A stretch of 64,000 nt of DNA. Source: Phycisphaerales bacterium (GTDB lineage Bacteria; Planctomycetota; Phycisphaerae; Sedimentisphaerales; Anaerobacaceae). Below are positions 1 through 64,000 of the stretch, in pieces (the first letter of the stretch is position 1; each line of letters begins with the position of its first letter). The position numbers were made by a program, and so were the translations under genes. The DNA lies in contig CP070678.1 in assembly GCA_020352515.1 (NCBI GenBank), forward strand, positions 5,215,705 through 5,279,704, in the 5' to 3' direction. The notes below the pieces were generated by a model. The model saw nothing but the letters and a program-made list of their open reading frames with translations, searched no databases and had not been told where the DNA came from.

Positions 1-582
1 CTGAACGAGACGCGCGGGGCGGCGGCCGGCAACTACGAGGCGTACAGCAGGTCGGTCAGGTCGCTGGTTGCGATGACGCGTGCGCTCGATGCGACGCGGC
101 CGATCAACGACGCCAGCGGATACGTGCACGTGGAGACGGATATTTTCACCGTGCACGATTACGACCAGAATCCGGCGACATTCAAGGAGCGTTACGCGGG
201 GGTCAATCCGAAGGCGCCGGAGAATGCGTTCGTCAGGTTTCCGGAAATATCGGTTCCTTACGAGGGCCAGCCGTACGTGGTCGATGAGTACGGGGGGACA
301 TTCTGGACGAAAGAGCATACGGATCAGCCGCAGAAGGCGGGCAAGGGGCGCGGCAACTGGGGCTACGGCAAGACGGGCAGGGAGGTCGAGGACCTTGTCA
401 AGGAGCTTACGGAGATTCTGCTGAGGCACAAGAATATTGCCGGCTACACGTACACGCAGTTGACGGACGTCGAGCAGGAGGTGAACGGGGTTTACACTTA
501 CGACCGCAAGCCCAAGTTCGACACGGCGCGTCTTAAAGGCATCTTCGGGGGACGGGCGGCGATAGAGAAGGCCGGCCGGTAG
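1..582 (+). CDS. Glycoside hydrolase family 2 protein, C-terminal part (5' end outside window)
   Basis: The reading frame is open from base 1 and ends at 582, so this is the last 193 codons of a larger gene. The peptide has the end of the GH2 TIM barrel: an ALDATRPINDASG segment, then HDYDQNP, then a VDEYGG motif whose Glu fits the GH2 nucleophile, and the TQLTDVEQEVNGVYTYDRKPKFD-type C-terminal signature shared by many GH2 beta-galactosidase/beta-glucuronidase relatives. It probably hydrolyses beta-linked sugars from polysaccharides; substrate and export cannot be judged without the N-terminus. The next gene (recG) is convergent, with about 40 bases between stops. Family assignment is firm, exact specificity unknown. 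Confidence 0.85.
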   Translation: MNETRGAAAGNYEAYSRSVRSLVAMTRALDATRPINDASGYVHVETDIFTVHDYDQNPATFKERYAGVNPKAPENAFVRFPEISVPYEGQPYVVDEYGGTFWTKEHTDQPQKAGKGRGNWGYGKTGREVEDLVKELTEILLRHKNIAGYTYTQLTDVEQEVNGVYTYDRKPKFDTARLKGIFGGRAAIEKAGR

Positions 583-622
583 CCCGCCGCGCCGAGTGAC
601 ACGACCCTCGGCCCCGGCGCGC

Positions 623-2722
623 TCAGGCGACGTCGGCCAGGCCGAGGGAGTCACCGAATTTTTCCAGGAGGGCCCGTCGGATGTTTTTGTGGTCGGGTTC
701 CGCGAGCATAGGGTCTTTTTCGACGAGTTCGAAAGCGTGCTTTCTGGCCATCAGGAGCAGCTCGTAGTCTTCGATGATGTTTGCGATCTTCAGGTCGGGC
801 AGGCCGTGCTGGCGCGTGCTGAACATCTCTCCGGGGCCGCGCAGGCGGAGGTCGTGCTCGGCTATTTCGAAGCCGTCGCTGCTGCGGGTCATTATCTCAA
901 GCCGGCTTGCGGCAATTTCGCTCTCGGCTTCGGCGAATAGCAGGCAGTACGACTTGGACTGGCCGCGTCCGATGCGCCCGCGCAACTGGTGGAGCTGGGC
1001 GAGTCCGAAGCGGTCGGCCTCTTCGACAACCATTATCGTTGCGTTGGGGACGTCGAGGCCGACCTCGACAACGACGGTTGAGACGAGCACGTCGATTTTG
1101 CCCTTACGAAAGTCCGACATGATCTGCTGCTTTCGGGCCGAGGGCATCCGGCCGTGCAGCAACTCGACGGTGAATTCGGGGAAGACATTGGCAGAGAGGT
1201 TCTTCCACTCGTCGGTGGCGGCCAGGACGTCGCTATCCTGCTCGAGACCGCTGATTCGCGGATAGACGAAGTAGGCCTGCTTTTTTGCGCGGAGGCGCTC
1301 GCGGATGAAATCGTACGCCCTGGGGCGGTCGCGCCTGTCCACGCGGCGGGTGATAACGGCGCCGCGGCCCGGGGGACATCGCCTGATGACCGAGACGTCC
1401 AGGTCGCCGAAGGCGGTCATGGCGAGGGTTCTGGGGATGGGGGTGGCGGTCATGACCAGGCAGTGGGGGGTGGTCCGCTTTCGGATTCGGGCCCTCTGCT
1501 CGACGCCGAATTTGTGCTGCTCATCGATAACGACCAGGCCCAGGTTTTGAAATTCGATATCCTGCTCCAGCAGGGCGACTGTTCCGACGACGATATCGAC
1601 GGCGCCCTGGCTTATTTCATCGAGCAGTTGCGTTCTCTTTTTTCCGGTCAGGCCCCCGGTTATCAGGGCCCGCTTCACGTCGCTGCCCTTGAGGTATCGC
1701 TCGATGCTCAGGAAATGCTGTGATGCGAGGATTTCGGTCGGGGCCATTATGGCGACCTGTGTTTTGTTTGCGACGGCGAGCAGCGCGGCGTAAAGTGCGA
1801 CGACGGTTTTGCCGGAGCCGACGTCACCCTGGAGCAGGCGGTTCATCGGCTTCGAGGCGGACATGTCGGCGACGATTTCGGCGATGCAGCCGTCCTGATC
1901 TTCGGTGAGCAGGAAAGGGAACCGCCTTCGTATCCGCCTGTCGGTCGTCTCCGTACACCGGAACGGGGTCGCGTCCGCAAAGTGTCGCATTCGGAAGCGG
2001 CGAAGCGCGAGGCCAAGCTGCATCAGGAACAGCTCGTCGTATTTGAGTCTTCGCTTGGCGAGGCCGAGCTTTTTTTCATCCGGGGGCAGATGGATCCAGG
2101 CAAAGGCGTCCTTTCTGCCGACCAGGCGATTCTTTTTGAGGAAGTCCTCGTCGTGCAGCTCGTTGACAAGGCAGTCGAGGCTGTCGAGCAGGGGCCGGAT
2201 TATTCGTTTGATCCGGCGGCTGCCGAGCGCCGCGGTGGCGGGATAGACCCCGCCGCTGAAGAATTCGTCGGCGCGGGCGTGATGTTCGTCGAGCACCAGG
2301 AATTTGGGGTTGGTCATCTGGAGCTGGTGGCGGTAGAGGGTGACTTTTCCGGAGGCCATGATAATCTGTCCGGGCCGCAATTGTTTCTGGAGGTAGCCGC
2401 CGTGGAACCAGACGATCCTGCACAGGCCGGTCTCGTCGCTGAGCATCGCCTCGAACATCGGCGTTCGCCGAAAGCTCTGGTAATCGGTCGATTCGACCAT
2501 GCCGATGATAGAGGCCGTTTGGCCGGGACGCAGGCTGTCTATCTTGACCGAGGGGGGCGCAAAGATCCAGTCGCGCGGGAAGTACTCGAGCAGGTCGGCT
2601 ACAGTATTGACGCCGAGCTGCGCGAAGACTGCGGCCCTTGCCGGCCCGACACCTTTTAGGAAGCGGACGGGCATCGAGGGTGTAGGCCTTGCCTCATCTT
2701 TTTCGACGCGCGGGGAATCCAC
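623..2722 (-). CDS. recG: ATP-dependent DNA helicase RecG
   Basis: RecG remodels stalled replication forks and branch-migrates Holliday junctions. The 699-residue product has the N-terminal HhH-like/wedge OB region (about 1-270), Walker A GDVGSGKT at 299-306, the DEQH Walker B box at 400-403, and a C-terminal helicase domain with the QLRGRIGRG motif followed by a RecG-type tail. Length matches the family. The start is GTG, with AAGGA about 9 bases upstream. It lies 5 bases after pcm, so the two genes are very likely co-transcribed, possibly with the TSUP permease gene further upstream. Confidence 0.96.
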   Translation of the reverse strand: MDSPRVEKDEARPTPSMPVRFLKGVGPARAAVFAQLGVNTVADLLEYFPRDWIFAPPSVKIDSLRPGQTASIIGMVESTDYQSFRRTPMFEAMLSDETGLCRIVWFHGGYLQKQLRPGQIIMASGKVTLYRHQLQMTNPKFLVLDEHHARADEFFSGGVYPATAALGSRRIKRIIRPLLDSLDCLVNELHDEDFLKKNRLVGRKDAFAWIHLPPDEKKLGLAKRRLKYDELFLMQLGLALRRFRMRHFADATPFRCTETTDRRIRRRFPFLLTEDQDGCIAEIVADMSASKPMNRLLQGDVGSGKTVVALYAALLAVANKTQVAIMAPTEILASQHFLSIERYLKGSDVKRALITGGLTGKKRTQLLDEISQGAVDIVVGTVALLEQDIEFQNLGLVVIDEQHKFGVEQRARIRKRTTPHCLVMTATPIPRTLAMTAFGDLDVSVIRRCPPGRGAVITRRVDRRDRPRAYDFIRERLRAKKQAYFVYPRISGLEQDSDVLAATDEWKNLSANVFPEFTVELLHGRMPSARKQQIMSDFRKGKIDVLVSTVVVEVGLDVPNATIMVVEEADRFGLAQLHQLRGRIGRGQSKSYCLLFAEAESEIAASRLEIMTRSSDGFEIAEHDLRLRGPGEMFSTRQHGLPDLKIANIIEDYELLLMARKHAFELVEKDPMLAEPDHKNIRRALLEKFGDSLGLADVA

Positions 2723-2727
2723 AGTCT

Positions 2728-3393
2728 TTATCCTTCTTCGAAACCGTAAAGTCCGAGGACTCTGACGAAGCGAACGTCACAGATGAACCTTCCGATGAGC
2801 TGATCGGGCGTCTTTTCAAAGGCCACCAACTGCTGGACACTTCCAGAGCCGACAGGCGCGACGATTGTGCCGCCATCGACGATCTGTTTGGTCAGAGGCG
2901 AGGGTACCTGGGGGACGGCGGCGGTAATCATAATCCTGTCGAAGGATCTCTGCTCGGGCCAGCCGCAGCTTCCGTCGCCGACGTGGAATTCGACGTTGGA
3001 GATTCCGAGGCCGGCCAGAACGGCCCGGGCCGATTGCGAGAGCTCGGCGAATCTCTCGATCGTGTAGACCTTCCCGGCCAGCCTGGCAAGGACGGCCGTC
3101 TGGTATCCGCTGCCGGTCCCAATTTCGAGCACCTCGCAGTCGCCGGTCACCCGAAGCTCCTGGGTCATCAGGGCGACTATATAGGGCTGGGAGATTGTCT
3201 GGCCGGCGCCGATGGGCAGCGGGCCGTCGGCGTAGGCCTGCGAGAGGTGCGAGGGCGGAACGAAATCCTCGCGAGGCACCTCGGCCATCGCCGCAAGGAC
3301 GCGAGGGTCGGTGATATCGCGCCCGCGCAGGTGCCAGCGAAGCATCCGCTCGCGGGCGGCGGCGAACCTGTCTTTATTCGGATACTCCGGCAT
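2728..3393 (-). CDS. pcm: Protein-L-isoaspartate O-methyltransferase
   Basis: This enzyme uses SAM to methylate L-isoaspartyl residues in aged proteins so that they can revert to aspartate. I chose the ATG at 3393; the same frame is open 12 codons further upstream, but that extension is not PCMT-like. Visible motifs are the conserved GAGQTISQP segment (62-70), SAM motif I EIGTGSGYQ (90-98), and an ITAAVPQVP segment followed by the GGTIVAPVG strand of PCMT enzymes. The length of 221 residues is normal. It sits between a TSUP permease and recG with short gaps, so a shared transcript is likely. Confidence 0.93.
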   Translation of the reverse strand: MPEYPNKDRFAAARERMLRWHLRGRDITDPRVLAAMAEVPREDFVPPSHLSQAYADGPLPIGAGQTISQPYIVALMTQELRVTGDCEVLEIGTGSGYQTAVLARLAGKVYTIERFAELSQSARAVLAGLGISNVEFHVGDGSCGWPEQRSFDRIMITAAVPQVPSPLTKQIVDGGTIVAPVGSGSVQQLVAFEKTPDQLIGRFICDVRFVRVLGLYGFEEG

Positions 3394-3465
3394 ACCGCTA
3401 ATAATGGCCTGTCGCTGCGCGTTTTGCAATTTTTTTTTGGGCCCCTGCGCCGGCGGATGGACATG

Positions 3466-4206
3466 TCAAAAGAGCAGCTTCACAGCGGCGGCAACGGCGA
3501 GCACGCGCACGACGACGTCGAAGGCTTTTTGGCCTATTCGCTTGAGCAGAAACATACCCGCCAGCGCGCCCAGCGCAATCAACGGCAGCAGCATCAGGTT
3601 GAGCCTTATGGATTGCGCGGTCATCATCTCGAGATTCATACTGAAGGGCACCTTCAGCCAGTTGACAACGAAAAAGAACCAAGCGGTCGTGCCGACGAAT
3701 TCCACTTTCGGCAGCCTCATGGCGAGCAGGTAAATGACCATTACGGGCCCGGCGGCGTTGGCCATCATGGAGGTTAGGCCGGCCAGGAAGCCGAGGGCGG
3801 CCGCGAACCACCATTGGGTCGGGATGTGCAGGTCCTTTGCTCGGGTTTTTGTTCGCCAGTAGTTGACGGCCAGCATGGCCAGTACAATCACGCCGATGAT
3901 GGGCTTTAGCTGGGCATCGGTGACGACCTTGAGCAGGAAATAGCCCGTTACGATGCCTCCGAGCGCCGCCGGCAAAAGGCGGGGCATGTGGGACCAGCGG
4001 GCGTTGTGTCGATGGTAGGCGGCCGCAAACAGGTCGCCGAGTATCAGAATTCCGAGTAGCGCGCCGACTGACTTCTGCGCGGGCAGGGCGTGCGCCATCA
4101 GCAGCGCCGGCAGGATGCCGAGGCCGGGCATTCCGGTCTTGGAAATGCCCACCATCAGGGCGGATGCAGCGACCAGGATCCAGGCGGGCGTGCTCAGTTC
4201 GGGCAT
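3466..4206 (-). CDS. TSUP (TauE/SafE) family membrane permease
   Basis: A 246-residue, very hydrophobic protein with the TauE/SafE layout: two related halves of about four membrane helices, a GISKTGMPGLG motif after the first helix (residues about 20-30), and FLAGLTSMMANAAGPVM opening the second half. Family members export or import sulfite, sulfoacetate or other small anions across the inner membrane; the substrate here cannot be read from sequence. ATG start with AAGGA 7 bases upstream. It is the first gene of a likely TSUP-pcm-recG unit, and nothing in that unit points to sulfur metabolism. Confidence 0.85.
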   Translation of the reverse strand: MPELSTPAWILVAASALMVGISKTGMPGLGILPALLMAHALPAQKSVGALLGILILGDLFAAAYHRHNARWSHMPRLLPAALGGIVTGYFLLKVVTDAQLKPIIGVIVLAMLAVNYWRTKTRAKDLHIPTQWWFAAALGFLAGLTSMMANAAGPVMVIYLLAMRLPKVEFVGTTAWFFFVVNWLKVPFSMNLEMMTAQSIRLNLMLLPLIALGALAGMFLLKRIGQKAFDVVVRVLAVAAAVKLLF

Positions 4207-4373
4207 GTCATGTCCTTGCAGCGAGGCGTTTCAGACTTTGGTTCAGGCAACGAGGCGTGCACTCTACCGGTTTTGAGGCGGCTTTGCAACAGCTTTATGC
4301 GGGGATGAGCCGGTGGAACTGTGTTGCAGGGCCGCCTCCGAGACGTTAGACTTTCTGACTACGCCTTCTGTTC

Positions 4374-4970
4374 GTGGACGAGCGCAATATGCAATGGCTT
4401 ACAACGACCCAGGCCCTGGAGAGCCTCAGGAGTTCGGAAGATGCTCCGGTGTGGGAGCAGTTCTGCGGTCATTTTCGGCCGGTGGTGGTGAGCTTCGCCA
4501 GGCAGTTCGGGCTCTCGGCCGCCGACGCAGAGGATGCGGCGCAGGAGGCAATGACAGAGTTCGTCAAGGCGTTTCGCGGCGGAAAATACGACCGAGAGAA
4601 AGGACGGCTCAGCAACTGGCTGTTCGGCGTCGCCACGCGTGTCATAATGAACTTCCGCGGGCATCGGCCGCCGGAGCGATTAGTGGCGGATAAGACCAGC
4701 GGGACATCCTTCTGGGAGCTGATAGAAGACGACCGCGGGATCGAGCAGAGCTGGGATATCGAGTGGCGGCGGATGGTATTGAAGCAGTGCGTCGAGCAGG
4801 CCAGAAGAGAGTTCGACCGCAAGGTCTTCGAGGCCTTTGAGCTCTACGCACTTTCCGGCCTGCCCGTCGAGCAGGTAGCTGAGCGACTGGCAATGTCCAG
4901 AAATGCAGTCTATATCGCCAAGAGCCGGGTGCTATCCAGGCTTCGCGAGCTAAGCAGCGGCTTCGAGTGA
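4374..4970 (+). CDS. ECF-type RNA polymerase sigma factor
   Basis: A 198-residue sigma-70 family protein with only regions 2 and 4. Region 2 carries a DAEDAAQEAMTEF stretch and the WLFGVATRV segment. Region 4 carries a helix-turn-helix (LPVEQVAERLAMSRNAVYIAKSRV). It should direct polymerase to a small dedicated promoter set. The start is GTG at 4374; an ATG at 4389 is an alternative. Its TGA overlaps the GTG start of the next gene (GTGA), so the sigma factor and the zinc-finger/kinase protein should be made in a coupled ratio. That arrangement implies the neighbour controls its activity. The target promoters are unknown. Confidence 0.93.
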   Translation: MDERNMQWLTTTQALESLRSSEDAPVWEQFCGHFRPVVVSFARQFGLSAADAEDAAQEAMTEFVKAFRGGKYDREKGRLSNWLFGVATRVIMNFRGHRPPERLVADKTSGTSFWELIEDDRGIEQSWDIEWRRMVLKQCVEQARREFDRKVFEAFELYALSGLPVEQVAERLAMSRNAVYIAKSRVLSRLRELSSGFE

Positions 4971-7363
4971 GCCGGCAGGAAAACAGGATGGGTTGCCCCG
5001 AATACGAAACAATAGAACGTTATGCCTGCGGCGGATTGAAGGGCCGGGATGCCGCCGATTTCGAGGACCACCTGAAGGAGTGCCGGGACTGCGCGGCCAG
5101 GGTGTTACAGGCCCGGGAGAATGAGAAGCTGCTGGCGGAGCTGCGGACGCACCATGCAGAGATCGAGGGGGCTTGCGGCGGCAAGCGTTCCTTCATCGAG
5201 ACGCCGGACCATGCCCAGCGGCTTCTGGGCCAAAGGTACCGGGTCATCAGGAAAGTCGGAGAGGGCTCGGCCGGGGAGGTTTTTCAGGCGATTGACGCCG
5301 TTCTCGAAAGGCTCGTGGCTATAAAGTTTCTAAGGCCCAAAGAGGGCGGCGACGAATCGGCCCGACAGATATGGCACGAAGCGCGCATGATGAGCCGGAT
5401 GAACCATCCCAACATCGCGCAGATTTACGAAATCGGCGAGCTTGAAGGCCAGAGGTTCATAGTCATGGAGTGGGTGGACGGCCTGCCGGTAACCGATGCC
5501 TGGAAGGGCCTTCAGGTGCAGCAGAGGCTGCGCATATTCCTGGGGATTCTGGAGGCCGTAGGCGCTGCGCACCGGAGGGGCATAATACACAGGGACATCA
5601 AGCCGTCCAATATCCTGGTGACCGCCGAGCTAAAGGCCAAGGTCCTCGATTTCGGCATCGCCCTGGAGCAGTCGTCTCTGGCCGACATCGAGAAAGGGCC
5701 TTACCGGGGCACGCCGGCCTACTCGGCGCCGGAACAGATAACAGAGCCGGCGAAGATCGGCCCCGCAACCGACGTTTTCGCCCTCGGCGTGCTGCTCTAT
5801 GAGCTTCTGACCGACACCCTGCCGTTTTCACAAAGCGACGTGCGCGAGCTTTTCCGGGCGATACGCAGCGAGCACCCGGAGCTGCCCGCCGCGATAGCCG
5901 CCAAAACGCCGATTCCTTTGCAGAATATATGCCTGAAGGCCCTGGAGAAGGAGCCGCAAAACCGATACGCGGACGCCCTGAGCCTGTCCGACGATATCAA
6001 CCGTTACCTCAGGGGCGAGAAGGTCTGGTCGCGGCCGTCGTTCCTTGCGGACAAGATTCAGCAGGAGGTCTTCTACCACGGCCAGAAGCTCAAGGCCTGG
6101 CACAAAGACGGACTGCTCACCGAGAAGGAGCTGGACCGGCTCGAGGGCACATATCGCCGCATGATATCGCCGCCCGACCCTTCCATCATCGAGGCGAGGA
6201 AGCTGTCGCTCTCGCAGGTGTGCCTCTACTTCGGCGGCTGGGTGGTTGTCCTGGGAAGCTTCGTTCTCTTCTATAAAACGTGGAACCGGGTCCCGCTGTA
6301 CGCCCGGCCGATGCCGGCGATTATCGCCGCCGGACTGATGACGGCCATCGGAATCGTGATGTGGCGCAGGAGGGAAAGCAGGCTGGCGATGGGCTTTCTC
6401 GCAACGGCCAACCTGCTGATTCCCATTACGATCCTGCTGACCCTGGCCCAGTGGGAGGTGCTCTCTGCGGCGAGGTATCCCTGGGGCAAGGAAATAGCTT
6501 ACCAGGGCCTGCACGGCGCCTCGTACCTGATGACGGGCAACATCCAGCTTTTCATTTCGACCGCGTGCTGGCTGCTGCTCTCACTTGCATTATTGCGCGT
6601 TACCCGGTCTTCGATATTCGTTGTCTTCAGCATCGTCGCGTTCCTGTCGCTTCTGACAACGTGCTATAAGATTGCCGGCCTTCAGGACTGGAAGCTGGAC
6701 GTCATAGCGGGCAGGTACCTTTATCCCGGGGTTGCGTTGTTCATCATGGGTGCGATTGCGGACCGCCGGGGGCTGCTCAAGTACGCCTGGCCCCTGTGCG
6801 CGGTCGGGCTGGCGCTGATAGTTGTGCCGCTTTCGGTGATCGCCGTGTCCGAGAATACGCTATTCGGCTGGCTGCACGGCACGGTCGGCTTCCTGAGCCA
6901 GGTCGAGCATCGCCTGCTGAGCTTCACCTGCAACGGAATCATCTATCTGGTTCTCGCGGGCCTCTGCCGGCTACTCGGGACGCCGCTGCAGCGGATTTTG
7001 GCGCAGGTACTCAACTGGCTCGGCTCGCTCCACGTGCTTGTGGCCTTGAGGATGCTCGACTCGAAGGCGTACGAGCTTCCGAACAGCCGGCTCTTGATAT
7101 ATCGCTTCATGCTGCCGGTCGCCTCCGTCGGTTTCGTCTTCGGCAGCGTGGCGCGTCAGATGAAATCGTTCTTCTTTTCAGGGCTCGCGGGCGTGGCGGT
7201 GGCGGTGCACAGGTTTACCGTCGAGCACCTGGACAAGTTCTTTGCCTGGCCGGTATCGTTGATCTCCGCCGGCATCATCTGGATGCTCGTATCCTGGCTG
7301 GTGCCGCGATGGCAGGCCAACCGCAGGCTAAGGCCCAAAGGTCAGCGGGCATCCGGAGCTTGA
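4967..7363 (+). CDS. Membrane Ser/Thr protein kinase with N-terminal anti-sigma-type zinc finger
   Basis: The 798-residue protein has three parts. Residues 35-42 show the HxxxCxxC pattern (H35, C39, C42) of zinc-finger anti-sigma factors. Residues 91-360 are a complete Hanks-type kinase: glycine loop GEGSAGEV (98-105), Lys120 in VAIK, HRDIKPSN with catalytic Asp210, and DFG at 228-230. From about 410 on there are roughly ten to twelve hydrophobic helices. The start overlaps the stop of the ECF sigma gene. The likely role is signal-dependent control of that sigma factor, by sequestration through the zinc finger, by phosphorylation, or both. PASTA or other known sensor domains are not visible; the membrane part may itself be the sensor. 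Confidence 0.9.
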   Translation: MSRQENRMGCPEYETIERYACGGLKGRDAADFEDHLKECRDCAARVLQARENEKLLAELRTHHAEIEGACGGKRSFIETPDHAQRLLGQRYRVIRKVGEGSAGEVFQAIDAVLERLVAIKFLRPKEGGDESARQIWHEARMMSRMNHPNIAQIYEIGELEGQRFIVMEWVDGLPVTDAWKGLQVQQRLRIFLGILEAVGAAHRRGIIHRDIKPSNILVTAELKAKVLDFGIALEQSSLADIEKGPYRGTPAYSAPEQITEPAKIGPATDVFALGVLLYELLTDTLPFSQSDVRELFRAIRSEHPELPAAIAAKTPIPLQNICLKALEKEPQNRYADALSLSDDINRYLRGEKVWSRPSFLADKIQQEVFYHGQKLKAWHKDGLLTEKELDRLEGTYRRMISPPDPSIIEARKLSLSQVCLYFGGWVVVLGSFVLFYKTWNRVPLYARPMPAIIAAGLMTAIGIVMWRRRESRLAMGFLATANLLIPITILLTLAQWEVLSAARYPWGKEIAYQGLHGASYLMTGNIQLFISTACWLLLSLALLRVTRSSIFVVFSIVAFLSLLTTCYKIAGLQDWKLDVIAGRYLYPGVALFIMGAIADRRGLLKYAWPLCAVGLALIVVPLSVIAVSENTLFGWLHGTVGFLSQVEHRLLSFTCNGIIYLVLAGLCRLLGTPLQRILAQVLNWLGSLHVLVALRMLDSKAYELPNSRLLIYRFMLPVASVGFVFGSVARQMKSFFFSGLAGVAVAVHRFTVEHLDKFFAWPVSLISAGIIWMLVSWLVPRWQANRRLRPKGQRASGA

Positions 7364-7488
7364 GCCACATCATCCCGGGCCGTCCGACCCGTGGGTCCCC
7401 ACGGATAGAAGAGAATACCGCAGCACAATTGCCGAAAGCAACCTTCTGTTTCACAAGTACATGGTCTAACACTGCCTTAGATAACCAA

Positions 7489-7502
7489 CCGCATGCATGC
7501 GG
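7489..7502. repeat. Perfect 14-bp palindrome downstream of the PEP-CTERM pair
   Basis: CCGCATGCATGCGG is perfectly self-complementary and lies 4 bases beyond the stop of the frameshifted PEP-CTERM gene. A second hairpin (CCGTGGG-TC-CCCACGG, 7389-7404) lies in the same gap. Neither is followed by a T-run on either strand, so they are not classic terminators. They could be transcript-end structures or a protein-binding site. Confidence 0.4.
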
Positions 7503-7506
7503 AAAT

Positions 7507-8198
7507 CTACCTCGCTGTTTGGCTCGAACTGCGCTTTCGCAGGAGGGCCAGGGCGCCTAATCCGAGTAATGCTAACGTTGCAGGCTCAGGGATAACGAAG
7601 GCATCGGTCCAGTAACCCTGGATGAGAAATTGTTGTGCTTGATTTGGGTTATACGGGCTCTCGATGCGCACCCCCCCCGCCCCCCCCAATCGCTCAGGAC
7701 CGGAGCCCCAGCAGGCAATGCATCGCTGGAAATCGTGGTGCCATTGCCTCCCAGTGTTAACCTTATCTTGTAGTCGATGGGCGTCTCTAAAGGCGACAGC
7801 AGGTTGTTAACGCTATATATATACATATGGTCGGTCGGAGGACCAGAACCCGCCGGGAAAACATCGTCATTAATTGAAATGACGAAATTGACATTGTCGG
7901 GGTCCGTCTTGAATTCCAACTGGCCGATCTTCAGCGAGATGCCGAATGGGGGCGAATGGTACAGATATCGTCCTTCCCTCCCCCCCCGCGAGTCCGGTGT
8001 GGACGTGTCGTACGTATATGTGCCCGTTATTATGTCGCCCTCGTGCACAGCGCCCCCCAGGAAGCCGTCCCAATCGCGTACTTTCGTTGCTTCGCCGCTT
8101 ATCCCAATAATAATTAGCTCCGCCCCCGCCGGCGCCGCGCAGACAAACAGGACCAATATGCATAAAGCGGCCGTCAACATGCTCTTTTTCGTCGTCAT
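7507..8198 (-). pseudogene. PEP-CTERM sorting-domain protein, frameshifted at a G8-C-G8 tract
   Basis: This is a second copy of the gene at 8195-8875. It starts with ATG at 8198, overlapping the stop of the intact copy (ATGA), and has the same signal peptide, YTYDTSTPDS and FGI-LKIGQLEF segments. At 7671-7688 the coding strand reads GGGGGGGG-C-GGGGGGGG. After this tract the PEP-CTERM tail (PNQAQQFL, then VIPEPATLALLGLGALALLRKR) continues in another frame. As written, translation runs on to a foreign tail ending at 7572. Adding one G (or removing two) restores the frame to the stop at 7507. It may be a true mutation, a phase-variable gene, or a base-calling error in the homopolymer. Confidence 0.8.
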
Positions 8199-8875
8199 AT
8201 TCGGCCTCGCTTTCGCAGCAGGGCCAGGGCGCCCAATCCCAGTAATGCTAAAGTTGCCGGCTCAGGGATGACGAAGGCATCCGTCCAATAGCCCTGGATG
8301 AGAAATTGTTGTGCTTGATTTGGTTTAGATGGGCGAAGGATTGTCACTGACGCCGTCGACCAATCGCTCAGGACCGGCGATGTGGCCGGCAATGCATCAC
8401 AGGAAATCGCACCACTATCACCTATCAGCATCAACCATATCTCGTGATCGATGGGCACCTCTATAGGCGACAGCAGATTATTAACGCTGCGGATAAATAC
8501 ATAGTCCTCAGGAGCGTCAGAACCCGCCCTCCAGTAATCGTTACGCATTAGAATTCGGAAATTGACATTATCGGGGTCCGTCCTGAACTCCAACCGGCCG
8601 ACCTTCAGCTCGATGCCGAAAGGCGGCGAATGGTACAAATATTGTCCGTCGCGCGGGCCCCTCTGCGAGTCCGGTGTCGACGTGTCGTACGTATAGGCGC
8701 CGGTCATTATGTCGCCTTTCTGCACGGCGCCGCCCAGGAAACCGTCCCACTCGTACGCTATGTCTACTTCGCCGGTTATCCCAATGGTAATGAACTCCGC
8801 CCCGGCCGGTGCCGTGCAGACAAACGCGGCGAACATGCATAAAGCGGCCGTCAGAATTCTCTTTTTCGTCGTCAT
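8195..8875 (-). CDS. PEP-CTERM sorting-domain secreted protein
   Basis: A 226-residue exported protein. It has an N-terminal signal peptide (about 1-26, ending near TAPAGA) and a body with no family I can name. The C-terminus is a textbook PEP-CTERM signal: VIPEPATLALLGLGALALL, then RKRGR. PEP-CTERM tails are recognised by exosortase and usually place proteins on the cell surface or in the extracellular matrix. The start has AGGGAG 9 bases upstream. It is directly followed, with an ATGA overlap, by a diverged tandem copy. No exosortase gene is in this window. Confidence 0.88.
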   Translation of the reverse strand: MTTKKRILTAALCMFAAFVCTAPAGAEFITIGITGEVDIAYEWDGFLGGAVQKGDIMTGAYTYDTSTPDSQRGPRDGQYLYHSPPFGIELKVGRLEFRTDPDNVNFRILMRNDYWRAGSDAPEDYVFIRSVNNLLSPIEVPIDHEIWLMLIGDSGAISCDALPATSPVLSDWSTASVTILRPSKPNQAQQFLIQGYWTDAFVIPEPATLALLGLGALALLRKRGRI

Positions 8876-9077
8876 ATCGCGTCTCCCTTATTGTCCTGCA
8901 TAACATACGTTATACAACATAGAGGCTACACTAATCCTGCATGAAAGTCAAAACAAAAGTCAAAATAATCGTCCACGTGGTCAAGCGGACAGGCGCTCTT
9001 TGCAGCCGAGCGCGTATCTCCGGCAAATATGGCTCATCCGAATAATATATAGGTGTATTTTGCGACTCTCAAGACCA

Positions 9078-9158
9078 AGGAAAATCGTTCGGGGCCCCAG
9101 AGGCACAAATTTCCCCCCCCGTGCCCCAAATTTGAGCCTCTGCCCAAACGATTTTCCT
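9078..9158. repeat. Long imperfect inverted repeat (81 nt) in the 8876-9373 intergenic region
   Basis: The arms pair in three blocks: AGGAAAATCGTT (9078-9089) with AACGATTTTCCT (9147-9158), AGAGGC (9099-9104) with GCCTCT (9136-9141), and AAATTT (9107-9112) with AAATTT (9128-9133). The loop is C8-GTGCCCC (9113-9127). The structure lies in a 498-base gap between the PEP-CTERM genes and the first lipoprotein gene. It could be a small RNA, a bidirectional transcription end, or a miniature mobile-element remnant. No second copy was noticed in the window. The rest of the gap shows no gene I can support. Confidence 0.7.
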
Positions 9159-9373
9159 CTCCAGATGACTGCAAGGCCCTGACCTGCAGCGACCACCTGC
9201 TCATTAACCGGATGAAGCTCAAATGGAAAGCGGCTTGGTGTTCGGATAAGTTCAGTTCCACCTTCTTTTTGGGTGCAACCGGCAATTTCTGCAATTCTCC
9301 GGAAAGAAATCGTGCGCCGACGACCAATACTCTGCGGCCGAATTAGAGAGTTTGAGTTTGGAGGCACGAAATC

Positions 9374-10375
9374 ATGGAAACCGGCGTTGAAACAACGGGT
9401 GTGGTTAAGTCGAAGAAGGCCCTTATCTACCTGGCCGCCGTGCTGCTCGGCGGCTGTCTGCCGTCGCTGCACCCCCTCTATACCGAGGACGAATTGATCT
9501 TCGAGGAAAAACTGGTGGGAAAGTGGTCCGACGGCGATGATATATGGGAGTTCAGGGCCGGCGAGGACAAGGCGTACGAGATGCGGATATTCGACGGCAA
9601 ACAGGGGCGTTTCGAGGCGCACCTGGTGCAGCTCGATGACATGATGTTCCTGGATATATTCCCCGACGGCGAGACCCTCGAGGGCCTGCAGGACTTCTAC
9701 AAGGCTCATCTTCTTGGCGTGCACACATTCATGAAGGTCGAAGCGATAGAGCCGAAGCTGCTTCTGCGGATGATAGACGGGGGCAAGGTCCGGGAGATGC
9801 TCGAGAGCGATCCGGCCCTGCTGAAGCACGAGGTTGTGGGCGATGACGGCGACGGCCTTGTCCTGACGGCATCGACAGAGCAGCTCCAGCAGTTCATGCT
9901 CAAGTACGGCAGGAGCGAGGAGCTGTTCGAAGAGGCAACGGAACTCAGTCGGCGGGAGCCATTGTACAAGAGCGAGAGCTTGATATTCGAAGAGGGGCTT
10001 GTAGGGCTGTGGCAGGAGGAGGATGGGGCGATACTTGAAGCGGCGAAGGTGAACGAGAGGACATACAGGGTCATAGCGGTCGATGAAGACGGGGCGGAAC
10101 ACAGGTTTCTGGCGAATCTCGTGAAAGCCGGGGATGCCAGGCTGCTTGCGATATTCTTCGATGATTCGGGTTTCGACGAGCAGGACCCCAACAGCCTCGG
10201 GCTGGTTCCGGACCGCTTTGTGCTGGTCGGCGGGCTGGAGCCGGATTTGCTGCTGCGGGAAATAGACTACGACGAGGCGGCCGGGATGCTCGGGGCAGGC
10301 GTATCGTCGCCTGAGGCATGCCCCGGCGAGGCGGATTCCGAAGCGGGCAAGTTCGGAGTGTTCCGGCGAATATGA
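9374..10375 (+). CDS. Putative lipoprotein with internally duplicated domain
   Basis: A 333-residue protein with a lysine-containing N-terminus, a hydrophobic stretch and the lipobox LLGGC at about residue 35, so it is probably a lipid-anchored envelope protein. The mature part holds two related copies of a domain that opens with PLY-T/K-E/S then FEE-K/G-LVG-K/L-W (about 38-197 and 201-333). The gene at 10582 carries one copy of the same domain. I do not recognise a named family. A ribosome site GGAGGC precedes the ATG. A long frame on the opposite strand is a composition artefact, because the plus-strand paralogue and lipobox fix the coding strand. Confidence 0.78.
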   Translation: METGVETTGVVKSKKALIYLAAVLLGGCLPSLHPLYTEDELIFEEKLVGKWSDGDDIWEFRAGEDKAYEMRIFDGKQGRFEAHLVQLDDMMFLDIFPDGETLEGLQDFYKAHLLGVHTFMKVEAIEPKLLLRMIDGGKVREMLESDPALLKHEVVGDDGDGLVLTASTEQLQQFMLKYGRSEELFEEATELSRREPLYKSESLIFEEGLVGLWQEEDGAILEAAKVNERTYRVIAVDEDGAEHRFLANLVKAGDARLLAIFFDDSGFDEQDPNSLGLVPDRFVLVGGLEPDLLLREIDYDEAAGMLGAGVSSPEACPGEADSEAGKFGVFRRI

Positions 10376-10394
10376 ACGGTTGCAGACCATTTAT

Positions 10395-10423
10395 TTGATG
10401 AGACTTGGGAGCAGACTTATAAT
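10395..10423 (+). promoter_or_regulatory. Sigma-70-like promoter for the second lipoprotein gene
   Basis: TTGATG (10395-10400), a 17-base spacer, and a perfect TATAAT (10418-10423). Transcription would start near 10430, leaving a leader of about 150 bases before the ATG at 10582. That leader contains a stable hairpin, CCCGGCA-TCG-TGCCGGG (10503-10519). Confidence 0.7.
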
Positions 10424-10585
10424 ATGTCGATTTGTATGGCCGCCGGGTTGATCTGCTGCTCGGCCGCCCTGATGCTCCCTTTGTGGGCTAAAACCAGAGC
10501 CGCCCGGCATCGTGCCGGGAGTTCTTCGGATCTATCCGCTGGCCCGGACACCAACGCTACAGCAGATCGAGGAGAAACAAAATGA
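10424..10585 (+). CDS. Possible 53-residue small protein overlapping the next lipoprotein start
   Basis: An ATG directly after the TATAAT box opens a 53-codon frame with a hydrophobic, Cys-containing N-terminus (AAGLICCSAALMLPLW). It ends in TGA overlapping the ATG of the following lipoprotein gene (ATGA). The overlap and the signal-like N-terminus favour a real coupled small gene. Against it, the promoter just upstream would start the transcript after this ATG, so only an internal ATG (10436) could be used. Treat it as a candidate only. Confidence 0.25.
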   Translation: MSICMAAGLICCSAALMLPLWAKTRAARHRAGSSSDLSAGPDTNATADRGETK

Positions 10586-11208
10586 AGACTAAAACGATGT
10601 TGCTTTACCTGTCGGCGTGCCTTGTGGTCGGCTGTGTGCCTGTTCTCTCACTGCATCCGCTTTTTACCGAGAAGGACACTGTCTTCGAAGAAAAGCTGCT
10701 CGGCGTCTGGGCGGATGACTCCGACGGCGTCTGGGAATTCGCAAAGCTCGAAGAGCCTGTAAAGGCGTACGAATTCAGGCTGACCGACGACGAGGGCAGA
10801 CGGGGCCTTTTCGTCGCGCGGCTCGTCAAGCTCAAAGACAAGCTCTTTCTCGATGTCATGCCCAAGCAGTTTCCATGCAGCGAAGAGGACGTCGAGAAGA
10901 CGAAGTTCATGTACAACTCATTCTTCTTTGTGCCGGCACACATGCTCCTAAGGGTTGATTCGATTGAGCCGAAGCTGGCCATGCGGTGGGCGAACGTCGA
11001 TAAGATACAGGAGCTGCTCGAAGAAGACCCGAACGCGGTGAGGCATGAAGTCCTTGAGGACACTGTCGTGCTGACCGCCTCGACCAAGGAGCTGCAGCGG
11101 TTCGTACTGAAGTACTCGGACGACGAAGAAATATTCAGCAGCGACGTTACTCTGCATCGCAAAAAGGCGCCGAAGCCCGACGAGGAACCGGCGAGCGGTC
11201 AAGAATAG
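10582..11208 (+). CDS. Putative lipoprotein, single-domain paralogue of the upstream gene
   Basis: A 208-residue protein with signal peptide and lipobox LVVGC at residue about 18. Mature sequence opens LHPLFTEKDTVFEEKLLGVWADD, the same signature as both halves of the 9374-10375 product. The C-terminal part is rich in charged residues and ends in a Lys/Pro/Glu-rich tail. GAGGAG lies 8 bases before the ATG, and a strong promoter sits at 10395-10423. Function unknown. The two genes look like a tandem duplication in which the first copy later doubled its domain. Confidence 0.78.
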   Translation: MKTKTMLLYLSACLVVGCVPVLSLHPLFTEKDTVFEEKLLGVWADDSDGVWEFAKLEEPVKAYEFRLTDDEGRRGLFVARLVKLKDKLFLDVMPKQFPCSEEDVEKTKFMYNSFFFVPAHMLLRVDSIEPKLAMRWANVDKIQELLEEDPNAVRHEVLEDTVVLTASTKELQRFVLKYSDDEEIFSSDVTLHRKKAPKPDEEPASGQE

Positions 11209-11307
11209 AGGAATAGCCGGGGGCGTTTAAGAGGCGGTGACGCTAAGACCGGCGGGCGGGACTGACGGACTGCATGTCGGTCGTGACGCGGGCGCGGAGG
11301 CGGTCGG

Positions 11308-12045
11308 TTAGAACCGCAGGAGCGTGTATCCGATTCGACGCTGGTCGGACCTGAAGGCCCGCCAGCAGAGGGCCGAGCCGACCGCCATTACGATGCCGAA
11401 AATCAGCTTGTGCAAGGCATGGGGTGCCGCACGGCCGCCCCAGAGCATCAAATATTCGTGCATCAAAGCGTACGCGTAGGCAATCGCATACGGCGCCTGA
11501 CCCGGCATGTGTGAAGCGTGGGGGTACTGGACGTAGGGGCCGAGGGCGTGCGGGCCGACCGCGACCAAACCGCACGGCCAGTGTCCGGCGGCCATGAGTC
11601 CGACGGCGGCGGTCCCGGTAGCCAGTCCCGCCGGGGCGATGGCAAGGGTCATTCCGTAGCAATAGAGCAGCGCAATGCCGACCACGGAGAAGCTCACCAC
11701 CCCGATTGCCGCAATTCCGAAGGAGAACACGCCAACGGCGAGGCCCCCTATTGCGAACGTGCCGACGGCCCTCGGGCCTATCGCGACAAAACCCCTGGCC
11801 GTCCCCTGTGTTCGCACGTCAATCCAGCGGCGTTTGCGAAGCCCGTATCCGACCGTCTTGGGGCGGCCGTGGTCCTCAATCGCCTCGAAAACGGCGTCCT
11901 CGTGGGAGAGCCCCTCACTCTCGAGGTCGGCTGTTTTTTTGAGCAGGTGGTCCTTTAGCTCCGCCCGGATTTCGGCGCTGTCCCGCTCGTCGCGGTCGGC
12001 GTACACCATGACATGGTCTAGGTACTTCTCCAGTATCCGGCTCAT
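11308..12045 (-). CDS. HAAS/DUF1700-type membrane protein
   Basis: I take the ATG at 12045, giving 245 residues. Its AAAGGAGGG ribosome site lies inside the end of padR, and the two genes overlap as ATGA. The first 80 residues (RILEKYLDHVMVYADRDERDSAEIRAELKDHLLKK then EAIEDHGRP) match the HAAS helical domain, which commonly follows PadR regulators. The rest is a set of Gly/Ala/Val-rich membrane helices (AIGPRAVGTFAIGGLAVG and similar). Such proteins are usually envelope proteins controlled by their own PadR partner. The precise role is unknown. Confidence 0.8.
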   Translation of the reverse strand: MSRILEKYLDHVMVYADRDERDSAEIRAELKDHLLKKTADLESEGLSHEDAVFEAIEDHGRPKTVGYGLRKRRWIDVRTQGTARGFVAIGPRAVGTFAIGGLAVGVFSFGIAAIGVVSFSVVGIALLYCYGMTLAIAPAGLATGTAAVGLMAAGHWPCGLVAVGPHALGPYVQYPHASHMPGQAPYAIAYAYALMHEYLMLWGGRAAPHALHKLIFGIVMAVGSALCWRAFRSDQRRIGYTLLRF

Positions 12046-12416
12046 ATTATCCCTCCTTTCAATTGCGGCTTGGGCAGAATACTTGCGCAGGAACCGACGA
12101 CTTTCTCCATCACCGACGCCAGCATTCGCCACTGCCGAAGGTTCTCCGCAAAGGCCCTGTGTCCCTTTCTATTCAAGCGGTAATACTTGCGCGGCCTTCC
12201 GTTTTCGGCCGTCTGCCACTTCGAGGATATCATCTGCTTTTCTTCCAGCCTGTGTAGCACCGGATAGACGGTCCCTTCGCCGAGCTTGAGGATTCCGTCG
12301 CATCGCCGGTTGAGCTGCTTGACGATGGCGTACCCATAGCTGGGCCCGTCTTCGAGAACCGCAAGAATCAGCGTTTCAATCTTGCCGTCCAGTGTTTGCT
12401 TGCGAATACGCGTCAT
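12042..12416 (-). CDS. PadR family transcriptional regulator
   Basis: A 124-residue winged-helix regulator, starting at ATG 12416. The frame is open another 27 codons upstream, but that part overlaps the promoter. Core signature: ETLILAVLEDGPSYGYAIVKQL, then LGEGTVYPVLHRLEEKQMI and GRPRKYYRLNRKG, the typical PadR recognition helix and wing. It lacks a long C-terminal domain, so it is a short PadR-s2 type. It should repress its own operon, which includes the overlapping HAAS membrane protein gene. A candidate operator overlaps the -10 box upstream. Confidence 0.92.
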   Translation of the reverse strand: MTRIRKQTLDGKIETLILAVLEDGPSYGYAIVKQLNRRCDGILKLGEGTVYPVLHRLEEKQMISSKWQTAENGRPRKYYRLNRKGHRAFAENLRQWRMLASVMEKVVGSCASILPKPQLKGGII

Positions 12417-12466
12417 AACGAGTCCTGTCCGTTCGTAGAGCAAGTGCCGGCGCGCCGCCGAGTCAT

Positions 12467-12511
12467 ACCTTACAGTCCGATATACTATACAGTGCAAGGT
12501 ATGCGCGTCAA
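12467..12511 (-). promoter_or_regulatory. padR operon promoter with overlapping operator-like dyad
   Basis: On the minus strand TTGACG (12511-12506), a 16-base spacer and TATAGT (12489-12484) form a good sigma-70 promoter about 70 bases before padR. An imperfect dyad, ACCTTACAGT (12467-12476) with ACAGTGCAAGGT (12489-12500), straddles the -10 box. That is where an autorepressing PadR protein would bind. The remaining 248 bases up to nadB show no clear gene. Confidence 0.65.
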
Positions 12512-12759
12512 GTCAAAAAATCATTTTTTTGAAGGTTATCCCTTCCGGCCTTTGGGGGCTCTTGCAGTTTCTCCTGCGTTTCACAGAGGCGGCCGAGCGC
12601 TACGGGGCGGAACAGCGAAATTAGCGGTTTGCAAAGGGGGCTCTTTGCGGGTATCATAACGGGATATGGAAACGGCCGGAGACCCGGTGGGAGATATGTT
12701 GTCGCGAGGCGCCGTCAACGCCGGGAAATCGGCCTCCATTCGAACAAGGTAAAGGTTAT

Positions 12760-14370
12760 ATGGGCAGCCAGCCGGAATTCAGACGTTATCTCGTAAACGT
12801 TGACTCGATCTCGACGCCCCAGCTTTTCACGGACTGCCTGGTCATAGGCTCGGGCATAGCAGGCCTGAGGGCGGCGATTGAGGCGGCAAAGGTCCGGAAG
12901 GTGACCCTTGTGTGCAAGGGCACGCTGCAGGACAGCAACACGTGGAAGGCGCAGGGCGGAATAGCCTCGGTCCTTGATGCCGACGATACGTTCGAGTCGC
13001 ACGTGGCCGACACACTGGCCACCGGCTGCGGTATATGCGACCAGGAAATAGTCGAGCTGGTCGTCCGCCAGGGACCCGAACTGGTGCAGCAATTGCTCTG
13101 CTGGGGCGCCGAATTCGACCTGACCGACGGGCGGATAGCAATTACGCTCGAGGGCGGCCACAGTCATGCCAGGGTGGCCCACGGCCACGGCGACGAGACG
13201 GGGCGCGTCATCGCAGAGGCGCTAATCCGAAGAGTGCGGCAGGAGCCCAATATACGAATTCTGGAGAATCTCTATTGCATCGACCTGCTGACCAGCGACG
13301 ATAACAAGTGCGTCGGCATGATCGGCTGTAACGGGCGCAGGGGACCCCAGATAATCTGGGCCGCCAACACCATTCTGGCGGCCGGCGGCGCCGGGCAGCT
13401 CTATCGCGAGACCACAAACCCCGAGGTCGCGACCGGCGACGGGATGGCCATGGCATACCGCGCGGGCGCGGTGCTGAAGGACCTCGAGCTCATGCAGTTT
13501 CATCCCACGACGCTCTATATCGCCGGCGCGACGCGGGCCCTGATCACCGAGACGCTTCGCGGCGAGGGGGCGGTGCTTCTGGACGGCGAGGGCCGGCGCT
13601 TTATGACGGACTACCACGAGTCCGGCGAGCTTGCACCGCGCGACGTGGTCAGCAGGGCCATACTGGCGCGGATGCGAGAGACCGAGTCAACGCACGTCTA
13701 TCTGGACGTCAGGCATATCGACAAGGCGTATTTCACCGGGCGGTTTCCTTTCATCAGCCAGCTCTGTGAGAGCTTCGATATAGATGTCGCCAAGGATCTC
13801 ATTCCGGTCCGGCCGAGCGCCCACTACATGATAGGCGGCGTGAAGACGGACGCATCGGGCGCGACGAGCATCGAGAACCTGTACGCCTGCGGGGAAGTCG
13901 CATCCACGGGCCTGCACGGGGCCAACCGGCTCGGCAGCAACTCATTGCTCGAGGGGCTGGTGTTCGGAAAGGTCGCCGGTCAGATGGTATCGCGCGGAAA
14001 GCGGGCCAGCGCAGTTTATATGAAACCCCCGCTGATAAAGTACCGGATTCCTCATTCGGACCGCACCGGCCTGGATACGGAGGACGTGAGAAACTCGCTC
14101 AGGGCGCTAATGTGGAGGAATGTGGGTATAACGCGGGAGGACCGGCCGCTTGCCGAGACCCAGGAAATAATCGGGTTCTGGCAGCGCTATGTGATGGATA
14201 AGGTCTTTGACTCGCCCGAGGGCTGGGAATGTCAGAACATGCTCACCGTCTGCCTGCTCATGGCCCGGTCGGCCCGGATGCGCCTGGAGAGCCGGGGCGT
14301 GCATTTCAGGAGGGATTTCCCGCAGACGGATGACCAGAATTTCAAAAGGCACCTCGAAGTGAAACGCTGA
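12760..14370 (+). CDS. nadB: L-aspartate oxidase
   Basis: NadB oxidises L-aspartate to iminoaspartate, the first step of de novo NAD synthesis, using FAD with oxygen or fumarate as acceptor. The 536-residue product has the FAD motif GSGIAGLRAA from residue 30, NTWKAQGGIA near 67, the GHSHARVAHGHGDETG active-site segment, HPTTLYIAG, and STGLHGANRLGSNSLLEG in the FAD-binding C-terminal part. These favour NadB over succinate dehydrogenase or fumarate reductase. The ATG follows AAAGG. nadA and nadC are not in the window. The rnpB promoter starts right after its stop. Confidence 0.95.
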   Translation: MGSQPEFRRYLVNVDSISTPQLFTDCLVIGSGIAGLRAAIEAAKVRKVTLVCKGTLQDSNTWKAQGGIASVLDADDTFESHVADTLATGCGICDQEIVELVVRQGPELVQQLLCWGAEFDLTDGRIAITLEGGHSHARVAHGHGDETGRVIAEALIRRVRQEPNIRILENLYCIDLLTSDDNKCVGMIGCNGRRGPQIIWAANTILAAGGAGQLYRETTNPEVATGDGMAMAYRAGAVLKDLELMQFHPTTLYIAGATRALITETLRGEGAVLLDGEGRRFMTDYHESGELAPRDVVSRAILARMRETESTHVYLDVRHIDKAYFTGRFPFISQLCESFDIDVAKDLIPVRPSAHYMIGGVKTDASGATSIENLYACGEVASTGLHGANRLGSNSLLEGLVFGKVAGQMVSRGKRASAVYMKPPLIKYRIPHSDRTGLDTEDVRNSLRALMWRNVGITREDRPLAETQEIIGFWQRYVMDKVFDSPEGWECQNMLTVCLLMARSARMRLESRGVHFRRDFPQTDDQNFKRHLEVKR

Positions 14371-14384
14371 TTAGGTGGAAAATC

Positions 14385-14413
14385 GTGCGAACCGCTGGTA
14401 TAATGGTTCGTAC
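14385..14413 (+). promoter_or_regulatory. Extended -10 promoter inside an inverted repeat, upstream of rnpB
   Basis: TGGTATAAT (14396-14404) is an extended -10 box; no convincing -35 is visible. It is flanked by GTGCGAACC (14385-14393) and GGTTCGTAC (14405-14413), which pair at 8 of 9 positions. It lies 14 bases after the nadB stop and about 50 bases before the mature RNase P RNA. Confidence 0.6.
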
Positions 14414-14464
14414 TTAAGCTCTTTCGATATCCTTGATTTACAATCGGAATTCGGCTGCAAACGA

Positions 14465-14908
14465 GAGCGGGTCGGGCGGTCGCCGGCTTGGAAATGAGCC
14501 GGAGGAAAGTCCGAGCAGGGCAGGGCACGGTGGTGGCTAACGGCCACCGGAGGCGACTCCCGGGAAAGTGCCACAGAAAACATACAGCCGATGGCCTCGA
14601 GGAATTGGGGCACAGGCAATGGTGAAATGGTGCGGCAAGAGCGCACCGCGGCGCCGGTGACGGCGACGGCACGGCAAACCCCACCGCCTGCAAGACCAAG
14701 CAGCCGGCCGGATTGCGCTCTGCGATTCGTCGCAGAACGGGTGTTCCGCACTCGGCCCGGGTGTGAGCGGCAGGTTGCTGCCGCCGGCCGGCGGGTAGGT
14801 CGCTTCCCGATAAACCGGGAGAGCCGGCCGGCAACGGCCGGTCAAGATAAATGATCGCCGCCCGTCACTACAGACGGGAGACAGAACTCGGCTTACAGAC
14901 CCGCCCTC
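14465..14908 (+). ncRNA. rnpB: RNase P RNA (bacterial type A)
   Basis: This is the catalytic RNA that trims the 5' leader of tRNA precursors. The ends pair as helix P1: GAGCGGGTC (14465-14473) with GACCCGCCCTC (14898-14908), with a two-base bulge. Conserved core elements are in order: GAGGAAAGTCCGAGC (near 14504) on the 5' side, the GGGAAAGTGCCACAGAAA segment (near 14561), and ACAGAACTCGGCTTACAG (near 14881) on the 3' side, which together form the P4 pseudoknot core. At about 444 nt it is rather long, with GC-rich extra helices in the 3' half. Confidence 0.95.
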
Positions 14909-14928
14909 TTTTGAGCCGCCGCCGGCCG

Positions 14929-15762
14929 TTATTCGCCTGCATTTGCGGGCGACGTCGGCGCAGCGGTCGGACCGGGCGCCACAGGCGGCTCTTCGAAAGA
15001 GTTGACAAATGCCCCAAGGCGGACTTTCACACGGGCAACGTCATCCTCGACGACCATTCCGATTCTGCCTTTGTTGAAGGTGAGATGGTCGAACTCCACG
15101 CCCGCGGGCTCATGCAGCCTCGATGCCAGCACGGGTGAGCCCTCCATCTTGCGCAGGACCGTATCAAAGACCTGCTTGATGAGCATCGCGCAGATGTTGA
15201 GCTTTTGGTTATTCTGGCCCGGGGCCTCCGGGGCGCGGCGAAGCTCATCTATGTCCGCGCGGAGGGTCGCCAGCGCGTGCCTGAGCATTGCAATGCGCCT
15301 TGCGTTTTGATCCGTGTAGGGCCGTTGCATCGTCTTGTTGTCCAGTGCTATCTCGCAGTCGAACCTCATTCCAACGCGGGGACCGGCCCCGACTTTTTCA
15401 TCAACGTAGTAGAAGTACTTGCGTATTACGGCCACGGTGTATTCGTGGAAGGCAACCATCGTAAACCAGGTCTTGTAACCGTCCTTGCTCTGGCCGACGG
15501 AGGCCACTATGTTCTCGCTGCGGCTGAGCAGCTCTTGCGGGTGGGCCTCAATCCTGGGCAGCACGTCAAGTGTGAGACTTTTGTTGACCCTGGTGCTGTA
15601 ATAGGTTGCGGCCAAATCCTCGCCGCCGGGAGATTTCGGGGCTCCGATGTAAACGCCGGAGCAGCCGCAAAAAACGCACACCCCAACAAGCACAAAAAGA
15701 CAAACGGCGGCCCCTGACGCTTTTAATTTCGGCCTTGTAACCATGGACTCCGTCGCCAACAT
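14929..15762 (-). CDS. Putative lipoprotein of unknown function
   Basis: A 277-residue product from the ATG at 15762, which has AAAGGAGAG 6 bases upstream; the frame continues into the ilvC end but that part is not coding. It has a signal peptide with lipobox FCGC (near residue 33). The mature part contains a VAFHEYTVAVIRKYFYYVDE stretch and a long helical region. The C-terminal tail is Pro/Ala-rich. I do not recognise a family. It follows ilvC by 65 bases on the same strand and could be the last gene of that transcript, though its function need not be linked. Confidence 0.75.
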   Translation of the reverse strand: MLATESMVTRPKLKASGAAVCLFVLVGVCVFCGCSGVYIGAPKSPGGEDLAATYYSTRVNKSLTLDVLPRIEAHPQELLSRSENIVASVGQSKDGYKTWFTMVAFHEYTVAVIRKYFYYVDEKVGAGPRVGMRFDCEIALDNKTMQRPYTDQNARRIAMLRHALATLRADIDELRRAPEAPGQNNQKLNICAMLIKQVFDTVLRKMEGSPVLASRLHEPAGVEFDHLTFNKGRIGMVVEDDVARVKVRLGAFVNSFEEPPVAPGPTAAPTSPANAGE

Positions 15763-15827
15763 CGTATCTCTCCTTTCCTTGCTGACAACCCGCGCGAAGC
15801 GCGCAAATGCGTGTGCAAACGAATTTC

Positions 15828-16832
15828 TCAGACCTCTCTGGCCTTGATCCATTTCATCATCTTGCGGAGGCTCCTGCCGACGGTCTCGAGCTGGGACTCG
15901 TGGTCCTTGTCGTACAGCTCGTTGAACTTCTTGAGCCCGGAGCGGTACTCGGCGACCCATTCCTCGGCGAACCGGCCCGAGGTAATCTCCGCGAGAATCT
16001 TCTTCATCTCCGCCCTGGTCTGCTCGGTGATAATCCTTGGGCCGCGTGTAAGGTCGCCGTATTCGGCTGTGTTTGAGATGCTGTATCTCATGTAGCTCAT
16101 CCCGCCCTGGTACATCAGATCCACGATTAGCTTTACCTCATGGAGGCACTCGAAGTAGGCGATTTCCGGCTGATAGCCCGCTTCGACCAGCGTTTCGAAG
16201 CCGGCCTTGATAAGCGACGTCAAACCTCCGCAGAGAACGCACTGCTCCCCGAACAGGTCGGTCTCCGTCTCCTCTTTGTATGTCGTTTCGATTACTCCGG
16301 CCCTGGCGCCGCCGATGCCGTTGGCCCAGGCCAGCGCGATGGCCTTGGCCTGGCCCGTCGCATCCTGCTCGACGGCCACGAGGCTGGGCACGCCGCCGCC
16401 TTTTTCAAATTCGCTTCGAACAAGGTGACCGGGGCCCTTCGGCGCAATCATCACAACGTTAACGTCCTTGGGCGGCACGATGTACTTGAAGTGAATGTTG
16501 AAACCGTGACAGAAGCCGAGCGTCTGGCCCGCGGCAAGATTCGGCGCGATGTGATCCTTATAGACGGTCGCCTGAATCTCGTCCGGGATGGTCACGATGT
16601 TCAGGGCTGCGCCGTCCATGGCTGTCTTGATGTCCGTGGGGTTGAATCCGTGCCCGGTGGCGAGCTTGAAGTTCTCGGTGCCTTCGAGCTCGGCAACCGC
16701 AACCTGTATCCCGCTGTCGCGCAGGTTCAGGCTGTGAGCGTGGCCCTGGCTTCCATACCCTATGACCGCCACTTTCTTGCCCTTCAAAGCATCGATGGGA
16801 GCATCCTGTTCGTAATATATGTTCACTGCCAT
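15828..16832 (-). CDS. ilvC: Ketol-acid reductoisomerase
   Basis: IlvC converts 2-acetolactate or 2-aceto-2-hydroxybutyrate to the dihydroxy acids of valine and isoleucine synthesis, using NADPH and magnesium. From ATG 16832 (AAAGGAGAA 7 bases upstream) the product has 334 residues, the size of short class I enzymes. The Rossmann motif [17 protein letters not shown] begins at residue 25, followed by the [15 protein letters not shown] and [14 protein letters not shown] metal-site segments and the SNTAEYG C-terminal signature. It belongs to the ilvB-ilvN-deacetylase-ilvC cluster. Confidence 0.96.
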
Positions 16833-16849
16833 ATTCCGGTTCTCCTTTC

Positions 16850-17752
16850 TCAATCGGCCCTCAAGTCACGGTAACTTATCAGTTTTATCGCCCTTTTCTC
16901 AATAACTCGTTTTACCTTCTTACTTGTAAATGCCTTCGTGACGGCGTCACGGTCGGCCGCAACGTCCCAATATCCGGTATGCCCCATGGCCCTCATTTCC
17001 GGGCAGTCAAGGCCTGGATGCTCGACAATCAGCCACCTGCCCGGCCGAAGCTGCTGCAGCACCCTTACAAGAGAGGCCTCCTTCTCTTCGGCCGTACGCC
17101 CCGTAAAGCCCCTAACGTACTTTACGTCCGGCGGCACGCCGAGGGGCAGCTTGTACTCTTTGGAAAGCCTCTGCACCAGGGCCCTCAGCTCCGGTGTGCA
17201 GGTCGGTGTGCCCATGTGGGCGGTCAGGTGCGATACCTTTGGAAGCTTTTCGAGCGCCAGCTCGATCTGGGCCCGCAGTTCCTTCTCAACCTCCTGCAAT
17301 TCGTACCCGGCCTGCATAAAGCCGGTGCCGGGCGGGAAATCGGGCCTCTGGCTTGTCATGGGGTAGAAATGCCCCTGCTTGTCAACCAGGCTTGGCGCTT
17401 CGGTCAGGGGCCCCCACTTGTAGAATTCCCATTCACTGGTCAAAGTCAGATGCACTCCGACATCGATCCCGGGGTTGTCGCGGAGCATCTTTGCGGCTTC
17501 GTTGAACCACGGGGCCGGAACCATGACCTCGAGGCTGCGGACAATTCCCCGGCGGGCCGTATCAATGCAGGCGACGTTTGCGGCGTGACAGGAGCCGATG
17601 TCGTCGCCTCTTACGACGAGCTGTATCAGGCCGCCGGCCTTATCGCTCTGGGCATCTGCGCCGGCAAGGAGTCCGAGCAACAAGCCTGCCGCGACTACCA
17701 CGGCCGGGAAAAAAGAGACGATCCTTCTATTGTTCAAAACAGATATCTCCAT
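16850..17752 (-). CDS. ChbG/YdjC-type carbohydrate deacetylase-like secreted protein
   Basis: From ATG 17752 the product has 300 residues with an N-terminal signal peptide (hydrophobic [18 protein letters not shown], then ADAQS). The mature part shows YdjC/ChbG-family features: [16 protein letters not shown] with the metal-binding Asp pair, [12 protein letters not shown], and HLTAHMGT. The family removes acetyl groups from sugars such as chito-oligosaccharides. Exported members are less usual than cytoplasmic ones. It sits between ilvN and ilvC, 17 bases before ilvC, although no link to branched-chain amino acids is known. The ribosome site is weak. Confidence 0.8.
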
Positions 17753-17920
17753 CGAGCCTGCGGGCAAACACCAGAGGCGGCCCGCCATCCTCCGGTCGGC
17801 CAAAAGTCCGGCGGCCGACCGGTCGGCGAATTTCGGGTCACTAAATTATAGTGGAAGCGGCCGGTCAGGCAAGAAATTTACCGGTTGTACGTGTACGAGC
17901 GCCCCTCCAACCGGTCGAGT

Positions 17921-18409
17921 CTACGGCTCCACCCGGGCCTGTCTCGGCATTGCGATGGTTCCGGTCCTTGCCAGGCTCTTGATTCCGTAAGGGCGGCAGA
18001 CATTGATGAACGCCTCAATCTTGGATTCGGGTCCGCTGATTTCGAGCATGAGAGTCTTCGGGCCGATATCGACCACCTTGCCCCTGAAGATTTCTATCAG
18101 TGAGAATATCTCGGCCCTTTTCTCGGGGGGGGCCGAGATCGAGATGAGCATCAGGTCACGGGCGACCACCGGCTGGCCGACGAAATCCTGCACCTTTACA
18201 ACGGGGACAATCCTGGCCAGTTGCTTTCTGACCTGCTCGACGACCCTGTCGTCACCGATGACTACAATGGTCATCCGGCTCAACTGCGGCTCTTCCGTTC
18301 TGCCGACAACGAGTGAATCTATGTTAAAGGCCCTGGCGGCAAACATACCCGCGACATGGGCGAGAACGCCGGGCTTGTTTTCAACCAATGCGCTGATTAT
18401 GTGTTTCAT
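17921..18409 (-). CDS. ilvN: Acetolactate synthase small (regulatory) subunit
   Basis: IlvN/IlvH binds the catalytic subunit, raises its activity, and gives feedback inhibition by valine. The 162-residue product begins KHIISALVENKPGVLAHVAGMFAARAFNIDSL, the N-terminal ACT domain signature. It continues with the SRMTIVV strand and a second ACT-like domain (about 80-160). A GTG at 18421 is an alternative start. It lies 70 bases downstream of ilvB on the same strand, the usual order. Confidence 0.94.
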   Translation of the reverse strand: MKHIISALVENKPGVLAHVAGMFAARAFNIDSLVVGRTEEPQLSRMTIVVIGDDRVVEQVRKQLARIVPVVKVQDFVGQPVVARDLMLISISAPPEKRAEIFSLIEIFRGKVVDIGPKTLMLEISGPESKIEAFINVCRPYGIKSLARTGTIAMPRQARVEP

Positions 18410-18479
18410 CTGTTCTCTCACTTTCAGTTCATGCTCTTCGTTCGGTCCGGCTGCTGAATCGATTGGCGCTCAGCCCCGG

Positions 18480-20210
18480 TTATCCCATGCTCTCCAGGAT
18501 GTCAAGCCCGTCCATCTCACTGATGCTCTTGCCGGCGGGCACCATCGGCCAGACATTCTCCTCCCTGTCGATGCGGAAGTCAACAACGCACGGCTTCTTT
18601 TCAGCGAGCATTTTCTCCACGCCCTTGGAGACATCCTCTTTTTTGTCGACCGTGAGCCCTACCGCACCGAGAGCCCGAGCAAGCACGGCGTAGTCCGGAT
18701 TCTTCAGATAGCTCTTGGAATAGCGTTTTCCGTAGAAGAGCTCCTGCCACTGGCGGACCATCCCCATGTAGCCGTTGTTCAATATGCAGACCTTTATGGG
18801 CAGCTTGTGCTCAACGGCGGTGGCCAGCTCAGTCATAGTCATGTTGAAGCTGTGGTCGCCGTCTATGTCGATTACCATCTCGTCGGGTCTGGCAATCTGT
18901 GCGCCAATCGCGGCGGGCAGCCCGAAACCCATCGTTCCGAGCCCGCCCGAGCTTATGAGCTGCCTCGGCCGGTTGAACTTGTAGAACTGGGCGGCCCACA
19001 TCTGGTTCTGGCCCACGCCGGTTGTTATTATCGCATCGCCCGCCGTCTGGCGCCATATCTCGCTTATTACGTACTGCGGCTTGATCCCGGGAGATTTCTG
19101 CTCGTAGCGGAACGGGAACTTCTCTTTCCACTCGGCGATCTTATCGAACCATTCTTTTCTCTGGCGGTACTCTGTCTGTTTGGCCAGCTCGGTTAGAATT
19201 ATTTTCGCATCGCCGACGACCGGTATATCCACCCCGACGTTCTTGGATATGCTGGCCGGGTCAATGTCGATGTGCACTATTCTTGCATTGGGGGCAAAAG
19301 TTGTGACCTTGCCGGTGACCCTGTCGTCGAATCGGGCGCCGACGGCGATCAGCAGATCGCACTCCTGGACGGCGTAATTGGCGTAGGCCGAGCCGTGCAT
19401 TCCCAGCATGTCGAGCGACTCGGCTCTTGTTTGGTCGTAACTGCCCAGCCCCAGCAGCGTCATGGTGACGGGCAGGTGGGCTGTTTCGGCCAGGGCCCTC
19501 AATTCCTCGCTCGCGTTGGCGGCAATAACACCGCCACCGACGTAAAGGACCGGCCGGTCGGACTTGTTTATCGCCCTGGCCGCCGTCGATATCTGCCTGG
19601 CGTGTCCCTTTGTGCGAATTCGGTAACCGGGCAGGCTCATCTTCACGGGGCCCTCGACTGTGTGCCCGGTTACGGCAACGTCGACCGGAACATCTATCAG
19701 AACCGGGCCAGGCCTTCCGGTGGAGGCAATATAGAATGCCTCACGGATCGTGCGGGCCAGGTCGCGGACGTCTTTTACGATGCAGTTGTATTTCGTGACC
19801 GGGCGTGTGATGCCTGTCGTATCGGCTTCCTGGAAGGCGTCATTTCCGATAAGCTCAGTTCGAACCTGTCCGGTCAGGGCGACCAGCGGGACCGAATCCA
19901 TCATCGCATTTGCAAGCCCGGTCACGAGGTTGCAGGCCCCGGGGCCGCTGGTTGCGACCACAACGCCGACTTTGCCGCTTGCGCGGGCGTAGGCGTCGGC
20001 CATGTGGCAGCCGCCCTGCTCGTGACGGGGGACTATGAAGTTGATGGGCGCATCATATAACCTGTCAAACAAGGGCAGCACGACGCCGCCGGTGTAGCCG
20101 AACATGGTATCGACCCCCTGGGCGATGAGCTCGTCAACGATGATTTGGGCGCCAGTTTTGACTGCGGATTGACCGGCCGAATCAGCCGGGGCGGCGGAGG
20201 GAGACTTCAT
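18480..20210 (-). CDS. ilvB: Acetolactate synthase large (catalytic) subunit
   Basis: IlvB is the ThDP- and FAD-containing enzyme that condenses pyruvate with pyruvate or 2-oxobutyrate, the first common step of valine, leucine and isoleucine synthesis. The 576-residue product has RHEQGG with the ThDP-activating Glu64, the central GARFDDRVTGK FAD/NADP-like domain motif, and the C-terminal ThDP motif DIDGDHSFNMT...ILNN. ATG start with GGAAAGGAAC upstream. It is first in the operon, behind a consensus promoter (20410-20439) and a structured leader of about 190 bases. Confidence 0.96.
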   Translation of the reverse strand: MKSPSAAPADSAGQSAVKTGAQIIVDELIAQGVDTMFGYTGGVVLPLFDRLYDAPINFIVPRHEQGGCHMADAYARASGKVGVVVATSGPGACNLVTGLANAMMDSVPLVALTGQVRTELIGNDAFQEADTTGITRPVTKYNCIVKDVRDLARTIREAFYIASTGRPGPVLIDVPVDVAVTGHTVEGPVKMSLPGYRIRTKGHARQISTAARAINKSDRPVLYVGGGVIAANASEELRALAETAHLPVTMTLLGLGSYDQTRAESLDMLGMHGSAYANYAVQECDLLIAVGARFDDRVTGKVTTFAPNARIVHIDIDPASISKNVGVDIPVVGDAKIILTELAKQTEYRQRKEWFDKIAEWKEKFPFRYEQKSPGIKPQYVISEIWRQTAGDAIITTGVGQNQMWAAQFYKFNRPRQLISSGGLGTMGFGLPAAIGAQIARPDEMVIDIDGDHSFNMTMTELATAVEHKLPIKVCILNNGYMGMVRQWQELFYGKRYSKSYLKNPDYAVLARALGAVGLTVDKKEDVSKGVEKMLAEKKPCVVDFRIDREENVWPMVPAGKSISEMDGLDILESMG

Positions 20211-20404
20211 CTGCCTGTTCCTTTCCTGATAAACAGAATAACGTCATTCCGGTCAATTATGGCCACGTTGGGCCGTCCGGGAGTTCAATCGCTCCGCTAA
20301 AGGAGGCGACCAAAGGTCCCGAATTTCTTGGCCCCGCCATAATCCCGTAACCACGGCCCAAGCCGTGTCTCAGGTTCGTACTTGGGTGTTTTCACCCAAG
20401 TACG
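20211..20404 (-). promoter_or_regulatory. Structured 5' leader of the ilv operon (candidate attenuator or regulatory RNA)
   Basis: The predicted ilvB transcript starts near 20403 and begins with a perfect 12-bp hairpin, CGTACTTGGGTG-AAAA-CACCCAAGTACG (20404-20377). Further hairpins follow: CACGGC/GCCGTG (20367-20352), GACC/GGTC (20318-20308) and CTCC/GGAG (20305-20292). The 9-mers CGGGATTAT (20406-20414) and ATAATCCCG (20339-20347) are also complementary. No T-box box (GGTGGNACC-like) and no leader peptide rich in Ile/Val/Leu codons was found. A 27-codon frame starting at 20340 is not convincing. Confidence 0.55.
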
Positions 20405-20409
20405 CCGGG

Positions 20410-20439
20410 ATTATACTGTGACAATCCCGTTTCTGTCAA
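20410..20439 (-). promoter_or_regulatory. Consensus sigma-70 promoter of the ilv operon
   Basis: On the minus strand TTGACA (20439-20434), an 18-base spacer and TATAAT (20415-20410) are perfect consensus hexamers. A 7-bp inverted repeat, CGGGATT (20406-20412) with AATCCCG (20423-20429), overlaps the -10 box and could be an operator. Confidence 0.85.
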
Positions 20440-20532
20440 CTGTCTTCGGCAATTTTCGTGGAGGCAACCAGCTTTTTTGGCCGAAAACGAGCAATCGCCC
20501 GAAAACCAGGCAGAAATCGCTGGCTCGAAACG

Positions 20533-20559
20533 CTGCGGCTGGTATAATAGCAGCCGCAG
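20533..20559 (+). promoter_or_regulatory. Extended -10 promoter centred in a perfect palindrome, upstream of the NifU-like gene
   Basis: CTGCGGCTG (20533-20541) and CAGCCGCAG (20551-20559) are a perfect 9-bp inverted repeat. The 9-base centre holds TATAAT (20543-20548), preceded by TG as an extended -10. A good -35 is not visible. A regulator bound here would block initiation of the NifU-like gene, whose ATG is 24 bases downstream. Confidence 0.65.
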
Positions 20560-20582
20560 TCTAATCTTTTGGAGATTTCGTA

Positions 20583-20852
20583 ATGTGTGATAAATGCGGT
20601 TGTGGCCAAGCCAGTGGTGAGAAGACCTTTGAAGAGAGGGTCAAAGAGGTTATTGAGCAGATTCGTCCGAGCCTGCAGGACCACGGCGGCGACGTCGAGC
20701 TGGCGGGCGTGGATGAGGATTATACCGTCAAGGTTCGGCTTCAGGGGGCTTGCCAGGGCTGTCCGGGAGCCCAGATGACGATGAGAATGGGCATCGAGCG
20801 GATTCTCAAGGAGAACGTGCCCGAAGTCAAAGAGGTCGTCGCAGTCGGCTGA
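20583..20852 (+). CDS. NifU-like C-terminal-domain Fe-S scaffold protein
   Basis: An 89-residue protein matching the stand-alone NifU C-terminal domain: EVIEQIRPSLQDHGGDVEL, then VRLQGACQGCPGAQMTMRMGIE with the CxxC pair C57/C60 that holds a transient [4Fe-4S] cluster for delivery to apoproteins. The N-terminus MCDKCGCG adds three cysteines not typical of the family. GGAG lies 9 bases before the ATG. It is a single-gene unit on the plus strand with its own promoter, and no other isc/suf genes are nearby. Confidence 0.92.
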   Translation: MCDKCGCGQASGEKTFEERVKEVIEQIRPSLQDHGGDVELAGVDEDYTVKVRLQGACQGCPGAQMTMRMGIERILKENVPEVKEVVAVG

Positions 20853-20872
20853 GATCGCCGAGAATCGTTCGT

Positions 20873-22762
20873 TTAGCCCCCGTCAGCTTTCTGCGCCGGG
20901 GCGCTGCCCGGGCTGCGAAGGCGGAAGATATTAACGTATCCTCTGCGCGAGCCAACCTGCTGAACAAACTTGTAGGGGCCCACGTCCCGCGGTGTGCCAA
21001 GACGCTTTAGGTTCTCGTTCAAGTTGAGCTGCCGGTAACCCGTGTGCTGGTCGCGAAGCCCTTCCCTTGTGGCCCATACCACGTAAGTCATGCCCTGCTC
21101 GTAACAGGCTTTGTCGAATTCATCGGGATTTTCGGCCTTGGGCAGGAAAACTATGTATTCGGCATATTTCGGGGCGAACATCCTGACCACGTGGGCCATG
21201 TACAGGCCCATCTTCTGGCCGGGTTTGGCGTTGGCAACGTACCAATCCGCCAAAAGCTTGAACTCGGCCTCACGCTGCCCGTCTCCGAGAAGCGGAGCCA
21301 CGGCAAACTGGTTCGAGACAATCATGAGGCACGTTACGGCCAGAAGGGCCGCGTGCAGCGTGAGGTCTGCCGCTCGAGAGACGAGCAGGCGAGCGATGAA
21401 AATCAGCGAGAGCACGGCCACGGCCACCCACGGCAGGGCGGCCGAGTTGGGACTAAATCCCGCGACCTTCACGATGTACCGGGCCAGTGAGCCAAACCAG
21501 ACCGCCGCTGTTACAACCACAATCACGTGAAGCACAACCACTATTGCCCTCGGCACGCGTCCGTTTCCATCTATCAATCGCCAGAGGCTCTGCAACCCGA
21601 ACAGGCATATCAGAAGCGCTATCCAGAAGATGGTTGCGTGGAATCTTTGCAGGGGGTACGGGTACATCGCGTGAAGGAGAAAGTACGGCACGAAGAAGAT
21701 CAGCAGTACGAGAATCTTCCACTGCCGTTTTGCGAGCCCCCAGACGGCGCCGAACGCAAAGCCCGCGAGTGCGACGGCCCGGCATACTCCGAAGATGAAT
21801 CTGATAGATTCCGTTTCGGCCATGCTCAGGGGCTGCAATCTCGTGTCCGTGACCATCTGCCTGGCGGCCGCTACGGGCATGAACAAGTGTTGAAAACCCA
21901 CCGTCCAGATGAGCCTCATGTGCAGAAGGATGCCCCTGCGGCCCGCAACGGGCTCAGCGAATCCTTTGGCGTATTCCTTGGTGAACAGCACGCGGAGGTA
22001 ATGGGTCGAATCGGACCGCAGGGTCAGCAATGTTCCGAGCATCCAGACGGCCAGCGGAATGGAGGCCAACACCGAGCGCAGCAGGGCTTTCAGCCGCTGC
22101 TGTCTGTTCTTCGAGTGTATCAGATCGACCACGAAGGCCGCGAGGATAAGTGCCGCACCCTCGTATCGCACCATCGCCGCCAGCGAACCGGCCACATAGC
22201 ACCAGGGCGAACGCCTGAAGATCAGATAAAGCGTCAGCAGGACGAAGAATAGCAGGGTCGTCTCCATTATGGGCTCGGTGAGCATGTAGAGCACCCAGTA
22301 GTTCAGTATCGCCACCACGGCAAACCATACTGCGGCCCTGCCCACGATTTCCCTCGCCACGAGCCAGAAGAGCAGCAGGTTAAGCGGGTGCAGTATGCCG
22401 TTGAGCAGCCAGCCGGCCGTCAGGTCCGGATGCTGCCCGCCGACCACGTACGAAAGCGACGCCTGCAGCAGACCGACTACAGGCGCCTGTTTGAAACGCG
22501 CAGGAAGCTTGAAAGACAACAAATCGTGGCCGACCTTCACAATGTCGGGAAAGTCGGATATGGGCACCACCTTGTGGCCGAAGTAGATGACCGACTGATA
22601 GATGCCGAAGCCGAGAAATACGGCAATCAAAAAGCACTTGAAGTATCTTTCCCGTCTGACAGCCGCCTCAGGCTCAATTTGACTTGCAACACGAACGGGT
22701 TTGTTCTTCCGTACCCGTGCTACGGAACTCGCCTTGAACCTCTTTGCCTTGTGTCTGCCCAT
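20873..22762 (-). CDS. GT-C superfamily membrane glycosyltransferase (PMT/ArnT-like)
   Basis: A 629-residue polytopic protein. After a basic N-terminus (about 1-40) there are some ten to twelve hydrophobic helices, then a C-terminal soluble part (about 500-629). An acidic ISDFPD motif sits in the first extracytoplasmic loop, where GT-C enzymes carry catalytic Asp residues, and EPIMETTLLFFVLLTLYL resembles PMT/ArnT family helices. Such enzymes move a sugar from a polyprenyl-phosphate donor onto lipid, glycan or protein outside the inner membrane. It is the last gene of the glycan set that begins at mtnA. Confidence 0.72.
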   Translation of the reverse strand: MGRHKAKRFKASSVARVRKNKPVRVASQIEPEAAVRRERYFKCFLIAVFLGFGIYQSVIYFGHKVVPISDFPDIVKVGHDLLSFKLPARFKQAPVVGLLQASLSYVVGGQHPDLTAGWLLNGILHPLNLLLFWLVAREIVGRAAVWFAVVAILNYWVLYMLTEPIMETTLLFFVLLTLYLIFRRSPWCYVAGSLAAMVRYEGAALILAAFVVDLIHSKNRQQRLKALLRSVLASIPLAVWMLGTLLTLRSDSTHYLRVLFTKEYAKGFAEPVAGRRGILLHMRLIWTVGFQHLFMPVAAARQMVTDTRLQPLSMAETESIRFIFGVCRAVALAGFAFGAVWGLAKRQWKILVLLIFFVPYFLLHAMYPYPLQRFHATIFWIALLICLFGLQSLWRLIDGNGRVPRAIVVVLHVIVVVTAAVWFGSLARYIVKVAGFSPNSAALPWVAVAVLSLIFIARLLVSRAADLTLHAALLAVTCLMIVSNQFAVAPLLGDGQREAEFKLLADWYVANAKPGQKMGLYMAHVVRMFAPKYAEYIVFLPKAENPDEFDKACYEQGMTYVVWATREGLRDQHTGYRQLNLNENLKRLGTPRDVGPYKFVQQVGSRRGYVNIFRLRSPGSAPAQKADGG

Positions 22763-22827
22763 GCTGATTTCTCAAAATCCGTTGATCGACTGCAGTGGCC
22801 GCCTCCGGCAATGTACAGTACAATCAA

Positions 22828-23607
22828 TTACCGGTCAAGTTTCTGCAATTCAATCGTCTGGAACATACCCAGCAGGTTATCGAACGGGGACAGCAAGTAT
22901 TCCACGATCTTAAAAAGCGGATAGCTGCACGACGGCACGAGTTGGCGGAGGGTAAGGCCGCCGCTGAGCAGGTACCGCAACGGCGTATGATTGCGCATGG
23001 CCGCAACTTTAAGGCACGGGAATTCCCGCTCGAATATCTTGCGGTCGCGCGAGAATATTATCCACGGAAGCGCGCCGTTGCCGTGCGATACCGGCCCCGT
23101 TTTGCCAAGCTCCCACCCGGCCTCCGTATCAAACAGCTCGTGATGAAGGTTCTTGTAGATGAATCTCGACCAGAGCGTATTTGCCGGCTCGATCATGACG
23201 ATTTTGCCGCCGGTCTTGAGGCAACGAAGGGCCTCGCTGAAAAAGGCTCTCGGCCGGCCGATATGATGTAGCACGTCGATCATGAAGAAAGCGTGCACAC
23301 TTGCATTGTCAAAAGGCATCGCGGCTGCGGAGAAGATCCTGTCCACATTCGGCAGCTCGAGTATATCCGAAGTAAAGACGCCGGGAATAACATCCTTGAT
23401 GAAGCCCCCGCCGCTGCCAAGCTCCACAATCATCTTCTCGGCCGGCTCGCCAATCGCCTTCACAAACTGCCTGTAGAAATCAATGTATACTCTCTTGAGA
23501 AACGGCTTCTTCTGTATGATCCGCGCATGTAGCAAAGTGGTCGCCGGATCGTCGAGATTCGATATCTTTTTCGTCTCCGGCAGTCGCAGCCAGTCTATTA
23601 TCTTCAT
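22828..23607 (-). CDS. Class I SAM-dependent methyltransferase
   Basis: A 259-residue protein with SAM motif I VELGSGGGF at 61-69, then LPNVDRIFSAAAMPFDNASVHAFFMIDVLHHI, which is motifs II and III of the methyltransferase 11/12 group. The C-terminal half is longer than in minimal enzymes and may bind the acceptor. The context (GT2, GT-C, a second methyltransferase) suggests methylation of a surface-glycan sugar or its lipid-linked precursor, but the acceptor cannot be read from sequence. It is separated by 12 bases from the upstream methyltransferase gene and so is translationally close. Confidence 0.8.
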   Translation of the reverse strand: MKIIDWLRLPETKKISNLDDPATTLLHARIIQKKPFLKRVYIDFYRQFVKAIGEPAEKMIVELGSGGGFIKDVIPGVFTSDILELPNVDRIFSAAAMPFDNASVHAFFMIDVLHHIGRPRAFFSEALRCLKTGGKIVMIEPANTLWSRFIYKNLHHELFDTEAGWELGKTGPVSHGNGALPWIIFSRDRKIFEREFPCLKVAAMRNHTPLRYLLSGGLTLRQLVPSCSYPLFKIVEYLLSPFDNLLGMFQTIELQKLDR

Positions 23608-23619
23608 AACTGCCCAGGG

Positions 23620-24294
23620 CTAATCTTGCCGCAGTTGCGGCTTGACAAAATGTCGGACCTCATAGACAGGGCCGAAAAACGAAGGAATGCTCTGCATCCT
23701 GACGACGCGGACCTTGCGAAGAACACTCTCGGCCGCCTGCGAGACGTCCTTCTCGGTGGAGAAATGATGCTTGCGAATGTCACAGCCCAGCAGGCGGAAC
23801 ATGAACACCATAAGGCCGCGTTCGATGGGGACGCCATACACGACCTGGCCGCCCGGTTTGAGGACCCTGCGAATCTCACGGAAGGCGGGCGTTTGCTCCG
23901 AGGGCTTGAGATGTTCGAGGATGCTGATCAGCAAGACGGTGTCGAAATAATCGTCATCGTAGGGCATCGAAAGAACATTGCCGGTTTGCAGATGCGTATC
24001 GATTCCCCTGGCCGCGAAGACCGCCGCGACCTCCTCGACCGGGGCCGTCAGGTCCAACCCGTGAATCTCGCCGTAGCTTTCGCTCAGATTAAGAAAGGTA
24101 ACGCCCGAGCCGAAGCCAACCTCGAGGATGCGCCGCCCCCCCGTACACTCGCGCAGGCACAGCTCGATACGCCGACGATACAATCTGCCTATAAGAGGCC
24201 AAAAGTAGAACCTCAGCGGGTCGTCGCGGTTGACGCCGGCGTATTCGCGAAACGGCAAAAGCTTTAGTTTGGGCAAATTGGCGGCAGTAGACAT
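23620..24294 (-). CDS. Class I SAM-dependent methyltransferase
   Basis: A 224-residue enzyme with motif I LEVGFGSGVTFL (57-68), LDLTAPVEEV (acidic end of strand 2), and MPYDDDYFDTVLLISILEHLKP (motifs II-III), then RVLKPGGQVVYGVP. This is the methyltransferase type-11 layout. It is placed between the methyltransferase-GT2 fusion (9 bases) and another methyltransferase (12 bases), so all three are likely translated together and act on the same glycan or lipid product. The acceptor is unknown. Confidence 0.82.
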   Translation of the reverse strand: MSTAANLPKLKLLPFREYAGVNRDDPLRFYFWPLIGRLYRRRIELCLRECTGGRRILEVGFGSGVTFLNLSESYGEIHGLDLTAPVEEVAAVFAARGIDTHLQTGNVLSMPYDDDYFDTVLLISILEHLKPSEQTPAFREIRRVLKPGGQVVYGVPIERGLMVFMFRLLGCDIRKHHFSTEKDVSQAAESVLRKVRVVRMQSIPSFFGPVYEVRHFVKPQLRQD

Positions 24295-24303
24295 CTCAAC
24301 AGG

Positions 24304-25752
24304 TCAGCGTATTCTTCCAAGCCACTTGATTTTTTTGAATGCTATCCAGCTCATTCTCAGCAGCAGCCAGCCGTGTTTGAACCGGCTGATATTGGTCGAG
24401 CCGTACGTGCGAGCCCGATAGGTCACCGGAACCTCCACAACCTTCAGGTTCTGCTTGACGGCTCCGAAAATCAGGTCGAAATCTCCGAACGGATCGAACT
24501 GGCCGAAATATGAGCGGTTGGCCTCTATCAGCTCGTAGTCTCTCCTGCGAATCATCTTCGTCCCGCACAGCGTGTCCCTGAATCTCTGGCCCAGCAGCCA
24601 GCTAAACAACGCGCCGAAGAACTTGTTGCCGAGCAGGTTCAAAATGCGCATGGCCTGCTTCTCCATGGGATAAACAAGCCGGGAGCCGTTGATGAACTCG
24701 CCCTTTCCGTCGCGAAGGGCCCTGAAAAACTTGGGCAGGTCCTCGGGCGGGGCCGTCAGGTCCGCATCCTGTATGACAAGAACATCGCCGGTCGCGGCCG
24801 CGAACCCTTTTCTGACCGCGTCGCCCTTGCCCTGGCCGTCGCCCTGATGCAAGAGCCGGATATTGCGATCCGCGTTCTTCTCGATCTGGGCCTCGATCTC
24901 GGCCGCCGTCCCGTCCGTGCTGTTGCCGTCGACGAATATAATCTCGGTGCTGCGGCCCATCTCAGGGATTCTATTTATCGCGTCCTCGATGTTGCCACGC
25001 TCGTTTTTGCACGGCACTATGACCGAAACCGACAAATCCTCATCGCGAGCCGGTGTCGGATGCGGACGGGCTATCACCAGATTCACCAGGTTGAAGAACC
25101 GAAACCCCGGCAGCAGCGAAAGGAAGTAGTTGAAAAAGGCGGTCAGCGGCGGAATACGCTTTGGCAGCATGACGTAAGAGGTGCTGCGTATGACGTCGAA
25201 GTCGCTGAGCTTGAGCAGATTCTCGATGTCCTGCGTGGGCAGCCAGTTTTGATACGGGTAGGGCCGCCGTATCCTGATCAGCGAGCCAAAGCCGAGGATG
25301 GCTTCCCAGAGGTGATTGTAGTAGGTTATTACGATCCGCGTGCTCTCGTGAGTGAGCGGGCGGATGCGCTCCAGAACCTGCTGGATGTCACGCCATCTGC
25401 CCAGCGAGTTGCAGATCAGAACGTAGTCGAATTTTTCGTCCAGGTCCAGCTCGTGCGGGTCTGCCGCAACGAACTTCAGGTGGGCGAAGCGTTTTTTCGC
25501 CAGCTCGATATACTCCGGGTTGTCGTCCACGCCGACGCCGTAGGAGGGCTTGACCGCGGCCAGAATGTCGCCGCATTCGCAGCCGACGTGGAGCACGCGG
25601 CTGTCGGGGCGGACGGTGAACCTGTATATTTGGTCGAGCCAGCGGTAGTAGTAGGAGTTGCGCTTTCGCCAGCGCGGCATCAGTTTCCGGGCGGATCGGC
25701 CTCGCGGCGGGTTGTCCGGCGGTTTCGAAGCTTTGTTGTCCGGCTCGGCCAT
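24304..25752 (-). CDS. Fusion of a class I methyltransferase and a GT2 (DPM1-like) glycosyltransferase
   Basis: The 482-residue product joins two enzymes. Residues about 25-235 are a methyltransferase-like domain with a degenerate motif I (LHVGCECGDIL, 54-64) and CNSLGRWRDIQQVLERIRP. Residues 241-482 are a GT-A family 2 domain: SVSVIVPCKNERGNIE, VDGNSTDGT, IQDADLTAPPEDL (DAD at 329-331), and CGTKMIRR. The latter resembles polyprenyl-phosphate mannose/glucose synthases, although a C-terminal membrane anchor is not obvious. It could make the polyprenyl-phosphate sugar used by the GT-C enzyme of the same operon. The gene starts 4 bases after mtnA. Confidence 0.85.
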   Translation of the reverse strand: MAEPDNKASKPPDNPPRGRSARKLMPRWRKRNSYYYRWLDQIYRFTVRPDSRVLHVGCECGDILAAVKPSYGVGVDDNPEYIELAKKRFAHLKFVAADPHELDLDEKFDYVLICNSLGRWRDIQQVLERIRPLTHESTRIVITYYNHLWEAILGFGSLIRIRRPYPYQNWLPTQDIENLLKLSDFDVIRSTSYVMLPKRIPPLTAFFNYFLSLLPGFRFFNLVNLVIARPHPTPARDEDLSVSVIVPCKNERGNIEDAINRIPEMGRSTEIIFVDGNSTDGTAAEIEAQIEKNADRNIRLLHQGDGQGKGDAVRKGFAAATGDVLVIQDADLTAPPEDLPKFFRALRDGKGEFINGSRLVYPMEKQAMRILNLLGNKFFGALFSWLLGQRFRDTLCGTKMIRRRDYELIEANRSYFGQFDPFGDFDLIFGAVKQNLKVVEVPVTYRARTYGSTNISRFKHGWLLLRMSWIAFKKIKWLGRIR

Positions 25753-25756
25753 AAGT

Positions 25757-26860
25757 TCAGTCCGTAACCCCCTTTGGTTGTTTCTGGCTGCTCGTCTCGG
25801 GGGCGAGATGCTGGGCGATGCTGCGGGCGTCGGGATTTTCGATCACCCCTCGTTCGGTTATTATTGCAGAGATATCCCGGGCTTCGGTCACGTCGAAAGC
25901 GGGGTTGCACACGTCGATATCGTCCGGTGCAATCCTCGCTCCCGCAAAGGACGTCACCTCGTCGGCGTCTCTTTGCTCGATGGGTATATCGGCTCCGCTT
26001 GTTATGCTCAGGTCGAACGTGCTGGACGGCGCGGCGACATAGAACGGCACGGAGTGTTTCTTGGCCAGGATGCTGAGGCTGTAGGTGCCAATCTTGTTTG
26101 CCGTGTCGCCGTTGGCGGCGATCCTGTCGGCCCCTGTAATAACGGCGTTTACTTTGCCCTGCTTCATCAGCCAGCCCGCCATGCTGTCACATACGAGCAC
26201 CACATCGATGCCGGCCTCTTTCAGCTCCCACGCCGTCAGGCGGGCCCCCTGGAGCAGCGGCCGCGTCTCATCGGCATACACTGTGAAATTCCTGCCGCTC
26301 TTTTTCGCCTCGAACATCACCGACAGAGCGGTCCCCTGCCCGGCCGTCGCCAGGGCGCCGGCGTTGCAGTGCGTAAGGACCCCCGAGCCCTCGCGGATAA
26401 AATGCTGTCCGTTTTCGCCGATTCGCCGGCACATCTCCACGTCTTCCTGATAGACGGCGTGAGCCTCGGTGAGAATGGCACGGCGAAGATCGCGCAATCC
26501 TGAGTTCGGCTGCGCGGCGACGAATTCCTCCGCGCATCGCCTCACTCTCTCCAGCGCCCAGAAGAGATTGACCGCCGTGGGTCGCGACGACGCCAGATAC
26601 CTGCCGCACTCGCCCAAAACTTTCAGGGCATGTTCAAGGCTGTCTCGGCCGCCAGGCTTCTGCGCCGCCAGAACCAGACCGTAGGCGGCCGAGACGCCTA
26701 TCGCCGGGGCGCCCCGGACGGCAAGCGTCCTTATCGCCTCGTGGAGCTGCTCGATGCCGCGACACTGCAACTTGACAAGCTCGCCGGGCAGCCGCCGCTG
26801 GTCCACAAGCTCAAGGTACCCGTCGACGTCGCCAACCCATTTTAGCGCCTCTACTGCCAT
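25757..26860 (-). CDS. mtnA: S-methyl-5-thioribose-1-phosphate isomerase
   Basis: MtnA isomerises methylthioribose-1-phosphate to the ribulose form in methionine salvage from methylthioadenosine. The 367-residue product has RGAPAIGVSAAYG (49-61), LTHCNAGALATAGQGTAL with the catalytic Cys165, and TGADRIAANGDTANKIGTY with the catalytic Asp244; both match the enzyme family rather than eIF2B-like relatives. No mtnP, mtnK or mtnBCD gene is nearby. It sits at the head of the glycan set, 4 bases before the methyltransferase-GT2 fusion, and 77 bases after the flavoprotein gene. Confidence 0.94.
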   Translation of the reverse strand: MAVEALKWVGDVDGYLELVDQRRLPGELVKLQCRGIEQLHEAIRTLAVRGAPAIGVSAAYGLVLAAQKPGGRDSLEHALKVLGECGRYLASSRPTAVNLFWALERVRRCAEEFVAAQPNSGLRDLRRAILTEAHAVYQEDVEMCRRIGENGQHFIREGSGVLTHCNAGALATAGQGTALSVMFEAKKSGRNFTVYADETRPLLQGARLTAWELKEAGIDVVLVCDSMAGWLMKQGKVNAVITGADRIAANGDTANKIGTYSLSILAKKHSVPFYVAAPSSTFDLSITSGADIPIEQRDADEVTSFAGARIAPDDIDVCNPAFDVTEARDISAIITERGVIENPDARSIAQHLAPETSSQKQPKGVTD

Positions 26861-26937
26861 CAGACTCGTGTTCGGTGCATCCTATCGTGTATTTCTTCCG
26901 GTGGTCCACCTTCGGCCAACGCTTCATCGGCCGTATG

Positions 26938-28977
26938 TCATGCAGGACTGTAGATTTTCCCCTCACGATAATCCTGCCATGCCGGCTCAAAGGCCTTCCT
27001 ATCGACGGGGACCGGCCTGGGCTTGACCTCGCTGCATCGGAACAGCTCCGGATCGCTGTGGTCATACTGAATTCGGACAATCCAATCGCTGAGCCGCTGG
27101 TTCTCGCGCGTAAACTGCAGGGGCGTGCCCTTTGCCTTGTCTATCACGTCCGGATGTATCTGCACGCCGTCCTCGGCCAGGACAAGGTGCGAGCCGCGAG
27201 AGCCGCCGCCCTGTTCGAGCAGCGTGACAACGGCCTTGAGATAGGCAATGCTTGTCAGGGCCAGGTGCCCGGCCTGGACCGCTGCTATGATGTCCCTCGG
27301 GCTCTCAAGCTTAAAGCCTCGCTTCTGTATGTCCCCGTAAAGCGCAATGGCATCCTTCAAGGCGCCCCGCGCGTCATCCAGCCGTCTTATGTGCCCGCCG
27401 CAGGTCGTCATCCGCTCCTGAACGGCCTGCACGACGTCCGCCGGAGACGGCCCGGATGAAGTCGCGTGCCGACCGAGCCTGCCGACAAGCTCCTCCAACT
27501 GCCGCTCAATCTCGGCCCGCTCTTTCGAATAATCGGGTATCTTGCCGCCGTAAACGTTCGCGATGTATTGGGCCGCCCGCAGCCCGCCGGTCTGCCCGGC
27601 GTTCAACGCCGAGCCGCCGGGACGCTTGACGCCGTGGCTGCCCGCCATCTCCCCGATAACGAAGGTGTGCGGGACGCTGGACTGCCACCACCTGTCCACC
27701 GCAAAACCGCCGTTGTTATGCTGCGCGCAAATCGCTATCTCAAGAGGCTCCGAAAAAAGGTCGATGCCGTGCTCGGCATAAATCTCTATCGCGGGAGTAT
27801 TCATGTGGGCGAGTCTCTTGATCGGAGTCTCCTGAAGCGCCCCGGCTTTCTCCAGGTACTGGCGGGCCTCCGGCTCAAGAGCCTCAAGCGAGAACTGCTC
27901 CATCGCCTCCGAGCCGACAGGATTGCGCAAGAAGTCCATAAACACCCGCCGGCTTTTCTGGGTCTCGTTGAACACCAGAATATCAATCAGCGACGACTGC
28001 ATGTTCTCGATGCGCTGCGGGTCGAAGGGCCACTGGTAGCCCTTGAGGAAGATATTGGTCGCCATCCTGCTCATCGAGTCGAAGAAATCCGCCAGAAACT
28101 CCCGCTCGTCCCCGCCGTCAGCGTCGGTGCTGAAGATTCTCGGTATCGCCTGCATGTAGGTCCCCGAGACGTTCCAGCGGAATTTTATGCTCGCCAGACC
28201 GAACTGGGATTCGGTCAGGTTCTCGGCGGCCAGGCCCGCCTTGAAGGCAAGGCCGTGTATTCCGAGCTGGCCCCTCGGATAAACGCTGGTTTTGTACAGC
28301 TCTCCGGGCCCGCCCGCGGCCAGCACGATATTCTCCGCCAGAAAGACGTTGACGGCATAGTCCGCTTGGCCGATCTCGCCTTTATCCAGCGTCACCACCC
28401 CGGCGATTCGCCTCGACTTGCCCGAGCCGAGCGCCAGCAGGTGGGCAACCTCCTGCCCGTCGAATATGGCAATCCCGTATCGCTCCGCCTGTTTCTGCAG
28501 ACACTCGCTCATGAACTTGCTGGTCTTGGGACCGGCCGAGGTGGCCCGCTCGAACGGGTCGTGGTCCGTCTTGTAGCCAATGAAGCTGCCCATCGAGTCG
28601 GTCGGGAACGGAACGCCCGCCTGCACGAGATGGTAGAATTCGCGAAGCGAGCCTATGGCCTCGGCCAGCGCCAGGTCGCCGTGGCAGCAGCCGGCCGCGG
28701 TCAGGCTCTTGGCAAACTCCTCGGCGCTGTCCGGCACGTCCGGACTCGTGCCCATCTTGTAGTAGGTCTGCTTGTCCGAGCCGCTCATCCGAGAAGCGCC
28801 CAGCCCGATGCCCCCGGTGACCACGGCAATCCTCTGCTGTGCATCGGCGATGCCTTTGGCGCTCATGAATTCGTAAAGGTGAACCGCGCAGTTCATCCCC
28901 GCGGCGCCCGCGCCGACGATGACCGTGTTATAGCGGTGAAATCTGACGTCCTGACCGGCGATCTTCTGCGTTTCCAT
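26938..28977 (-). CDS. Fumarate-reductase-like FAD flavoprotein
   Basis: From ATG 28977 the product has 679 residues. The dinucleotide motif VIVGAGAAGMN begins at residue 20, and the C-terminal FAD segment contains HNNGGFAVDRWW and GSHGVKRPGGSALNAGQTGGLRAA. This is the SdhA/FrdA/NadB/AprA superfamily. The middle (about 240-440) is longer than in NadB, and neither a covalent-FAD His context nor the full NadB signature is evident. Relatives reduce or oxidise C-C bonds of small acids. It is the last of five closely spaced genes that look catabolic. The electron partner is unknown. Confidence 0.75.
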   Translation of the reverse strand: METQKIAGQDVRFHRYNTVIVGAGAAGMNCAVHLYEFMSAKGIADAQQRIAVVTGGIGLGASRMSGSDKQTYYKMGTSPDVPDSAEEFAKSLTAAGCCHGDLALAEAIGSLREFYHLVQAGVPFPTDSMGSFIGYKTDHDPFERATSAGPKTSKFMSECLQKQAERYGIAIFDGQEVAHLLALGSGKSRRIAGVVTLDKGEIGQADYAVNVFLAENIVLAAGGPGELYKTSVYPRGQLGIHGLAFKAGLAAENLTESQFGLASIKFRWNVSGTYMQAIPRIFSTDADGGDEREFLADFFDSMSRMATNIFLKGYQWPFDPQRIENMQSSLIDILVFNETQKSRRVFMDFLRNPVGSEAMEQFSLEALEPEARQYLEKAGALQETPIKRLAHMNTPAIEIYAEHGIDLFSEPLEIAICAQHNNGGFAVDRWWQSSVPHTFVIGEMAGSHGVKRPGGSALNAGQTGGLRAAQYIANVYGGKIPDYSKERAEIERQLEELVGRLGRHATSSGPSPADVVQAVQERMTTCGGHIRRLDDARGALKDAIALYGDIQKRGFKLESPRDIIAAVQAGHLALTSIAYLKAVVTLLEQGGGSRGSHLVLAEDGVQIHPDVIDKAKGTPLQFTRENQRLSDWIVRIQYDHSDPELFRCSEVKPRPVPVDRKAFEPAWQDYREGKIYSPA

Positions 28978-29025
28978 CTTACTCTCTGTTCTCCTGAATA
29001 GTCCCCTGGACAATCGAAAGTAAAT

Positions 29026-30540
29026 CTATTCCGTCTGCGGCGCCAACACTGCCGGCCGTGCGAATTCTCCCGTCATCTCGCGAGGCAGCATTCTCACTTC
29101 TCCGGCCCTGTCGCAGAAGTAAAGAGACGACTGGGACGGCTTTCTGCCGTGACCGTCCGCCCACAGCGCATAAAAATCGGGGTGCGCATTGACCGGACGC
29201 CTCGCGTACGTGTGGTTGTAGAGGCTGTCTCTCGTTAGCTGCCCGGCTTTCTTCCAGGTCTCTCCCAGGTCCTTGCTCACCCACATGGCCATCTCGCCGC
29301 CCGGATTATAGGGCTGGGGTCCGGTCTGGGTAGGCGCGATGATCCTCCATGTTCCGGCATCCTCGATATAAAGCGAGCCCATATCGTAGTTGTTGTCCGA
29401 GGTCATGGCCGGCAGTATCCGCCAGTTGTCCCCCGTCCATCGCGCGGTCGTCCACGTGCGAGGGTCGTTCTTCGGCCCGGCTTTGTACCCTCGGCTGGTC
29501 AGAAACAATATCACCGGCCGGCCTTCGGCGTCGAACCTGATATCCTTCAAATATACTTTAAGCCCCCGCGCTTCGCAATCGCATACGAGAGCCGGATTGC
29601 CCACCTCGGTCAGCGGGACAGTCACCCTCCTGCCGTCGGCGGTCCGCCATGTTTTGCCCAAATCGGCGGTCTCGATATAGTACAGATTCGTCCGCCAGTT
29701 GAGCCCCTTGTTCTGCGGGTGATAGTTGAACGCCGTGCCGGCTTTGCCGGCGTATGCGGCGCTGATTTGGTAGTGCCCCCTGTCGATTGCCGCCAGGCGC
29801 GTCCACTGCGACCAGCTAACGCCGTCGGCGCTCGTCATAAAACATATAGTCCGGTCGGCCGGATAATTATAGCGCGTGAAGAAACAGGCGAATCCCTTGC
29901 CTTTGAGATGCCATGCCTGCATGTAGGAGAAATTCGTCATCGGCGCCTCGCCCGAGCCTTCGCGTTTTGTGGCCTTCACAAGCTCAAAAGCGCTTATGTC
30001 GTACGGCCGTGTGCTCTTGTGAACGTACGACGGCCGAGGCGTGCCGTGCGAAGTCGAGAATATCCATATATGGCCGTCGTCGTCGAGCGAAATAACGGGA
30101 TTGTCGTGCGCGTCGTCGGTTTTCTTGTCCAGCAGTATCGTCGGCCGCGGCACCGTTTGCATCCTGTGGTCGTAGTATGAAACCATGTGCACCAGAGTTC
30201 GATTGCTGTGCGCGGTCGTCCCGCCGTAACAGAAAAATGTCTTGTCAACCTTCTGACAGTACACGGCAAACGGCTTGTGCTTGGCGCAATACGTGCCGAG
30301 CCCGCCGCTGTACTTGTAAACGTACTCGTCGCCGGACGGCTGATTCATGTACCAGATGCCGCGATAGCCCGTATCTTCAGCGTTAATAGTCACCGGCGGG
30401 CTTGCCGACCGCGCGGCGGGCGCCGGCCGAGGCAGCAGCAAGAATACAGAGACAGACAGACACAAAGCCGGCCCGAAAATCCCGCGGCTTGCTGCCGGCG
30501 CTCCGATTTGACCAAAGTCAGCCATTGTCTGTGCCGTCAC
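29026..30540 (-). CDS. Secreted BNR/Asp-box repeat protein (BNR_4-like; possible polysaccharide lyase or hydrolase)
   Basis: A 504-residue exported protein with a signal sequence (hydrophobic LCLSVSVFLLLP, then PAPAARSA) and a beta-propeller body. Asp-box motifs are visible: TADLGKTW, SKDLGETW and a degenerate SADGVSWSQW. The opening segment (GYRGIWYMNQ, then YSGGLGTYCAKHKPFAVY) resembles the BNR_4 group, which includes ulvan-lyase relatives (PL24/PL25) and many uncharacterised planctomycete and Bacteroidetes proteins. Enzymatic role is inferred, not shown. It is 12 bases before... downstream of the KDPG-aldolase-like gene, which fits breakdown of an acidic polysaccharide. Confidence 0.72.
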   Translation of the reverse strand: MTAQTMADFGQIGAPAASRGIFGPALCLSVSVFLLLPRPAPAARSASPPVTINAEDTGYRGIWYMNQPSGDEYVYKYSGGLGTYCAKHKPFAVYCQKVDKTFFCYGGTTAHSNRTLVHMVSYYDHRMQTVPRPTILLDKKTDDAHDNPVISLDDDGHIWIFSTSHGTPRPSYVHKSTRPYDISAFELVKATKREGSGEAPMTNFSYMQAWHLKGKGFACFFTRYNYPADRTICFMTSADGVSWSQWTRLAAIDRGHYQISAAYAGKAGTAFNYHPQNKGLNWRTNLYYIETADLGKTWRTADGRRVTVPLTEVGNPALVCDCEARGLKVYLKDIRFDAEGRPVILFLTSRGYKAGPKNDPRTWTTARWTGDNWRILPAMTSDNNYDMGSLYIEDAGTWRIIAPTQTGPQPYNPGGEMAMWVSKDLGETWKKAGQLTRDSLYNHTYARRPVNAHPDFYALWADGHGRKPSQSSLYFCDRAGEVRMLPREMTGEFARPAVLAPQTE

Positions 30541-30552
30541 CTATCCGGGTCG

Positions 30553-31338
30553 CTAACCTATGTTGAAGTTCCTGCCTGTCGCCTTGCTTATCTGTTCGAC
30601 GGAATCCTTGGCAAAATCGATTCCCGGATAGCTCTCGGCGCGCAGCCTGTCTATCAACTGCTTGATTTTCGCAAACTGAGCCGTCAAGAGGCCATAGTCC
30701 TGGCCGTCGATGATCCTTTGCATCGTGGCTTTCTCCACCAGGCTGAACGAGCCACCCAGCACCAGCACGCCGACCTTGATGTAATCGGGGATATTGTCGG
30801 CGTTGGTGCCGCCCGTGGGCATAAGGCTCACGGCCCTGTGAATCGCAGGATCAATCGCCTTGATGTACGCCGGTCCGCCCAGCTCTCTGGCGGGGAATAT
30901 CTTGCAGAGATTCGCCCCCTTCGAGAACTGGCTGACCACCTCTGCGGCGCTGCCGCAGCCCGGTATCATCACAATTTTGCGGGCGAGCTTTTCGTAGCTT
31001 GCGTCGCTGAAGTTCACGGGCGAAACCAGAAAGCACGCACCCGCATCCACCACCTGCCGCACCGAGGGCAGGGGGTCCTCCGGATGGGCGCTGTTGTATA
31101 CTTTGAGCATGCCGGGCCAGTCGATCAGACTGGCCGCCCCGGCGACGAAGTCGGGCAGCTCGGCCCGAAGGCGCTGGAGTTTTTCCAGCGGCTTGCTTAT
31201 GCGGCAGGTCACCTCCATGTTGTTGATGCCGGCCCTGACGAGGGCCTCGGCCGTCTTGACGATGTCCAGCCTGTCCTGGTTGAAGACAAGGACAAAGCCG
31301 TCTTGAAGCAGCGTCGTTATTGCATCCCTGATGTCCAT
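30553..31338 (-). CDS. KDPG/KHG aldolase-like protein, enlarged variant
   Basis: Class I aldolases of this family split 2-keto-3-deoxy-6-phosphogluconate or 4-hydroxy-2-oxoglutarate to pyruvate plus an aldehyde. The 261-residue product keeps MEVTCR with Glu42 and Arg46, GACFLVSP, IPGCGSAAEV, and the Schiff-base Lys146 in NLCKIFPAREL, followed by MPTGGTNADN. Differences from Eda are an insertion of about 15 residues after GAASLID (where Eda has GAGTV with an active-site Thr) and a 40-residue C-terminal extension. The substrate is therefore likely to differ. It lies between the SDR and the BNR gene with gaps of 9 and 12 bases. Confidence 0.8.
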   Translation of the reverse strand: MDIRDAITTLLQDGFVLVFNQDRLDIVKTAEALVRAGINNMEVTCRISKPLEKLQRLRAELPDFVAGAASLIDWPGMLKVYNSAHPEDPLPSVRQVVDAGACFLVSPVNFSDASYEKLARKIVMIPGCGSAAEVVSQFSKGANLCKIFPARELGGPAYIKAIDPAIHRAVSLMPTGGTNADNIPDYIKVGVLVLGGSFSLVEKATMQRIIDGQDYGLLTAQFAKIKQLIDRLRAESYPGIDFAKDSVEQISKATGRNFNIG

Positions 31339-31347
31339 TTCGTCTCC

Positions 31348-32145
31348 CTACAATCTCTTTAGGTGAAAGCCCCCGTCGACGTCGATGACGGTTCCCGTTG
31401 AAAAATCCAGCCTTCCTTCGGCGATGGCCCCTACGGCCCTTGCGACGTCTTCGGGCCGGCCCCAGCGTTTTATCGGCGTGAGGCCTTCCGATATCAGCTT
31501 GTCGTACTTCGCTTTGACACCGCTGGTCATGTCCGTCGCAATTATGCCGGGCCTGATTTCGAACACGCCGATATTATACTCGGCCAGCCTGTCGGCATAA
31601 AGCTTCGTCATCATGCTGATGCCCGCCTTGCTCACGCAGTATTCGCCGCGCCCCGGGCTGCTCGTGTAGGCCGAGATCGAGCCGGTGTTCACAATCCGCA
31701 TCGCCCGCTCAGGATTCGCCCTCCTCTGGTCTATCATCCAGTTGGCCACCTGCTGGGTCAAAAAATACGGCCCCTTGAGGTTAATCCCCATTACTCTGTC
31801 GTAGCTCTGCTCGGTCGCTTCGAGGATGTCCAGCCGCTTCAACGGGGCCACCCCGGCGTTATTGACGAGCATATCGCAGCGCCCGAATCTCTCGCGGGCC
31901 AGGTCAACCAGGCGCGCGCGGTCTTCGGCCGAGCCGATATCGCCGCGAAATATCTCGCACTGCGAGCCAAGAGCCTGCAATTCGTCCCGGGTTGTGCGGG
32001 CCGGAGATTCGTCGGGCTCGCCGTCGGCCGTGAAATCAAGATGGCTGACCGCCAGGTCGTAGCCCAGTGACGCCAGCTCTTTTGCTATTGCCCTTCCAAT
32101 ACCGCGGCTTGCGCCGGTAACGATTGCTGCAGGTCGCTCTGACAT
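31348..32145 (-). CDS. Short-chain dehydrogenase/reductase (FabG/KduD-like)
   Basis: A 265-residue classical SDR: TGASRGIGRAIA nucleotide motif near the N-terminus, NNAGVAPL, catalytic Ser in NTGSISAY, and YCVSKAG with the Tyr-Lys pair, then RPGIIATDM. Annotated relatives are called 3-ketoacyl-ACP reductases, but isolated copies in sugar operons often act on keto-sugars, as KduD does in uronate breakdown. An insertion after the second strand (FTADGEPDESPARTT) is unusual. The context next to a KDPG-aldolase-like gene favours a sugar-acid substrate. The start is taken as ATG 32145; an ATG 9 bases upstream is possible. Confidence 0.86.
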   Translation of the reverse strand: MSERPAAIVTGASRGIGRAIAKELASLGYDLAVSHLDFTADGEPDESPARTTRDELQALGSQCEIFRGDIGSAEDRARLVDLARERFGRCDMLVNNAGVAPLKRLDILEATEQSYDRVMGINLKGPYFLTQQVANWMIDQRRANPERAMRIVNTGSISAYTSSPGRGEYCVSKAGISMMTKLYADRLAEYNIGVFEIRPGIIATDMTSGVKAKYDKLISEGLTPIKRWGRPEDVARAVGAIAEGRLDFSTGTVIDVDGGFHLKRL

Positions 32146-32166
32146 TTTCAACATCCTTTCCGTTGC

Positions 32167-34806
32167 TCAGTGTTTCAGAAATTCGTTTATCTCTTTGGCC
32201 GCCTTCATCCCGTCGGCGACCGCCGCAACCACGGTTGCCGGGCCCCGGACGAGGTCGCCGCCTGCAAACACGCCTCTTCTCGAGGTCGCAAGTGAATCGG
32301 GCTGTGTGACAATCAGCCCGTCGGCCAGCTCCACTCCCGGAAGGATTCTCCGAATTCCTTCGGCGACCTGCTGGCCTATGGCCTCGACTACAACATCCAT
32401 CGCCAGATCGTAGCAACTGGACTTCAAAGGCTCCGGCCTGCGCCGGCCGGAATCGTCGGGCCGGCCGAGCCTGGTCGGGCAGAGCCTGATGCCTGTCAGC
32501 CTGCCGTCCTTGATGTTGAATCCGAGCGGAAGGGTCAATATCAGAAAATGCACTCCCAGCTCCATCGCCCGGTCACGCTCGGCGCTCCATGCGGGCATCT
32601 CCTTGAAAGAGCGGCGATATATGACATACACATCTTCGGCGCCGAGCTGCCTGGCCGTCACCGCCACATCGAGCGCGGTATTGCCGCCGCCTATGGCGGC
32701 AACAGATTTGCCTGCCAGGTCCGGCCGGTCCGGTTTCCTTGCGGCCGCAAGAAAATCCATCGCGTTCCATAACCCCTCGAGCTTCTCGCCGGTTGTACTG
32801 ACTGACCCGGAAAGACCGATGCCGATGAACGCAGCGTCGAATCCCTCCGCCATGATGGTATCCAGATTGAAATCGGCCCCAAGCTCGGTCCCGAGGCGCA
32901 AAACCATCCTATCCTCCGGCGCCCCGCCAAAGACGCCCGCAATCTCGTTCTTTAGAGAGGCGCCCTGTCTGTCCGGTGGAATTACCGATTCAATCATCCC
33001 CCCGAATTCGGCGCTCCTGTCGCAGATTGTCACCGTGTGTCCGGCCTCGAGCAGTCCGGCGGCACAGGTAAGGCCGGCCGGACCGGCGCCGACTACAGCT
33101 ACGTTCCTGCCGGTTGATTCGGCCGGAATCCTAAGCCTCGACCAGCCGTTCTTGTTCGCCTGCTCGGCCAGATACCTCTGTATCTCGGCAATCGGAAGAG
33201 GGCCGTCACCTATCAACCCCTCCAGGCAGCCGCCCTGGCACTGCTGCTCCACCGGGCAAAGCCGCGCACAAACCTCCGGAAATATGTTGGACTCCCGCAG
33301 CACCTCGTAGGCGCCCCTGTCGTCACCCTCGAGAAAGAGACTGATAAACGTGGGTATATCGACGCCCGCCGGACACGCCAATTGACACGTCGGCTCCTGG
33401 CACTTTCGGCAGGCCGAGGCGAGGCGCGCCAGGTTGTCCCGGTCGCTCATCCTGCCGAGTTCGAATATCGGGCCGTACACCTCGTTGTCTCTTACCACGC
33501 AGCCGGTCATCCCGCCGTCGCGCATTATCTGCGTGCACGCGCTGCACGCAACACAGACCTTTTCCGGGAAAAGGCGCCCCTTGGTGATGATGTCTTTTGC
33601 AAAGTCGGGATATGCGAACGCCATCCTGCCGGCCCCTATCAGGGTCACGAGCCCTTTGGCCTTGGCGGCCGCAGCGACGTTTGCAAACAGCGTCCGAAGC
33701 CAGCTATAACCGGTCCCGACCATGGCTATATCGCCGAATTGCCGTTGAATCTCGGCGGTCAGATTAATGAGGCGCGCCACGCCCGCCAGCGGGTGCTCCG
33801 GCTCTTCGTATCCGCCGACTATCGGCTGATTGAACGGCCTGCCCACGTGAGGGTTGTAGTAGGGATTGGCCACGGTGATGTTGATGAGCCTCACGCCGCG
33901 ATCGCGCAAAAGGGACACCAGCTTCGCGGGCTCGGTCAAATCGGCCTTGGTGTAATCATCCCTGTCAACCCCCCAGCCGTACGGATACGGTATCGCGTCG
34001 TAGATGCCGAGCCTGGTGACGACTCGTCCCCGGCGGCCCAGCTCCTTGCTGATCCTGTCAACCACCTCGAGCACAAACCGAGTTCGATTCTCGAACGAGC
34101 CGCCGTATCTGCCCTTTCTGTTTCGGCCGGCCAGCAGCTCGTTTATCAGGTATCCGTGGCACGACTTCACATCCACCGCGTCAAAGCCGACCTCGAACGC
34201 GATTCTCGCGGCCCGCACGTACGCCTCCTGAAGCCCCTCGAGATACTCATCCGTCACCAACGGCCAATCCTCGGGTATTCTGCTTTTGGCATTCGTGTCG
34301 GGCGGCTGCTGCGGGATAAGAGCATCGCGGTAGGGATCCCGCCGGGGGATCATCGGGCGCGCCGTGCCGTCGGGCTTGCTGTATCTGCCGGAGTGCGTTA
34401 ACTGGGCCACGATAAACGGTCTGTGATTTGGGCCATTGGCCGCCGCGCTTTCCCTGGTCCGCCTGATAAGTGCGGCAAAGCGCTCCGCGGTCTCCTCGTG
34501 CAGCCAGAGCTGTCTCGGATTGGCCCTTCCCTCGGGCGCCACGGCTATCGCCTCTGCCCAGATCAGGCCCGCGCCGCCGGCGGCGAATCTCTCGTATCGC
34601 CGCATGGTCAGACTGCCCGGATTGCCCTGCGAATCGCCGTCGCAGCCCTCCATGGGATGGACGGCAAGAGAATTCGGTATGACAATTTCGTCGAGCTCGA
34701 CCGGCTCGGCCAGAATCGAGACATCCTCGGAGGCATCGACCTGCAGACCGAGCCGACCGGCCAATTTCTTCAAGTCGTCAACACTGCTCAGTTCAAACTC
34801 CCACAT
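32167..34806 (-). CDS. Old-yellow-enzyme-like reductase fused to a GltD-like FAD/NAD(P) module
   Basis: The 879-residue product has an N-terminal flavin TIM barrel (about 30-420; AVHPMEG, SCHGYLINELLAGRNRKGRYGGSFENR, and VGTGYSWLR near its end). A 4Fe-4S cluster loop (CVACSACTQIMRDGGMTGC, about 420-440) follows. Then comes a GltD-type dicluster segment (CRKCQEPTCQLACPAGVDIPTF, EVCARLCPVEQQCQGGC), and finally FAD and NAD(P) Rossmann folds (VVGAGPAGLTCA; AIGGGNTALDVA). 2,4-dienoyl-CoA and 2-enoate reductases share the barrel-cluster-Rossmann layout; the extra GltD-type Cys segment is a further elaboration. It should reduce an activated C=C bond with NAD(P)H. Confidence 0.85.
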   Translation of the reverse strand: MWEFELSSVDDLKKLAGRLGLQVDASEDVSILAEPVELDEIVIPNSLAVHPMEGCDGDSQGNPGSLTMRRYERFAAGGAGLIWAEAIAVAPEGRANPRQLWLHEETAERFAALIRRTRESAAANGPNHRPFIVAQLTHSGRYSKPDGTARPMIPRRDPYRDALIPQQPPDTNAKSRIPEDWPLVTDEYLEGLQEAYVRAARIAFEVGFDAVDVKSCHGYLINELLAGRNRKGRYGGSFENRTRFVLEVVDRISKELGRRGRVVTRLGIYDAIPYPYGWGVDRDDYTKADLTEPAKLVSLLRDRGVRLINITVANPYYNPHVGRPFNQPIVGGYEEPEHPLAGVARLINLTAEIQRQFGDIAMVGTGYSWLRTLFANVAAAAKAKGLVTLIGAGRMAFAYPDFAKDIITKGRLFPEKVCVACSACTQIMRDGGMTGCVVRDNEVYGPIFELGRMSDRDNLARLASACRKCQEPTCQLACPAGVDIPTFISLFLEGDDRGAYEVLRESNIFPEVCARLCPVEQQCQGGCLEGLIGDGPLPIAEIQRYLAEQANKNGWSRLRIPAESTGRNVAVVGAGPAGLTCAAGLLEAGHTVTICDRSAEFGGMIESVIPPDRQGASLKNEIAGVFGGAPEDRMVLRLGTELGADFNLDTIMAEGFDAAFIGIGLSGSVSTTGEKLEGLWNAMDFLAAARKPDRPDLAGKSVAAIGGGNTALDVAVTARQLGAEDVYVIYRRSFKEMPAWSAERDRAMELGVHFLILTLPLGFNIKDGRLTGIRLCPTRLGRPDDSGRRRPEPLKSSCYDLAMDVVVEAIGQQVAEGIRRILPGVELADGLIVTQPDSLATSRRGVFAGGDLVRGPATVVAAVADGMKAAKEINEFLKH

Positions 34807-34863
34807 CAGCTTTTCCCCTGTCCGGATTGCGGCGGCGCCAAGACGGGCGGCAGATCCTCGATC

Positions 34864-37776
34864 TCAGCGTGCCGCCGCCTTTCGTTTGACGGCCTTCTTT
34901 CTCGACTTTGGCTTTACTCGCCGAGTTTCACTCTCAAGCTTTACTTTTAGGAACCTGGCCGTATGGCTTTTCGTGTTCTTTAGGATATTTTCGGGAGGAC
35001 CCGCCGCGACAACCCGGCCGCCCGACTCGCCGCCCTCGGGGCCAAGGTCAATGATGTAGTCGGCCATCTTCACAACGTCGAGATTGTGTTCGATTACCAC
35101 GACCGTGTTGCCCATGTCGCACAGTCTCTGCAGAACGTTCAGGAGGTTCTGAATGTCCGCAAAGTGCAGCCCCGTGGTCGGCTCGTCCAGCAGGTACATC
35201 GTATGGCCCGTGGCGGCCTTGGCAAGCTCGGCCGAGAGCTTCACCCGCTGGGCCTCGCCGCCCGAAAGAGTCGTCGAAGACTGGCCGAGCTGCATGTAGC
35301 CCAGCCCCACATCGTTGAGCGTCCGGAGTATCCGCAAAATCTTCGGGAAGTTGGCGAAGAATTCGAGCGATTCGGCGATCCTCATATCGAGAACGTCCGC
35401 GATGTTCCTGCCCTTGTAGGTGACCTGGAGAGTCTCCGGACCGAACCGCTTGCCTTTGCAGTTCTGGCAGGTGACATATACGTCCGGCAAAAAGTGCATC
35501 TCTATCTTCCTGGTCCCCTGGCCCCGGCAGTGCTCGCAGCGACCGCCTTTGACGTTGAAGCTGAATCGCCCGGGCTTGTAGCCGCGAATCTTCGCCTCGC
35601 GAGTAATGGAAAACAGTTTCCTTATCAGGTCGAAGACCCCGGTGTAGGTCGCCGGATTGCTCCGGGGCGTCTTGCCGATGGGCGACTGGTCTATCTCGAT
35701 AACCTTGTCAATCAACGAGGTCCCAAGAACGTTCTTGTGCCTTCCCGGCTTCTCCCGGGACAGATAAAGCCGGCGCTTCAGCGCACGCAGAAGAATCCGG
35801 TTGATCAGCGTGCTCTTGCCCGAGCCCGAGACACCCGTGACGCATATAAATACGCCCAGCGGAAACTTGACGTCGATGCACTTGAGATTATGCTCTTCGG
35901 CGCCCTTGACCTCCACGCACTTTCGCAGACTGTATTTTCTTCTCTTGACCGGCAGCGCTATGCTCTTCCTGCCGCTCAGATAGTCGCCCGTGAGCGACCT
36001 CTTGCAGGCCGCAATGTCGCCGAGGCCGCCCTGGGCGACAACCTCGCCCCCGTGCGAGCCGGCGCCGGGGCCGATGTCGATTATATGGTCGGCGCTGCGT
36101 ATTATGTCCTCGTCGTGCTCGACCACTATTACGGTGTTGCCGAGCCTGCTGAGCCGCTGCAGAATCCCCAGGAGCCGGTCGTTGTCCCGCTTGTGCAGAC
36201 CTATCGTGGGCTCGTCGAGAACGTAGCAGACCCCCACCAGGCCGCTGCCAACCTGCGTCGCCAGCCGAATCCGCTGCGCTTCGCCCCCCGCCAGGGTGCT
36301 GCTCATCCTGTTGAGGGTAAGGTACCCCAGCCCCACGTCAACCATGAATTTAAGCCTGCTCTTTATCTCTTTTAGAACCTGCGCGGCAATAAGCGCCTTT
36401 TCCCCCTCTAGCTTGAGCCTGCTGAAGAACCGCTGGGCCTTCTCGATGCTCAGGCCCGTCAGCTCGCTTATGTTCTTTGCGCCGACGGTGACGGCAATCG
36501 CCTCCGTTCGAAGCCGCGCCCCGTGACAGGTCCGGCACGGCTGCTCGGAAAGATAGCCGTGGAGCCTGGCCTTGACGTATTCGCTCGTCGTGTTCTGCCA
36601 GCGCCGCGTAAGATTCGGAATCACTCCCTCAAACCGCATGCCGAGCTTCTTATGGTCGGCCGCGCCCGTGCCGTACATCAGTATCCGACGGCAATCCGCC
36701 GGTATCTGCTCGAACGGCGCCGACTTGCTGATGCCCATGTTGCGGCAGAATCGTTTGACCAGCCTGTTGTAGAAGATGTTCATGCGCTTGCCGCCCTTGC
36801 GCCACGCGTCAATGGCGCCGTTCTCCAGCGAGACAGTCTTGTCCGGCACAATCAGTTCCGGGTCGAACTCAAGAATGGTGCCAAGACCGTCGCAGCTTGT
36901 GCAGGCGCCGTAGGGGCTGTTGAAGCTGAAAAGTCTCGGGGACAGCTCCTCCAGGCTGGCCTGGGGATGGTCGGGGCAGGCGAATCTCTCGCTGTATATG
37001 ACCTGCTCCCACCGGCCGTTGCCCCCGCTCTGCTTGTCGGCGTCCGGCTCCTGGGTCAGCACCAGAACGACCCCGTTGGCCAGCTTGAGCGCCGTCTCAA
37101 CCGAATCGGCCAGGCGAATCCGAATCCCGTCCTTGATTATGAGCCTGTCCACCACGGCCGCTATGTCGTGTTTCTTGTTCTTCTCCAGGGCCGGGGCGTT
37201 GCGAACGTCGTACACCGTGCCATCGACACGAACACGAACGAAGCCTTCACGCTGTATCTCGGCGAATATCTCCCTGTGCTCGCCCTTCTTGCCCCGCACT
37301 ATGGGCGCGCAAATCTGGACCTTGGTCCCCGCTTGCCCGGTCAGAACCGAGTCCACTATCTGCGAAGAGTGCTGGCTCGTAATCTCTTTGCCGCACACCC
37401 AGCAGTGAGGCTGCCCGACACGGGCAAAGAGCACCCTGAAGTAGTCGTAGATCTCCGTGGTGGTGGCCACGGTTGATCGCGGATTGCTGCCCGAGCTGCG
37501 CTGCTCGATGGCGATGGTGGGCGGAAGACCGGTTATGTCCGAAACGGCTGGCTTTTGCATCTGCTCCAAGAACTGGCGGGCGTATGCGCTGAGCGATTCG
37601 ACGTACTTCCTACGGCCCTCGGCATAAATCGTGTCGAACGCAAGCGAGCTTTTGCCCGAGCCGCTCGTGCCGGTTATAACGACCAGCTTGTCGCGCGGAA
37701 TGCTCAGGTCGATATTCTTGAGGTTGTGCTCGGCCGCCCCGGAAATGTTGATCGACCTGTTTGTTTTGCCTGCCAT
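34864..37776 (-). CDS. uvrA: Excinuclease ABC subunit A
   Basis: UvrA is the damage-recognition ATPase of nucleotide excision repair. The 970-residue product has two ABC modules: first Walker A GTSGSGKSS near residue 40, zinc-finger Cys in CPDHPQA...CTSCDGLG, signature LAGGEAQRIRLA, then second Walker A GVSGSGKSTL, the main zinc finger CEHCRGQGTRKIEMHFLPDVYVTCQNC, and LSGGEAQRVKLS. Length and order are standard. ATG 37776 is preceded by an in-frame GTG. The C-terminal tail is Lys/Arg-rich. An extended -10 promoter lies at about 37840. Confidence 0.97.
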   Translation of the reverse strand: MAGKTNRSINISGAAEHNLKNIDLSIPRDKLVVITGTSGSGKSSLAFDTIYAEGRRKYVESLSAYARQFLEQMQKPAVSDITGLPPTIAIEQRSSGSNPRSTVATTTEIYDYFRVLFARVGQPHCWVCGKEITSQHSSQIVDSVLTGQAGTKVQICAPIVRGKKGEHREIFAEIQREGFVRVRVDGTVYDVRNAPALEKNKKHDIAAVVDRLIIKDGIRIRLADSVETALKLANGVVLVLTQEPDADKQSGGNGRWEQVIYSERFACPDHPQASLEELSPRLFSFNSPYGACTSCDGLGTILEFDPELIVPDKTVSLENGAIDAWRKGGKRMNIFYNRLVKRFCRNMGISKSAPFEQIPADCRRILMYGTGAADHKKLGMRFEGVIPNLTRRWQNTTSEYVKARLHGYLSEQPCRTCHGARLRTEAIAVTVGAKNISELTGLSIEKAQRFFSRLKLEGEKALIAAQVLKEIKSRLKFMVDVGLGYLTLNRMSSTLAGGEAQRIRLATQVGSGLVGVCYVLDEPTIGLHKRDNDRLLGILQRLSRLGNTVIVVEHDEDIIRSADHIIDIGPGAGSHGGEVVAQGGLGDIAACKRSLTGDYLSGRKSIALPVKRRKYSLRKCVEVKGAEEHNLKCIDVKFPLGVFICVTGVSGSGKSTLINRILLRALKRRLYLSREKPGRHKNVLGTSLIDKVIEIDQSPIGKTPRSNPATYTGVFDLIRKLFSITREAKIRGYKPGRFSFNVKGGRCEHCRGQGTRKIEMHFLPDVYVTCQNCKGKRFGPETLQVTYKGRNIADVLDMRIAESLEFFANFPKILRILRTLNDVGLGYMQLGQSSTTLSGGEAQRVKLSAELAKAATGHTMYLLDEPTTGLHFADIQNLLNVLQRLCDMGNTVVVIEHNLDVVKMADYIIDLGPEGGESGGRVVAAGPPENILKNTKSHTARFLKVKLESETRRVKPKSRKKAVKRKAAAR

Positions 37777-37835
37777 CACGCCTGCTTGCTTTGTGTAATA
37801 CTACTGCCAAAAACACGCAACAACACAAACGAAAC

Positions 37836-37866
37836 ATTGTACCAAAAGGACCCGACCGGGTAAAAT
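37836..37866. promoter_or_regulatory. Overlapping divergent promoters of uvrA and endonuclease V
   Basis: For uvrA (minus): TTTACC (37864-37859), 17 bases, then TACAAT (37841-37836), preceded by TGG as an extended -10. For the plus-strand gene: TTGTAC (37837-37842), 18 bases, TAAAAT (37861-37866). Each -10 overlaps the other's -35, so the two promoters should compete. Confidence 0.6.
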
Positions 37867-37904
37867 CTTTATTGGTGAATGCAGCATGTTGAAGGGGATT
37901 CTTG

Positions 37905-38582
37905 ATGAGAAAGCTGCACAACTGGGACCTGTCCTACGAGCAGGCTCGAAGGCTGCAGGAGCGTCTGGCCTGCCGCGTGCGGTTTGCCCCCCTGAGGAAG
38001 CCGCCGAAGACGGCCGCCGGGATCGACTGTGCCTTCAGCAGAGACGGAAAGAGAATCTTCGCCGCAGTTGTCGTCCTCAAGCTGCCCGGCTTCGAGACCG
38101 TCGAGACGGCGCATTGCGCTCGAAGAGTGAATTTCCCGTATATTCCCGGCCTACTTTCATTCCGGGAGGCCCCGGCCTGCATTGCCGCGGCGGAAAAGCT
38201 GCGTTCACGGCCCGATGTCTTCATAATCGACGGGCAGGGAATCGCCCATCCGCGCCGGCTCGGCCTGGCCGCACATCTCGGGCTGTTCTTCGACAGGCCG
38301 ACCATCGGATGTGCAAAGAGCCGCCTGACCGGCCGATTTGACGAGCCCCCGCCCGAAAAAGGAGCCTACAGCCTCCTTACAGACCAGAAGAGGCCATCCG
38401 AGACAATCGGGGCCGTGGTCCGCACGCGCACCAACGTCAAGCCGCTCTTTGTGTCCGTCGGCAACAGGTGCCGCCTGCAAGACGCGATAGAGGTCACCCT
38501 CAACTGCACGACCCGCTATCGCCTGCCCGAACCGACCCGGTTGGCCCATCAACTGGTCGGCAGGCTCAAGCTGCGCGCTTGA
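37905..38582 (+). CDS. nfi: Endonuclease V
   Basis: Endonuclease V nicks DNA next to deaminated bases, mainly inosine. The 225-residue product has the family's catalytic set: Asp41 in AAGIDCAF, the YIPGLLSFRE wedge motif with Glu88, and Asp109 in IIDGQGIAHPRRLG, followed by GCAKSRL. The ATG at 37905 has AAGGGGA 8 bases upstream; a TTG directly before it is less likely. It is divergent from uvrA with interlocked promoters, which pairs two DNA repair genes. Its stop faces that of the next gene across 13 bases. Confidence 0.94.
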   Translation: MRKLHNWDLSYEQARRLQERLACRVRFAPLRKPPKTAAGIDCAFSRDGKRIFAAVVVLKLPGFETVETAHCARRVNFPYIPGLLSFREAPACIAAAEKLRSRPDVFIIDGQGIAHPRRLGLAAHLGLFFDRPTIGCAKSRLTGRFDEPPPEKGAYSLLTDQKRPSETIGAVVRTRTNVKPLFVSVGNRCRLQDAIEVTLNCTTRYRLPEPTRLAHQLVGRLKLRA

Positions 38583-38595
38583 ACAATCCGGCCCG

Positions 38596-39288
38596 TTACT
38601 TGCCCGTGATATCCGCCGAAATAATCAGAAAGACCACTGTCTCTTCGTTCTGCACGGCCCCGGCTATCGCCGGCTCCCCGGCATCGACATACAGACTGCC
38701 TGCCCAGTTCCACGACAGGCTGTCGACAGGCTCCCCCTCTATCGGGGGCAGGTCCCTCAGCGTGTCCTGGCTCAACTTATAATCCACCAGTATCCTCTCG
38801 TTGGCTCTGACGAACGCCGAGACCTCAAACTCCGAACCGATTCTCCACGTTGTGCTGCCCCTCGGACGAACGGGCGGGCGCGCACCCGCGCGAGCCGGCT
38901 CCGGCGCTGTCTGCTCGGTTTCCTGCCGTTCCGCGTGAACGCTTTCGGTCGATTTCATAGTCGCTCGCGCGCGAGGACCCACCGTCAGCTTCGCGCCGCT
39001 GACGACCCTGGCCTTATTCTCGTCCTTCAGGCACCTAGCGATATCCTCGACCGATGCGGCGTGTGGCTTTTGCCCTATAGGGCTCACACCAAGCTCGTAA
39101 AGCGCCGCGAGCCTCACCTCCACCACAAACGCCTCAACCAGAACGCTCGCTGCTTCATACGGGTTCGGCGCCTTCTCAGCGTCCTTTGCCTGCGCTTCGG
39201 CGGTCGGACCTGCCGAATGGCCGCCCAGAAACAGTGCGCAGGATGCGATACCGGCCAAAATCACAATATCTCTTGACATCCTTCTCAT
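38596..39288 (-). CDS. Exported protein resembling the C-terminal domain of secretins (tentative)
   Basis: From ATG 39288 (AAGGGGAAG upstream) the product has 230 residues with a signal peptide. I do not recognise it securely. Its segment order resembles a shrunken secretin domain: VLVEAFVVEVRLAALYELGVSPI, then KDENKARVVSGAKLTVGPRARATMKSTE, then WRIGSEFEVSAFVRANERILVDY, then VDAGEPAIAGAVQNEETVVFLIISADI. Secretins show the same order of EV..LGV, K-A-x-V-x-S/G-x-P/K-x-L-T, the beta-lip strand, and a final viGG/dG-like strand. N-domains and S-domain are missing. It is the last gene of the long envelope block, 188 bases after the cyclophilin gene. Confidence 0.45.
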   Translation of the reverse strand: MRRMSRDIVILAGIASCALFLGGHSAGPTAEAQAKDAEKAPNPYEAASVLVEAFVVEVRLAALYELGVSPIGQKPHAASVEDIARCLKDENKARVVSGAKLTVGPRARATMKSTESVHAERQETEQTAPEPARAGARPPVRPRGSTTWRIGSEFEVSAFVRANERILVDYKLSQDTLRDLPPIEGEPVDSLSWNWAGSLYVDAGEPAIAGAVQNEETVVFLIISADITGK

Positions 39289-39476
39289 GACTTCCCCTTT
39301 CGAATTGTATTGACCAAAAGCTTCTGTTGCTGTACCCAATTATTACAGGCACGGCAAACCTCTGCGGTCACGGGGAAAGTCTGCCAAAAATGCAGGAAAT
39401 ACTCCTATCGCCGGGCGTTTCCGCTCACCCGGGTGCATAACTGCGCTCTTACAGCTTCGACTGTGCCCGGACAGTC

Positions 39477-40061
39477 TCACCTGCCCGAGACAAGTCCGGC
39501 CGATTCTATCACTATCGGCTCAACAGGGACGTTGGGCATTCCGTTGCGAACCGTCGTCTTTACCGCCGCGATCGCATCGACCACGTCCATCCCCTCAACC
39601 GTCCTGCCGAATACCGCATAGCCGGGGTTCTCGGGACCCGTGTAGTCCAGTTGAGCATTATCCCGGTGGTTGATGAAGAACTGCGAGGTGGCGCTGTCAG
39701 GATGGGGCGTCCGCGCCATCGCGATGGTCCCGCGCTCGTTCTTCAGGCCGTTGCTCGCCTCGTTCGCAATGGGAGCGTGCGTCTCTTTTCGCGCCATATC
39801 GGCCGTGAATCCGCCCCCCTGTATCATGAAGCCCGATATCACCCGGTGGAATATCGTACCGTTGTAGAACCCTTCCTCCACGTACCTGAGGAAGTTCTTT
39901 GTCGTAATCGGCGCGGCCTTCTCATCCAGCTCGATCACGATATCGCCCATGCTTGTTTTGAGTTTCACCATCTTCGTCTTCATCTCCGTGTTGCAGCCCG
40001 TCGCCGAGACCACAAGCGCCGCCAACATAAAACCTGTTAATCTGTTAACCACTGGACACAC
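39477..40061 (-). CDS. Cyclophilin-type peptidyl-prolyl isomerase, predicted lipoprotein
   Basis: The product (about 190 residues) has a short signal sequence with lipobox SATGC near residue 23 and a compact cyclophilin domain: [19 protein letters not shown] with the catalytic Arg, [20 protein letters not shown], and [15 protein letters not shown]. It should catalyse proline isomerisation during folding of exported or outer-membrane proteins, anchored in the periplasm. The start is a GTG at 40061 or at 40052; AAAGGTG favours the latter. It lies downstream of the lpx cluster and Gfo/Idh gene on the same strand, consistent with a role in envelope biogenesis. Confidence 0.92.
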
Positions 40062-40118
40062 CTTTCAAAGCAGAGTACTTGAGTAATGACACGTCAAATC
40101 CTGCTTCGAAGCCGTCTT

Positions 40119-41150
40119 CTACGTGACCGGCTCCGCTTCTTCCTTCCACCTGTTCCTCTTCACCGAGGCAAGTATCTTTTTGGCACACTCCAACGCAGCC
40201 AGCCCCTCCTCGGCGCCGACCTCCGGCACGTACGTTCTGTCGGTCACGGCCCTCAAGAAGGCCTCCTGCTCGAGGCGGACCGGCTCCTTGTCGTCTATGG
40301 CAAGCGGCTCGATATGCAGAAGCTCCGCCCAGTTCACGGTCGTCAGGTCGAAATCGCCTGTCTGCCGCTGGCGGCGTATCCAGTTGACCACGTCGAAATT
40401 GGGGGCGGTTTTGATGATAATCCCGCTCTTCTTGAGGTAATCGACGCTCAGATACGCCTGCCGGCTGAACACCCTTACTTTCCTCTCGGTCTTGAGCGCA
40501 ACACGCGAGGCCGTGACGTTTGCGATGCAGCCGTTCTCGAACACAATTCTTGCGTTGCAGATGTCTTCCCTCTCCTCGACAACGCTCACCCCCACCGCAT
40601 CGACCCGCCTGACCTTGCTCGCCGCCAGAGACAAAATAATATCTATATCGTGAATCATCACATCCAGCACGACCCCGACGTCGGTCGAGCGGAAGGGGTA
40701 CGGGCTGATGCGGCTGGCCTCGATGAACTTGGGCTCGATATCAAGCCTCTTTATCGCCTGCACGACCGGATTGCAGCGCTCGGAGTGACCGACCGCAACA
40801 ACGCTGTCGTTTTCACCGGCCAGAGCCACGATCTTGCGGCCCTCCGCGACGCCGGCCGCAAGCGGCTTCTCAATCAGCACCGGGATATGGTTCTCAATGA
40901 ATACCTTCGCGAGCCTGGCATGAGTCACCGTCGGCGTGGCTATTGTCACCGCGTCGACCCTGCCGAGAATATCTTCGCAACCCGTGAAAGCGGCACAGTC
41001 GTACTGCTCGGCCAGCCGCCGGGCCTTGTCGGCGTCGATATCGACCACGGCTGTGAGCCGGCTCTGCGGCAACTGGTCGTAAACCTTTGCGTGGATCGTC
41101 CCCATCCTGCCGGCCCCAACAACAGCGGTGCGAACCTCACTATTCTGCAT
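40119..41150 (-). CDS. Gfo/Idh/MocA family oxidoreductase, lpx-cluster type (GnnA-like candidate)
   Basis: A 343-residue NAD(P)-dependent dehydrogenase: N-terminal Rossmann motif VVGAGRMGTIHAKVYDQLP, the EKPLA motif with the catalytic Lys near residue 97, and GHSERCNPVV plus IHDIDIIL in the second domain. It follows lpxA by 97 bases. Family members in this position (GnnA) oxidise UDP-GlcNAc at C3 for lipid A carrying 2,3-diamino sugars, working with the aminotransferase GnnB. No GnnB-like gene lies next to it, so that role is a hypothesis. Other sugar-nucleotide dehydrogenations are possible. Confidence 0.85.
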   Translation of the reverse strand: MQNSEVRTAVVGAGRMGTIHAKVYDQLPQSRLTAVVDIDADKARRLAEQYDCAAFTGCEDILGRVDAVTIATPTVTHARLAKVFIENHIPVLIEKPLAAGVAEGRKIVALAGENDSVVAVGHSERCNPVVQAIKRLDIEPKFIEASRISPYPFRSTDVGVVLDVMIHDIDIILSLAASKVRRVDAVGVSVVEEREDICNARIVFENGCIANVTASRVALKTERKVRVFSRQAYLSVDYLKKSGIIIKTAPNFDVVNWIRRQRQTGDFDLTTVNWAELLHIEPLAIDDKEPVRLEQEAFLRAVTDRTYVPEVGAEEGLAALECAKKILASVKRNRWKEEAEPVT

Positions 41151-41247
41151 ACGTCAAATCCTGTCCGTTTCAAGCCCGCTGACCCGGGCGGTGAGCTTAT
41201 TTCCCGGCCGCTGCCGCTGCCGCTGCGCGATCCCGCACCGAAACAGC

Positions 41248-42057
41248 CTATCCGTGACGGAGCGTCTCAAGGTACCTGCCGAATCGATGTTGACTGCTCC
41301 TGTCTATGGCCTCCACAATCGCCCGCACGTTTTCATCGAGCCCGTCCTCCTGCGCCATACTCCTGGCGTTCGCGAGCAGCGCGCCGCCCTGCCGGTAAAG
41401 CCTCTTGTAAGCATCGATTATCCGCGCCTGCTGCTCGGCCGTCAGACCCGCACGCTGCATCCCCCTCTTGTTGACGCCCCGGACCCTCGGGGGATAGTGC
41501 CCGCTGACGGTCAGAAACGGGGGAACGTCTTTCGTCACCCCGGCCAGCCCGGCAACATACGACCACTTGCCGATAGTCACGAACTGATGCGCGCCGGCCA
41601 GACCGCTCAGCCAAACACCCGTCTCAATCCTGCAGTGCCCGCCTATCTGTACGTAGTTGCTAATGACAATCCTGTCGGCGAGGATGCAGTCGTGTCCTAT
41701 GTGCGCGCCGATCATCAGGAAATTGTCGTTTCCTATCACCGTCTTGCCCCCTTCGCTCATGCTCGGATGGATTGTCACCTGCTCGCGAAATACGTTCCCG
41801 TCCCCGATTACAAGCTCCCCAATCCTCGTATCGGGACCCAGGGCCAGTATCTGCGGTATGCTCCCGATCGCCGAATGAGGGAAGAAACGGTTGTTGCTAC
41901 CTATCTTCACCCCCTCACCGATAAACACGTTGGCGTCAAGCCTGGTCCCGGCGCCTATTTCAACACCGCCGCATATCACGCAATTCGGCCCGGCCCTAAC
42001 ATCCTCGCCCAAACGGACCGTCCTGTCTACTACTGCACTCGGATGGATCTCGGCCAT
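41248..42057 (-). CDS. lpxA: UDP-N-acetylglucosamine acyltransferase (lipid A step 1)
   Basis: LpxA transfers a 3-hydroxyacyl chain from ACP to UDP-GlcNAc (or its 3-amino form). The 269-residue product is a left-handed beta-helix of hexapeptide repeats in the first 190 residues with the catalytic AHIGHDC motif at 118-124, followed by a helical C-terminus (KRGMQRAGLTAEQQARI). The usual TINRGT/TIHRAT segment is TIHPSM here, and the GNHA-type loop is SGHYPP; both could shift chain or sugar preference. It belongs to the lpxD, lpxC-fabZ, lpxA cluster. Confidence 0.94.
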   Translation of the reverse strand: MAEIHPSAVVDRTVRLGEDVRAGPNCVICGGVEIGAGTRLDANVFIGEGVKIGSNNRFFPHSAIGSIPQILALGPDTRIGELVIGDGNVFREQVTIHPSMSEGGKTVIGNDNFLMIGAHIGHDCILADRIVISNYVQIGGHCRIETGVWLSGLAGAHQFVTIGKWSYVAGLAGVTKDVPPFLTVSGHYPPRVRGVNKRGMQRAGLTAEQQARIIDAYKRLYRQGGALLANARSMAQEDGLDENVRAIVEAIDRSSQHRFGRYLETLRHG

Positions 42058-42118
42058 CTCTTCTCCACTCTCAACTCAACAACACACTCTCTCAACGTCG
42101 CTTCCCTTCGTCCTTCTC

Positions 42119-43450
42119 TCAGACAGTCTCGTCATCAACCAGCATAAACCGTATCTCCGCCTCCGCAACAACCGTGTCGCTTACCAAAGCCTTGCAGCGA
42201 CACTGCGCAGTCCTCTTGCGCAGCCTCACCGTCTCGGCAGTCAGAACAAGCTGATCCCCCGGAACAACCGCCTTGCGAAGCTTCACATTATCCATGCTCA
42301 AAAGAACCGCAAGCTTCCCCGTATGCTCCAGCCGCTGAGCAAAAAGAAGACCAGAAAGCTGAGCCATCGATTCCACGATCAATACGCCAGGCATGATCGG
42401 AGTGCCGGGAAAATGACCCTGGAAAAACTGCTCGTTGAACGTCACGTTCTTGATCCCTGTTATCCGCGTATCTCCAACTATCTCTATTACCTTGTCCACC
42501 AGCAAAAACGGGTACCTGTGTGGCAGAATCTTCGCAATCCTACGGATGTCAAGGATGGCGTCGGTCCCGTACTTCTGGATGCGCTCCTGCTGCTCGGCGG
42601 CCTCGTAGAGCTTCCTCGCAAGCTGCTGGTTCAGAGCGTGACCGCTCTTGTAGGCCACGATCCGCCCCTTCAGGGCGCGCGCCACCAGGGCAAGGTCACC
42701 GACCAGATCCACAATCTTGTGCCGGACGCATTCGTTGGGAAACCTGTAACTGTTCTTGATTGGTCCGTCCGAGTTTATCACCAGCAAATCACGAGGACCG
42801 ATGTGCGTTCCCATACCGCGGGCCTGAAACTGCTTGGCCTCGGCCTCCAGCAGAAACGTTCGGGCCGGCGCAAGGTGCCTCTCGAAATTCTCCGGCGTGA
42901 GGCGGCAGCTAAATATCTGCCTGCCTATGCCCGTGTGGCCCCCGTAGTCGAGGTCATAAGTGATATTCAATCCGTCGTCGGCGTATGGCAGTGCGTATAT
43001 TGAGGCATCGCCCGCCGTCAGCGCAAGAGGCTTGGTTATCACAAAATCCCTCCGGCTCACATTCTGTTCCACAACCCCGGCGCGCTTGAGAAGCTTGAAA
43101 TAATCGGCGCTGCTGCAATCGGGCGCCGGCAGCTCCGGCCCGTTGACCTCAATCGTGACGTTGTCTATCTCCATCGCATTGACGGCGGCCATGCAGTGCT
43201 CGATGGTCTCGATGCTCACCGACCCCTTCTTTATCGAGGTCCGCCGGCTCCGCTCGGCAAGGTTCGATGCGACCGCACTGATGCGAACCGGCTCGGGCAC
43301 ATCCGTGCGGACAAAGGTCACACCTGTATCCACGGGGGCGGGCCGAAAAATGACCTTCGTTTCCTTGCCTCCGAACAGACCTTTTCCTGCAATCTTGCCT
43401 TCACTCTTTATGGTCTTCTGCAGCTTCAAGTCTATCGAGCCTCTTGCCAA
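42119..43450 (-). CDS. lpxC-fabZ: Bifunctional LpxC deacetylase / FabZ dehydratase fusion
   Basis: Residues 1-300 are LpxC, the zinc enzyme that commits UDP-acyl-GlcNAc to lipid A. Glu84 and His85 in ETIEH, His244 and Asp248 in [10 protein letters not shown], and His271 in KSGHALN are all present. Residues 300-443 are FabZ, the 3-hydroxyacyl-ACP dehydratase, with HRYPFLLVD, His346 in GHFPG and Glu360 in LIVESMAQ. Such fusions are known in Bacteroidetes and occur in other phyla. The LpxC GLHSG-type loop reads GLFGG (Phe26). The start is TTG (43450 or 43429), overlapping the lpxD end. Confidence 0.95.
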
Positions 43451-44450
43451 GTTGCTTCAACTGCTCGGCCATCTTCGGCAGACGCAGAGACAAACCGACT
43501 ATCCGCAGCGCCTCTTTCCTCTCAATTGCGGGTGTCCAGGCCAGTTGCCGCCCGGACCCGACGCTGGTCATCACGCCCGCCTGGGCACCTATCATCGTGC
43601 CGGCGCCTATTTCGATGTTGTCGGCCAGACCTACCTGGCCGCCTAGCACGACGCCGTCGCCAAGCCTGCAACTGCCCGAAACGCCGGCCAGTGCGGCTAT
43701 AAGACAGCATTTGCCGATTACAACGTTATGCGCTATCTGAACCAGATTGTCTATCTTCGTCCCGGCGCCGATTATCGTATTGCCGAACTTGGCCCTGTCA
43801 ACGCAACAGTTGGCCCCTATCTCGACAAAGTCCTCTATAACCACGCCGCCGTCGTGCGGAATCAGCCTGTGGGAGCCGTTGATGAACGAATACCCGAAAC
43901 CCGTCGAGCCTATGGTCGTGTTCGCCTGGATTATCACGTTGCTGCCGAGCCGGCAGTTGTGATAAACAACAACGTTGCAATCGAGACGACAATTTGCCCC
44001 GATTATCGAGTTCTCGCCTATTTTGCACCCGCTCCCAATGACCGTGTTTTCACCGATCTCGACCCCGTCGGCGATTGCCACGTTCGCTTCGACCGCCACC
44101 CCCTTGCCCAGCTTGACGTCACGTCCGATCCGGGCCGTCGAATCGACGCCTTCGCTCGGGGGTTTTAGCTTGGGGGCGAAAATCTTCAGGGCGTCTATCA
44201 GCGCCGAGTTGACGTTCTTTACGACCAACTGAGGCCTCTCGACGCCCTCAATGCATCCGCCCACTATCACGGCGCCCGCGCCGGATTCCGCAAGAGAGGC
44301 CTTGTGCCTCTCGTCCGCCAAAAAAGTCACCTCATCGGCCCCGGCCGTCTCCACCGGGCCCACCGAGCTTATCGGCCTTTCCGCGTCACCCGCTTTCGCA
44401 ACCAGCTCGGCCCCTATACGTCTGGCTAATTGTGCAACCGTTAGTCTCAT
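43401..44450 (-). CDS. lpxD: UDP-3-O-acylglucosamine N-acyltransferase
   Basis: LpxD adds the second, N-linked hydroxyacyl chain in lipid A synthesis. From ATG 44450 it has 349 residues: an N-terminal uridine-binding domain (about 1-100), a long left-handed beta-helix (about 100-300) with [20 protein letters not shown] and the catalytic His in [13 protein letters not shown], and a C-terminal helix. The 3' end overlaps the lpxC-fabZ reading frame by up to 50 bases, so the two are translationally linked. Order skp-lpxD-lpxC/fabZ-lpxA is a common envelope arrangement. Confidence 0.95.
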
Positions 44451-44515
44451 GGCAGCCTGAGAATCAAAGTGTGACAAAAATGGCAATTTCCGAACGCTGT
44501 ATTACGCCTCTTTTA

Positions 44516-45115
44516 CTACTTCTTTGTGCTGTCGTTCTTGTCCAGCTCGGCAACTACCTCGGCCGTAAGGTCCCGGCAGCCCGCGCTGTAAAGAACCTTG
44601 TGCGTTTGTATCGACATCATCAACTGCTCGCCGCTGCCGAAGGGAAACTCGGGCTCGTCAACCTCGAAAACCACGGACAGACCTTTCTGCTTCGCCAGAG
44701 ACGCGACTATCTCCAGAGTCTCCTTGTACAGCGCTTCGGTCCAAAGCTGGTCCTTCAACAAGCTCTGCCGCTTGTTGAACTCCTGCATCGCCTTCAGGCT
44801 CGCCTGCTTCTCGAACAGCTCCTTGACCTGCGCCATATAGTCGGCGCCGCCCGGCCTCAGGGCCTTGAGACCGGCCTCAAGCGCGCCGATGGTCTTGGCC
44901 AGCTCTTCCTCTTCCGCGTTCGCCCTGCTCTGCTCGGCCAGAGACTCCGCCCTATACCTGCGGTTTCTCTCGCACTCACGGAAGGCCTGCCTTATCCGTA
45001 CGATCCCGATTTCCGACGACCCGCTCGCCGGGCCCGGCTGCGCCATGCCGTATTCGTGACCCGCAAACAATAAAACTCCCGCCGCCAGAGACGCAAATAC
45101 CATCGTTCTAACCAT
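44516..45115 (-). CDS. skp: OmpH/Skp family periplasmic chaperone
   Basis: Skp holds unfolded outer-membrane proteins between the Sec machinery and BAM. From ATG 45115 the product has 199 residues with a signal peptide ending near YGMAQ. The mature chain has a short strand (IGIVRIRQAFRE) followed by a long charged coiled-coil hairpin (about 50-150), as in OmpH. The C-terminus is longer than in E. coli Skp. It lies directly downstream of bamA, as in many Gram-negative genomes. Confidence 0.88.
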   Translation of the reverse strand: MVRTMVFASLAAGVLLFAGHEYGMAQPGPASGSSEIGIVRIRQAFRECERNRRYRAESLAEQSRANAEEEELAKTIGALEAGLKALRPGGADYMAQVKELFEKQASLKAMQEFNKRQSLLKDQLWTEALYKETLEIVASLAKQKGLSVVFEVDEPEFPFGSGEQLMMSIQTHKVLYSAGCRDLTAEVVAELDKNDSTKK

Positions 45116-45177
45116 AACACAATCCTTTCTTTTGCCGGGGCCCGTCAAAACGCGCTCCCAAGTGACCATGAATCCAG

Positions 45178-47355
45178 CTAATATCCAAAACTGCCCCCTA
45201 TCGAAAAGCTGAACGCCTCCGTGTCGTCTGCATCATCCTTCATGAAAGGAAACGCCACCTCGAATCGCATCGGAGCATTACCAAAAAATCCGGGAAGCAG
45301 TATCTGTATGCCCGTCCCCACCGAAGCACGGTAGCTGCCGGAATCCACCGTCCCGCTGTCCACAAAGAACAGGGCCGCGAAATTCTCGTCGGTCAACGGC
45401 ACCACCACCTCGGCGCCGGCCAGGAATACCCAGTCGCTGCCGATGGGGTCTTTTCGCCTCGGCTCCGAGACGCCCGTCTGAAGACCCCGGGGGCTGACGC
45501 CCCTGTAGTCGAAACCCCGGATACCATACAAGCCTGTGCCTCCGGCGTAGAATCTCTCGAAAGGCGGGGCGTCACCCACCACTGTGCCCGCAGTCAGCTT
45601 CGTCGCCAGCACCGTCTTGCGCTCCAGAAGGTCCTCCCAAAGCGTTTTGTACCACACATAGCTGCCGCTCAGTATTCCGAAGTTGTGATCGCCGGTCACC
45701 TGCTCGTAGTCCGCGTCGAATGCATAACCGCGGCTGGGTGTGAACCTGTTGTCCGTCATGTCCCTGCCCAGCCCCAGCCTCACGCCGAAAAGCGTGCTGT
45801 CGCCCTTGACATCATATATCTCCTGCGGGGCGTCATCGTGAATGTCCTTGACGGTGACCTCTTCAAGCCTGAAGCCCAGGGTCCGGCGCCACTTGTTCTC
45901 GAGCCGTTGTGTAAATCCGACTGCCGCCTTGAGACGCCCCTCGTCGTGACTCTCCCAATACGTCTCATAGCTCGAGCCGACGAGATTCAGGGCCGTCGGT
46001 CTGTCACGAAAGTACGGCTCGGTGAACATGACCGAGTAACGGCTGTACTCGGTCCCCGTATCCAGCAGAACCCTAAGGGACTGCCCGGCTCCCATGAAAC
46101 AGTCCAGGGCGAGGAACTCCGCGAAGCTCTCGGGCCAATCCGAAACGTCGAAATTGCTTTGCTCGAAAAGCAAACGCCCTATCAGGCCTCTATTGCTGCT
46201 CACCCCGACGCTGGGGCTCCATATGCCCGTGTCACCCTCCTTTATGTTGATTCTCACGTCTCGCCGGTCATCCGAGGGGTCGGCCGCCCCGGCCGGTTCG
46301 ATTATCGCCTCCTGAGCCAGAGACATCCTCTCCAGATACCCCTCCAGTTTGCCCCCGCCCTCCTTCGGCGCCATCTCCGCATCGTACAGCTCGCCCGGGG
46401 TGAAGCCAAATTCGTCCAGGACCCGCCTTATGGCCTTGTCCTGTGTCCGCTCGTTTCCCGTTATGTCGATGCGTCCGATTCTGAACTGCCTGCCCTCGGT
46501 TACCTTGAACTCGACGTCCACCACGGCCGGCCCGCCTTCCCGGAAGATCGGACGCTGCTCGACATACGCGTCGATGTAGCCGTTCTCGCGATACGCTTTA
46601 AGAATGCGCCTGGCCTGCGCCTCGGCCTTGCGTTCGAAGTACGTCCGGCCCGGTTTCAGCTCAAAGGCGGACAGCAGAGTCTCGTCGTCGAACTTCGTGT
46701 TACCCGAGAGAATTATGTCACCGACCTTGTAGATTGGTCCCTCGTCTATTACGAAAGTGATGTGCGAATCCCCCTCAACTGTCACCCGGTGATCGAGAAA
46801 ACCCGCCTGGTAGTACAGGGTCCGCAGCCTCTCGACGTCCGCCGCCACCTTCTCCTCGGTATAGTAAACCGGGAAGATGAACCAGTCTCTCGTCTTGGTT
46901 TTTATCTTTCTCTCGAGATCGCCCTTCTTTATAACCTTGTTTCCCCTGAACTTGATCGACCTGATCTGAATCCTCGGCCCCTCCTCGACCGTATAGACGA
47001 TCGTCCCGGCCGCCAGGTCCGAGCCCTCGAGCGTCACCTCCACATGCGCGTAGCCTTTCTTGCGATAGTACTCGGCTACCGCGTCTCTGCCGAGCTCAGC
47101 CAGCACGGGATCAAGGTAGTCGCCGACCTGAAAGTCCACTTCCTTGCGCAGGACGTTGTCCGAGAACTTCCGGTTCCCGACAAAATCAATCGACTTCACC
47201 ACGCTCCCGTCCCGACCTGGCGGACCCGCAATCGCCCGCCTGACACCGCCGCCGGAAACCTGCGTGGACGAGCAGCCCGAGACCAAAAACAAAACCGCCG
47301 CCGTCGAAAGCACAGCCAAAACGATATGTCGAGCGTCATATACGTTCGTTCGCAT
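45178..47355 (-). CDS. bamA: Outer membrane protein assembly factor BamA (Omp85), with a lipobox-like signal
   Basis: BamA inserts beta-barrel proteins into the outer membrane. The product (about 725 residues from ATG 47355) has an array of POTRA domains (VKSIDFVGNRKFSDNVLRKEV; IRSIKFRGNKVIKKGDL; YKVGDIILSGNTKFDDE; FRIGRIDITGNERTQ), then a 16-strand barrel with RFYAGGTGLYGIRGFDYRG and a terminal FSFSIGGSFGY beta-signal. The signal peptide ends in LVSGC at residue 28, a lipobox, which is odd for BamA. In-frame ATGs at 47367 and 47376 are alternative starts. It lies between dnaB and skp. Confidence 0.93.
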   Translation of the reverse strand: MRTNVYDARHIVLAVLSTAAVLFLVSGCSSTQVSGGGVRRAIAGPPGRDGSVVKSIDFVGNRKFSDNVLRKEVDFQVGDYLDPVLAELGRDAVAEYYRKKGYAHVEVTLEGSDLAAGTIVYTVEEGPRIQIRSIKFRGNKVIKKGDLERKIKTKTRDWFIFPVYYTEEKVAADVERLRTLYYQAGFLDHRVTVEGDSHITFVIDEGPIYKVGDIILSGNTKFDDETLLSAFELKPGRTYFERKAEAQARRILKAYRENGYIDAYVEQRPIFREGGPAVVDVEFKVTEGRQFRIGRIDITGNERTQDKAIRRVLDEFGFTPGELYDAEMAPKEGGGKLEGYLERMSLAQEAIIEPAGAADPSDDRRDVRINIKEGDTGIWSPSVGVSSNRGLIGRLLFEQSNFDVSDWPESFAEFLALDCFMGAGQSLRVLLDTGTEYSRYSVMFTEPYFRDRPTALNLVGSSYETYWESHDEGRLKAAVGFTQRLENKWRRTLGFRLEEVTVKDIHDDAPQEIYDVKGDSTLFGVRLGLGRDMTDNRFTPSRGYAFDADYEQVTGDHNFGILSGSYVWYKTLWEDLLERKTVLATKLTAGTVVGDAPPFERFYAGGTGLYGIRGFDYRGVSPRGLQTGVSEPRRKDPIGSDWVFLAGAEVVVPLTDENFAALFFVDSGTVDSGSYRASVGTGIQILLPGFFGNAPMRFEVAFPFMKDDADDTEAFSFSIGGSFGY

Positions 47356-47417
47356 GTCCTGTCTCATGTCCCGCATCTCGCCAATCCGTGGACCGAAAAT
47401 GAGATACGGGCCAAATA

Positions 47418-48854
47418 TCAAAATGGCGCCGACTGCTCTTCAACCCGAGAGGCGTTCTCAAAACGCGTAATCTTCTCTCTGAACACCAGCTTAACGGTGT
47501 CCGTGGGCCCGTTACGCTGCTTGGCTATTATCAGTTCGGCCGTATTATCCTCCTGGTAATCCTCCTCCCCGCGGCGGTAATAATCCTCGCGGTGAAGGAG
47601 CATCACAACGTCCGCGTCCTGCTCGATGCTGCCGCTCTCCCGAAGGTCGCTCATCCGGGGCCGATGCCCCTCCCTGCCCTCCGGCGCACGGTTCAACTGG
47701 CTCAAGACCACCACCGGAATGTTCAGTTCTCTGGCCAGCGCCTTGATGTATCGGGAGATCGCCGTTATTTCCTGCTGACGCGACTCGACCCTGCTTGTCC
47801 CCAGACTCATCAACTGCAAATAATCAACCACGATGCAGCGGATATCGTGAAGATTCTTCAGTCGTCTCGCCTTGGCGCGAAGCTCCAGCGGCGTCAGAGC
47901 CGAGGTGTCGTCGATATAGATCGGAGCTTCCGAAAGCTGACCGCACGCCTCGACCAGCTTCTGGTAGTGCTCCGTGCCTAAAAAGCCCTTCCTTACCTTC
48001 TGGCTTTCTATCTCGCCCACGCTGCAAAGAAACCGCTCCGCAAGCTGCTGCCTGCCCATCTCCAGAGAGAATATGGCCACCGGCGTCCTCTCAACGAGAC
48101 CTATATGTTCGGCAATGTTCAGGGCCAGCGACGTCTTGCCCATGCTGGGCCTGCCCGCAATGATTATCATCTCACCGCCCTGCAGACCGCAAGTCAGGTT
48201 GTCAAGCTCGTGGTAGCCGGTCGCCAGACCCGTAACGTGGCTGCCCTGGCGCTTTTCTATCAGCTCATAGACGGCAGTGACCAGATCCTTCAAGGCAACG
48301 ATGCTGCTGCTGATGTTCTTGTCCGTAACCGCAAATATTCTCCGCTCGGCCTCGTCCAGAACCTCGCGCGTATCGCCGGCGTCGCCGTACGCCTCATTCA
48401 GAATCTCCGTGGCGACCTGAATAAGCTCCCGGAGAAGCATCTTGTCTTTCACGATCCCCGCGTAGTAAGCGACGTTCGCCGAAGAGGGGACGGACTCCAT
48501 GACCCTGGCCAGGTACTCGACGCCCCCAACGGCTTCGAGCTGCCTGCGCTTTTCAAGCTCGTCCCGTAGAAGAACCGCGTCGATTTCAACGCCTTTTTCG
48601 TAAAGTCCCGCGAGGGCATCAAATATGTGCTGGTGCTCGATGCGGTAGAAAGCGTCGCGCCCCAGCAGCCCCACGACCTCCCCGATGCACTCCGGGTCGA
48701 TTATCATAGAGCCCAGAACCGCGGCCTCGGCGGCAAGCGATTCCGGCATGCCGCGACCGGCCAGAGCCGCGCCCGCACGCCCGTCAACAGCACCGCGCGA
48801 GGCCGGCTCGGCGGCCCGCGTCTTGTCCTTCTCTGACTTAGTTAGCTGCGCCAT
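47418..48854 (-). CDS. dnaB: Replicative DNA helicase DnaB
   Basis: DnaB is the hexameric fork helicase. From ATG 48854 it has 478 residues. The N-terminal domain (about 40-140) carries PESLAAEAAVLGSMIIDPECIGEV. The RecA-like domain has Walker A GRPSMGKTSLALN near residue 215 and VDYLQLM as Walker B, then QLNRAPEGREGHRPRMSDLRESGSIEQDADVV. Length is standard and no intein is present. It follows rplI and precedes bamA; linkage of rpsF-ssb-rpsR-rplI-dnaB is common in bacteria. Confidence 0.96.
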   Translation of the reverse strand: MAQLTKSEKDKTRAAEPASRGAVDGRAGAALAGRGMPESLAAEAAVLGSMIIDPECIGEVVGLLGRDAFYRIEHQHIFDALAGLYEKGVEIDAVLLRDELEKRRQLEAVGGVEYLARVMESVPSSANVAYYAGIVKDKMLLRELIQVATEILNEAYGDAGDTREVLDEAERRIFAVTDKNISSSIVALKDLVTAVYELIEKRQGSHVTGLATGYHELDNLTCGLQGGEMIIIAGRPSMGKTSLALNIAEHIGLVERTPVAIFSLEMGRQQLAERFLCSVGEIESQKVRKGFLGTEHYQKLVEACGQLSEAPIYIDDTSALTPLELRAKARRLKNLHDIRCIVVDYLQLMSLGTSRVESRQQEITAISRYIKALARELNIPVVVLSQLNRAPEGREGHRPRMSDLRESGSIEQDADVVMLLHREDYYRRGEEDYQEDNTAELIIAKQRNGPTDTVKLVFREKITRFENASRVEEQSAPF

Positions 48855-48927
48855 CCGACCTGTTTCCAAAAAGCAGTCACCCGATATCTTAAAACGATGA
48901 ACGGAACGAAAATCCTAACGCGACGAT

Positions 48928-49413
48928 TCAACCGCCGGAATCTTCCGCCTCTTCCGGAACCGCCTTGCTCTGTTCGGCCACCACCACCACGTTCACCACC
49001 GCCGTCAAATCATCGGCGAATCGCAGCGTTACGCTGTGAGTGCCAACCTCCTTTATATGTTCGCCCAGTTCCACTATCTTGTCCGCGACCTCAAAGCCCT
49101 GCGCGCGCAGATTCTCTGCAATCTGCCGCGCGGTAATAGAGCCGAACAGATGGCCCTGCTCGTTCGCCTTGGCCGCCAAAACGGCCTCCGCACCGTCAAC
49201 GGCCTTGGCCGCCTCTTGAAGCCTCGTCTTCTCCCTTATCCGCTCCTGAGCCCGCCTGGCCTTCTCTTCCGCAATCGCCCGGATGTTGGCCTCGGTCGCA
49301 ACCTTCGCCAGACCCTGCGGAAGCAGATAGTTCCTCGCATGACCTTCCTTAACCTCGACAACATCTCCGAGCCAGCCGAGCTTCTCCACGTCCTCACAAA
49401 GTAAAACCTTCAT
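48928..49413 (-). CDS. rplI: 50S ribosomal protein L9
   Basis: L9 binds 23S rRNA near the L1 stalk and helps keep the reading frame. The product has 161 residues: N-terminal MKVLLCEDVEKLGWLGDVVEVKEG and NYLLPQGLA, a long connecting helix, and a C-terminal domain with GSITARQIAENL. It is about ten residues longer than usual because of a Glu-rich tail. The ATG 49413 has GAGGTG upstream. Confidence 0.95.
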   Translation of the reverse strand: MKVLLCEDVEKLGWLGDVVEVKEGHARNYLLPQGLAKVATEANIRAIAEEKARRAQERIREKTRLQEAAKAVDGAEAVLAAKANEQGHLFGSITARQIAENLRAQGFEVADKIVELGEHIKEVGTHSVTLRFADDLTAVVNVVVVAEQSKAVPEEAEDSGG

Positions 49414-49497
49414 ATTACACACCTCGTATCCTGTAGTTCACAGCCGATGGGCCGGACCCACGTTCAAAATCGATTGTTCCGGGCCGCGGACAAAATA

Positions 49498-49761
49498 TCA
49501 AGTCGTAAACGGAAGCAGCGCCATAAATCGGGCGCGCTTGATCGCCTTCTTCGCCTTCCTCTGGCAGCCGGCGCAATTGCCGCTGCGTTTCCGCGAGTAT
49601 ATCTTGCCGCGATTGGTCAGCAGCTTGCCAAGGGTTTCGACATCCTTGTAGTCAACGTACTTGATGCCTCTCCTGCAAAAACGGCATTGTGTCTGATCCC
49701 GGGCGGCGCCGAAGCCCGGCTTTCTTCTGCTGTCACTTCTTCTTCTTTGCATCTTTCCCAT
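49498..49761 (-). CDS. rpsR: 30S ribosomal protein S18
   Basis: S18 binds beside S6 on the 30S platform. The 87-residue product has the family core (VDYKDVETLGKLLTNRGKIYSRKRSGNCAGCQRKAKKAIKRAR) plus CRFCRRG, giving a CxxC...CxxC set that can bind zinc (the C+ form of S18). It lies between ssb and rplI, the usual order. Confidence 0.95.
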   Translation of the reverse strand: MGKMQRRRSDSRRKPGFGAARDQTQCRFCRRGIKYVDYKDVETLGKLLTNRGKIYSRKRSGNCAGCQRKAKKAIKRARFMALLPFTT

Positions 49762-49845
49762 ATCTTACCTGTCAACAATATGCGTTATCCGGCCAATACT
49801 GTGCTGTCGTTTGCCCAAACGCCAACGACCAAACACCAAACAATA

Positions 49846-50268
49846 TCAAAAAGGTATATCATCACCGCCCGCCTGTCGGTCGGGTTCGGGCCCCGAACGG
49901 CTCGGGCTCTGACCCGACCGGTCGGGCCCGCCGACCGAAGAGCCTGGCAGAAACTGGAAATTCTCGACCGTCACCCGGAGCTTGCTGCGCTTCGACCCGT
50001 CCTGGGCGGTCCAGCTATCGAACGTCAGCCTCCCCTCGACGAAAACTGGCCGGCCTTTGGCCAGGTACTTGTTTATGTTCTCGGCCTGCCGACCGAAAGC
50101 ACGGCAGTCCACAAAGCAGGTCTCCTCGCGAGAGCTGCCGTCCTGGGCGGTCCACTTGCGATTCGTGGCCAAACCGAAATCAACCACCGCCGTCTGGTTC
50201 GGCGTGTATGACAACTGCGGGTCACGCGTCAGGTTGCCCATCAGTAAGACTTTGTTAAAACCAGCCAT
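49846..50268 (-). CDS. ssb: Single-stranded DNA-binding protein
   Basis: SSB coats single-stranded DNA during replication and repair. The 140-residue product has an OB fold beginning FNKVLLMGNLTRDPQLSYTPNQTAV (about 4-28), the FGRQAENINKYLAKGRPVFVEGRL core, then a Gly/Ser/Pro-rich linker and the acidic tip DDIPF that recruits partner proteins. Located between rpsF and rpsR, as is usual. Confidence 0.96.
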   Translation of the reverse strand: MAGFNKVLLMGNLTRDPQLSYTPNQTAVVDFGLATNRKWTAQDGSSREETCFVDCRAFGRQAENINKYLAKGRPVFVEGRLTFDSWTAQDGSKRSKLRVTVENFQFLPGSSVGGPDRSGQSPSRSGPEPDRQAGGDDIPF

Positions 50269-50351
50269 ATGCTATAAACTCCCTTCCCGGCTTCGACCGG
50301 AAATTGGTTGACCGTCCTGCCCGGAACTGCGGCCACAACTCGATTGCCGTT

Positions 50352-51011
50352 CTAGAAGGACGGTCCCTCTCGTTCAGAATCCTCATTCGCCTGCACCGCC
50401 TGATCGGGCTTCGTCTCCTCGACGGTGGGCTCTTGCGGCCGGGAGCCCGAATCCTGCGGAGCGGCAGAACGCTCTGAGGCGGGCGGTTGTTCGCTCTTTT
50501 CGGGCGCTTCGTCCGAGTCCGGCGCCTGTTCAGACAATTGCGCCGCGACCGGTTCTTCTGCTGCTTCGCCTTCGGGGACCTCGGCCGCCGGCAGCTCCCG
50601 CGCGGCCGGCCCTTCAGCGTCGGCAAGCTCAGCCTGCGCCGCCGCTTTCTGTTTAAGCTTGCTCTTCTCCGCCTTCGTCGCCGGAGTGTCTTTCTCGATG
50701 TCCTCCTGGGTCATCTGCTCGGCGCTCAGAATCAACACACGCATGATCTGGTCCGAAAGCTGAACGTTCTTCTCGATCTCCGGCACCCTCCTGCCCTCGA
50801 CCCTGAAGTACGTCAGAACATAAGTGCCTCTCGTCTGCCGATTTACTTCGTATGCAAGCTTGCGCTCGTCCCATTTTCTTATCGAAACAATCTCCGCCCG
50901 AGACCTCTTCAGCAGCTTCTCGATAACCTCAACCGCCGCTCCCCAATCCGACGCCTTGGCCGAATCAATAAGGAACATCGCTTCGTACAATCTCTTTGTA
51001 ACAGTTTCCAA
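50352..51011 (-). CDS. rpsF: 30S ribosomal protein S6 with a long acidic C-terminal extension
   Basis: Residues 1-105 are S6: RLYEAMFLIDSAKA, RKWDERKLAYEVNRQTRGTYVLTYFRV and the QLSDQIMRVLIL strand. Residues about 110-219 form a low-complexity tail rich in Glu, Ala, Pro and Ser, roughly doubling the size of the protein. The start is TTG at 51011 with a strong GGGAGGT 7 bases upstream. First of the rpsF-ssb-rpsR-rplI set. The tail could be unstructured and solvent-exposed; in some bacteria the S6 C-terminus is modified by added glutamates. Confidence 0.93.
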   Translation of the reverse strand: METVTKRLYEAMFLIDSAKASDWGAAVEVIEKLLKRSRAEIVSIRKWDERKLAYEVNRQTRGTYVLTYFRVEGRRVPEIEKNVQLSDQIMRVLILSAEQMTQEDIEKDTPATKAEKSKLKQKAAAQAELADAEGPAARELPAAEVPEGEAAEEPVAAQLSEQAPDSDEAPEKSEQPPASERSAAPQDSGSRPQEPTVEETKPDQAVQANEDSEREGPSF

Positions 51012-51095
51012 CTCAATTACCTCCCGCTAAAATCACATTAGCCACGTCTGACAGTCAGTATCCGGCTTCATCCTGCACAACCGAAAGGCCGACGC

Positions 51096-51671
51096 TTAGG
51101 CGTCTGACCTGTTAAACTCACTCATTGCTTTGTCAATACCATCTCTAATCCAGCAAAGCACGGCATCGCGGGCCCGCTCAATCGCCTCGTTCAGGGCCTG
51201 CTTCTGCGATTCCGTCGGACGATCCAGGACGTAGTCAACCGCCATATCTTCGCCCCTGCTGCCGACGCCGATTCGCAGACGGCCGAACTCACTTGTGCCG
51301 AGCTTTTCTATGATATCGGCCAGCCCGTTATGACCCCCGGCAGAGCCTTGCGCCCTGATGCGAATCCTGCCGGGCTCAAGCGCCATATCGTCGGTGACCA
51401 CAAGCAGGTTGCACAGCGAAAGCCTGTAGAAGCCAACCGCCGTCGCCACGACCTGCCCGCTTGCGTTCATAAAACGCCACGGCTTGAGCAATATTAACTT
51501 TTCACCTGCGTATCCGCCCGACCCGAAACGTCCGCCGAATTTCTCTCGTCTCAATTCTATCCGTAACGCTTCGGCCAGCGAATCGATAACCTTGAATCCG
51601 GCGTTATGCCGGGTATCAACATACTTGTCGCCCGGATTGCCCAGACCGACGACCATTTTCAGACTGTCCAT
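51096..51671 (-). CDS. pth: Peptidyl-tRNA hydrolase
   Basis: Pth recycles tRNAs from stalled peptidyl-tRNA. The 191-residue enzyme has VVGLGNPGDKYVDTRHNAGF with the catalytic His near 22, LLKPWRFMNASGQVV, VVTDDMALEPGRIRIRAQGSAGGHNGL and GRLRIGVGSRG. Normal length. It follows rplY by 23 bases, a very common pairing. Confidence 0.96.
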   Translation of the reverse strand: MDSLKMVVGLGNPGDKYVDTRHNAGFKVIDSLAEALRIELRREKFGGRFGSGGYAGEKLILLKPWRFMNASGQVVATAVGFYRLSLCNLLVVTDDMALEPGRIRIRAQGSAGGHNGLADIIEKLGTSEFGRLRIGVGSRGEDMAVDYVLDRPTESQKQALNEAIERARDAVLCWIRDGIDKAMSEFNRSDA

Positions 51672-51694
51672 AGCCGCGCTTCAACAAAACCGCT

Positions 51695-52342
51695 CTATTG
51701 CTCCTCAACGGTCTCCTCCTCAGCCTTCTTCTGCTCGCGAATAACCTCTGGCGCCGCCGGCTCCTCTGCTTCAACCTCCTCGGTGCTCTTGGCCGCCGCA
51801 ACCAGATGGCAGGTCACCAGAATCGTCTCAGGAGACCCCACAAGCCTTACACCTTCGGGAAGCCCGATATCGCCGGCGTGGACAATGTCGCCGACGCCAA
51901 GGTCTTTCACCGACACCACTAATGCTTCAGGAATGTCCGTCGCCTTGCACTCGATTTCCACTCGGTCCGAATGAAGCTCAACAATACCGCCCTCGTGAGT
52001 GCCTTGAGCAGTACCCTTAAGCTCGACCGGAACGGTCACCCTGATCTTTTCGGTCACGCTCACGCGCATCAGATCAGCATGGATGATTTCCTTGCCGAGA
52101 TAGTCATACTGCAAATCCTTGACGATCATCTTCTCCTTTTTCCTGCCGATTTGAATGTCCATCAGCCGACGCCCGTGGTGCAATTCCTCGACAAAATTGT
52201 GTGCATCCAGCGAAACCGCGACCGGCTCCTGCTTGTGCCCATACACTATCGCCGGTATCCGGCCCTGCCTGCGAATCAGCGCCGCATGCCTCGAACCGAC
52301 GCTTTCGCGAACTTCCGCTTTCAAAAGCGTTGCCTTTACCAT
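51695..52342 (-). CDS. rplY: 50S ribosomal protein L25/general stress protein Ctc
   Basis: L25/Ctc binds 5S rRNA. The 215-residue product is the long, two-domain form: an N-terminal L25 domain (about 1-95; SRHAALIRRQGRIPAIVYGH) and a C-terminal beta domain (about 95-190; VPVELKGTAQGTHEGGIVE), then a Glu-rich tail. GAGGAG lies 6 bases before the ATG. It precedes pth and follows prs in transcription order. Confidence 0.94.
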   Translation of the reverse strand: MVKATLLKAEVRESVGSRHAALIRRQGRIPAIVYGHKQEPVAVSLDAHNFVEELHHGRRLMDIQIGRKKEKMIVKDLQYDYLGKEIIHADLMRVSVTEKIRVTVPVELKGTAQGTHEGGIVELHSDRVEIECKATDIPEALVVSVKDLGVGDIVHAGDIGLPEGVRLVGSPETILVTCHLVAAAKSTEEVEAEEPAAPEVIREQKKAEEETVEEQ

Positions 52343-52481
52343 AATCTCCTCATTTCAATGCCGAATCATAACCAAACTCGTTGTCATGCAATCCTGCTCA
52401 AGCAAAACTACAAAACTCAATTTCTTGACCACCCATAATCATGCGGCCACCGCCTTCACAACGGTCCGACCCCGTCGGAAA

Positions 52482-53435
52482 TCACACGTTGTTGAAAAGA
52501 CTGCTGACCGATTCATTCCTGTGAATCCTCTTTATCGCCTCACCAAGCATGCCCGATACGCTCAGCACCCTCACTCGCCCTGACTTCTCGGCCTGGCCGC
52601 TCAACGGTATCGTGTCTGTAACCACAATCTCGTCAATAGGAGCCTCCGCCAGGTTCTCCATCGCCGCTCCCGCAAGAATCCCGTGCGTCGCGCCAACGTA
52701 TATCTTGGCCGCCCCGCGATCCTTGACCAGCGACGCCGCACTACAAACAGTGCCCGCCGTCGCGATGATGTCGTCGCACATCAGTATGTTTCTGCCCTTG
52801 ACCTCGCCGATGATCTCGCTTGCCTGCACTTCGCTGCCGCTGAACCTTCGCTTGTGTACGATGGCCAGGTCCCCGCCCAGGTGCGACGCGTATTTCGCCG
52901 CCGTCTTTATGTTGCCAACGTCCGGCGAAATAACGGTCAGGTTGTCGATCTTCTTGTCCCTGAAGTATCTGCTCAATACCAGCTCGCCCGTAAGATGGTC
53001 CACCGGAATGTCGAAAAAGCCCTGAAGCTGATGAGCATGCAGGTCTATCGCCAGAACACGGTCGGCGCCTGCCGTGACAATCATATTCGCAACCAGCTTG
53101 GCCGTAATCGGAACCCGCCCCTCGTCCTTCCGGTCCTGCCGGGCATAGCCGAAGTAAGGAATTACAGCCGTTATGCGTCTCGCACTCGCACGCCTCAGAC
53201 AATCCAGATATATCAGAAGCTCAACCAGATGCTCGTCAACCGGCTTGCACGTCGACTGCAACACGAAGCAATCCCTGCCTCGTACGTCGTCTTCAACCCT
53301 GATAACCTTCTCGCCATCTGGAAACTTGTCCACATTGGCGCCGCCGACCGGAATGCCCAGATATTTGCAAACCGCGCCCGCCAGTGCCGGGTTGCTGCTG
53401 CCCGAGAATATCTTCAGATTGTCATGTAGAAACAT
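52482..53435 (-). CDS. prs: Ribose-phosphate pyrophosphokinase
   Basis: Prs makes PRPP from ribose-5-phosphate and ATP for nucleotide, His, Trp and NAD synthesis. From ATG 53435 it has 317 residues: N-terminal LKIFSGSSNPALA, the PYFGYARQDRKDEGRVPITAKLVANM loop, DLHAHQLQGFFDIPVDHL, and the PRPP-binding loop CDDIIATAGT. The start overlaps the 3' end of glmU by 14 bases, so the two genes are translationally coupled, linking PRPP and UDP-GlcNAc supply. Confidence 0.96.
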   Translation of the reverse strand: MFLHDNLKIFSGSSNPALAGAVCKYLGIPVGGANVDKFPDGEKVIRVEDDVRGRDCFVLQSTCKPVDEHLVELLIYLDCLRRASARRITAVIPYFGYARQDRKDEGRVPITAKLVANMIVTAGADRVLAIDLHAHQLQGFFDIPVDHLTGELVLSRYFRDKKIDNLTVISPDVGNIKTAAKYASHLGGDLAIVHKRRFSGSEVQASEIIGEVKGRNILMCDDIIATAGTVCSAASLVKDRGAAKIYVGATHGILAGAAMENLAEAPIDEIVVTDTIPLSGQAEKSGRVRVLSVSGMLGEAIKRIHRNESVSSLFNNV

Positions 53436-54666
53436 CGCTCTCAGCTTTCTCTCCAAGTTTGTCAATGCTTTCCTGTGAAACTACCGTCCCCGCACTTACA
53501 TGCGAGCCGGCCCTCAGCTCCAGAGGGGCTATGAGAACGGCGCCCGAGCCGATGTAGCAGTTGTCTCCTATCTGCGTCCGATTGACCTTGCGTCCGTCAT
53601 AGTTGGCCGTGATGGAGCCGGCGCCGACGTTCACGTTGCGCCCCACAGTCGCGTCGCCGATAAAGCTGTGGTGCCTTGCCCGCACGCCCTCGCTCAGTGT
53701 AGAATTCTTGACCTCCGTATATACGCCCAGAACAACGTCGTCCTCCAATACCGTTCCCTCCCTCAGGTACGCGAACGGCCCCACTCGACAACTTCGGCCT
53801 ATCTCGACTTCACCGTGAATGTATGTGAACGGCTCAATCACGGTGTCCTGTCCTATCTGTGCCCGCGCGTCAATCCAGGTGTTGTCCGGGTCCACTATCG
53901 TAACGCCGTTCTCCATCAGCGTCTGTTGAACCCGCCGCTGCATGATCTTGCTGGCAGCGCTGAGCTGGGCTCGGCTGTTGACCCCCATCGCCTCTTCTGG
54001 CCGCACGGCCGTAACGGCCAGAACCTTGTGACCGGTCGCGATAATTCCTGAAAGCGCGTCCGTCAGGTAGTACTCCCCCTTGACGTTGTCCGGCCTGACT
54101 CGATCCAGCGCGCTGAAAAGAACCTTGTTGTTGAAAAGATAGTAGCTCGGATTCACTTCGTTGATCGCCCTCTGCTCTTTCGTGCAGTCGCTATCCTCTA
54201 CAATACCCTGAATATTCCCGTAAGCGTCCCGCACAATCCGCCCGTAGCCGGTCGGGTCCTCGAGTACCGCCGTCGCCAGAATCGCCGCCGACTGCCCTCC
54301 CTCGTGCTTTTCTATCAGAGTCCGCAAAGTCTCCGCTCGAATCAACGGCCCGTCCCCACAGAGTACGAGCGTCTCGCACTCGAAATCCTCCAGGTGCTCC
54401 TTGCAGCACAAAACCGCGTGTGCCGTTCCCAACTGCCGCTCCTGCCGGACCCACACTACATCCGAGCCGTTCCCGAACCGCTCTTGCACCTGTGCGGCCG
54501 CGAAACCCACCACGACATATACCTTCGAGACCCCGACCTCGCGGCAGGCATCGAGCACATAGGCCAGCATGGGCCGACCGCATACCTCGTGCAGAACCTT
54601 CGCCATCTGCGTGTTCATCCGGCTGCTAACGCCCGCTGCCAGTATTATTGCAACTCTGTCTGCCAT
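53422..54666 (-). CDS. glmU: Bifunctional GlmU (UDP-GlcNAc pyrophosphorylase / GlcN-1-P acetyltransferase)
   Basis: GlmU makes UDP-GlcNAc for peptidoglycan and lipid A. From ATG 54666 the protein has 414 residues, shorter than the usual 450-460. The uridyltransferase domain shows LAAGVSSRMNTQMAKVLHEVCGRPM, QLGTAHAV and CGDGPLI. The beta-helix acetyltransferase domain shows ARHHSFIGDATVGRNVNVGAGSITANYDG and IGDNCYIGSGAVLIAPLEL. The final helical segment is reduced. It heads the block, 41 bases after the tRNA-Gln gene, and overlaps prs. Confidence 0.93.
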   Translation of the reverse strand: MADRVAIILAAGVSSRMNTQMAKVLHEVCGRPMLAYVLDACREVGVSKVYVVVGFAAAQVQERFGNGSDVVWVRQERQLGTAHAVLCCKEHLEDFECETLVLCGDGPLIRAETLRTLIEKHEGGQSAAILATAVLEDPTGYGRIVRDAYGNIQGIVEDSDCTKEQRAINEVNPSYYLFNNKVLFSALDRVRPDNVKGEYYLTDALSGIIATGHKVLAVTAVRPEEAMGVNSRAQLSAASKIMQRRVQQTLMENGVTIVDPDNTWIDARAQIGQDTVIEPFTYIHGEVEIGRSCRVGPFAYLREGTVLEDDVVLGVYTEVKNSTLSEGVRARHHSFIGDATVGRNVNVGAGSITANYDGRKVNRTQIGDNCYIGSGAVLIAPLELRAGSHVSAGTVVSQESIDKLGEKAESDVST

Positions 54667-54707
54667 AACACTTTCCGACCTTGCCAACTTCTACTTCATA
54701 AAACAAG

Positions 54708-54779
54708 CTACCCGGCCAGGACTCGAACCTGGAATATGGGCACCAAAAGCCCATGTGTTACCGATTACACCACCGGGTA
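54708..54779 (-). tRNA. tRNA-Gln (anticodon TTG)
   Basis: On the minus strand the sequence folds as a cloverleaf. The acceptor stem is TACCCGG with CCGGGTA and discriminator G. The anticodon arm is TGGGC-TTTTGGT-GCCCA, giving anticodon TTG. The T-arm is CCAGG-TTCGAGT-CCTGG. The U1-A72 pair is typical of bacterial tRNA-Gln. The 3' CCA is not encoded. It lies 41 bases upstream of glmU on the same strand. Confidence 0.96.
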
Positions 54780-55212
54780 AGCAAATTTGTGATTGCCCTG
54801 CCTGATCCAAACGCCTTCTGCAATCGTAAATAGTCCATCGTTTGCCACGGAGACCGTTTTGCCCGGCCCGGATTGGCCCCGTCGGAGGCTTGAGTCAACC
54901 ACGCCGTGATACTGTTGACCCCAAGAGACCGCCCAGCGGCCCGGTTCCACCCCGTGCGACGGAGCAATTACGAAAGGCAAAATATAACCAACTGCCCAGG
55001 CCGAAGCAACTACTTTCCGGCAAAAAAACGCAGTGGCCCTATAATCACCCGCCGAAAGACCCTAAAAAACGCAAGTCCGCCGAAAAAACATGCCCTTTTT
55101 CCTCACCCGCCCCCTACTTAGCGGCCTCTTTTCCAGAGCCCTCAGCGCACGTGGTCGGGCCCGCCGCACGCCTCAAGAAGCCACCGCCCCCGCACGAGCG
55201 CCTCTGCCCCCG
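54780..55212. other. Intergenic region without a supported gene
   Basis: 433 bases between the tRNA-Gln gene and the PfkB kinase stop. A 71-codon minus-strand frame (54765-54980) runs into the tRNA and has no family signature. The left half should hold the promoter of the tRNA/glmU block, but no convincing -35/-10 pair was found. Confidence 0.5.
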
Positions 55213-56163
55213 TCATATCCTCTCCACTTCAACTCGTATCCCCCGCCTCACACGAGCCGGACCCTTACTCTCCGTCCATCCCCACGCCTTGGCCGTCGCA
55301 ACCTCTATCGCCGTTTCCAGTGCCGAGCCGACCTCGGAGGTATCTTTGAGCCCCTTGAGAAATCCCGCCAGCAGGTAGTCCCCGCAGCCGACGGTAGAGA
55401 TCGCCCTCGCGCGACCAGCCGCACGGCCCTCCCAGGCGCCTCCCTTGGTAACAGCGACCGCGCCCTTCTGACCGCGGCTGATAAGAACCATCTCCACCCG
55501 ATCCAGCAGCCTGCGCCCGGCTTTAGCAAGGCTCGCGGGCGTGTCACGCACCCTCTGACCAAGAAGCTCCCGCAATTCCTCCACGTTCGGCTTTATCAGC
55601 CAGGCGATACCACCGTCAACCGAACGTCGTAAAGCATCGCCCCACGTATCCAAGACCACCCTCGCGCCGCACCGCCCGCAAAATCGAATCAGCCGAACAA
55701 CATCTTCCGTGAATCGCGCCTCGGCCATCTGACCGGCAAACACACAGACGCTGCCCCTCTTGATCATTTGCCCCAGGTCCGCCTTCAAAACGGGCAGGGC
55801 CTTCCTCGAAACCAGCTCGCTCTTGGTCCGAAGGTGCATCTCCCGCCCTCTTAGAGTGTCCACGACGGTCACATTCCGGCGAGTCTCCGGCTCTACCTGA
55901 GTCATCCGAATCCCGACCAACTGCCGCAGCGGCCGCATCGCCTCGACCATCCGGCCGTAGTCATCCCTCCCCCACAAACCGGCCGCCGTGCTCTCCTGCC
56001 CCAGCCAGGCCAGTGCACGAGAGATATTCAACGCCTTGCCCGCCGGTCGGCAGCTCGGAAGACCAACAAGCTTGTGCTCGCCCCAGTCGATCCCCGCGAC
56101 CCGATATACCGTGTCCCAGCACGGGCTAAGCCCAACCGTGATTATCCTGCCGAAAGCTGCCAT
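55213..56163 (-). CDS. PfkB family sugar kinase (1-phosphofructokinase-like)
   Basis: A 316-residue PfkB/ribokinase-fold enzyme. N-terminal TVGLSPCWDTVYRV and PAGKALNISRALAWLG match the FruK/LacC group, whose substrates are sugar phosphates such as fructose-1-phosphate or tagatose-6-phosphate. The C-terminal catalytic motif is STVGCGDYLLAGFL, where Cys replaces the usual Ala of GAGD; the catalytic Asp is kept. No PTS genes or fru regulator are in the window, so the substrate is open. ATG at 56163 is preferred over a TTG just upstream. Confidence 0.83.
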   Translation of the reverse strand: MAAFGRIITVGLSPCWDTVYRVAGIDWGEHKLVGLPSCRPAGKALNISRALAWLGQESTAAGLWGRDDYGRMVEAMRPLRQLVGIRMTQVEPETRRNVTVVDTLRGREMHLRTKSELVSRKALPVLKADLGQMIKRGSVCVFAGQMAEARFTEDVVRLIRFCGRCGARVVLDTWGDALRRSVDGGIAWLIKPNVEELRELLGQRVRDTPASLAKAGRRLLDRVEMVLISRGQKGAVAVTKGGAWEGRAAGRARAISTVGCGDYLLAGFLKGLKDTSEVGSALETAIEVATAKAWGWTESKGPARVRRGIRVEVERI

Positions 56164-56259
56164 CAAACCTGCCCGCAGACCACCCGATTATTGCCAAATC
56201 GTAGCACGACAAACAGATTGCTTTTCCCTCAAAAGGATCGTCAAAGCGGGCCTTTGGCA

Positions 56260-58680
56260 CTAATCCTCCTCGCTGTTGGTAGCCACATAGCCCCGCTGGC
56301 CCTCGCTAACATAAACCGGCTCGGCCGAATCACCCTCGCCCGCCGCCTCGGCCTCTTCCGCCGCATCCTCCGCCGCCATCTGCTCACGAAGCTGCTCGTA
56401 CTCCTCCGCCGTCATCATTACCTCCCGGGCCTGGCTGCCCTTGTACTCGCCCAGAACACCCGCCGCAGCCATCATCTCGATTATCCGCGACGCCCTCGCG
56501 TACCCGATATTGAGCCGCCGCTGAAGAAGCGAAACGCTCCCACGCTGGGTCTCCAAGACGATCAGAACCGCCTCGTCGAACAGCTCGTCCCTTCGCATCT
56601 CAGAAGTGTCGAACTTCTTGAGCTGCGTCAGCTCCGGATGGAACTGCGGCTCGGCAACCTCCTTGAGGTGCTTGACGATACGCTTTATCTCAGCCTCGTC
56701 GACCAGCGTCCCCTGCGCGCGAATAAGATCGCTTGTCCCCGGCTTCAAAAACAGCATGTCACCCTCTCCCAGAAGAGTCTCGGCCCCGTTCTGGTCCAGA
56801 ATTATCCGGCTGTCCATCCTCGCCGCAACACGAAAACCAACCCGTGTCGGCATGTTCGACTTTATCAGCCCCGTTACGACCGTGGCCTGAGGACGCTGCG
56901 TCGCAAGAACAATATGAATGCCAACGGCCCGGCTCTTCTGCGCAAGCCGAACAATATAGGCCTCGATCTCCTTCGGCGCCGTCATCATCAAGTCGGCAAG
57001 CTCGTCGATGACTATCACAATATAGGGCAGCTTCGTTGGTATCTTCGCTTTCTCGTCCTCGGTCGTCGGGTTGAACCTCGCCATTATCTCCTCGGCGCCC
57101 AGCCTGTTGAACTCCGCGATGTTCTTGACCCTCCCCTCCGCCAGCAGAGCGTAACGCTCGTCCATCTTCACCGTCGCCCATTCGAGAATCTGAACCGCCA
57201 TCTGCGTCTCGGTGACTATCGGGCACATCAGGTGAGGAATCGCGTTGAACGCCGTCATCTCGACCATTTTCGGATCGATAAGAATCATCTTTACCTCGTC
57301 CGGACGCTTCGTCAAAAGCACCCCGACGATTATGCTGTTTATGCAGATGCTCTTGCCCGAGCCCGTCGTCCCCGCTATCAGAAGATGAGGCATCGTCGTC
57401 AAATCCGAAACCAGGGCCTCGCCGGACGAGTCCTTCCCCAAGAACAGCGGTATCTGCATCTTCGAAGGCGCCTCGCCGGCCAGGTCCATCATGCTCTTCA
57501 TCCGCACCTTTTCCTTCTCGCTGTTCGGCACCTCGATGCCTATCGTGTGCCTGCCAGGCAGCGGCGCTACCACACGAACCGCCCCGACACCCAGCGCCCG
57601 GGCCATGTCATTGGCAAGCGCGCTTATATGGCTGACCTTAACTCCCGCCGCAAGCTCCAGCTCGAACATCGTCACCACCGGGCCCGTGTCCGCCGCAACC
57701 ACACGGGCGTTGACGTTGAACTCCGACAGCAGTTGCTCCAGCACGCTCGCCTTGGCCTTGACAACCTTCTCCTGAACAGCCGAATACCCGTACTCCGGCT
57801 CGGCCAGCAAATCCAGCGGCGGGAGGACATAGTCCTCGTAGGAAGGCTGAAGCACCGGGCCGCCGGCTGGCTTTGCTGCCGGCTGTTTCGCTTTTTCGGC
57901 CGGCGCCGGACGTGTTATTTTTATCCCCTCCGCCCGCTTCGGCGCCTCGACCTTGGTCGGCTGCGTCTCCGGCCGCCTCGTAGCGTCGGTCCTTACAACC
58001 ATTGGCTTCGGCCCCGACATGAACCGCCGCCGTATCCGCCCCACAAACTCCGCATGCCACCGCGCCGCCGACATCGCCGGCACGACGAGCCCGCCGACCC
58101 TCCGAAAAACCGCCAGCGAAACCGCAAGTGCCGCAATAACGAAGGTATCGGCCACGAGCAGAAGCCCCACCACCCAAACGGCCGCCACGAGGATAAATGT
58201 CCCGAGCGACCCGAAGCTTCCCACCAAAATCTTCGCCACCCCAACGCCTATTATCCCGCCGGAGCCCATCGGAAAGCCAAAATACTCATCGGGCCACATG
58301 CGGTAAAAGCTCGTCGAGGCCGCCACCGCCAGCAGAACCAGCCCGATCCCCTTGAAGACCGGCTGGCTCACGGGTCGGCCCACTACCCTCGACAGCAAAA
58401 AGCAGATGCCGCCCGCAAGCAGCAGAAATATGCCGGGGCCCACGTAGTAGAGCAGATAATACGCACAAACCGCCCCGAACCACCCGCACCAGTTGGCAAC
58501 CCTCTCGTTGTGCGGATACACAAACCGGCTCGGCCAGTCCCCTATGTCAAAGCTCAGACAGCTAAACAGCACAACCAGGCATACCCCGATACCGAGGCAC
58601 GCCGCAGCCGCCCGCAACGTCTGGCGTCTTGCCGTCTGCTCCTTGCCCCTCGCCGCTTTTTTCTTCTTCTTCTTTGCCAC
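56260..58680 (-). CDS. ftsK: DNA translocase FtsK/SpoIIIE
   Basis: FtsK pumps chromosomal DNA through the closing septum and aids dimer resolution. The 806-residue product has four or five N-terminal membrane helices (about 25-200), a Pro/Ala/Lys linker, the alpha-beta motor with Walker A GTTGSGKS near residue 440 and VIVIDELADLMM, and a C-terminal gamma winged helix (SVSLLQRRLNIGYARASRIIEMM) that reads KOPS-type sites. After gamma there is an acidic tail of about 50 residues. The start is GTG. A strong G-quadruplex motif lies 174 bases upstream. Confidence 0.96.
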   Translation of the reverse strand: MAKKKKKKAARGKEQTARRQTLRAAAACLGIGVCLVVLFSCLSFDIGDWPSRFVYPHNERVANWCGWFGAVCAYYLLYYVGPGIFLLLAGGICFLLSRVVGRPVSQPVFKGIGLVLLAVAASTSFYRMWPDEYFGFPMGSGGIIGVGVAKILVGSFGSLGTFILVAAVWVVGLLLVADTFVIAALAVSLAVFRRVGGLVVPAMSAARWHAEFVGRIRRRFMSGPKPMVVRTDATRRPETQPTKVEAPKRAEGIKITRPAPAEKAKQPAAKPAGGPVLQPSYEDYVLPPLDLLAEPEYGYSAVQEKVVKAKASVLEQLLSEFNVNARVVAADTGPVVTMFELELAAGVKVSHISALANDMARALGVGAVRVVAPLPGRHTIGIEVPNSEKEKVRMKSMMDLAGEAPSKMQIPLFLGKDSSGEALVSDLTTMPHLLIAGTTGSGKSICINSIIVGVLLTKRPDEVKMILIDPKMVEMTAFNAIPHLMCPIVTETQMAVQILEWATVKMDERYALLAEGRVKNIAEFNRLGAEEIMARFNPTTEDEKAKIPTKLPYIVIVIDELADLMMTAPKEIEAYIVRLAQKSRAVGIHIVLATQRPQATVVTGLIKSNMPTRVGFRVAARMDSRIILDQNGAETLLGEGDMLFLKPGTSDLIRAQGTLVDEAEIKRIVKHLKEVAEPQFHPELTQLKKFDTSEMRRDELFDEAVLIVLETQRGSVSLLQRRLNIGYARASRIIEMMAAAGVLGEYKGSQAREVMMTAEEYEQLREQMAAEDAAEEAEAAGEGDSAEPVYVSEGQRGYVATNSEED

Positions 58681-58853
58681 GCCTCCGATCCCCTGCCAAG
58701 TCCTATAATAATACCACTATGAGGACAATAAAATCCCCTGTCCCCACTTAGACCTTGTCTATAAGGCCTATATCGGCGCCCCAACCCCCTTTTCTGCAAA
58801 TTTGACCCACAACCATGACCCTTGCCTGCCTATCAGCCCCCTTGTAGCTCTCG

Positions 58854-58879
58854 CCCCCTCCCACACCCGCCCCAGCCCC
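58854..58879 (-). promoter_or_regulatory. G-quadruplex motif upstream of ftsK
   Basis: On the minus (ftsK sense) strand there are five G-runs with loops of 1-3 bases: GGGG-CT-GGGG-C-GGG-TGT-GGG-A-GGGGG. This fits the canonical intramolecular quadruplex rule well. It lies in a 523-base gap (58681-59203) with strongly C-rich plus-strand sequence to about 58990, then AT-rich sequence with two short inverted repeats (about 59005-59035 and 59041-59075). No gene is supported in this gap. Confidence 0.6.
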
Positions 58880-59203
58880 TTCTACCTTCTTGCTTTCCAA
58901 CCACCCCTACCCCACGGCCCCGCCATCCAGAGCCCGCGTGGCAATTCCGCACTCACGACCACCCCGGCCCGGAAGTCCGAAAAAACCTTAAGAAAGTGCG
59001 ATCGCGTAAGTCCTTGTAGTAAATGCACTTACGAAGGAACGTGAAGAAATTTTGAAAAAACCCAAATTTTCTTCCCGTGATTTTCCCGGTTTTCTGCAAT
59101 TAACAAAGAAGTGATCTTTGCATAATACACCCCTCTGTGGTGCATGGGGGCTTGGCCATGTTGCTTGTGTGCAGTCCGCCGCATGTGTGCTCAAGAGGTA
59201 AAC

Positions 59204-59477
59204 ATGAACAACTCTCCCGAAGAACAAGGTCGTCACATCCTGCAAGAACCCGTTTCCCGATGGGCATTTGCTCAAAGAGTCCGAATGGCAAGTCGGCGCA
59301 AACTGGCAGGACAATCGCAATATATACGATGTCGGGCCCGAGCACTGTAAAGTCATGAGAATACTGCACACAGCCTGTCGTGAGCATGGCGAAAAAGTAA
59401 AGAAAGGATATTCTGACCGACCAAATTCACATCCGTTTCTCAACCGGAAGAAAAAGTGGATCAAGATCCAACGTTGA
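59204..59477 (+). pseudogene. Possible small gene with a frameshift, upstream of the Cys-rich gene
   Basis: AAGAGGTAAAC directly before ATG 59204 is a good ribosome site, but that frame stops after 48 codons (59350). The +1 frame is open from 59208 to 59477 and reads protein-like: NPFPDGHLLKESEWQV, then GANWQDNRNIYDVGPEHCKV, then MRILHTACREHGEKVKKGY. One lost base within 59210-59270 would join the two. No family recognised. It could be a decayed gene, a sequencing error, or chance. Confidence 0.3.
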
Positions 59478-59562
59478 AGCCCTTTAAGGACAAGCAAAAG
59501 CAAACACGATCCTACGGGATCAGCAACTGAAATCATCAACTTGGCTATATGAGGAGACCGCT

Positions 59563-60033
59563 ATGAAAAAGGACAAGCAAAACCAATCTGAAAAACCTCA
59601 AAAGAAGGACACCCCTCCTGAGCCCGGCTCCGAGAGCCTTCAAAACCGGCGAAGATTCCTTCGATCGGTAGGGCATACAACCGCCGCGGTAGCGGGTATC
59701 TCCTTTGTCGGCGGCCTGTTCCCGAGGCAGGCGCTGGGCTGCAGCAGTTGCACCGATGACTTCTGTTCAGGCACACATGAATGCACCGGCGGCACCAATG
59801 TCTGTTCAAGCAACAATACGTGCAACCCCATGAACAAGTGTAGCGCAACTACCTTTACATGCTCAGACGGGAACTACTGCGAGAGCAGTCTCGAGTGTTC
59901 CGGCACGTTCTTCAACTGCAGTGGTGGCAACGAATGCGGTTCCACCAATACCTGCTCGGCCAACTTCACCTGCGAGGGCAACAATCACAGTTGCTGTGCA
60001 GCAGATGCTTGTGTGTTGGAGTTCACTTACTAA
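59563..60033 (+). CDS. Tat-exported cysteine-rich protein made of four 19-residue repeats
   Basis: A 156-residue protein. The N-terminus is Lys/Glu-rich, then a twin-arginine signal (QNRRRFLRS, Arg29-Arg30, then a hydrophobic AAVAGISFVGGLF) with likely cleavage before Cys60. The mature chain has 17 Cys: 60, 63, 68, 74, 81, 87, 93, 100, 106, 112, 119, 125, 131, 137, 144, 145, 150. Residues 68-143 form four units of exactly 19 residues, each with three Cys spaced 5-6 residues, with Ser/Thr/Asn/Gly between. This suggests a three-sided solenoid with a cysteine core, or a metal-binding or post-translationally modified peptide. GAGGAG precedes the ATG. No family recognised; no maturase gene is nearby. 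Confidence 0.82.
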   Translation: MKKDKQNQSEKPQKKDTPPEPGSESLQNRRRFLRSVGHTTAAVAGISFVGGLFPRQALGCSSCTDDFCSGTHECTGGTNVCSSNNTCNPMNKCSATTFTCSDGNYCESSLECSGTFFNCSGGNECGSTNTCSANFTCEGNNHSCCAADACVLEFTY

Positions 60034-60090
60034 GTCAAAACGTGGCTCTGACTCAGAGAGACTGCCCATATATGTAGGGACGTTCCGCAG

Positions 60091-60192
60091 ATGACCATAA
60101 GACAATTCCGCATCGCAGTTGCGGGGGCGGTGATGGTGGTTTTTGCGGCCGTCAACGCTGCCCATCTTGTGAGTCTGGCTCCCGTGAAGTGA
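60091..60192 (+). CDS. Possible 33-residue hydrophobic peptide
   Basis: ATG 60091 opens a short frame, MTIRQFRIAVAGAVMVVFAAV and a dozen further residues, that looks like a signal peptide or single membrane helix with a basic N-terminus. AGGGA lies about 12 bases upstream, which is rather far. It follows the Cys-rich gene by 57 bases on the same strand. It may be a real membrane mini-protein or the front end of a lost gene. Confidence 0.3.
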   Translation: MTIRQFRIAVAGAVMVVFAAVNAAHLVSLAPVK

Positions 60193-60518
60193 GTTCTGTC
60201 AAGTCTTTGGTGCGTGAATCCTAAAGCGAACCAGCCTCGCATTCGCGCTGATCTATATATCAAAGCGTTTTTCGGTCGCGCCCTCGCAACTAAGGCCCGG
60301 CAGGGCCAATGGGGCGAGAACAAAAACGCCGTCTCTCATCCGGCCTAGCTCGCTAATGACGAGCAATACACCGGCCTTTTGTCGCACCCCACATTCTAGC
60401 AGAGCCGGGTTGGCTCACTTCACAGCTTCTACTTCTTCAGTAGCCCGCCCCCCAAGTAGCCCTCCGGCCCCGCACCTTTTACGTTTTCCCTCATCCTCTC
60501 GCCTCCTCCGGTCCGAAC
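60193..60518. other. Intergenic region without a supported gene
   Basis: Between the small peptide and the htrA terminator. Contains no coding frame with recognisable features. The 60260-60360 stretch has several short GC-rich inverted segments, none with a T-run. Confidence 0.4.
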
Positions 60519-60543
60519 AAAAAAGCCCCGCAACGAGCGGGGC
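60519..60543 (-). terminator. Rho-independent terminator of the HtrA gene
   Basis: On the minus strand GCCCCG-CTCGTTG-CGGGGC is followed directly by TTTTTTG. It lies about 35 bases after the stop codon of the protease gene, which is the right place and orientation. Confidence 0.92.
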
Positions 60544-60577
60544 CAAACCTTTACTGGAAAAGGATTTACACAACATT

Positions 60578-62047
60578 CTATTTCTTCAGCGGCAGCAAAA
60601 CCATGTCGGTATACTGCCTGCGCTTGACCAGGAGCAAAGCGCTTCCCTTCTTCTTCGCCTTCGCCATCGCCTGGTTAAACTCTCTGGTATTGCTCACCTG
60701 CTCGCGATTGACCTCCTTGATCAGCATCCCCGGAACCAGCCCCGCTTTCTGTGCCTCCGTGCCCGACTCCACCGAGCGTATCATTACCCCGCTCTCGCCC
60801 TCGTAACCGTATCGGCTGGCCAAATCCTCGCTGAGGTTTACCACCGTAAAGCCCACGTCCTTCGCTCCGCTCTCGGACGCGCCACCGGCCATTTCATCCC
60901 GCGAGGGCCGCTTGCCAAGCTCAACCGTCAACGTCTTCGGCTTGCCGTCCCGCATCACCCGCAGCTTCACCTTGGTCCCCGGCTCCATCATAGCAACCCG
61001 GTTCCGCAGCTCCGCCGCCGTCTCCACGCGCTTGCCGTCAACCTCAAGAACCACATCGTATGTTTTCATGCCGGCCTTCGCCGAAGGCGAATCCTCTTCT
61101 ACCATCATAATAAGAGCCCCTTTGCCGTCTTTGAGGCCGAGCGCTTTGGCCATGTCCACGTCGAGGTCCTTCGGCAATACCCCAAGGTAACCCCGCTTGA
61201 CGGTCCCGGTTTTGAGAAGCTGATCATAGATGTTCTTGGCCATGTTAACCGGAATCGCAAAGCCTATTCCTATGTTTCCGCCCGCGCCGACTATGGCCGT
61301 GTTGATCCCGACCACCTCGCCATCCAGGTTAATAAGCGGGCCGCCGGAGTTGCCGAAGTTGATGGCCGCATCCGTCTGTATGAAGTTCTCTATCGGTGTC
61401 AGGCCCAGGTCATTTCTGCCGGTCGCGCTGACTATTCCGGCCGTCACCGTGTGGCTCAGACCCAACGGATTGCCGATGGCGAGAACCCATTCACCGACCT
61501 CGAGGGTATCGGAGTTCGCCAGCTTCAGATAAGGCAGGTTCTTGGCGTCGATCTTTACAACCGCTACGTCCGAATCGGGATCGGTCCCGATAACCTTGGC
61601 GGTGAAAGTCCTCTTGTCCGTCAGCTCGATCTTAACACTCTCGGCCTTCTCCACCATGTGGTTGTTGGTCATAATATACCCGTCGGCCGAAATAATAAAG
61701 CCCGAGCCCTGTGCGGTCCGAAACGACTTACGCTGCTTCGGAACTTCCTGGGGCGCGCCCCTGCGGAAAAACTCGAAGATATCGCCCTCGAAGGGGCTGC
61801 CAAAGGGAAATTCGAAAGTTGAGTAGTCTTCAGTTACGGTCCTTTCCGACTTAACGCTGACCACCGACGGCGACGCCTTTTCGGCAATTGAGGCAAAGGC
61901 CTTGCCCATCTGCCGAAGCGCGGCTATGCTCTCCTTGTCCTGCCCGCAGGCCGACAGAGGAGCCAGCAGAAGAAAGGCCGCAAGTAGTGATCCAATCGTT
62001 ACATAACGCGTTCGCATGGCCCCGAAGTTCGCAGTTTTGGTCCGCAT
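60578..62047 (-). CDS. degP: DegP/HtrA-type serine protease, predicted lipoprotein
   Basis: A Do-family protease that degrades or refolds damaged envelope proteins. From ATG 62047 (AGGAGGT 7 bases upstream) it has 489 residues: signal peptide with lipobox LSAC at Cys34, a trypsin-like domain with His130 (TNNHMV), Asp160 (DPDSDVAVV) and Ser234 (GNSGGPL), then two PDZ domains (about 290-375 and 395-485). All three catalytic residues are present. The lipobox suggests membrane anchoring, where classic DegP is soluble. It is a single-gene unit with a clear terminator. Acting on misfolded outer-membrane proteins is an inference from the family. Confidence 0.95.
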   Translation of the reverse strand: MRTKTANFGAMRTRYVTIGSLLAAFLLLAPLSACGQDKESIAALRQMGKAFASIAEKASPSVVSVKSERTVTEDYSTFEFPFGSPFEGDIFEFFRRGAPQEVPKQRKSFRTAQGSGFIISADGYIMTNNHMVEKAESVKIELTDKRTFTAKVIGTDPDSDVAVVKIDAKNLPYLKLANSDTLEVGEWVLAIGNPLGLSHTVTAGIVSATGRNDLGLTPIENFIQTDAAINFGNSGGPLINLDGEVVGINTAIVGAGGNIGIGFAIPVNMAKNIYDQLLKTGTVKRGYLGVLPKDLDVDMAKALGLKDGKGALIMMVEEDSPSAKAGMKTYDVVLEVDGKRVETAAELRNRVAMMEPGTKVKLRVMRDGKPKTLTVELGKRPSRDEMAGGASESGAKDVGFTVVNLSEDLASRYGYEGESGVMIRSVESGTEAQKAGLVPGMLIKEVNREQVSNTREFNQAMAKAKKKGSALLLVKRRQYTDMVLLPLKK

Positions 62048-62570
62048 GTCTTGACCTCCTATCGATTCAAAAGTCAACTTGACAATCTGTCGTTTCGTCC
62101 ATAAATCTTCAGGTTTCAAAGCCCGAAATCAAGTATGGGTTTATACGAATTCGCGCCTCAATAGGTTCACGCCGTCCAGCCATTTTTGAGCAGCCCGATT
62201 TAGCGGCCTATCTGCGCAAGATGCGCCCCGCCGGGTCTCGCAAAGACGTGCAACAGGCAACAGAATACCGCAGCGCACGCCGGGGAAGGCCCGTAGCACC
62301 GCATGCCGGTGCGGCCCGAAACAGAGCCCAAGACATCCGGCACCGGCCGAACTTCGATACAGTCGCCTGGCCAATCGTCGCCCGCCAGGCAAGGCAGGGG
62401 CACAGCGATCTCGCTTGTGAAATCCGGGTACTGCTTGACAGGACTGAGAGCAGGCCAGTGCGTATTGGATTCCATTGGGAACCCGACGACGTTGTTGGAG
62501 GGTCGGGATAGGCCGACCCGATTAAGATGAAAGACTCCGGTCGTTGCAGCAGACCAGTTGCAGCAGACCA
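62048..62570. other. Intergenic region upstream of htrA and downstream of dprA
   Basis: 523 bases. A 123-codon minus-strand frame (62200-62571) abuts the dprA stop; it is Cys/Pro/Arg-rich with no ribosome site or family signature, so it is not called. The left part should hold the htrA promoter; no pair of hexamers was convincing. Confidence 0.4.
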
Positions 62571-63725
62571 TTAACTGCTCACAAAGAAGCTGCCGGGAAG
62601 CTGCTTGATGAGGGCTTTTAGCCGCAGGGAGACCAGCGCGGCGTTGACGGCGCCGGGAGATAATCCCGTATCGGCGATTATCTGCTCGATGTGGGTGGGC
62701 TCTTTGGTGAGCAGGCCGTGGATCCTTTTCTCGTCCGGCGCAAGTTTCAACTGTCCGACGTCGAACAGGGGCGTTTGAGCTGCGCGGGCCGCGTTTTCGG
62801 CGGCGGCTGCAACGTGGTCCTGCAACTGCTCTCCGAAGTAGCCGAGCGCCTCGATAACATCTTCGACCGATTCTACAAGCTTTGCGCCCTGCTTTATCAG
62901 CCTGTTGGAGCCTCTGGCCAGCGGCGAGTCTATCTTTCCGGGGACGGCCATGACCTCGCGGTTGTAGTCGAGCGCGGCCGCGGCAGTGATCAGGGCCCCT
63001 GAACGCAGACCCGCCTCGATGACGATTGTCCCCAGTGACAGGCCGGCTATGATTCTATTGCGGGGCGGGAAATTCTCGGCCAGCGGCTCGTAACCGAGGG
63101 GAAGCTCGCTGATGCAGGCGCCGGATTCGCAGACCAGCCCGAAGAGCCGCTTGTTTTCTGGGGGAAAGACGTTGGCCAGGCCGCATCCCTGGACCGCGAT
63201 GGTCCGTCCGCGGGCGGCCAGTGCGCCGTTATGGGCCTCGGTGTCTATGCCGCGGGCCATTCCGGAGCAGATGGTGAAGCCTGCCGAGGCCAACATGTGC
63301 GCGAGCCGGCCGGACTGCTCGCGGCCGTACATGCTGCAGCGGCGCGACCCGACGATGGAAACGGCCAGGTTGTCATCCCGGGTCAGGGAGCCTTTGACGT
63401 AAAGAACGGGGGGCGGGTCGTGGATGCGCTTAAGCATCGGCGGGTAGCGCGAGTCTTGCAGGCTCAGCAAATAGACGCCGAGGCTGGCGGCCAAGTCTAT
63501 TTCCGCCGAGGCGTCGAACTTCTCGCGAGTACCGGCGATTCGCTCGGCCGTCCTAAAACCTATGCCCTCAACCTTGCCCAGCTCGCTGACCGACGCGCCC
63601 AGCGCACGGTCCACCGAGCCGAAACGCTCCAGCAGACGAGCGAAGGTAACCGGGCCGACGCCGTCTGCGCGGATCAGCTTTAGCCACTTATCGACTTCGA
63701 CCGAATTTGGTTCTTCCCTTGCCAT
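62571..63725 (-). CDS. dprA: DNA processing protein DprA (Smf)
   Basis: DprA binds incoming single-stranded DNA during natural transformation and loads RecA. The 384-residue product has an N-terminal HhH/SAM-like region (about 10-70), the Rossmann-like core with SIVGSRRCSMYG, GFTICSGMARGIDTEAHNGAL, FPPRNRIIAGLSLGTIVIEAGLRSGALITA and VMAVPGKIDSPLARGSNRLI, and a C-terminal winged-helix domain (IHGLLTKEPTHIEQIIADTGLSPGAVNAALVSLRLKALI). Length is normal. The presence of dprA does not prove competence, as no com genes are in the window. Confidence 0.95.
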   Translation of the reverse strand: MAREEPNSVEVDKWLKLIRADGVGPVTFARLLERFGSVDRALGASVSELGKVEGIGFRTAERIAGTREKFDASAEIDLAASLGVYLLSLQDSRYPPMLKRIHDPPPVLYVKGSLTRDDNLAVSIVGSRRCSMYGREQSGRLAHMLASAGFTICSGMARGIDTEAHNGALAARGRTIAVQGCGLANVFPPENKRLFGLVCESGACISELPLGYEPLAENFPPRNRIIAGLSLGTIVIEAGLRSGALITAAAALDYNREVMAVPGKIDSPLARGSNRLIKQGAKLVESVEDVIEALGYFGEQLQDHVAAAAENAARAAQTPLFDVGQLKLAPDEKRIHGLLTKEPTHIEQIIADTGLSPGAVNAALVSLRLKALIKQLPGSFFVSS

Positions 63726-63910
63726 CTTCCGGCAGTCCCCGTTACACAGGCCACATACTCACGAATACCCGCAGTTGCCGCGCAGACGCCGCGAGGGCAT
63801 ATTAAAGCACAAAGGCCCCCAATGCACAAAGAAAAACCGCTCGTAACACAAAGAATAAAGGGCCGCCATTCGGGCAGAGCGCAGGGTAAAACCGCGCAAA
63901 GCGTCGAGCC

Positions 63911-64000
63911 CTATCCGGCCGGCTCCGCTTCGCTTTGTCGGCGGGCAGAGCCGCGGGCGTTTTCGATTGCGTCGTCGAGTATAGGGACGAGGCTCGGCCA
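63911..64000 (-). CDS. C-terminal end of an unidentified protein (partial)
   Basis: On the minus strand the frame entering at base 64000 is open for 29 codons (starting WPSLVPILDDAIENARGSA) and ends with TAG at 63911-63913. It reads like the end of a soluble protein, but is too short to identify. It lies upstream of dprA with a gap of 185 bases in which no gene or clear promoter was seen. Confidence 0.4.
   Translation of the reverse strand, partial: WPSLVPILDDAIENARGSARRQSEAEPAG

Follow-up and report, generated by a model that had tools for sequence, protein, structure and literature searches.

The window analysed here is the whole 64,000-nt stretch of contig CP070678.1 from a Phycisphaerales bacterium. 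On its minus strand lies a cluster for branched-chain amino acid synthesis in the order ilvB, ilvN, YdjC-like gene, ilvC:

18480..20210, minus strand: ilvB, acetolactate synthase large subunit (TIGR00118, 832.6 bits; ATG at 20210)
17921..18421, minus strand: ilvN, acetolactate synthase small subunit (TIGR00119, 212 bits)
16850..17803, minus strand: YdjC-like deacetylase gene between ilvN and ilvC (PF04794, 160.3 bits)
15828..16853, minus strand: ilvC, ketol-acid reductoisomerase (NF004017, 526.2 bits; TIGR00465, 437.2 bits)

A bacterial class A RNase P RNA (14464-14911, plus strand) is found near the ilvC end of the cluster, and a small NifU-domain protein (PF01106; 20583-20852, plus strand) is encoded divergently from ilvB. 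By eye, a NifU-like neighbour also stands beside a second leader copy, L133.

From the letters alone, an earlier sequence-only reading had proposed that a TTGACA-18-TATAAT promoter precedes ilvB and starts a leader of about 190 nt, whose first element is a 12-bp hairpin, perfectly paired and capped by an AAAA loop. Each of these proposals held up. The promoter has 12/12 consensus bases and recurs in relatives: a site with at least 10/12 consensus bases was present in 71/89 homologous upstream stretches, compared with 2/89 shuffled stretches. In 39 of the 89, the −10 box ends 32-34 nt 5′ of the extracted leader body; in that body, three bases stand before CCUGA. Measured from the predicted transcription start to the ilvB ATG at 20210, the leader spans about 193 nt of the minus strand, and the perfect hairpin occupies 20404-20377. 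The leader has a folding energy of −82.7 kcal/mol (z = −5.7), which none of 200 dinucleotide shuffles equalled. Its parts, with pairing in P1 given for the alignment of 38 leaders (A1) described below, are:

20410..20439, minus strand: sigma-70-type promoter, 12/12 consensus bases (TTGACA 20439-20434, 18-nt spacer, TATAAT 20415-20410), recurring before homologous leaders
20377..20404, minus strand: P0, 5′-terminal 12-bp hairpin with AAAA loop, perfectly paired; predicted transcription start about 20403
20370..20374, minus strand: P1 5′ strand, CCUGA (100% paired in 38/38 A1 leaders)
20352..20367, minus strand: P2 hairpin, CACGGC-UUGG-GCCGUG (6/6 pairs double-changed, 93.3% paired)
20348..20351, minus strand: joining segment GUUA, P2 to P3a (conserved alignment columns 48-51)
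20250..20347, minus strand: P3 arm, comprising P3a, P3, P4, P5 and P6
20347-20345/20252-20250, minus strand: P3a (2/3 pairs double-changed)
20343-20336/20263-20256, minus strand: P3 (8/8 pairs double-changed)
20334-20332/20272-20270, minus strand: P4 (weak, 72.2% paired)
20323-20319/20280-20276, minus strand: P5 (4/5 pairs double-changed)
20311-20302/20296-20287, minus strand: P6 (8/10 pairs double-changed)
20246..20249, minus strand: joining segment GAAU, P3a to P7 (conserved alignment columns 218-221)
20232..20245, minus strand: P7, GACG/UGUU hairpin directly 5′ of the P1 3′ strand (weak in the window, with two G-U pairs)
20225..20229, minus strand: P1 3′ strand, UCAGG, the beginning of the purine-rich ribosome-binding region UCAGGAAAGG
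20220..20224, minus strand: AAAGG, the remainder of the putative Shine-Dalgarno region as judged from sequence, 9 nt 5′ of the ATG and common among the aligned leaders

Covariation and architecture of the leader

Thirty-eight leaders, chosen from 45 candidates, were aligned without structural guidance (A1). We left out L085, L110, L112, L113, L140, L143 and L148, which are incomplete, degenerate or very long, and used the window instead of its identical copy L084. RNAalifold predicted 31 pairs on A1, and in 24 of these both partners vary. For the 44-pair structure, 89.1% of the cells in A1 were standard-paired, compared with 35.1-48.1% in a control that shifted the 3′ partners along by 1-3 columns and so left relatedness intact. 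The covariation score was 0.448 (0.116-0.163 for slid partners; 0/500 shuffles as high), and double-changed cells numbered 210 against a shuffled mean of 68.3, most of them in P2, P3 and P6. Covariation in relatives, whose absence had been named beforehand as grounds for giving up the proposal, is therefore present, and in having a conserved, covarying fold in a 5′ leader the element is aptamer-like.

P1 paired in all 38 A1 leaders, and the variation there was G-U alone. In a larger set, whose alignment was fitted to the model, L197 and L203 carry an A-U to U-A double change; two further P1 double changes, in the degenerate leaders L110 and L204, probably reflect misalignment. Because P1 is nearly invariant, its support comes mostly from conservation, together with these two double changes.

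P7 and a GUUA:UAAC pairing compete on paper. The P7 closing pair, N225:N288, was standard in 45/55 leaders with short linkers (2000 shuffles: mean 34.6, maximum 45) and in 51/78 of all usable rows, which is not beyond chance (shuffle mean 42.8, maximum 54); nine of the 87 rows were not usable. Cruder anchoring gave 38/67, with 25.8 expected. Extension of P3a by GUUA:UAAC showed neither covariation nor a pairing excess, had near-zero probability in silico, and was rejected; P7 is the better supported of the two. In 63/78 distinct leaders, with quite different sequences, the P0 hairpin folded more stably than 95 or more of its 100 shuffles, once nine partial, degenerate or doubtful rows, identical rows and rows with N had been left out.

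The sequence-only reading had also proposed at least three more hairpins and an alternative long-range pairing. Hairpins and long-range pairing are both present; the structure that covaries, however, is a multi-helix junction and not a row of hairpins. Comparison of the leaders shows, as a predicted fold, P0 followed by a four-way junction of P1, P2, the P3a-P6 arm and P7, connected by bases that hardly vary.

None of the 4227 families of Rfam 15 reached its gathering score in the window leader or in 20 relatives. When the leader was compared with Rfam at E ≤ 10, nothing relevant appeared: the hits, SAM-Chlorobi from the opposite strand and a snoRNA, fell short of threshold by a wide margin. 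A match to a known motif, the other outcome that had been named as counting against novelty, was thus not seen in Rfam 15. TPP, ppGpp and other Rfam families were set aside as candidates, as none gave a relevant match in the leader at E ≤ 10 or a match in the 20 relatives. Full-text literature searches on riboswitches of planctomycetes, Phycisphaerae and Sedimentisphaera returned nothing on ilvB, an absence that we claim for these searches only. Terms for Planctomycetota gave no hit in PMC10272879, PMC8632094 or PMC11109978, and PMC2864571 names Planctomycetes once, for another motif.

The RNA family is strongly supported as structured and outside Rfam 15. With covarying helices and no Rfam 15 match, there is good support for the suggestion that this is a regulatory RNA so far undescribed in the group, and from its sequence the leader is almost certainly a structured cis-regulatory RNA.

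Distribution of the leader and the frames downstream of it

A DNA search found similar leaders in 16 of 61 genomes (the window's own and relatives), and an ilvB protein was found at E ≤ 1e-150 in 54 of the 61. In many more relatives, the upstream stretches proved on reading to carry the same element in a form too divergent for the DNA search to pick up. R1, a covariance model trained on the 38 leaders, matched 72/397 genomes of the class at E ≤ 0.01, every match lying within the window's order, Sedimentisphaerales, and 8/392 genomes in a phylum-wide draw, again all within Sedimentisphaerales; the two draws overlap, and their stricter filters may have missed weak matches. Homologous leaders before ilvB span genera and families of the order. 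At least 20 genomes of the order gave no R1 match, including all seven listed from family f5.

Applied to the window and 96 loci, 97 sources in all, R1 gave 89 matches, corresponding to 88 distinct rows, and the eight sources that lacked a match are f5-type loci. These loci (L007, L008, L009 and L218-L222) have a different conserved ilvB leader that R1 does not recognise; its 5′ side carries GGGACC, and roughly AUCGAUGGCNNAUGUAAGAAGGAGCC precedes the ATG. One of them, L009, had no Rfam match at E ≤ 5 save a truncated chance hit.

In 80 of the 89 matches, ilvB lies within 1,400 nt downstream. Seven of the other nine are short stretches that had been fetched as ilvB-upstream sequence. The remaining two are L181 (L181:1650-2560), where the leader is followed by a degenerate short frame with no ilvB in the next 900 nt, and L212, which at 22.9 bits and with no ilvB is probably a false match and was rejected as a family member. 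As a rule there is one leader per genome, and ilvB is the sole target seen, so spread to other pathway genes was dropped as a possibility. Second sites occur in G000 and G001 and, as a weak match, in G397. The second copies in the first two genomes (G000:C1:2120569-2120916, L133; G001:C1:767479-767674, L134) adjoin N runs and a broken ilvB, and the one in G000 has similar neighbours. This suggests that they belong to relatives' contigs binned or scaffolded into mixed or mis-scaffolded assemblies.

Of the 79 loci where a full ilvB is visible, 22 have something between it and the leader. In 14 this is a separate short frame (assigned by a script rule, which in L167 and L172 picked a frame other than the IlvB-like one) and in six an in-frame N-terminal extension, while two show no start. 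About a dozen of these resemble the IlvB N-terminus by tblastn or by eye, and one 93-aa example matches TPP_enzyme_N at 28.5 bits (cut-off 26.8). The individual cases are:

L094, L097, L167, L172, L176, L177, L179, L185, L193, L208, L214: truncated N-terminal IlvB-like frame, separate or fused, before full ilvB
L178, L216, L189, L203: short frame without clear IlvB similarity between leader and ilvB

Some genomes (G031) have tandem ilvB copies with the leader before the more divergent copy, and in L173 an ilvB N-terminus is fused to an ilvB C-terminus. A plausible origin for the truncated frames is that ilvB was duplicated in tandem and the copy next to the leader then decayed until only its first codons were left.

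Mode of control and candidate effectors

The sequence-only reading had reported no T-box, no U-rich terminator and no leader peptide with Ile/Leu/Val runs, and these absences stand. On the minus strand the window leader contains no intrinsic terminator, and across 89 leaders we found no short frame with regulatory codons that is conserved. A T-box was rejected, with no Rfam match in the window, in the leader at E ≤ 10 or in the 20 relatives. Since P1 runs into the ribosome-binding site, and neither a terminator nor a conserved leader peptide is present, control is most likely translational. When the junction is closed, P1 (CCUGA:UCAGG) would occupy the first part of the ribosome-binding region and keep ilvB translation low; when it opens, ribosomes would enter ilvB. 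In L168, L174 and L178, UCAGGAG stands beside P1, and its Shine-Dalgarno-like AGGAG overlaps the P1 strand. We consider it probable that control acts through P1 and the ribosome-binding site. In the 22 of 79 loci with an intervening frame, extension or gap, direct masking of the ilvB site is impossible without coupling.

Folded alone, the leader bodies formed P1 with a median probability of 0.88 (above 0.5 in 32/38). Extending the in silico folds by P0 and 45 coding nucleotides brought the median down to 0.09 (above 0.5 in 11/37), and a shuffled 45-nt tail brought it to 0.04 (7/37). Because a shuffled tail lowers P1 equally, the effect is unspecific and P1 is not robust by energy alone; for the same reason, we rejected a conserved base-pairing interaction between P1 and the start of the coding sequence. 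With flanks of 29 nt on the upstream and 40 nt on the downstream side, the leaders of the 89-match alignment gave P1 a median of 0.03, and the window leader with 40 nt of coding sequence adopted a different folding minimum. As modelled, then, folding energies would neither prove nor exclude a switch. In many of the longer folds, CCUGA pairs with bases after P2 that otherwise form P3a, a possible alternative state of the model that has no independent covariation. Degenerate leaders, L110, L204 and L113 among them, have lost P1 and other 5′ parts and kept the arm, as has L137 by eye; leaders without P0, P1 or P2 in some genera are expected if regulation was lost there.

As for what the leader senses, our best guess at a ligand is a metabolite of the branched-chain pathway. 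That the effector is a small molecule at all we regard as evenly balanced, and that it is a branched-chain amino acid or its precursor we propose only tentatively. Slightly more doubtful still is the full proposal of a new Sedimentisphaerales riboswitch class, in which valine, leucine, isoleucine or a keto-acid precursor would bind at the four-way junction and repress translation of acetolactate synthase; we know of no validated riboswitch for valine, leucine or isoleucine. A single site per genome, always at ilvB, fits a single-target metabolite riboswitch or a protein that binds its own message. The main rival is protein autoregulation, in which IlvB, IlvN or a dedicated RNA-binding protein would bind the leader and block ilvB translation, in an autogenous or other circuit. 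The usual single copy, the sole target and the narrow distribution would all suit such control, whereas complex junctions with conserved joining bases are more typical of aptamers, and we rate the protein reading as rather unlikely.

The sequence-only reading had also offered a 5′ hairpin that stabilises the mRNA. P0 may well do so: it lies at the predicted first nucleotides, and the hairpin is kept while its sequence varies in the 63/78 leaders noted above. Conservation of the junction helices, the joining bases and the pairing of P1 with the ribosome-binding site nevertheless extends far beyond a 5′ hairpin and a stabiliser's needs, which makes stabilisation unlikely as the whole story. We therefore think it improbable that P0 and a compact fold constitute a constitutive element that stabilises the mRNA or insulates translation initiation and senses nothing. 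Attenuation by a leader peptide (uORF), as for ilvB-II of Corynebacterium, has precedent in that several ilvB motifs, once riboswitch candidates, were re-examined as uORFs, according to the excerpt of PMC10272879. Here the P0 loop carries NUGAAAA, a possible frame start, in 25/89 leaders; the start is absent from the loops of the others, however, and the frames run for 4-63 codons with scattered ends. Stretches rich in Ile, Leu or Val are likewise scattered through the leaders rather than gathered at one place, and with no terminator in the window leader attenuation seems very improbable. Slighter yet is the chance that a divergent, T-box-like element senses tRNA here: T-boxes are common regulators of branched-chain genes, but the searches described above found no T-box match. 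Taken as a whole, the explanation that we favour, an order-specific, cis-acting ilvB leader RNA with a four-way junction and P1-gated translation, is one that the sequence comparisons lead us to believe and to doubt in equal measure.

The leader RNA stands before the committed step of branched-chain amino acid synthesis, in a phylum in which, to our knowledge, there has been little work on RNA regulation. With a metabolite as its partner, the RNA would explain acetolactate synthase feedback in these bacteria and might extend the range of ligand classes; with a protein, it would represent a new autogenous circuit.

Relation to known systems

RNA motifs published before ilvB are ilvB-OMG, ilvB (Leptospira) and ilvB-II (Corynebacterium), of which ilvB-II has proved to be a uORF attenuator (excerpts of PMC10272879, PMC8632094 and PMC11109978). 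As described there, these motifs (the Leptospira one is also WRC-14-1) resemble the present RNA in being conserved, directly before ilvB and mostly confined to narrow lineages. They are set apart from it by lineage, and no Rfam model of an ilvB motif matched the leader. Unlike ilvB-II, our RNA lacks a conserved uORF; it has covarying four-way-junction helices. The ppGpp riboswitch, which controls branched-chain genes in Firmicutes (excerpt of PMC10272879), shares the target pathway and differs in phylum and in having no Rfam match here. The T-box shares the role of branched-chain gene regulator and likewise has no Rfam match here. In form the leader resembles translational riboswitches that mask the Shine-Dalgarno sequence, which also have a multi-helix junction, conserved joining bases and a closing stem overlapping the ribosome-binding region; in contrast to the known ones, the leader matches no Rfam riboswitch family, and its dependence on a ligand is our conjecture.

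Follow-up and report, generated by a model that had tools for sequence, protein, structure and literature searches.

A Tat-signal cysteine-repeat protein very probably represents an undescribed planctomycete family encoded beside a PapB-related radical SAM enzyme

The window analyzed here, a stretch of 64,000 nucleotides, contains a small gene for a cysteine-repeat protein. This protein is very probably a member of a planctomycete family that has not been described and whose genes lie next to that of a PapB-related radical SAM (rSAM) enzyme. The association between this protein family and a clade of PapB-like rSAM enzymes is well supported. Judged from its sequence, the window gene probably encodes the precursor of an rSAM-modified, Tat-exported protein with likely thioether crosslinks; any modification of the product of this copy would now occur in trans. 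The family was reached by searching with the rSAM enzyme instead of the Cys protein.

The open reading frame starts with ATG, encodes 156 amino acids and is preceded by the Shine-Dalgarno-like sequence AGGAGA. No sigma-70-like promoter was matched for this copy. The gene and its parts are as follows:
59563..60033 (+): predicted Tat-exported Cys-repeat protein, putative rSAM-modified precursor, 156 aa, with a known paralogue
59563..59643 (+): N-terminal extension, residues 1-27, 19 of 27 residues identical to the paralogue
59644..59739 (+): twin-arginine signal, residues 28-59 (NRRRFLRS...), 31 of 32 residues identical to the paralogue, TatC in the genome
59740..60030 (+): Cys-repeat core, residues 60-156, 97 aa with 17 Cys

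The first-pass annotation had counted 17 Cys in the 97 mature residues and four 19-residue units with three Cys each, and both counts were confirmed. Cys was located at positions 1, 7 and 14 of the units 68-86, 87-105 and 106-124 and at positions 1, 7 and 13 of the unit 125-143. The units had also been called exact repeats, which is correct for the Cys spacing, whereas only 2-6 of 19 residues outside the Cys are shared between units. The regular spacing is beyond chance, since 5-7-residue Cys gaps were as numerous in 0 of 100,000 shuffles and the gap variance was as low in 2 of 100,000.

The NRRRFLRS motif at residues 28-35 matches the S/T/N-R-R-x-F-L-K-like motif of Tat substrates. A hydrophobic stretch was found as well, and a Tat translocase is encoded in the host genome (TatC, E = 2e-66). 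The TAT_signal_seq match of the window protein (14.4 bits) is just under the cut-off of 16.7. Residues 1-27 may form a leader for recognition by the maturase. In profile searches the Cys protein matched no Pfam or NCBIfam family, and the window protein matched no PDB entry by sequence, so that the earlier statement that no described family shows this pattern holds for these three resources. A sequence search of 98 genomes from the same family or order yielded no match to the Cys protein, and no further convincing copies beyond the window gene and its paralogue were found in the same genome.

The host genome is a single contig of 5.84 Mb and carries the second copy of the Cys gene at 1.626 Mb. 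This copy is part of an intact cassette with the gene order SPASM-type partner, radical SAM/SPASM enzyme, Cys protein and TPR protein:
L028:10947-12476 (-): SPASM-domain partner gene, intact, 509 aa, without the rSAM CxxxCxxC motif
L028:9670-10950 (-): radical SAM/SPASM gene, intact, 426 aa, directly upstream of the paralogous Cys gene
G000:C1:1626163-1626627 (-): paralogous Cys gene, product 68% identical to the window protein
L028:7669-9099 (-): TPR-protein gene, intact, 476 aa, weak TPR matches, downstream of the Cys gene

The window locus was aligned with this cassette using blastn. Positions 58879-59303 correspond to the upstream region and the initial codons of the partner gene. Positions 59292-60180 align with the cassette from the final codons of the rSAM gene through the Cys gene to the initial codons of the TPR gene. 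The following remnants were assigned by comparison with the intact genes:
58879..59203 (+): cassette upstream region, conserved, about 75% identical to the intact locus in the alignment
59204..59303 (+): 5′ remnant of the SPASM-domain partner gene, frame-shifted
59292..59477 (+): 3′ remnant of the radical SAM/SPASM maturase gene (NWQDNRNIYDVGPEHCKVMRILHTACREH), from blastn, with clear homology as far as about 59411
60091..60192 (+): 5′ remnant of the TPR-protein gene, with a stop after 33 codons

Through a deletion of about 2.44 kb, the start of the partner gene is joined to the end of the rSAM gene, and most of both genes is gone. The window locus is a decayed duplicate of the cassette in which the Cys gene is an orphan, and a maturase appeared to be absent next to it for this reason. 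The first-pass annotation had found no maturase gene beside the Cys gene. No intact gene is present there, but the adjoining rSAM remnant went unrecognized. This pitfall is now corrected, as the apparent orphan is accounted for by a paralogous locus 3.6 Mb distant. About 2.8 kb beyond the intact cassette, two short stretches at L028:4663-4864(-) match the cassette TPR protein with 55% and 65% identity and represent a further decayed duplicate fragment.

In the phylogenetic tree, 11 rSAM enzymes form one clade with a support of 100/99. Two of them are encoded in the host genome and the rest in MAGs, several of which are named Planctomycetota. A Tat-signal Cys-repeat protein was found within the fetched flanks at 10 of the 11 intact clade loci. 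The Cys counts of these neighbors are 16 (paralogue), 144, 22, 19, 18, 49, 32 plus 34, 16, 45 and 28. Among the non-clade rSAM loci with flanks, such a neighbor was found at 1 of 19 (L033, whose enzyme is more typically PapB-like; Fisher p = 4e-6), a comparison with detection thresholds fixed after the first cases, unequal flank lengths and non-independent related loci. At the remaining clade locus (L071) no Cys-repeat protein was recognizable, and only 2.1 kb of contig remain downstream of the enzyme. The ranthipeptide arrangement of a precursor beside its maturase is thus present for the paralogue and at 10 of the 11 clade loci, while the window gene has a maturase remnant only. The order partner, rSAM, Cys protein and downstream gene was also found in G584, which belongs to another family, with identities of 48% for the rSAM enzyme and 22% for the partner. 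The downstream gene of G584 is cut by the contig end, and no sequence similarity to the TPR protein was detected for its product (641 aa).

Asn or Asp was mostly found two residues before Cys (position Cys-2) in nine clade precursors (e.g. 20 of 21, 17 of 17, 39 of 44 and 40 of 47 Cys; permutation p = 2e-4 each), and in 11 of 11 cases in the non-clade L033 protein. The enrichment was weaker in the window protein (8 of 16, p = 0.004) and not significant in the paralogue (6 of 15). In the 144-Cys protein Asn/Asp almost never occurs at Cys-2, and Glu follows Cys in 126 of 144 cases. The PapA-type Cys-X3-Asp/Glu repeat was not found, most relatives being enriched for Asn/Asp at Cys-2 instead. In the hexarepeats, the common Asn/Asp at +4 coincides with Cys-2 of the following repeat. 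The spacing between Cys was 6 residues in the window protein, the paralogue, L035 and L070, 8-9 in L036, L037, L039 and L041 and 3-4 in L029. A lag of 19 was the leading Cys-Cys lag in the window protein and the paralogue only. All 16 shared Cys positions of the window protein are kept in the paralogue.

For every clade member tested, the best NCBIfam match was the PapB ranthipeptide maturase (NF047865) with 225-270 bits. The rSAM enzyme of the paralogue cassette reached 224.8 bits and the other tested members 226-270 bits; all are under the curated cut-off of 340, and the reaction is therefore not readable from family membership. The next-best maturase models were nif11, QHNDH and SCIFF. The CxxxCxxC rSAM motif and the SPASM cluster cysteines, which are characteristic of the PapB family, are invariant in the rSAM alignment. 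The clade enzymes have short N-termini with no obvious leader-recognition (RRE) domain. The closest PDB entry by sequence was 5WGG, the SCIFF maturase CteB.

PapB forms Cys-Asp/Glu thioethers in Cys-X3-Asp motifs and tolerates other spacings, but it joins Cys to a later Asp/Glu and does not accept the transposed order (PMC9413430). In NxxcA a thioether links Cys23 to Asn20, an acceptor three residues before the Cys; a distance of two residues is not described there (PMC8326336). Because PapB and NxxcA form Cys thioethers, thioether formation is, by analogy, the best guess for the clade enzymes.

The candidate system is similar to PapA/PapB (freyrasin) and other ranthipeptides in having an rSAM/SPASM enzyme from the same region of the superfamily, a Cys-repeat substrate and Asp, Asn or Glu near the Cys. 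It differs in the substrate, a Tat-signal protein of 156-661 aa with 16-144 Cys compared to a short peptide for PapA/PapB, in the putative acceptor two residues before the Cys and in the enzyme without an obvious RRE. With NxxcA/NxxcB it shares an upstream Asn as Cys thioether acceptor, which is a candidate here, whereas that system has one N-x-x-C ring and lacks the many N-x-C repeats and the Tat signal. By their model names, the CXXX-repeat (TIGR04115) and Cys-every-fifth (CefA/CefB, NF038107) systems also pair an rSAM/SPASM enzyme with a target in which Cys recurs at regular intervals. However, with about 45-165 bits against cut-offs of 350 and 600, the clade enzymes match these models less well than the PapB model, and no NCBIfam target family was matched by the Cys proteins.

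From these results, the Cys protein would be the substrate of the PapB-like rSAM/SPASM enzyme, probably aided by the SPASM-domain partner. The Cys core would be modified in the reducing cytoplasm, most likely by a thioether from the Cys sulfur to a side-chain carbon of a nearby residue. In most of the family, the presumed acceptor is the Asn/Asp at Cys-2. The modified and compact protein would then leave the cell whole via Tat. The window copy would be a cassette duplicate that has lost partner and maturase by deletion, and modification of its product would then depend on the enzyme from the 1.63-Mb locus acting in trans. The preference of the first-pass annotation for an enzyme-installed modification is supported by the PapB-like rSAM/SPASM enzyme that accompanies the family.

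Regarding the fold, a three-sided beta-solenoid with 19-residue turns had been proposed. This has lost its main support: the unit is confined to the window protein and the paralogue and is not a feature of the family, since the relatives repeat at 6, 8-9 or 3-4 residues. Two AlphaFold runs (the window core with the paralogue, and the L070 hexarepeat with four relatives) gave a mean pLDDT of 36 each and no usable fold, an outcome that weighs neither for nor against a solenoid. A beta-helix is possible for the Cys core, and it could be braced by disulfides as in beetle antifreeze proteins, with the Cys at every sixth residue oxidized outside the cell and the rSAM enzyme acting elsewhere or on few residues. 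Beetle antifreeze proteins with TCTxSxNCxxAx repeats have a Cys every six residues and disulfides in a beta-helix (PMC8038014), and the sole PDB sequence match of the L070 hexarepeat was the beetle antifreeze protein 1EZG (E = 0.015), with the same Cys spacing and a Thr/Ser/Asn-rich composition. However, this match is compositional (bias 41.7 bits compared to a score of 17.9), the homology is not significant, and 1EZG is eukaryotic, disulfide-bonded and without an rSAM enzyme. Relatives with repeats of 8 and of 3-4 residues have the same enzyme clade and signal, Tat cargo is normally folded in a reducing compartment without disulfide formation, and no such helix appears in the AlphaFold output. 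We therefore regard a disulfide-braced helix as unlikely. A metallothionein-like protein that binds metal or clusters, loaded in the cytoplasm and exported folded, would be consistent with the many Cys and the Tat signal. The Tat system transports many cofactor proteins. The 144-Cys relative, with its spacing of 3-4 and Glu after Cys, fits this explanation best. In the window protein, however, the repeats (spacing 6, 6, 7) show no CxxC-type clustering, no metal-transport genes were recognized in the intact cassette, and metal binding leaves the conserved rSAM neighbor and the Asn/Asp-x-Cys motif unexplained, which makes it quite improbable.

A further explanation concerns the window copy and is compatible with the rSAM-modified family described above: this copy could be a non-functional remnant of cassette decay with no present role. 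None of the partner, rSAM and TPR genes is intact at the window locus, the dN (0.30) and dS (0.28) between the cores of the two copies are about equal, and Cys-145 is an extra Cys absent in the paralogue. On the other hand, the frame, the ribosome-binding site, the signal and the 16 shared Cys are intact at a nucleotide divergence of about 24% in the core, and 40 of the 80 other mature residues are identical. By a simple estimate, chance retention of 16 Cys while half of the other residues changed has a probability of about 1 in 65,000. A near-fixed signal, fixed Cys and a drifting remainder are, by analogy, the pattern of peptide precursor families, although the substitution pattern between the copies does not alone show present use of the window copy. 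We consider the remnant a minority possibility; the window copy may have lost its function recently.

Most rSAM thioether products described so far are short peptides that are secreted. In this family, a PapB-like enzyme type accompanies Tat-signal repeat proteins 150-660 residues long that carry an Asn/Asp-x-Cys motif, and no description of Cys-rich precursors combining Tat and rSAM was found in the open-access literature. Tentatively, these proteins may form a new, protein-sized class of rSAM products. Such products would contain up to 144 Cys and many small Asn/Asp-x-Cys thioether rings, be stapled in the cytoplasm to a rigid rod or solenoid, be exported folded via Tat and serve as a structural element at the planctomycete cell surface or outside the cell. 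If stapling precedes Tat export, it would offer a natural folding route under reducing conditions for a repeat protein rich in Cys. If true, the clade would also be an enzyme source for the multi-ring stapling of long proteins.

Several related loci were observed in addition. One PapB-like enzyme that does not belong to the clade (288.8 bits) adjoins a Tat-signal protein at L033:1-445(-) and L033:723-2174(-), where the contig end cuts the locus. In G804, an rSAM gene of the same type is broken after about 217 residues of homology (L040:5983-6897 and L081:8492-9406), with no Cys-repeat neighbor at the broken gene; this is another decayed cassette. Directly after a sister-clade rSAM gene, L073:9550-10524(+) encodes a Cys-rich repeat protein of 324 aa with 24 Cys and no Tat signal. 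In the host genome, a 20-kb region (L034; G000:C1:463001-482900) contains about nine radical SAM genes, and the products of several end in SPASM-type Cys; it is possibly a separate island for peptide or metabolite modification. The most extreme member by far is also encoded in this genome, at L029:4648-6633(+) (G000:C1 about 1412648-1414633) near the second clade rSAM gene (L029:9480-10889): a Tat-signal protein of 661 aa with 144 Cys in (CETGCEVS)n-like repeats.
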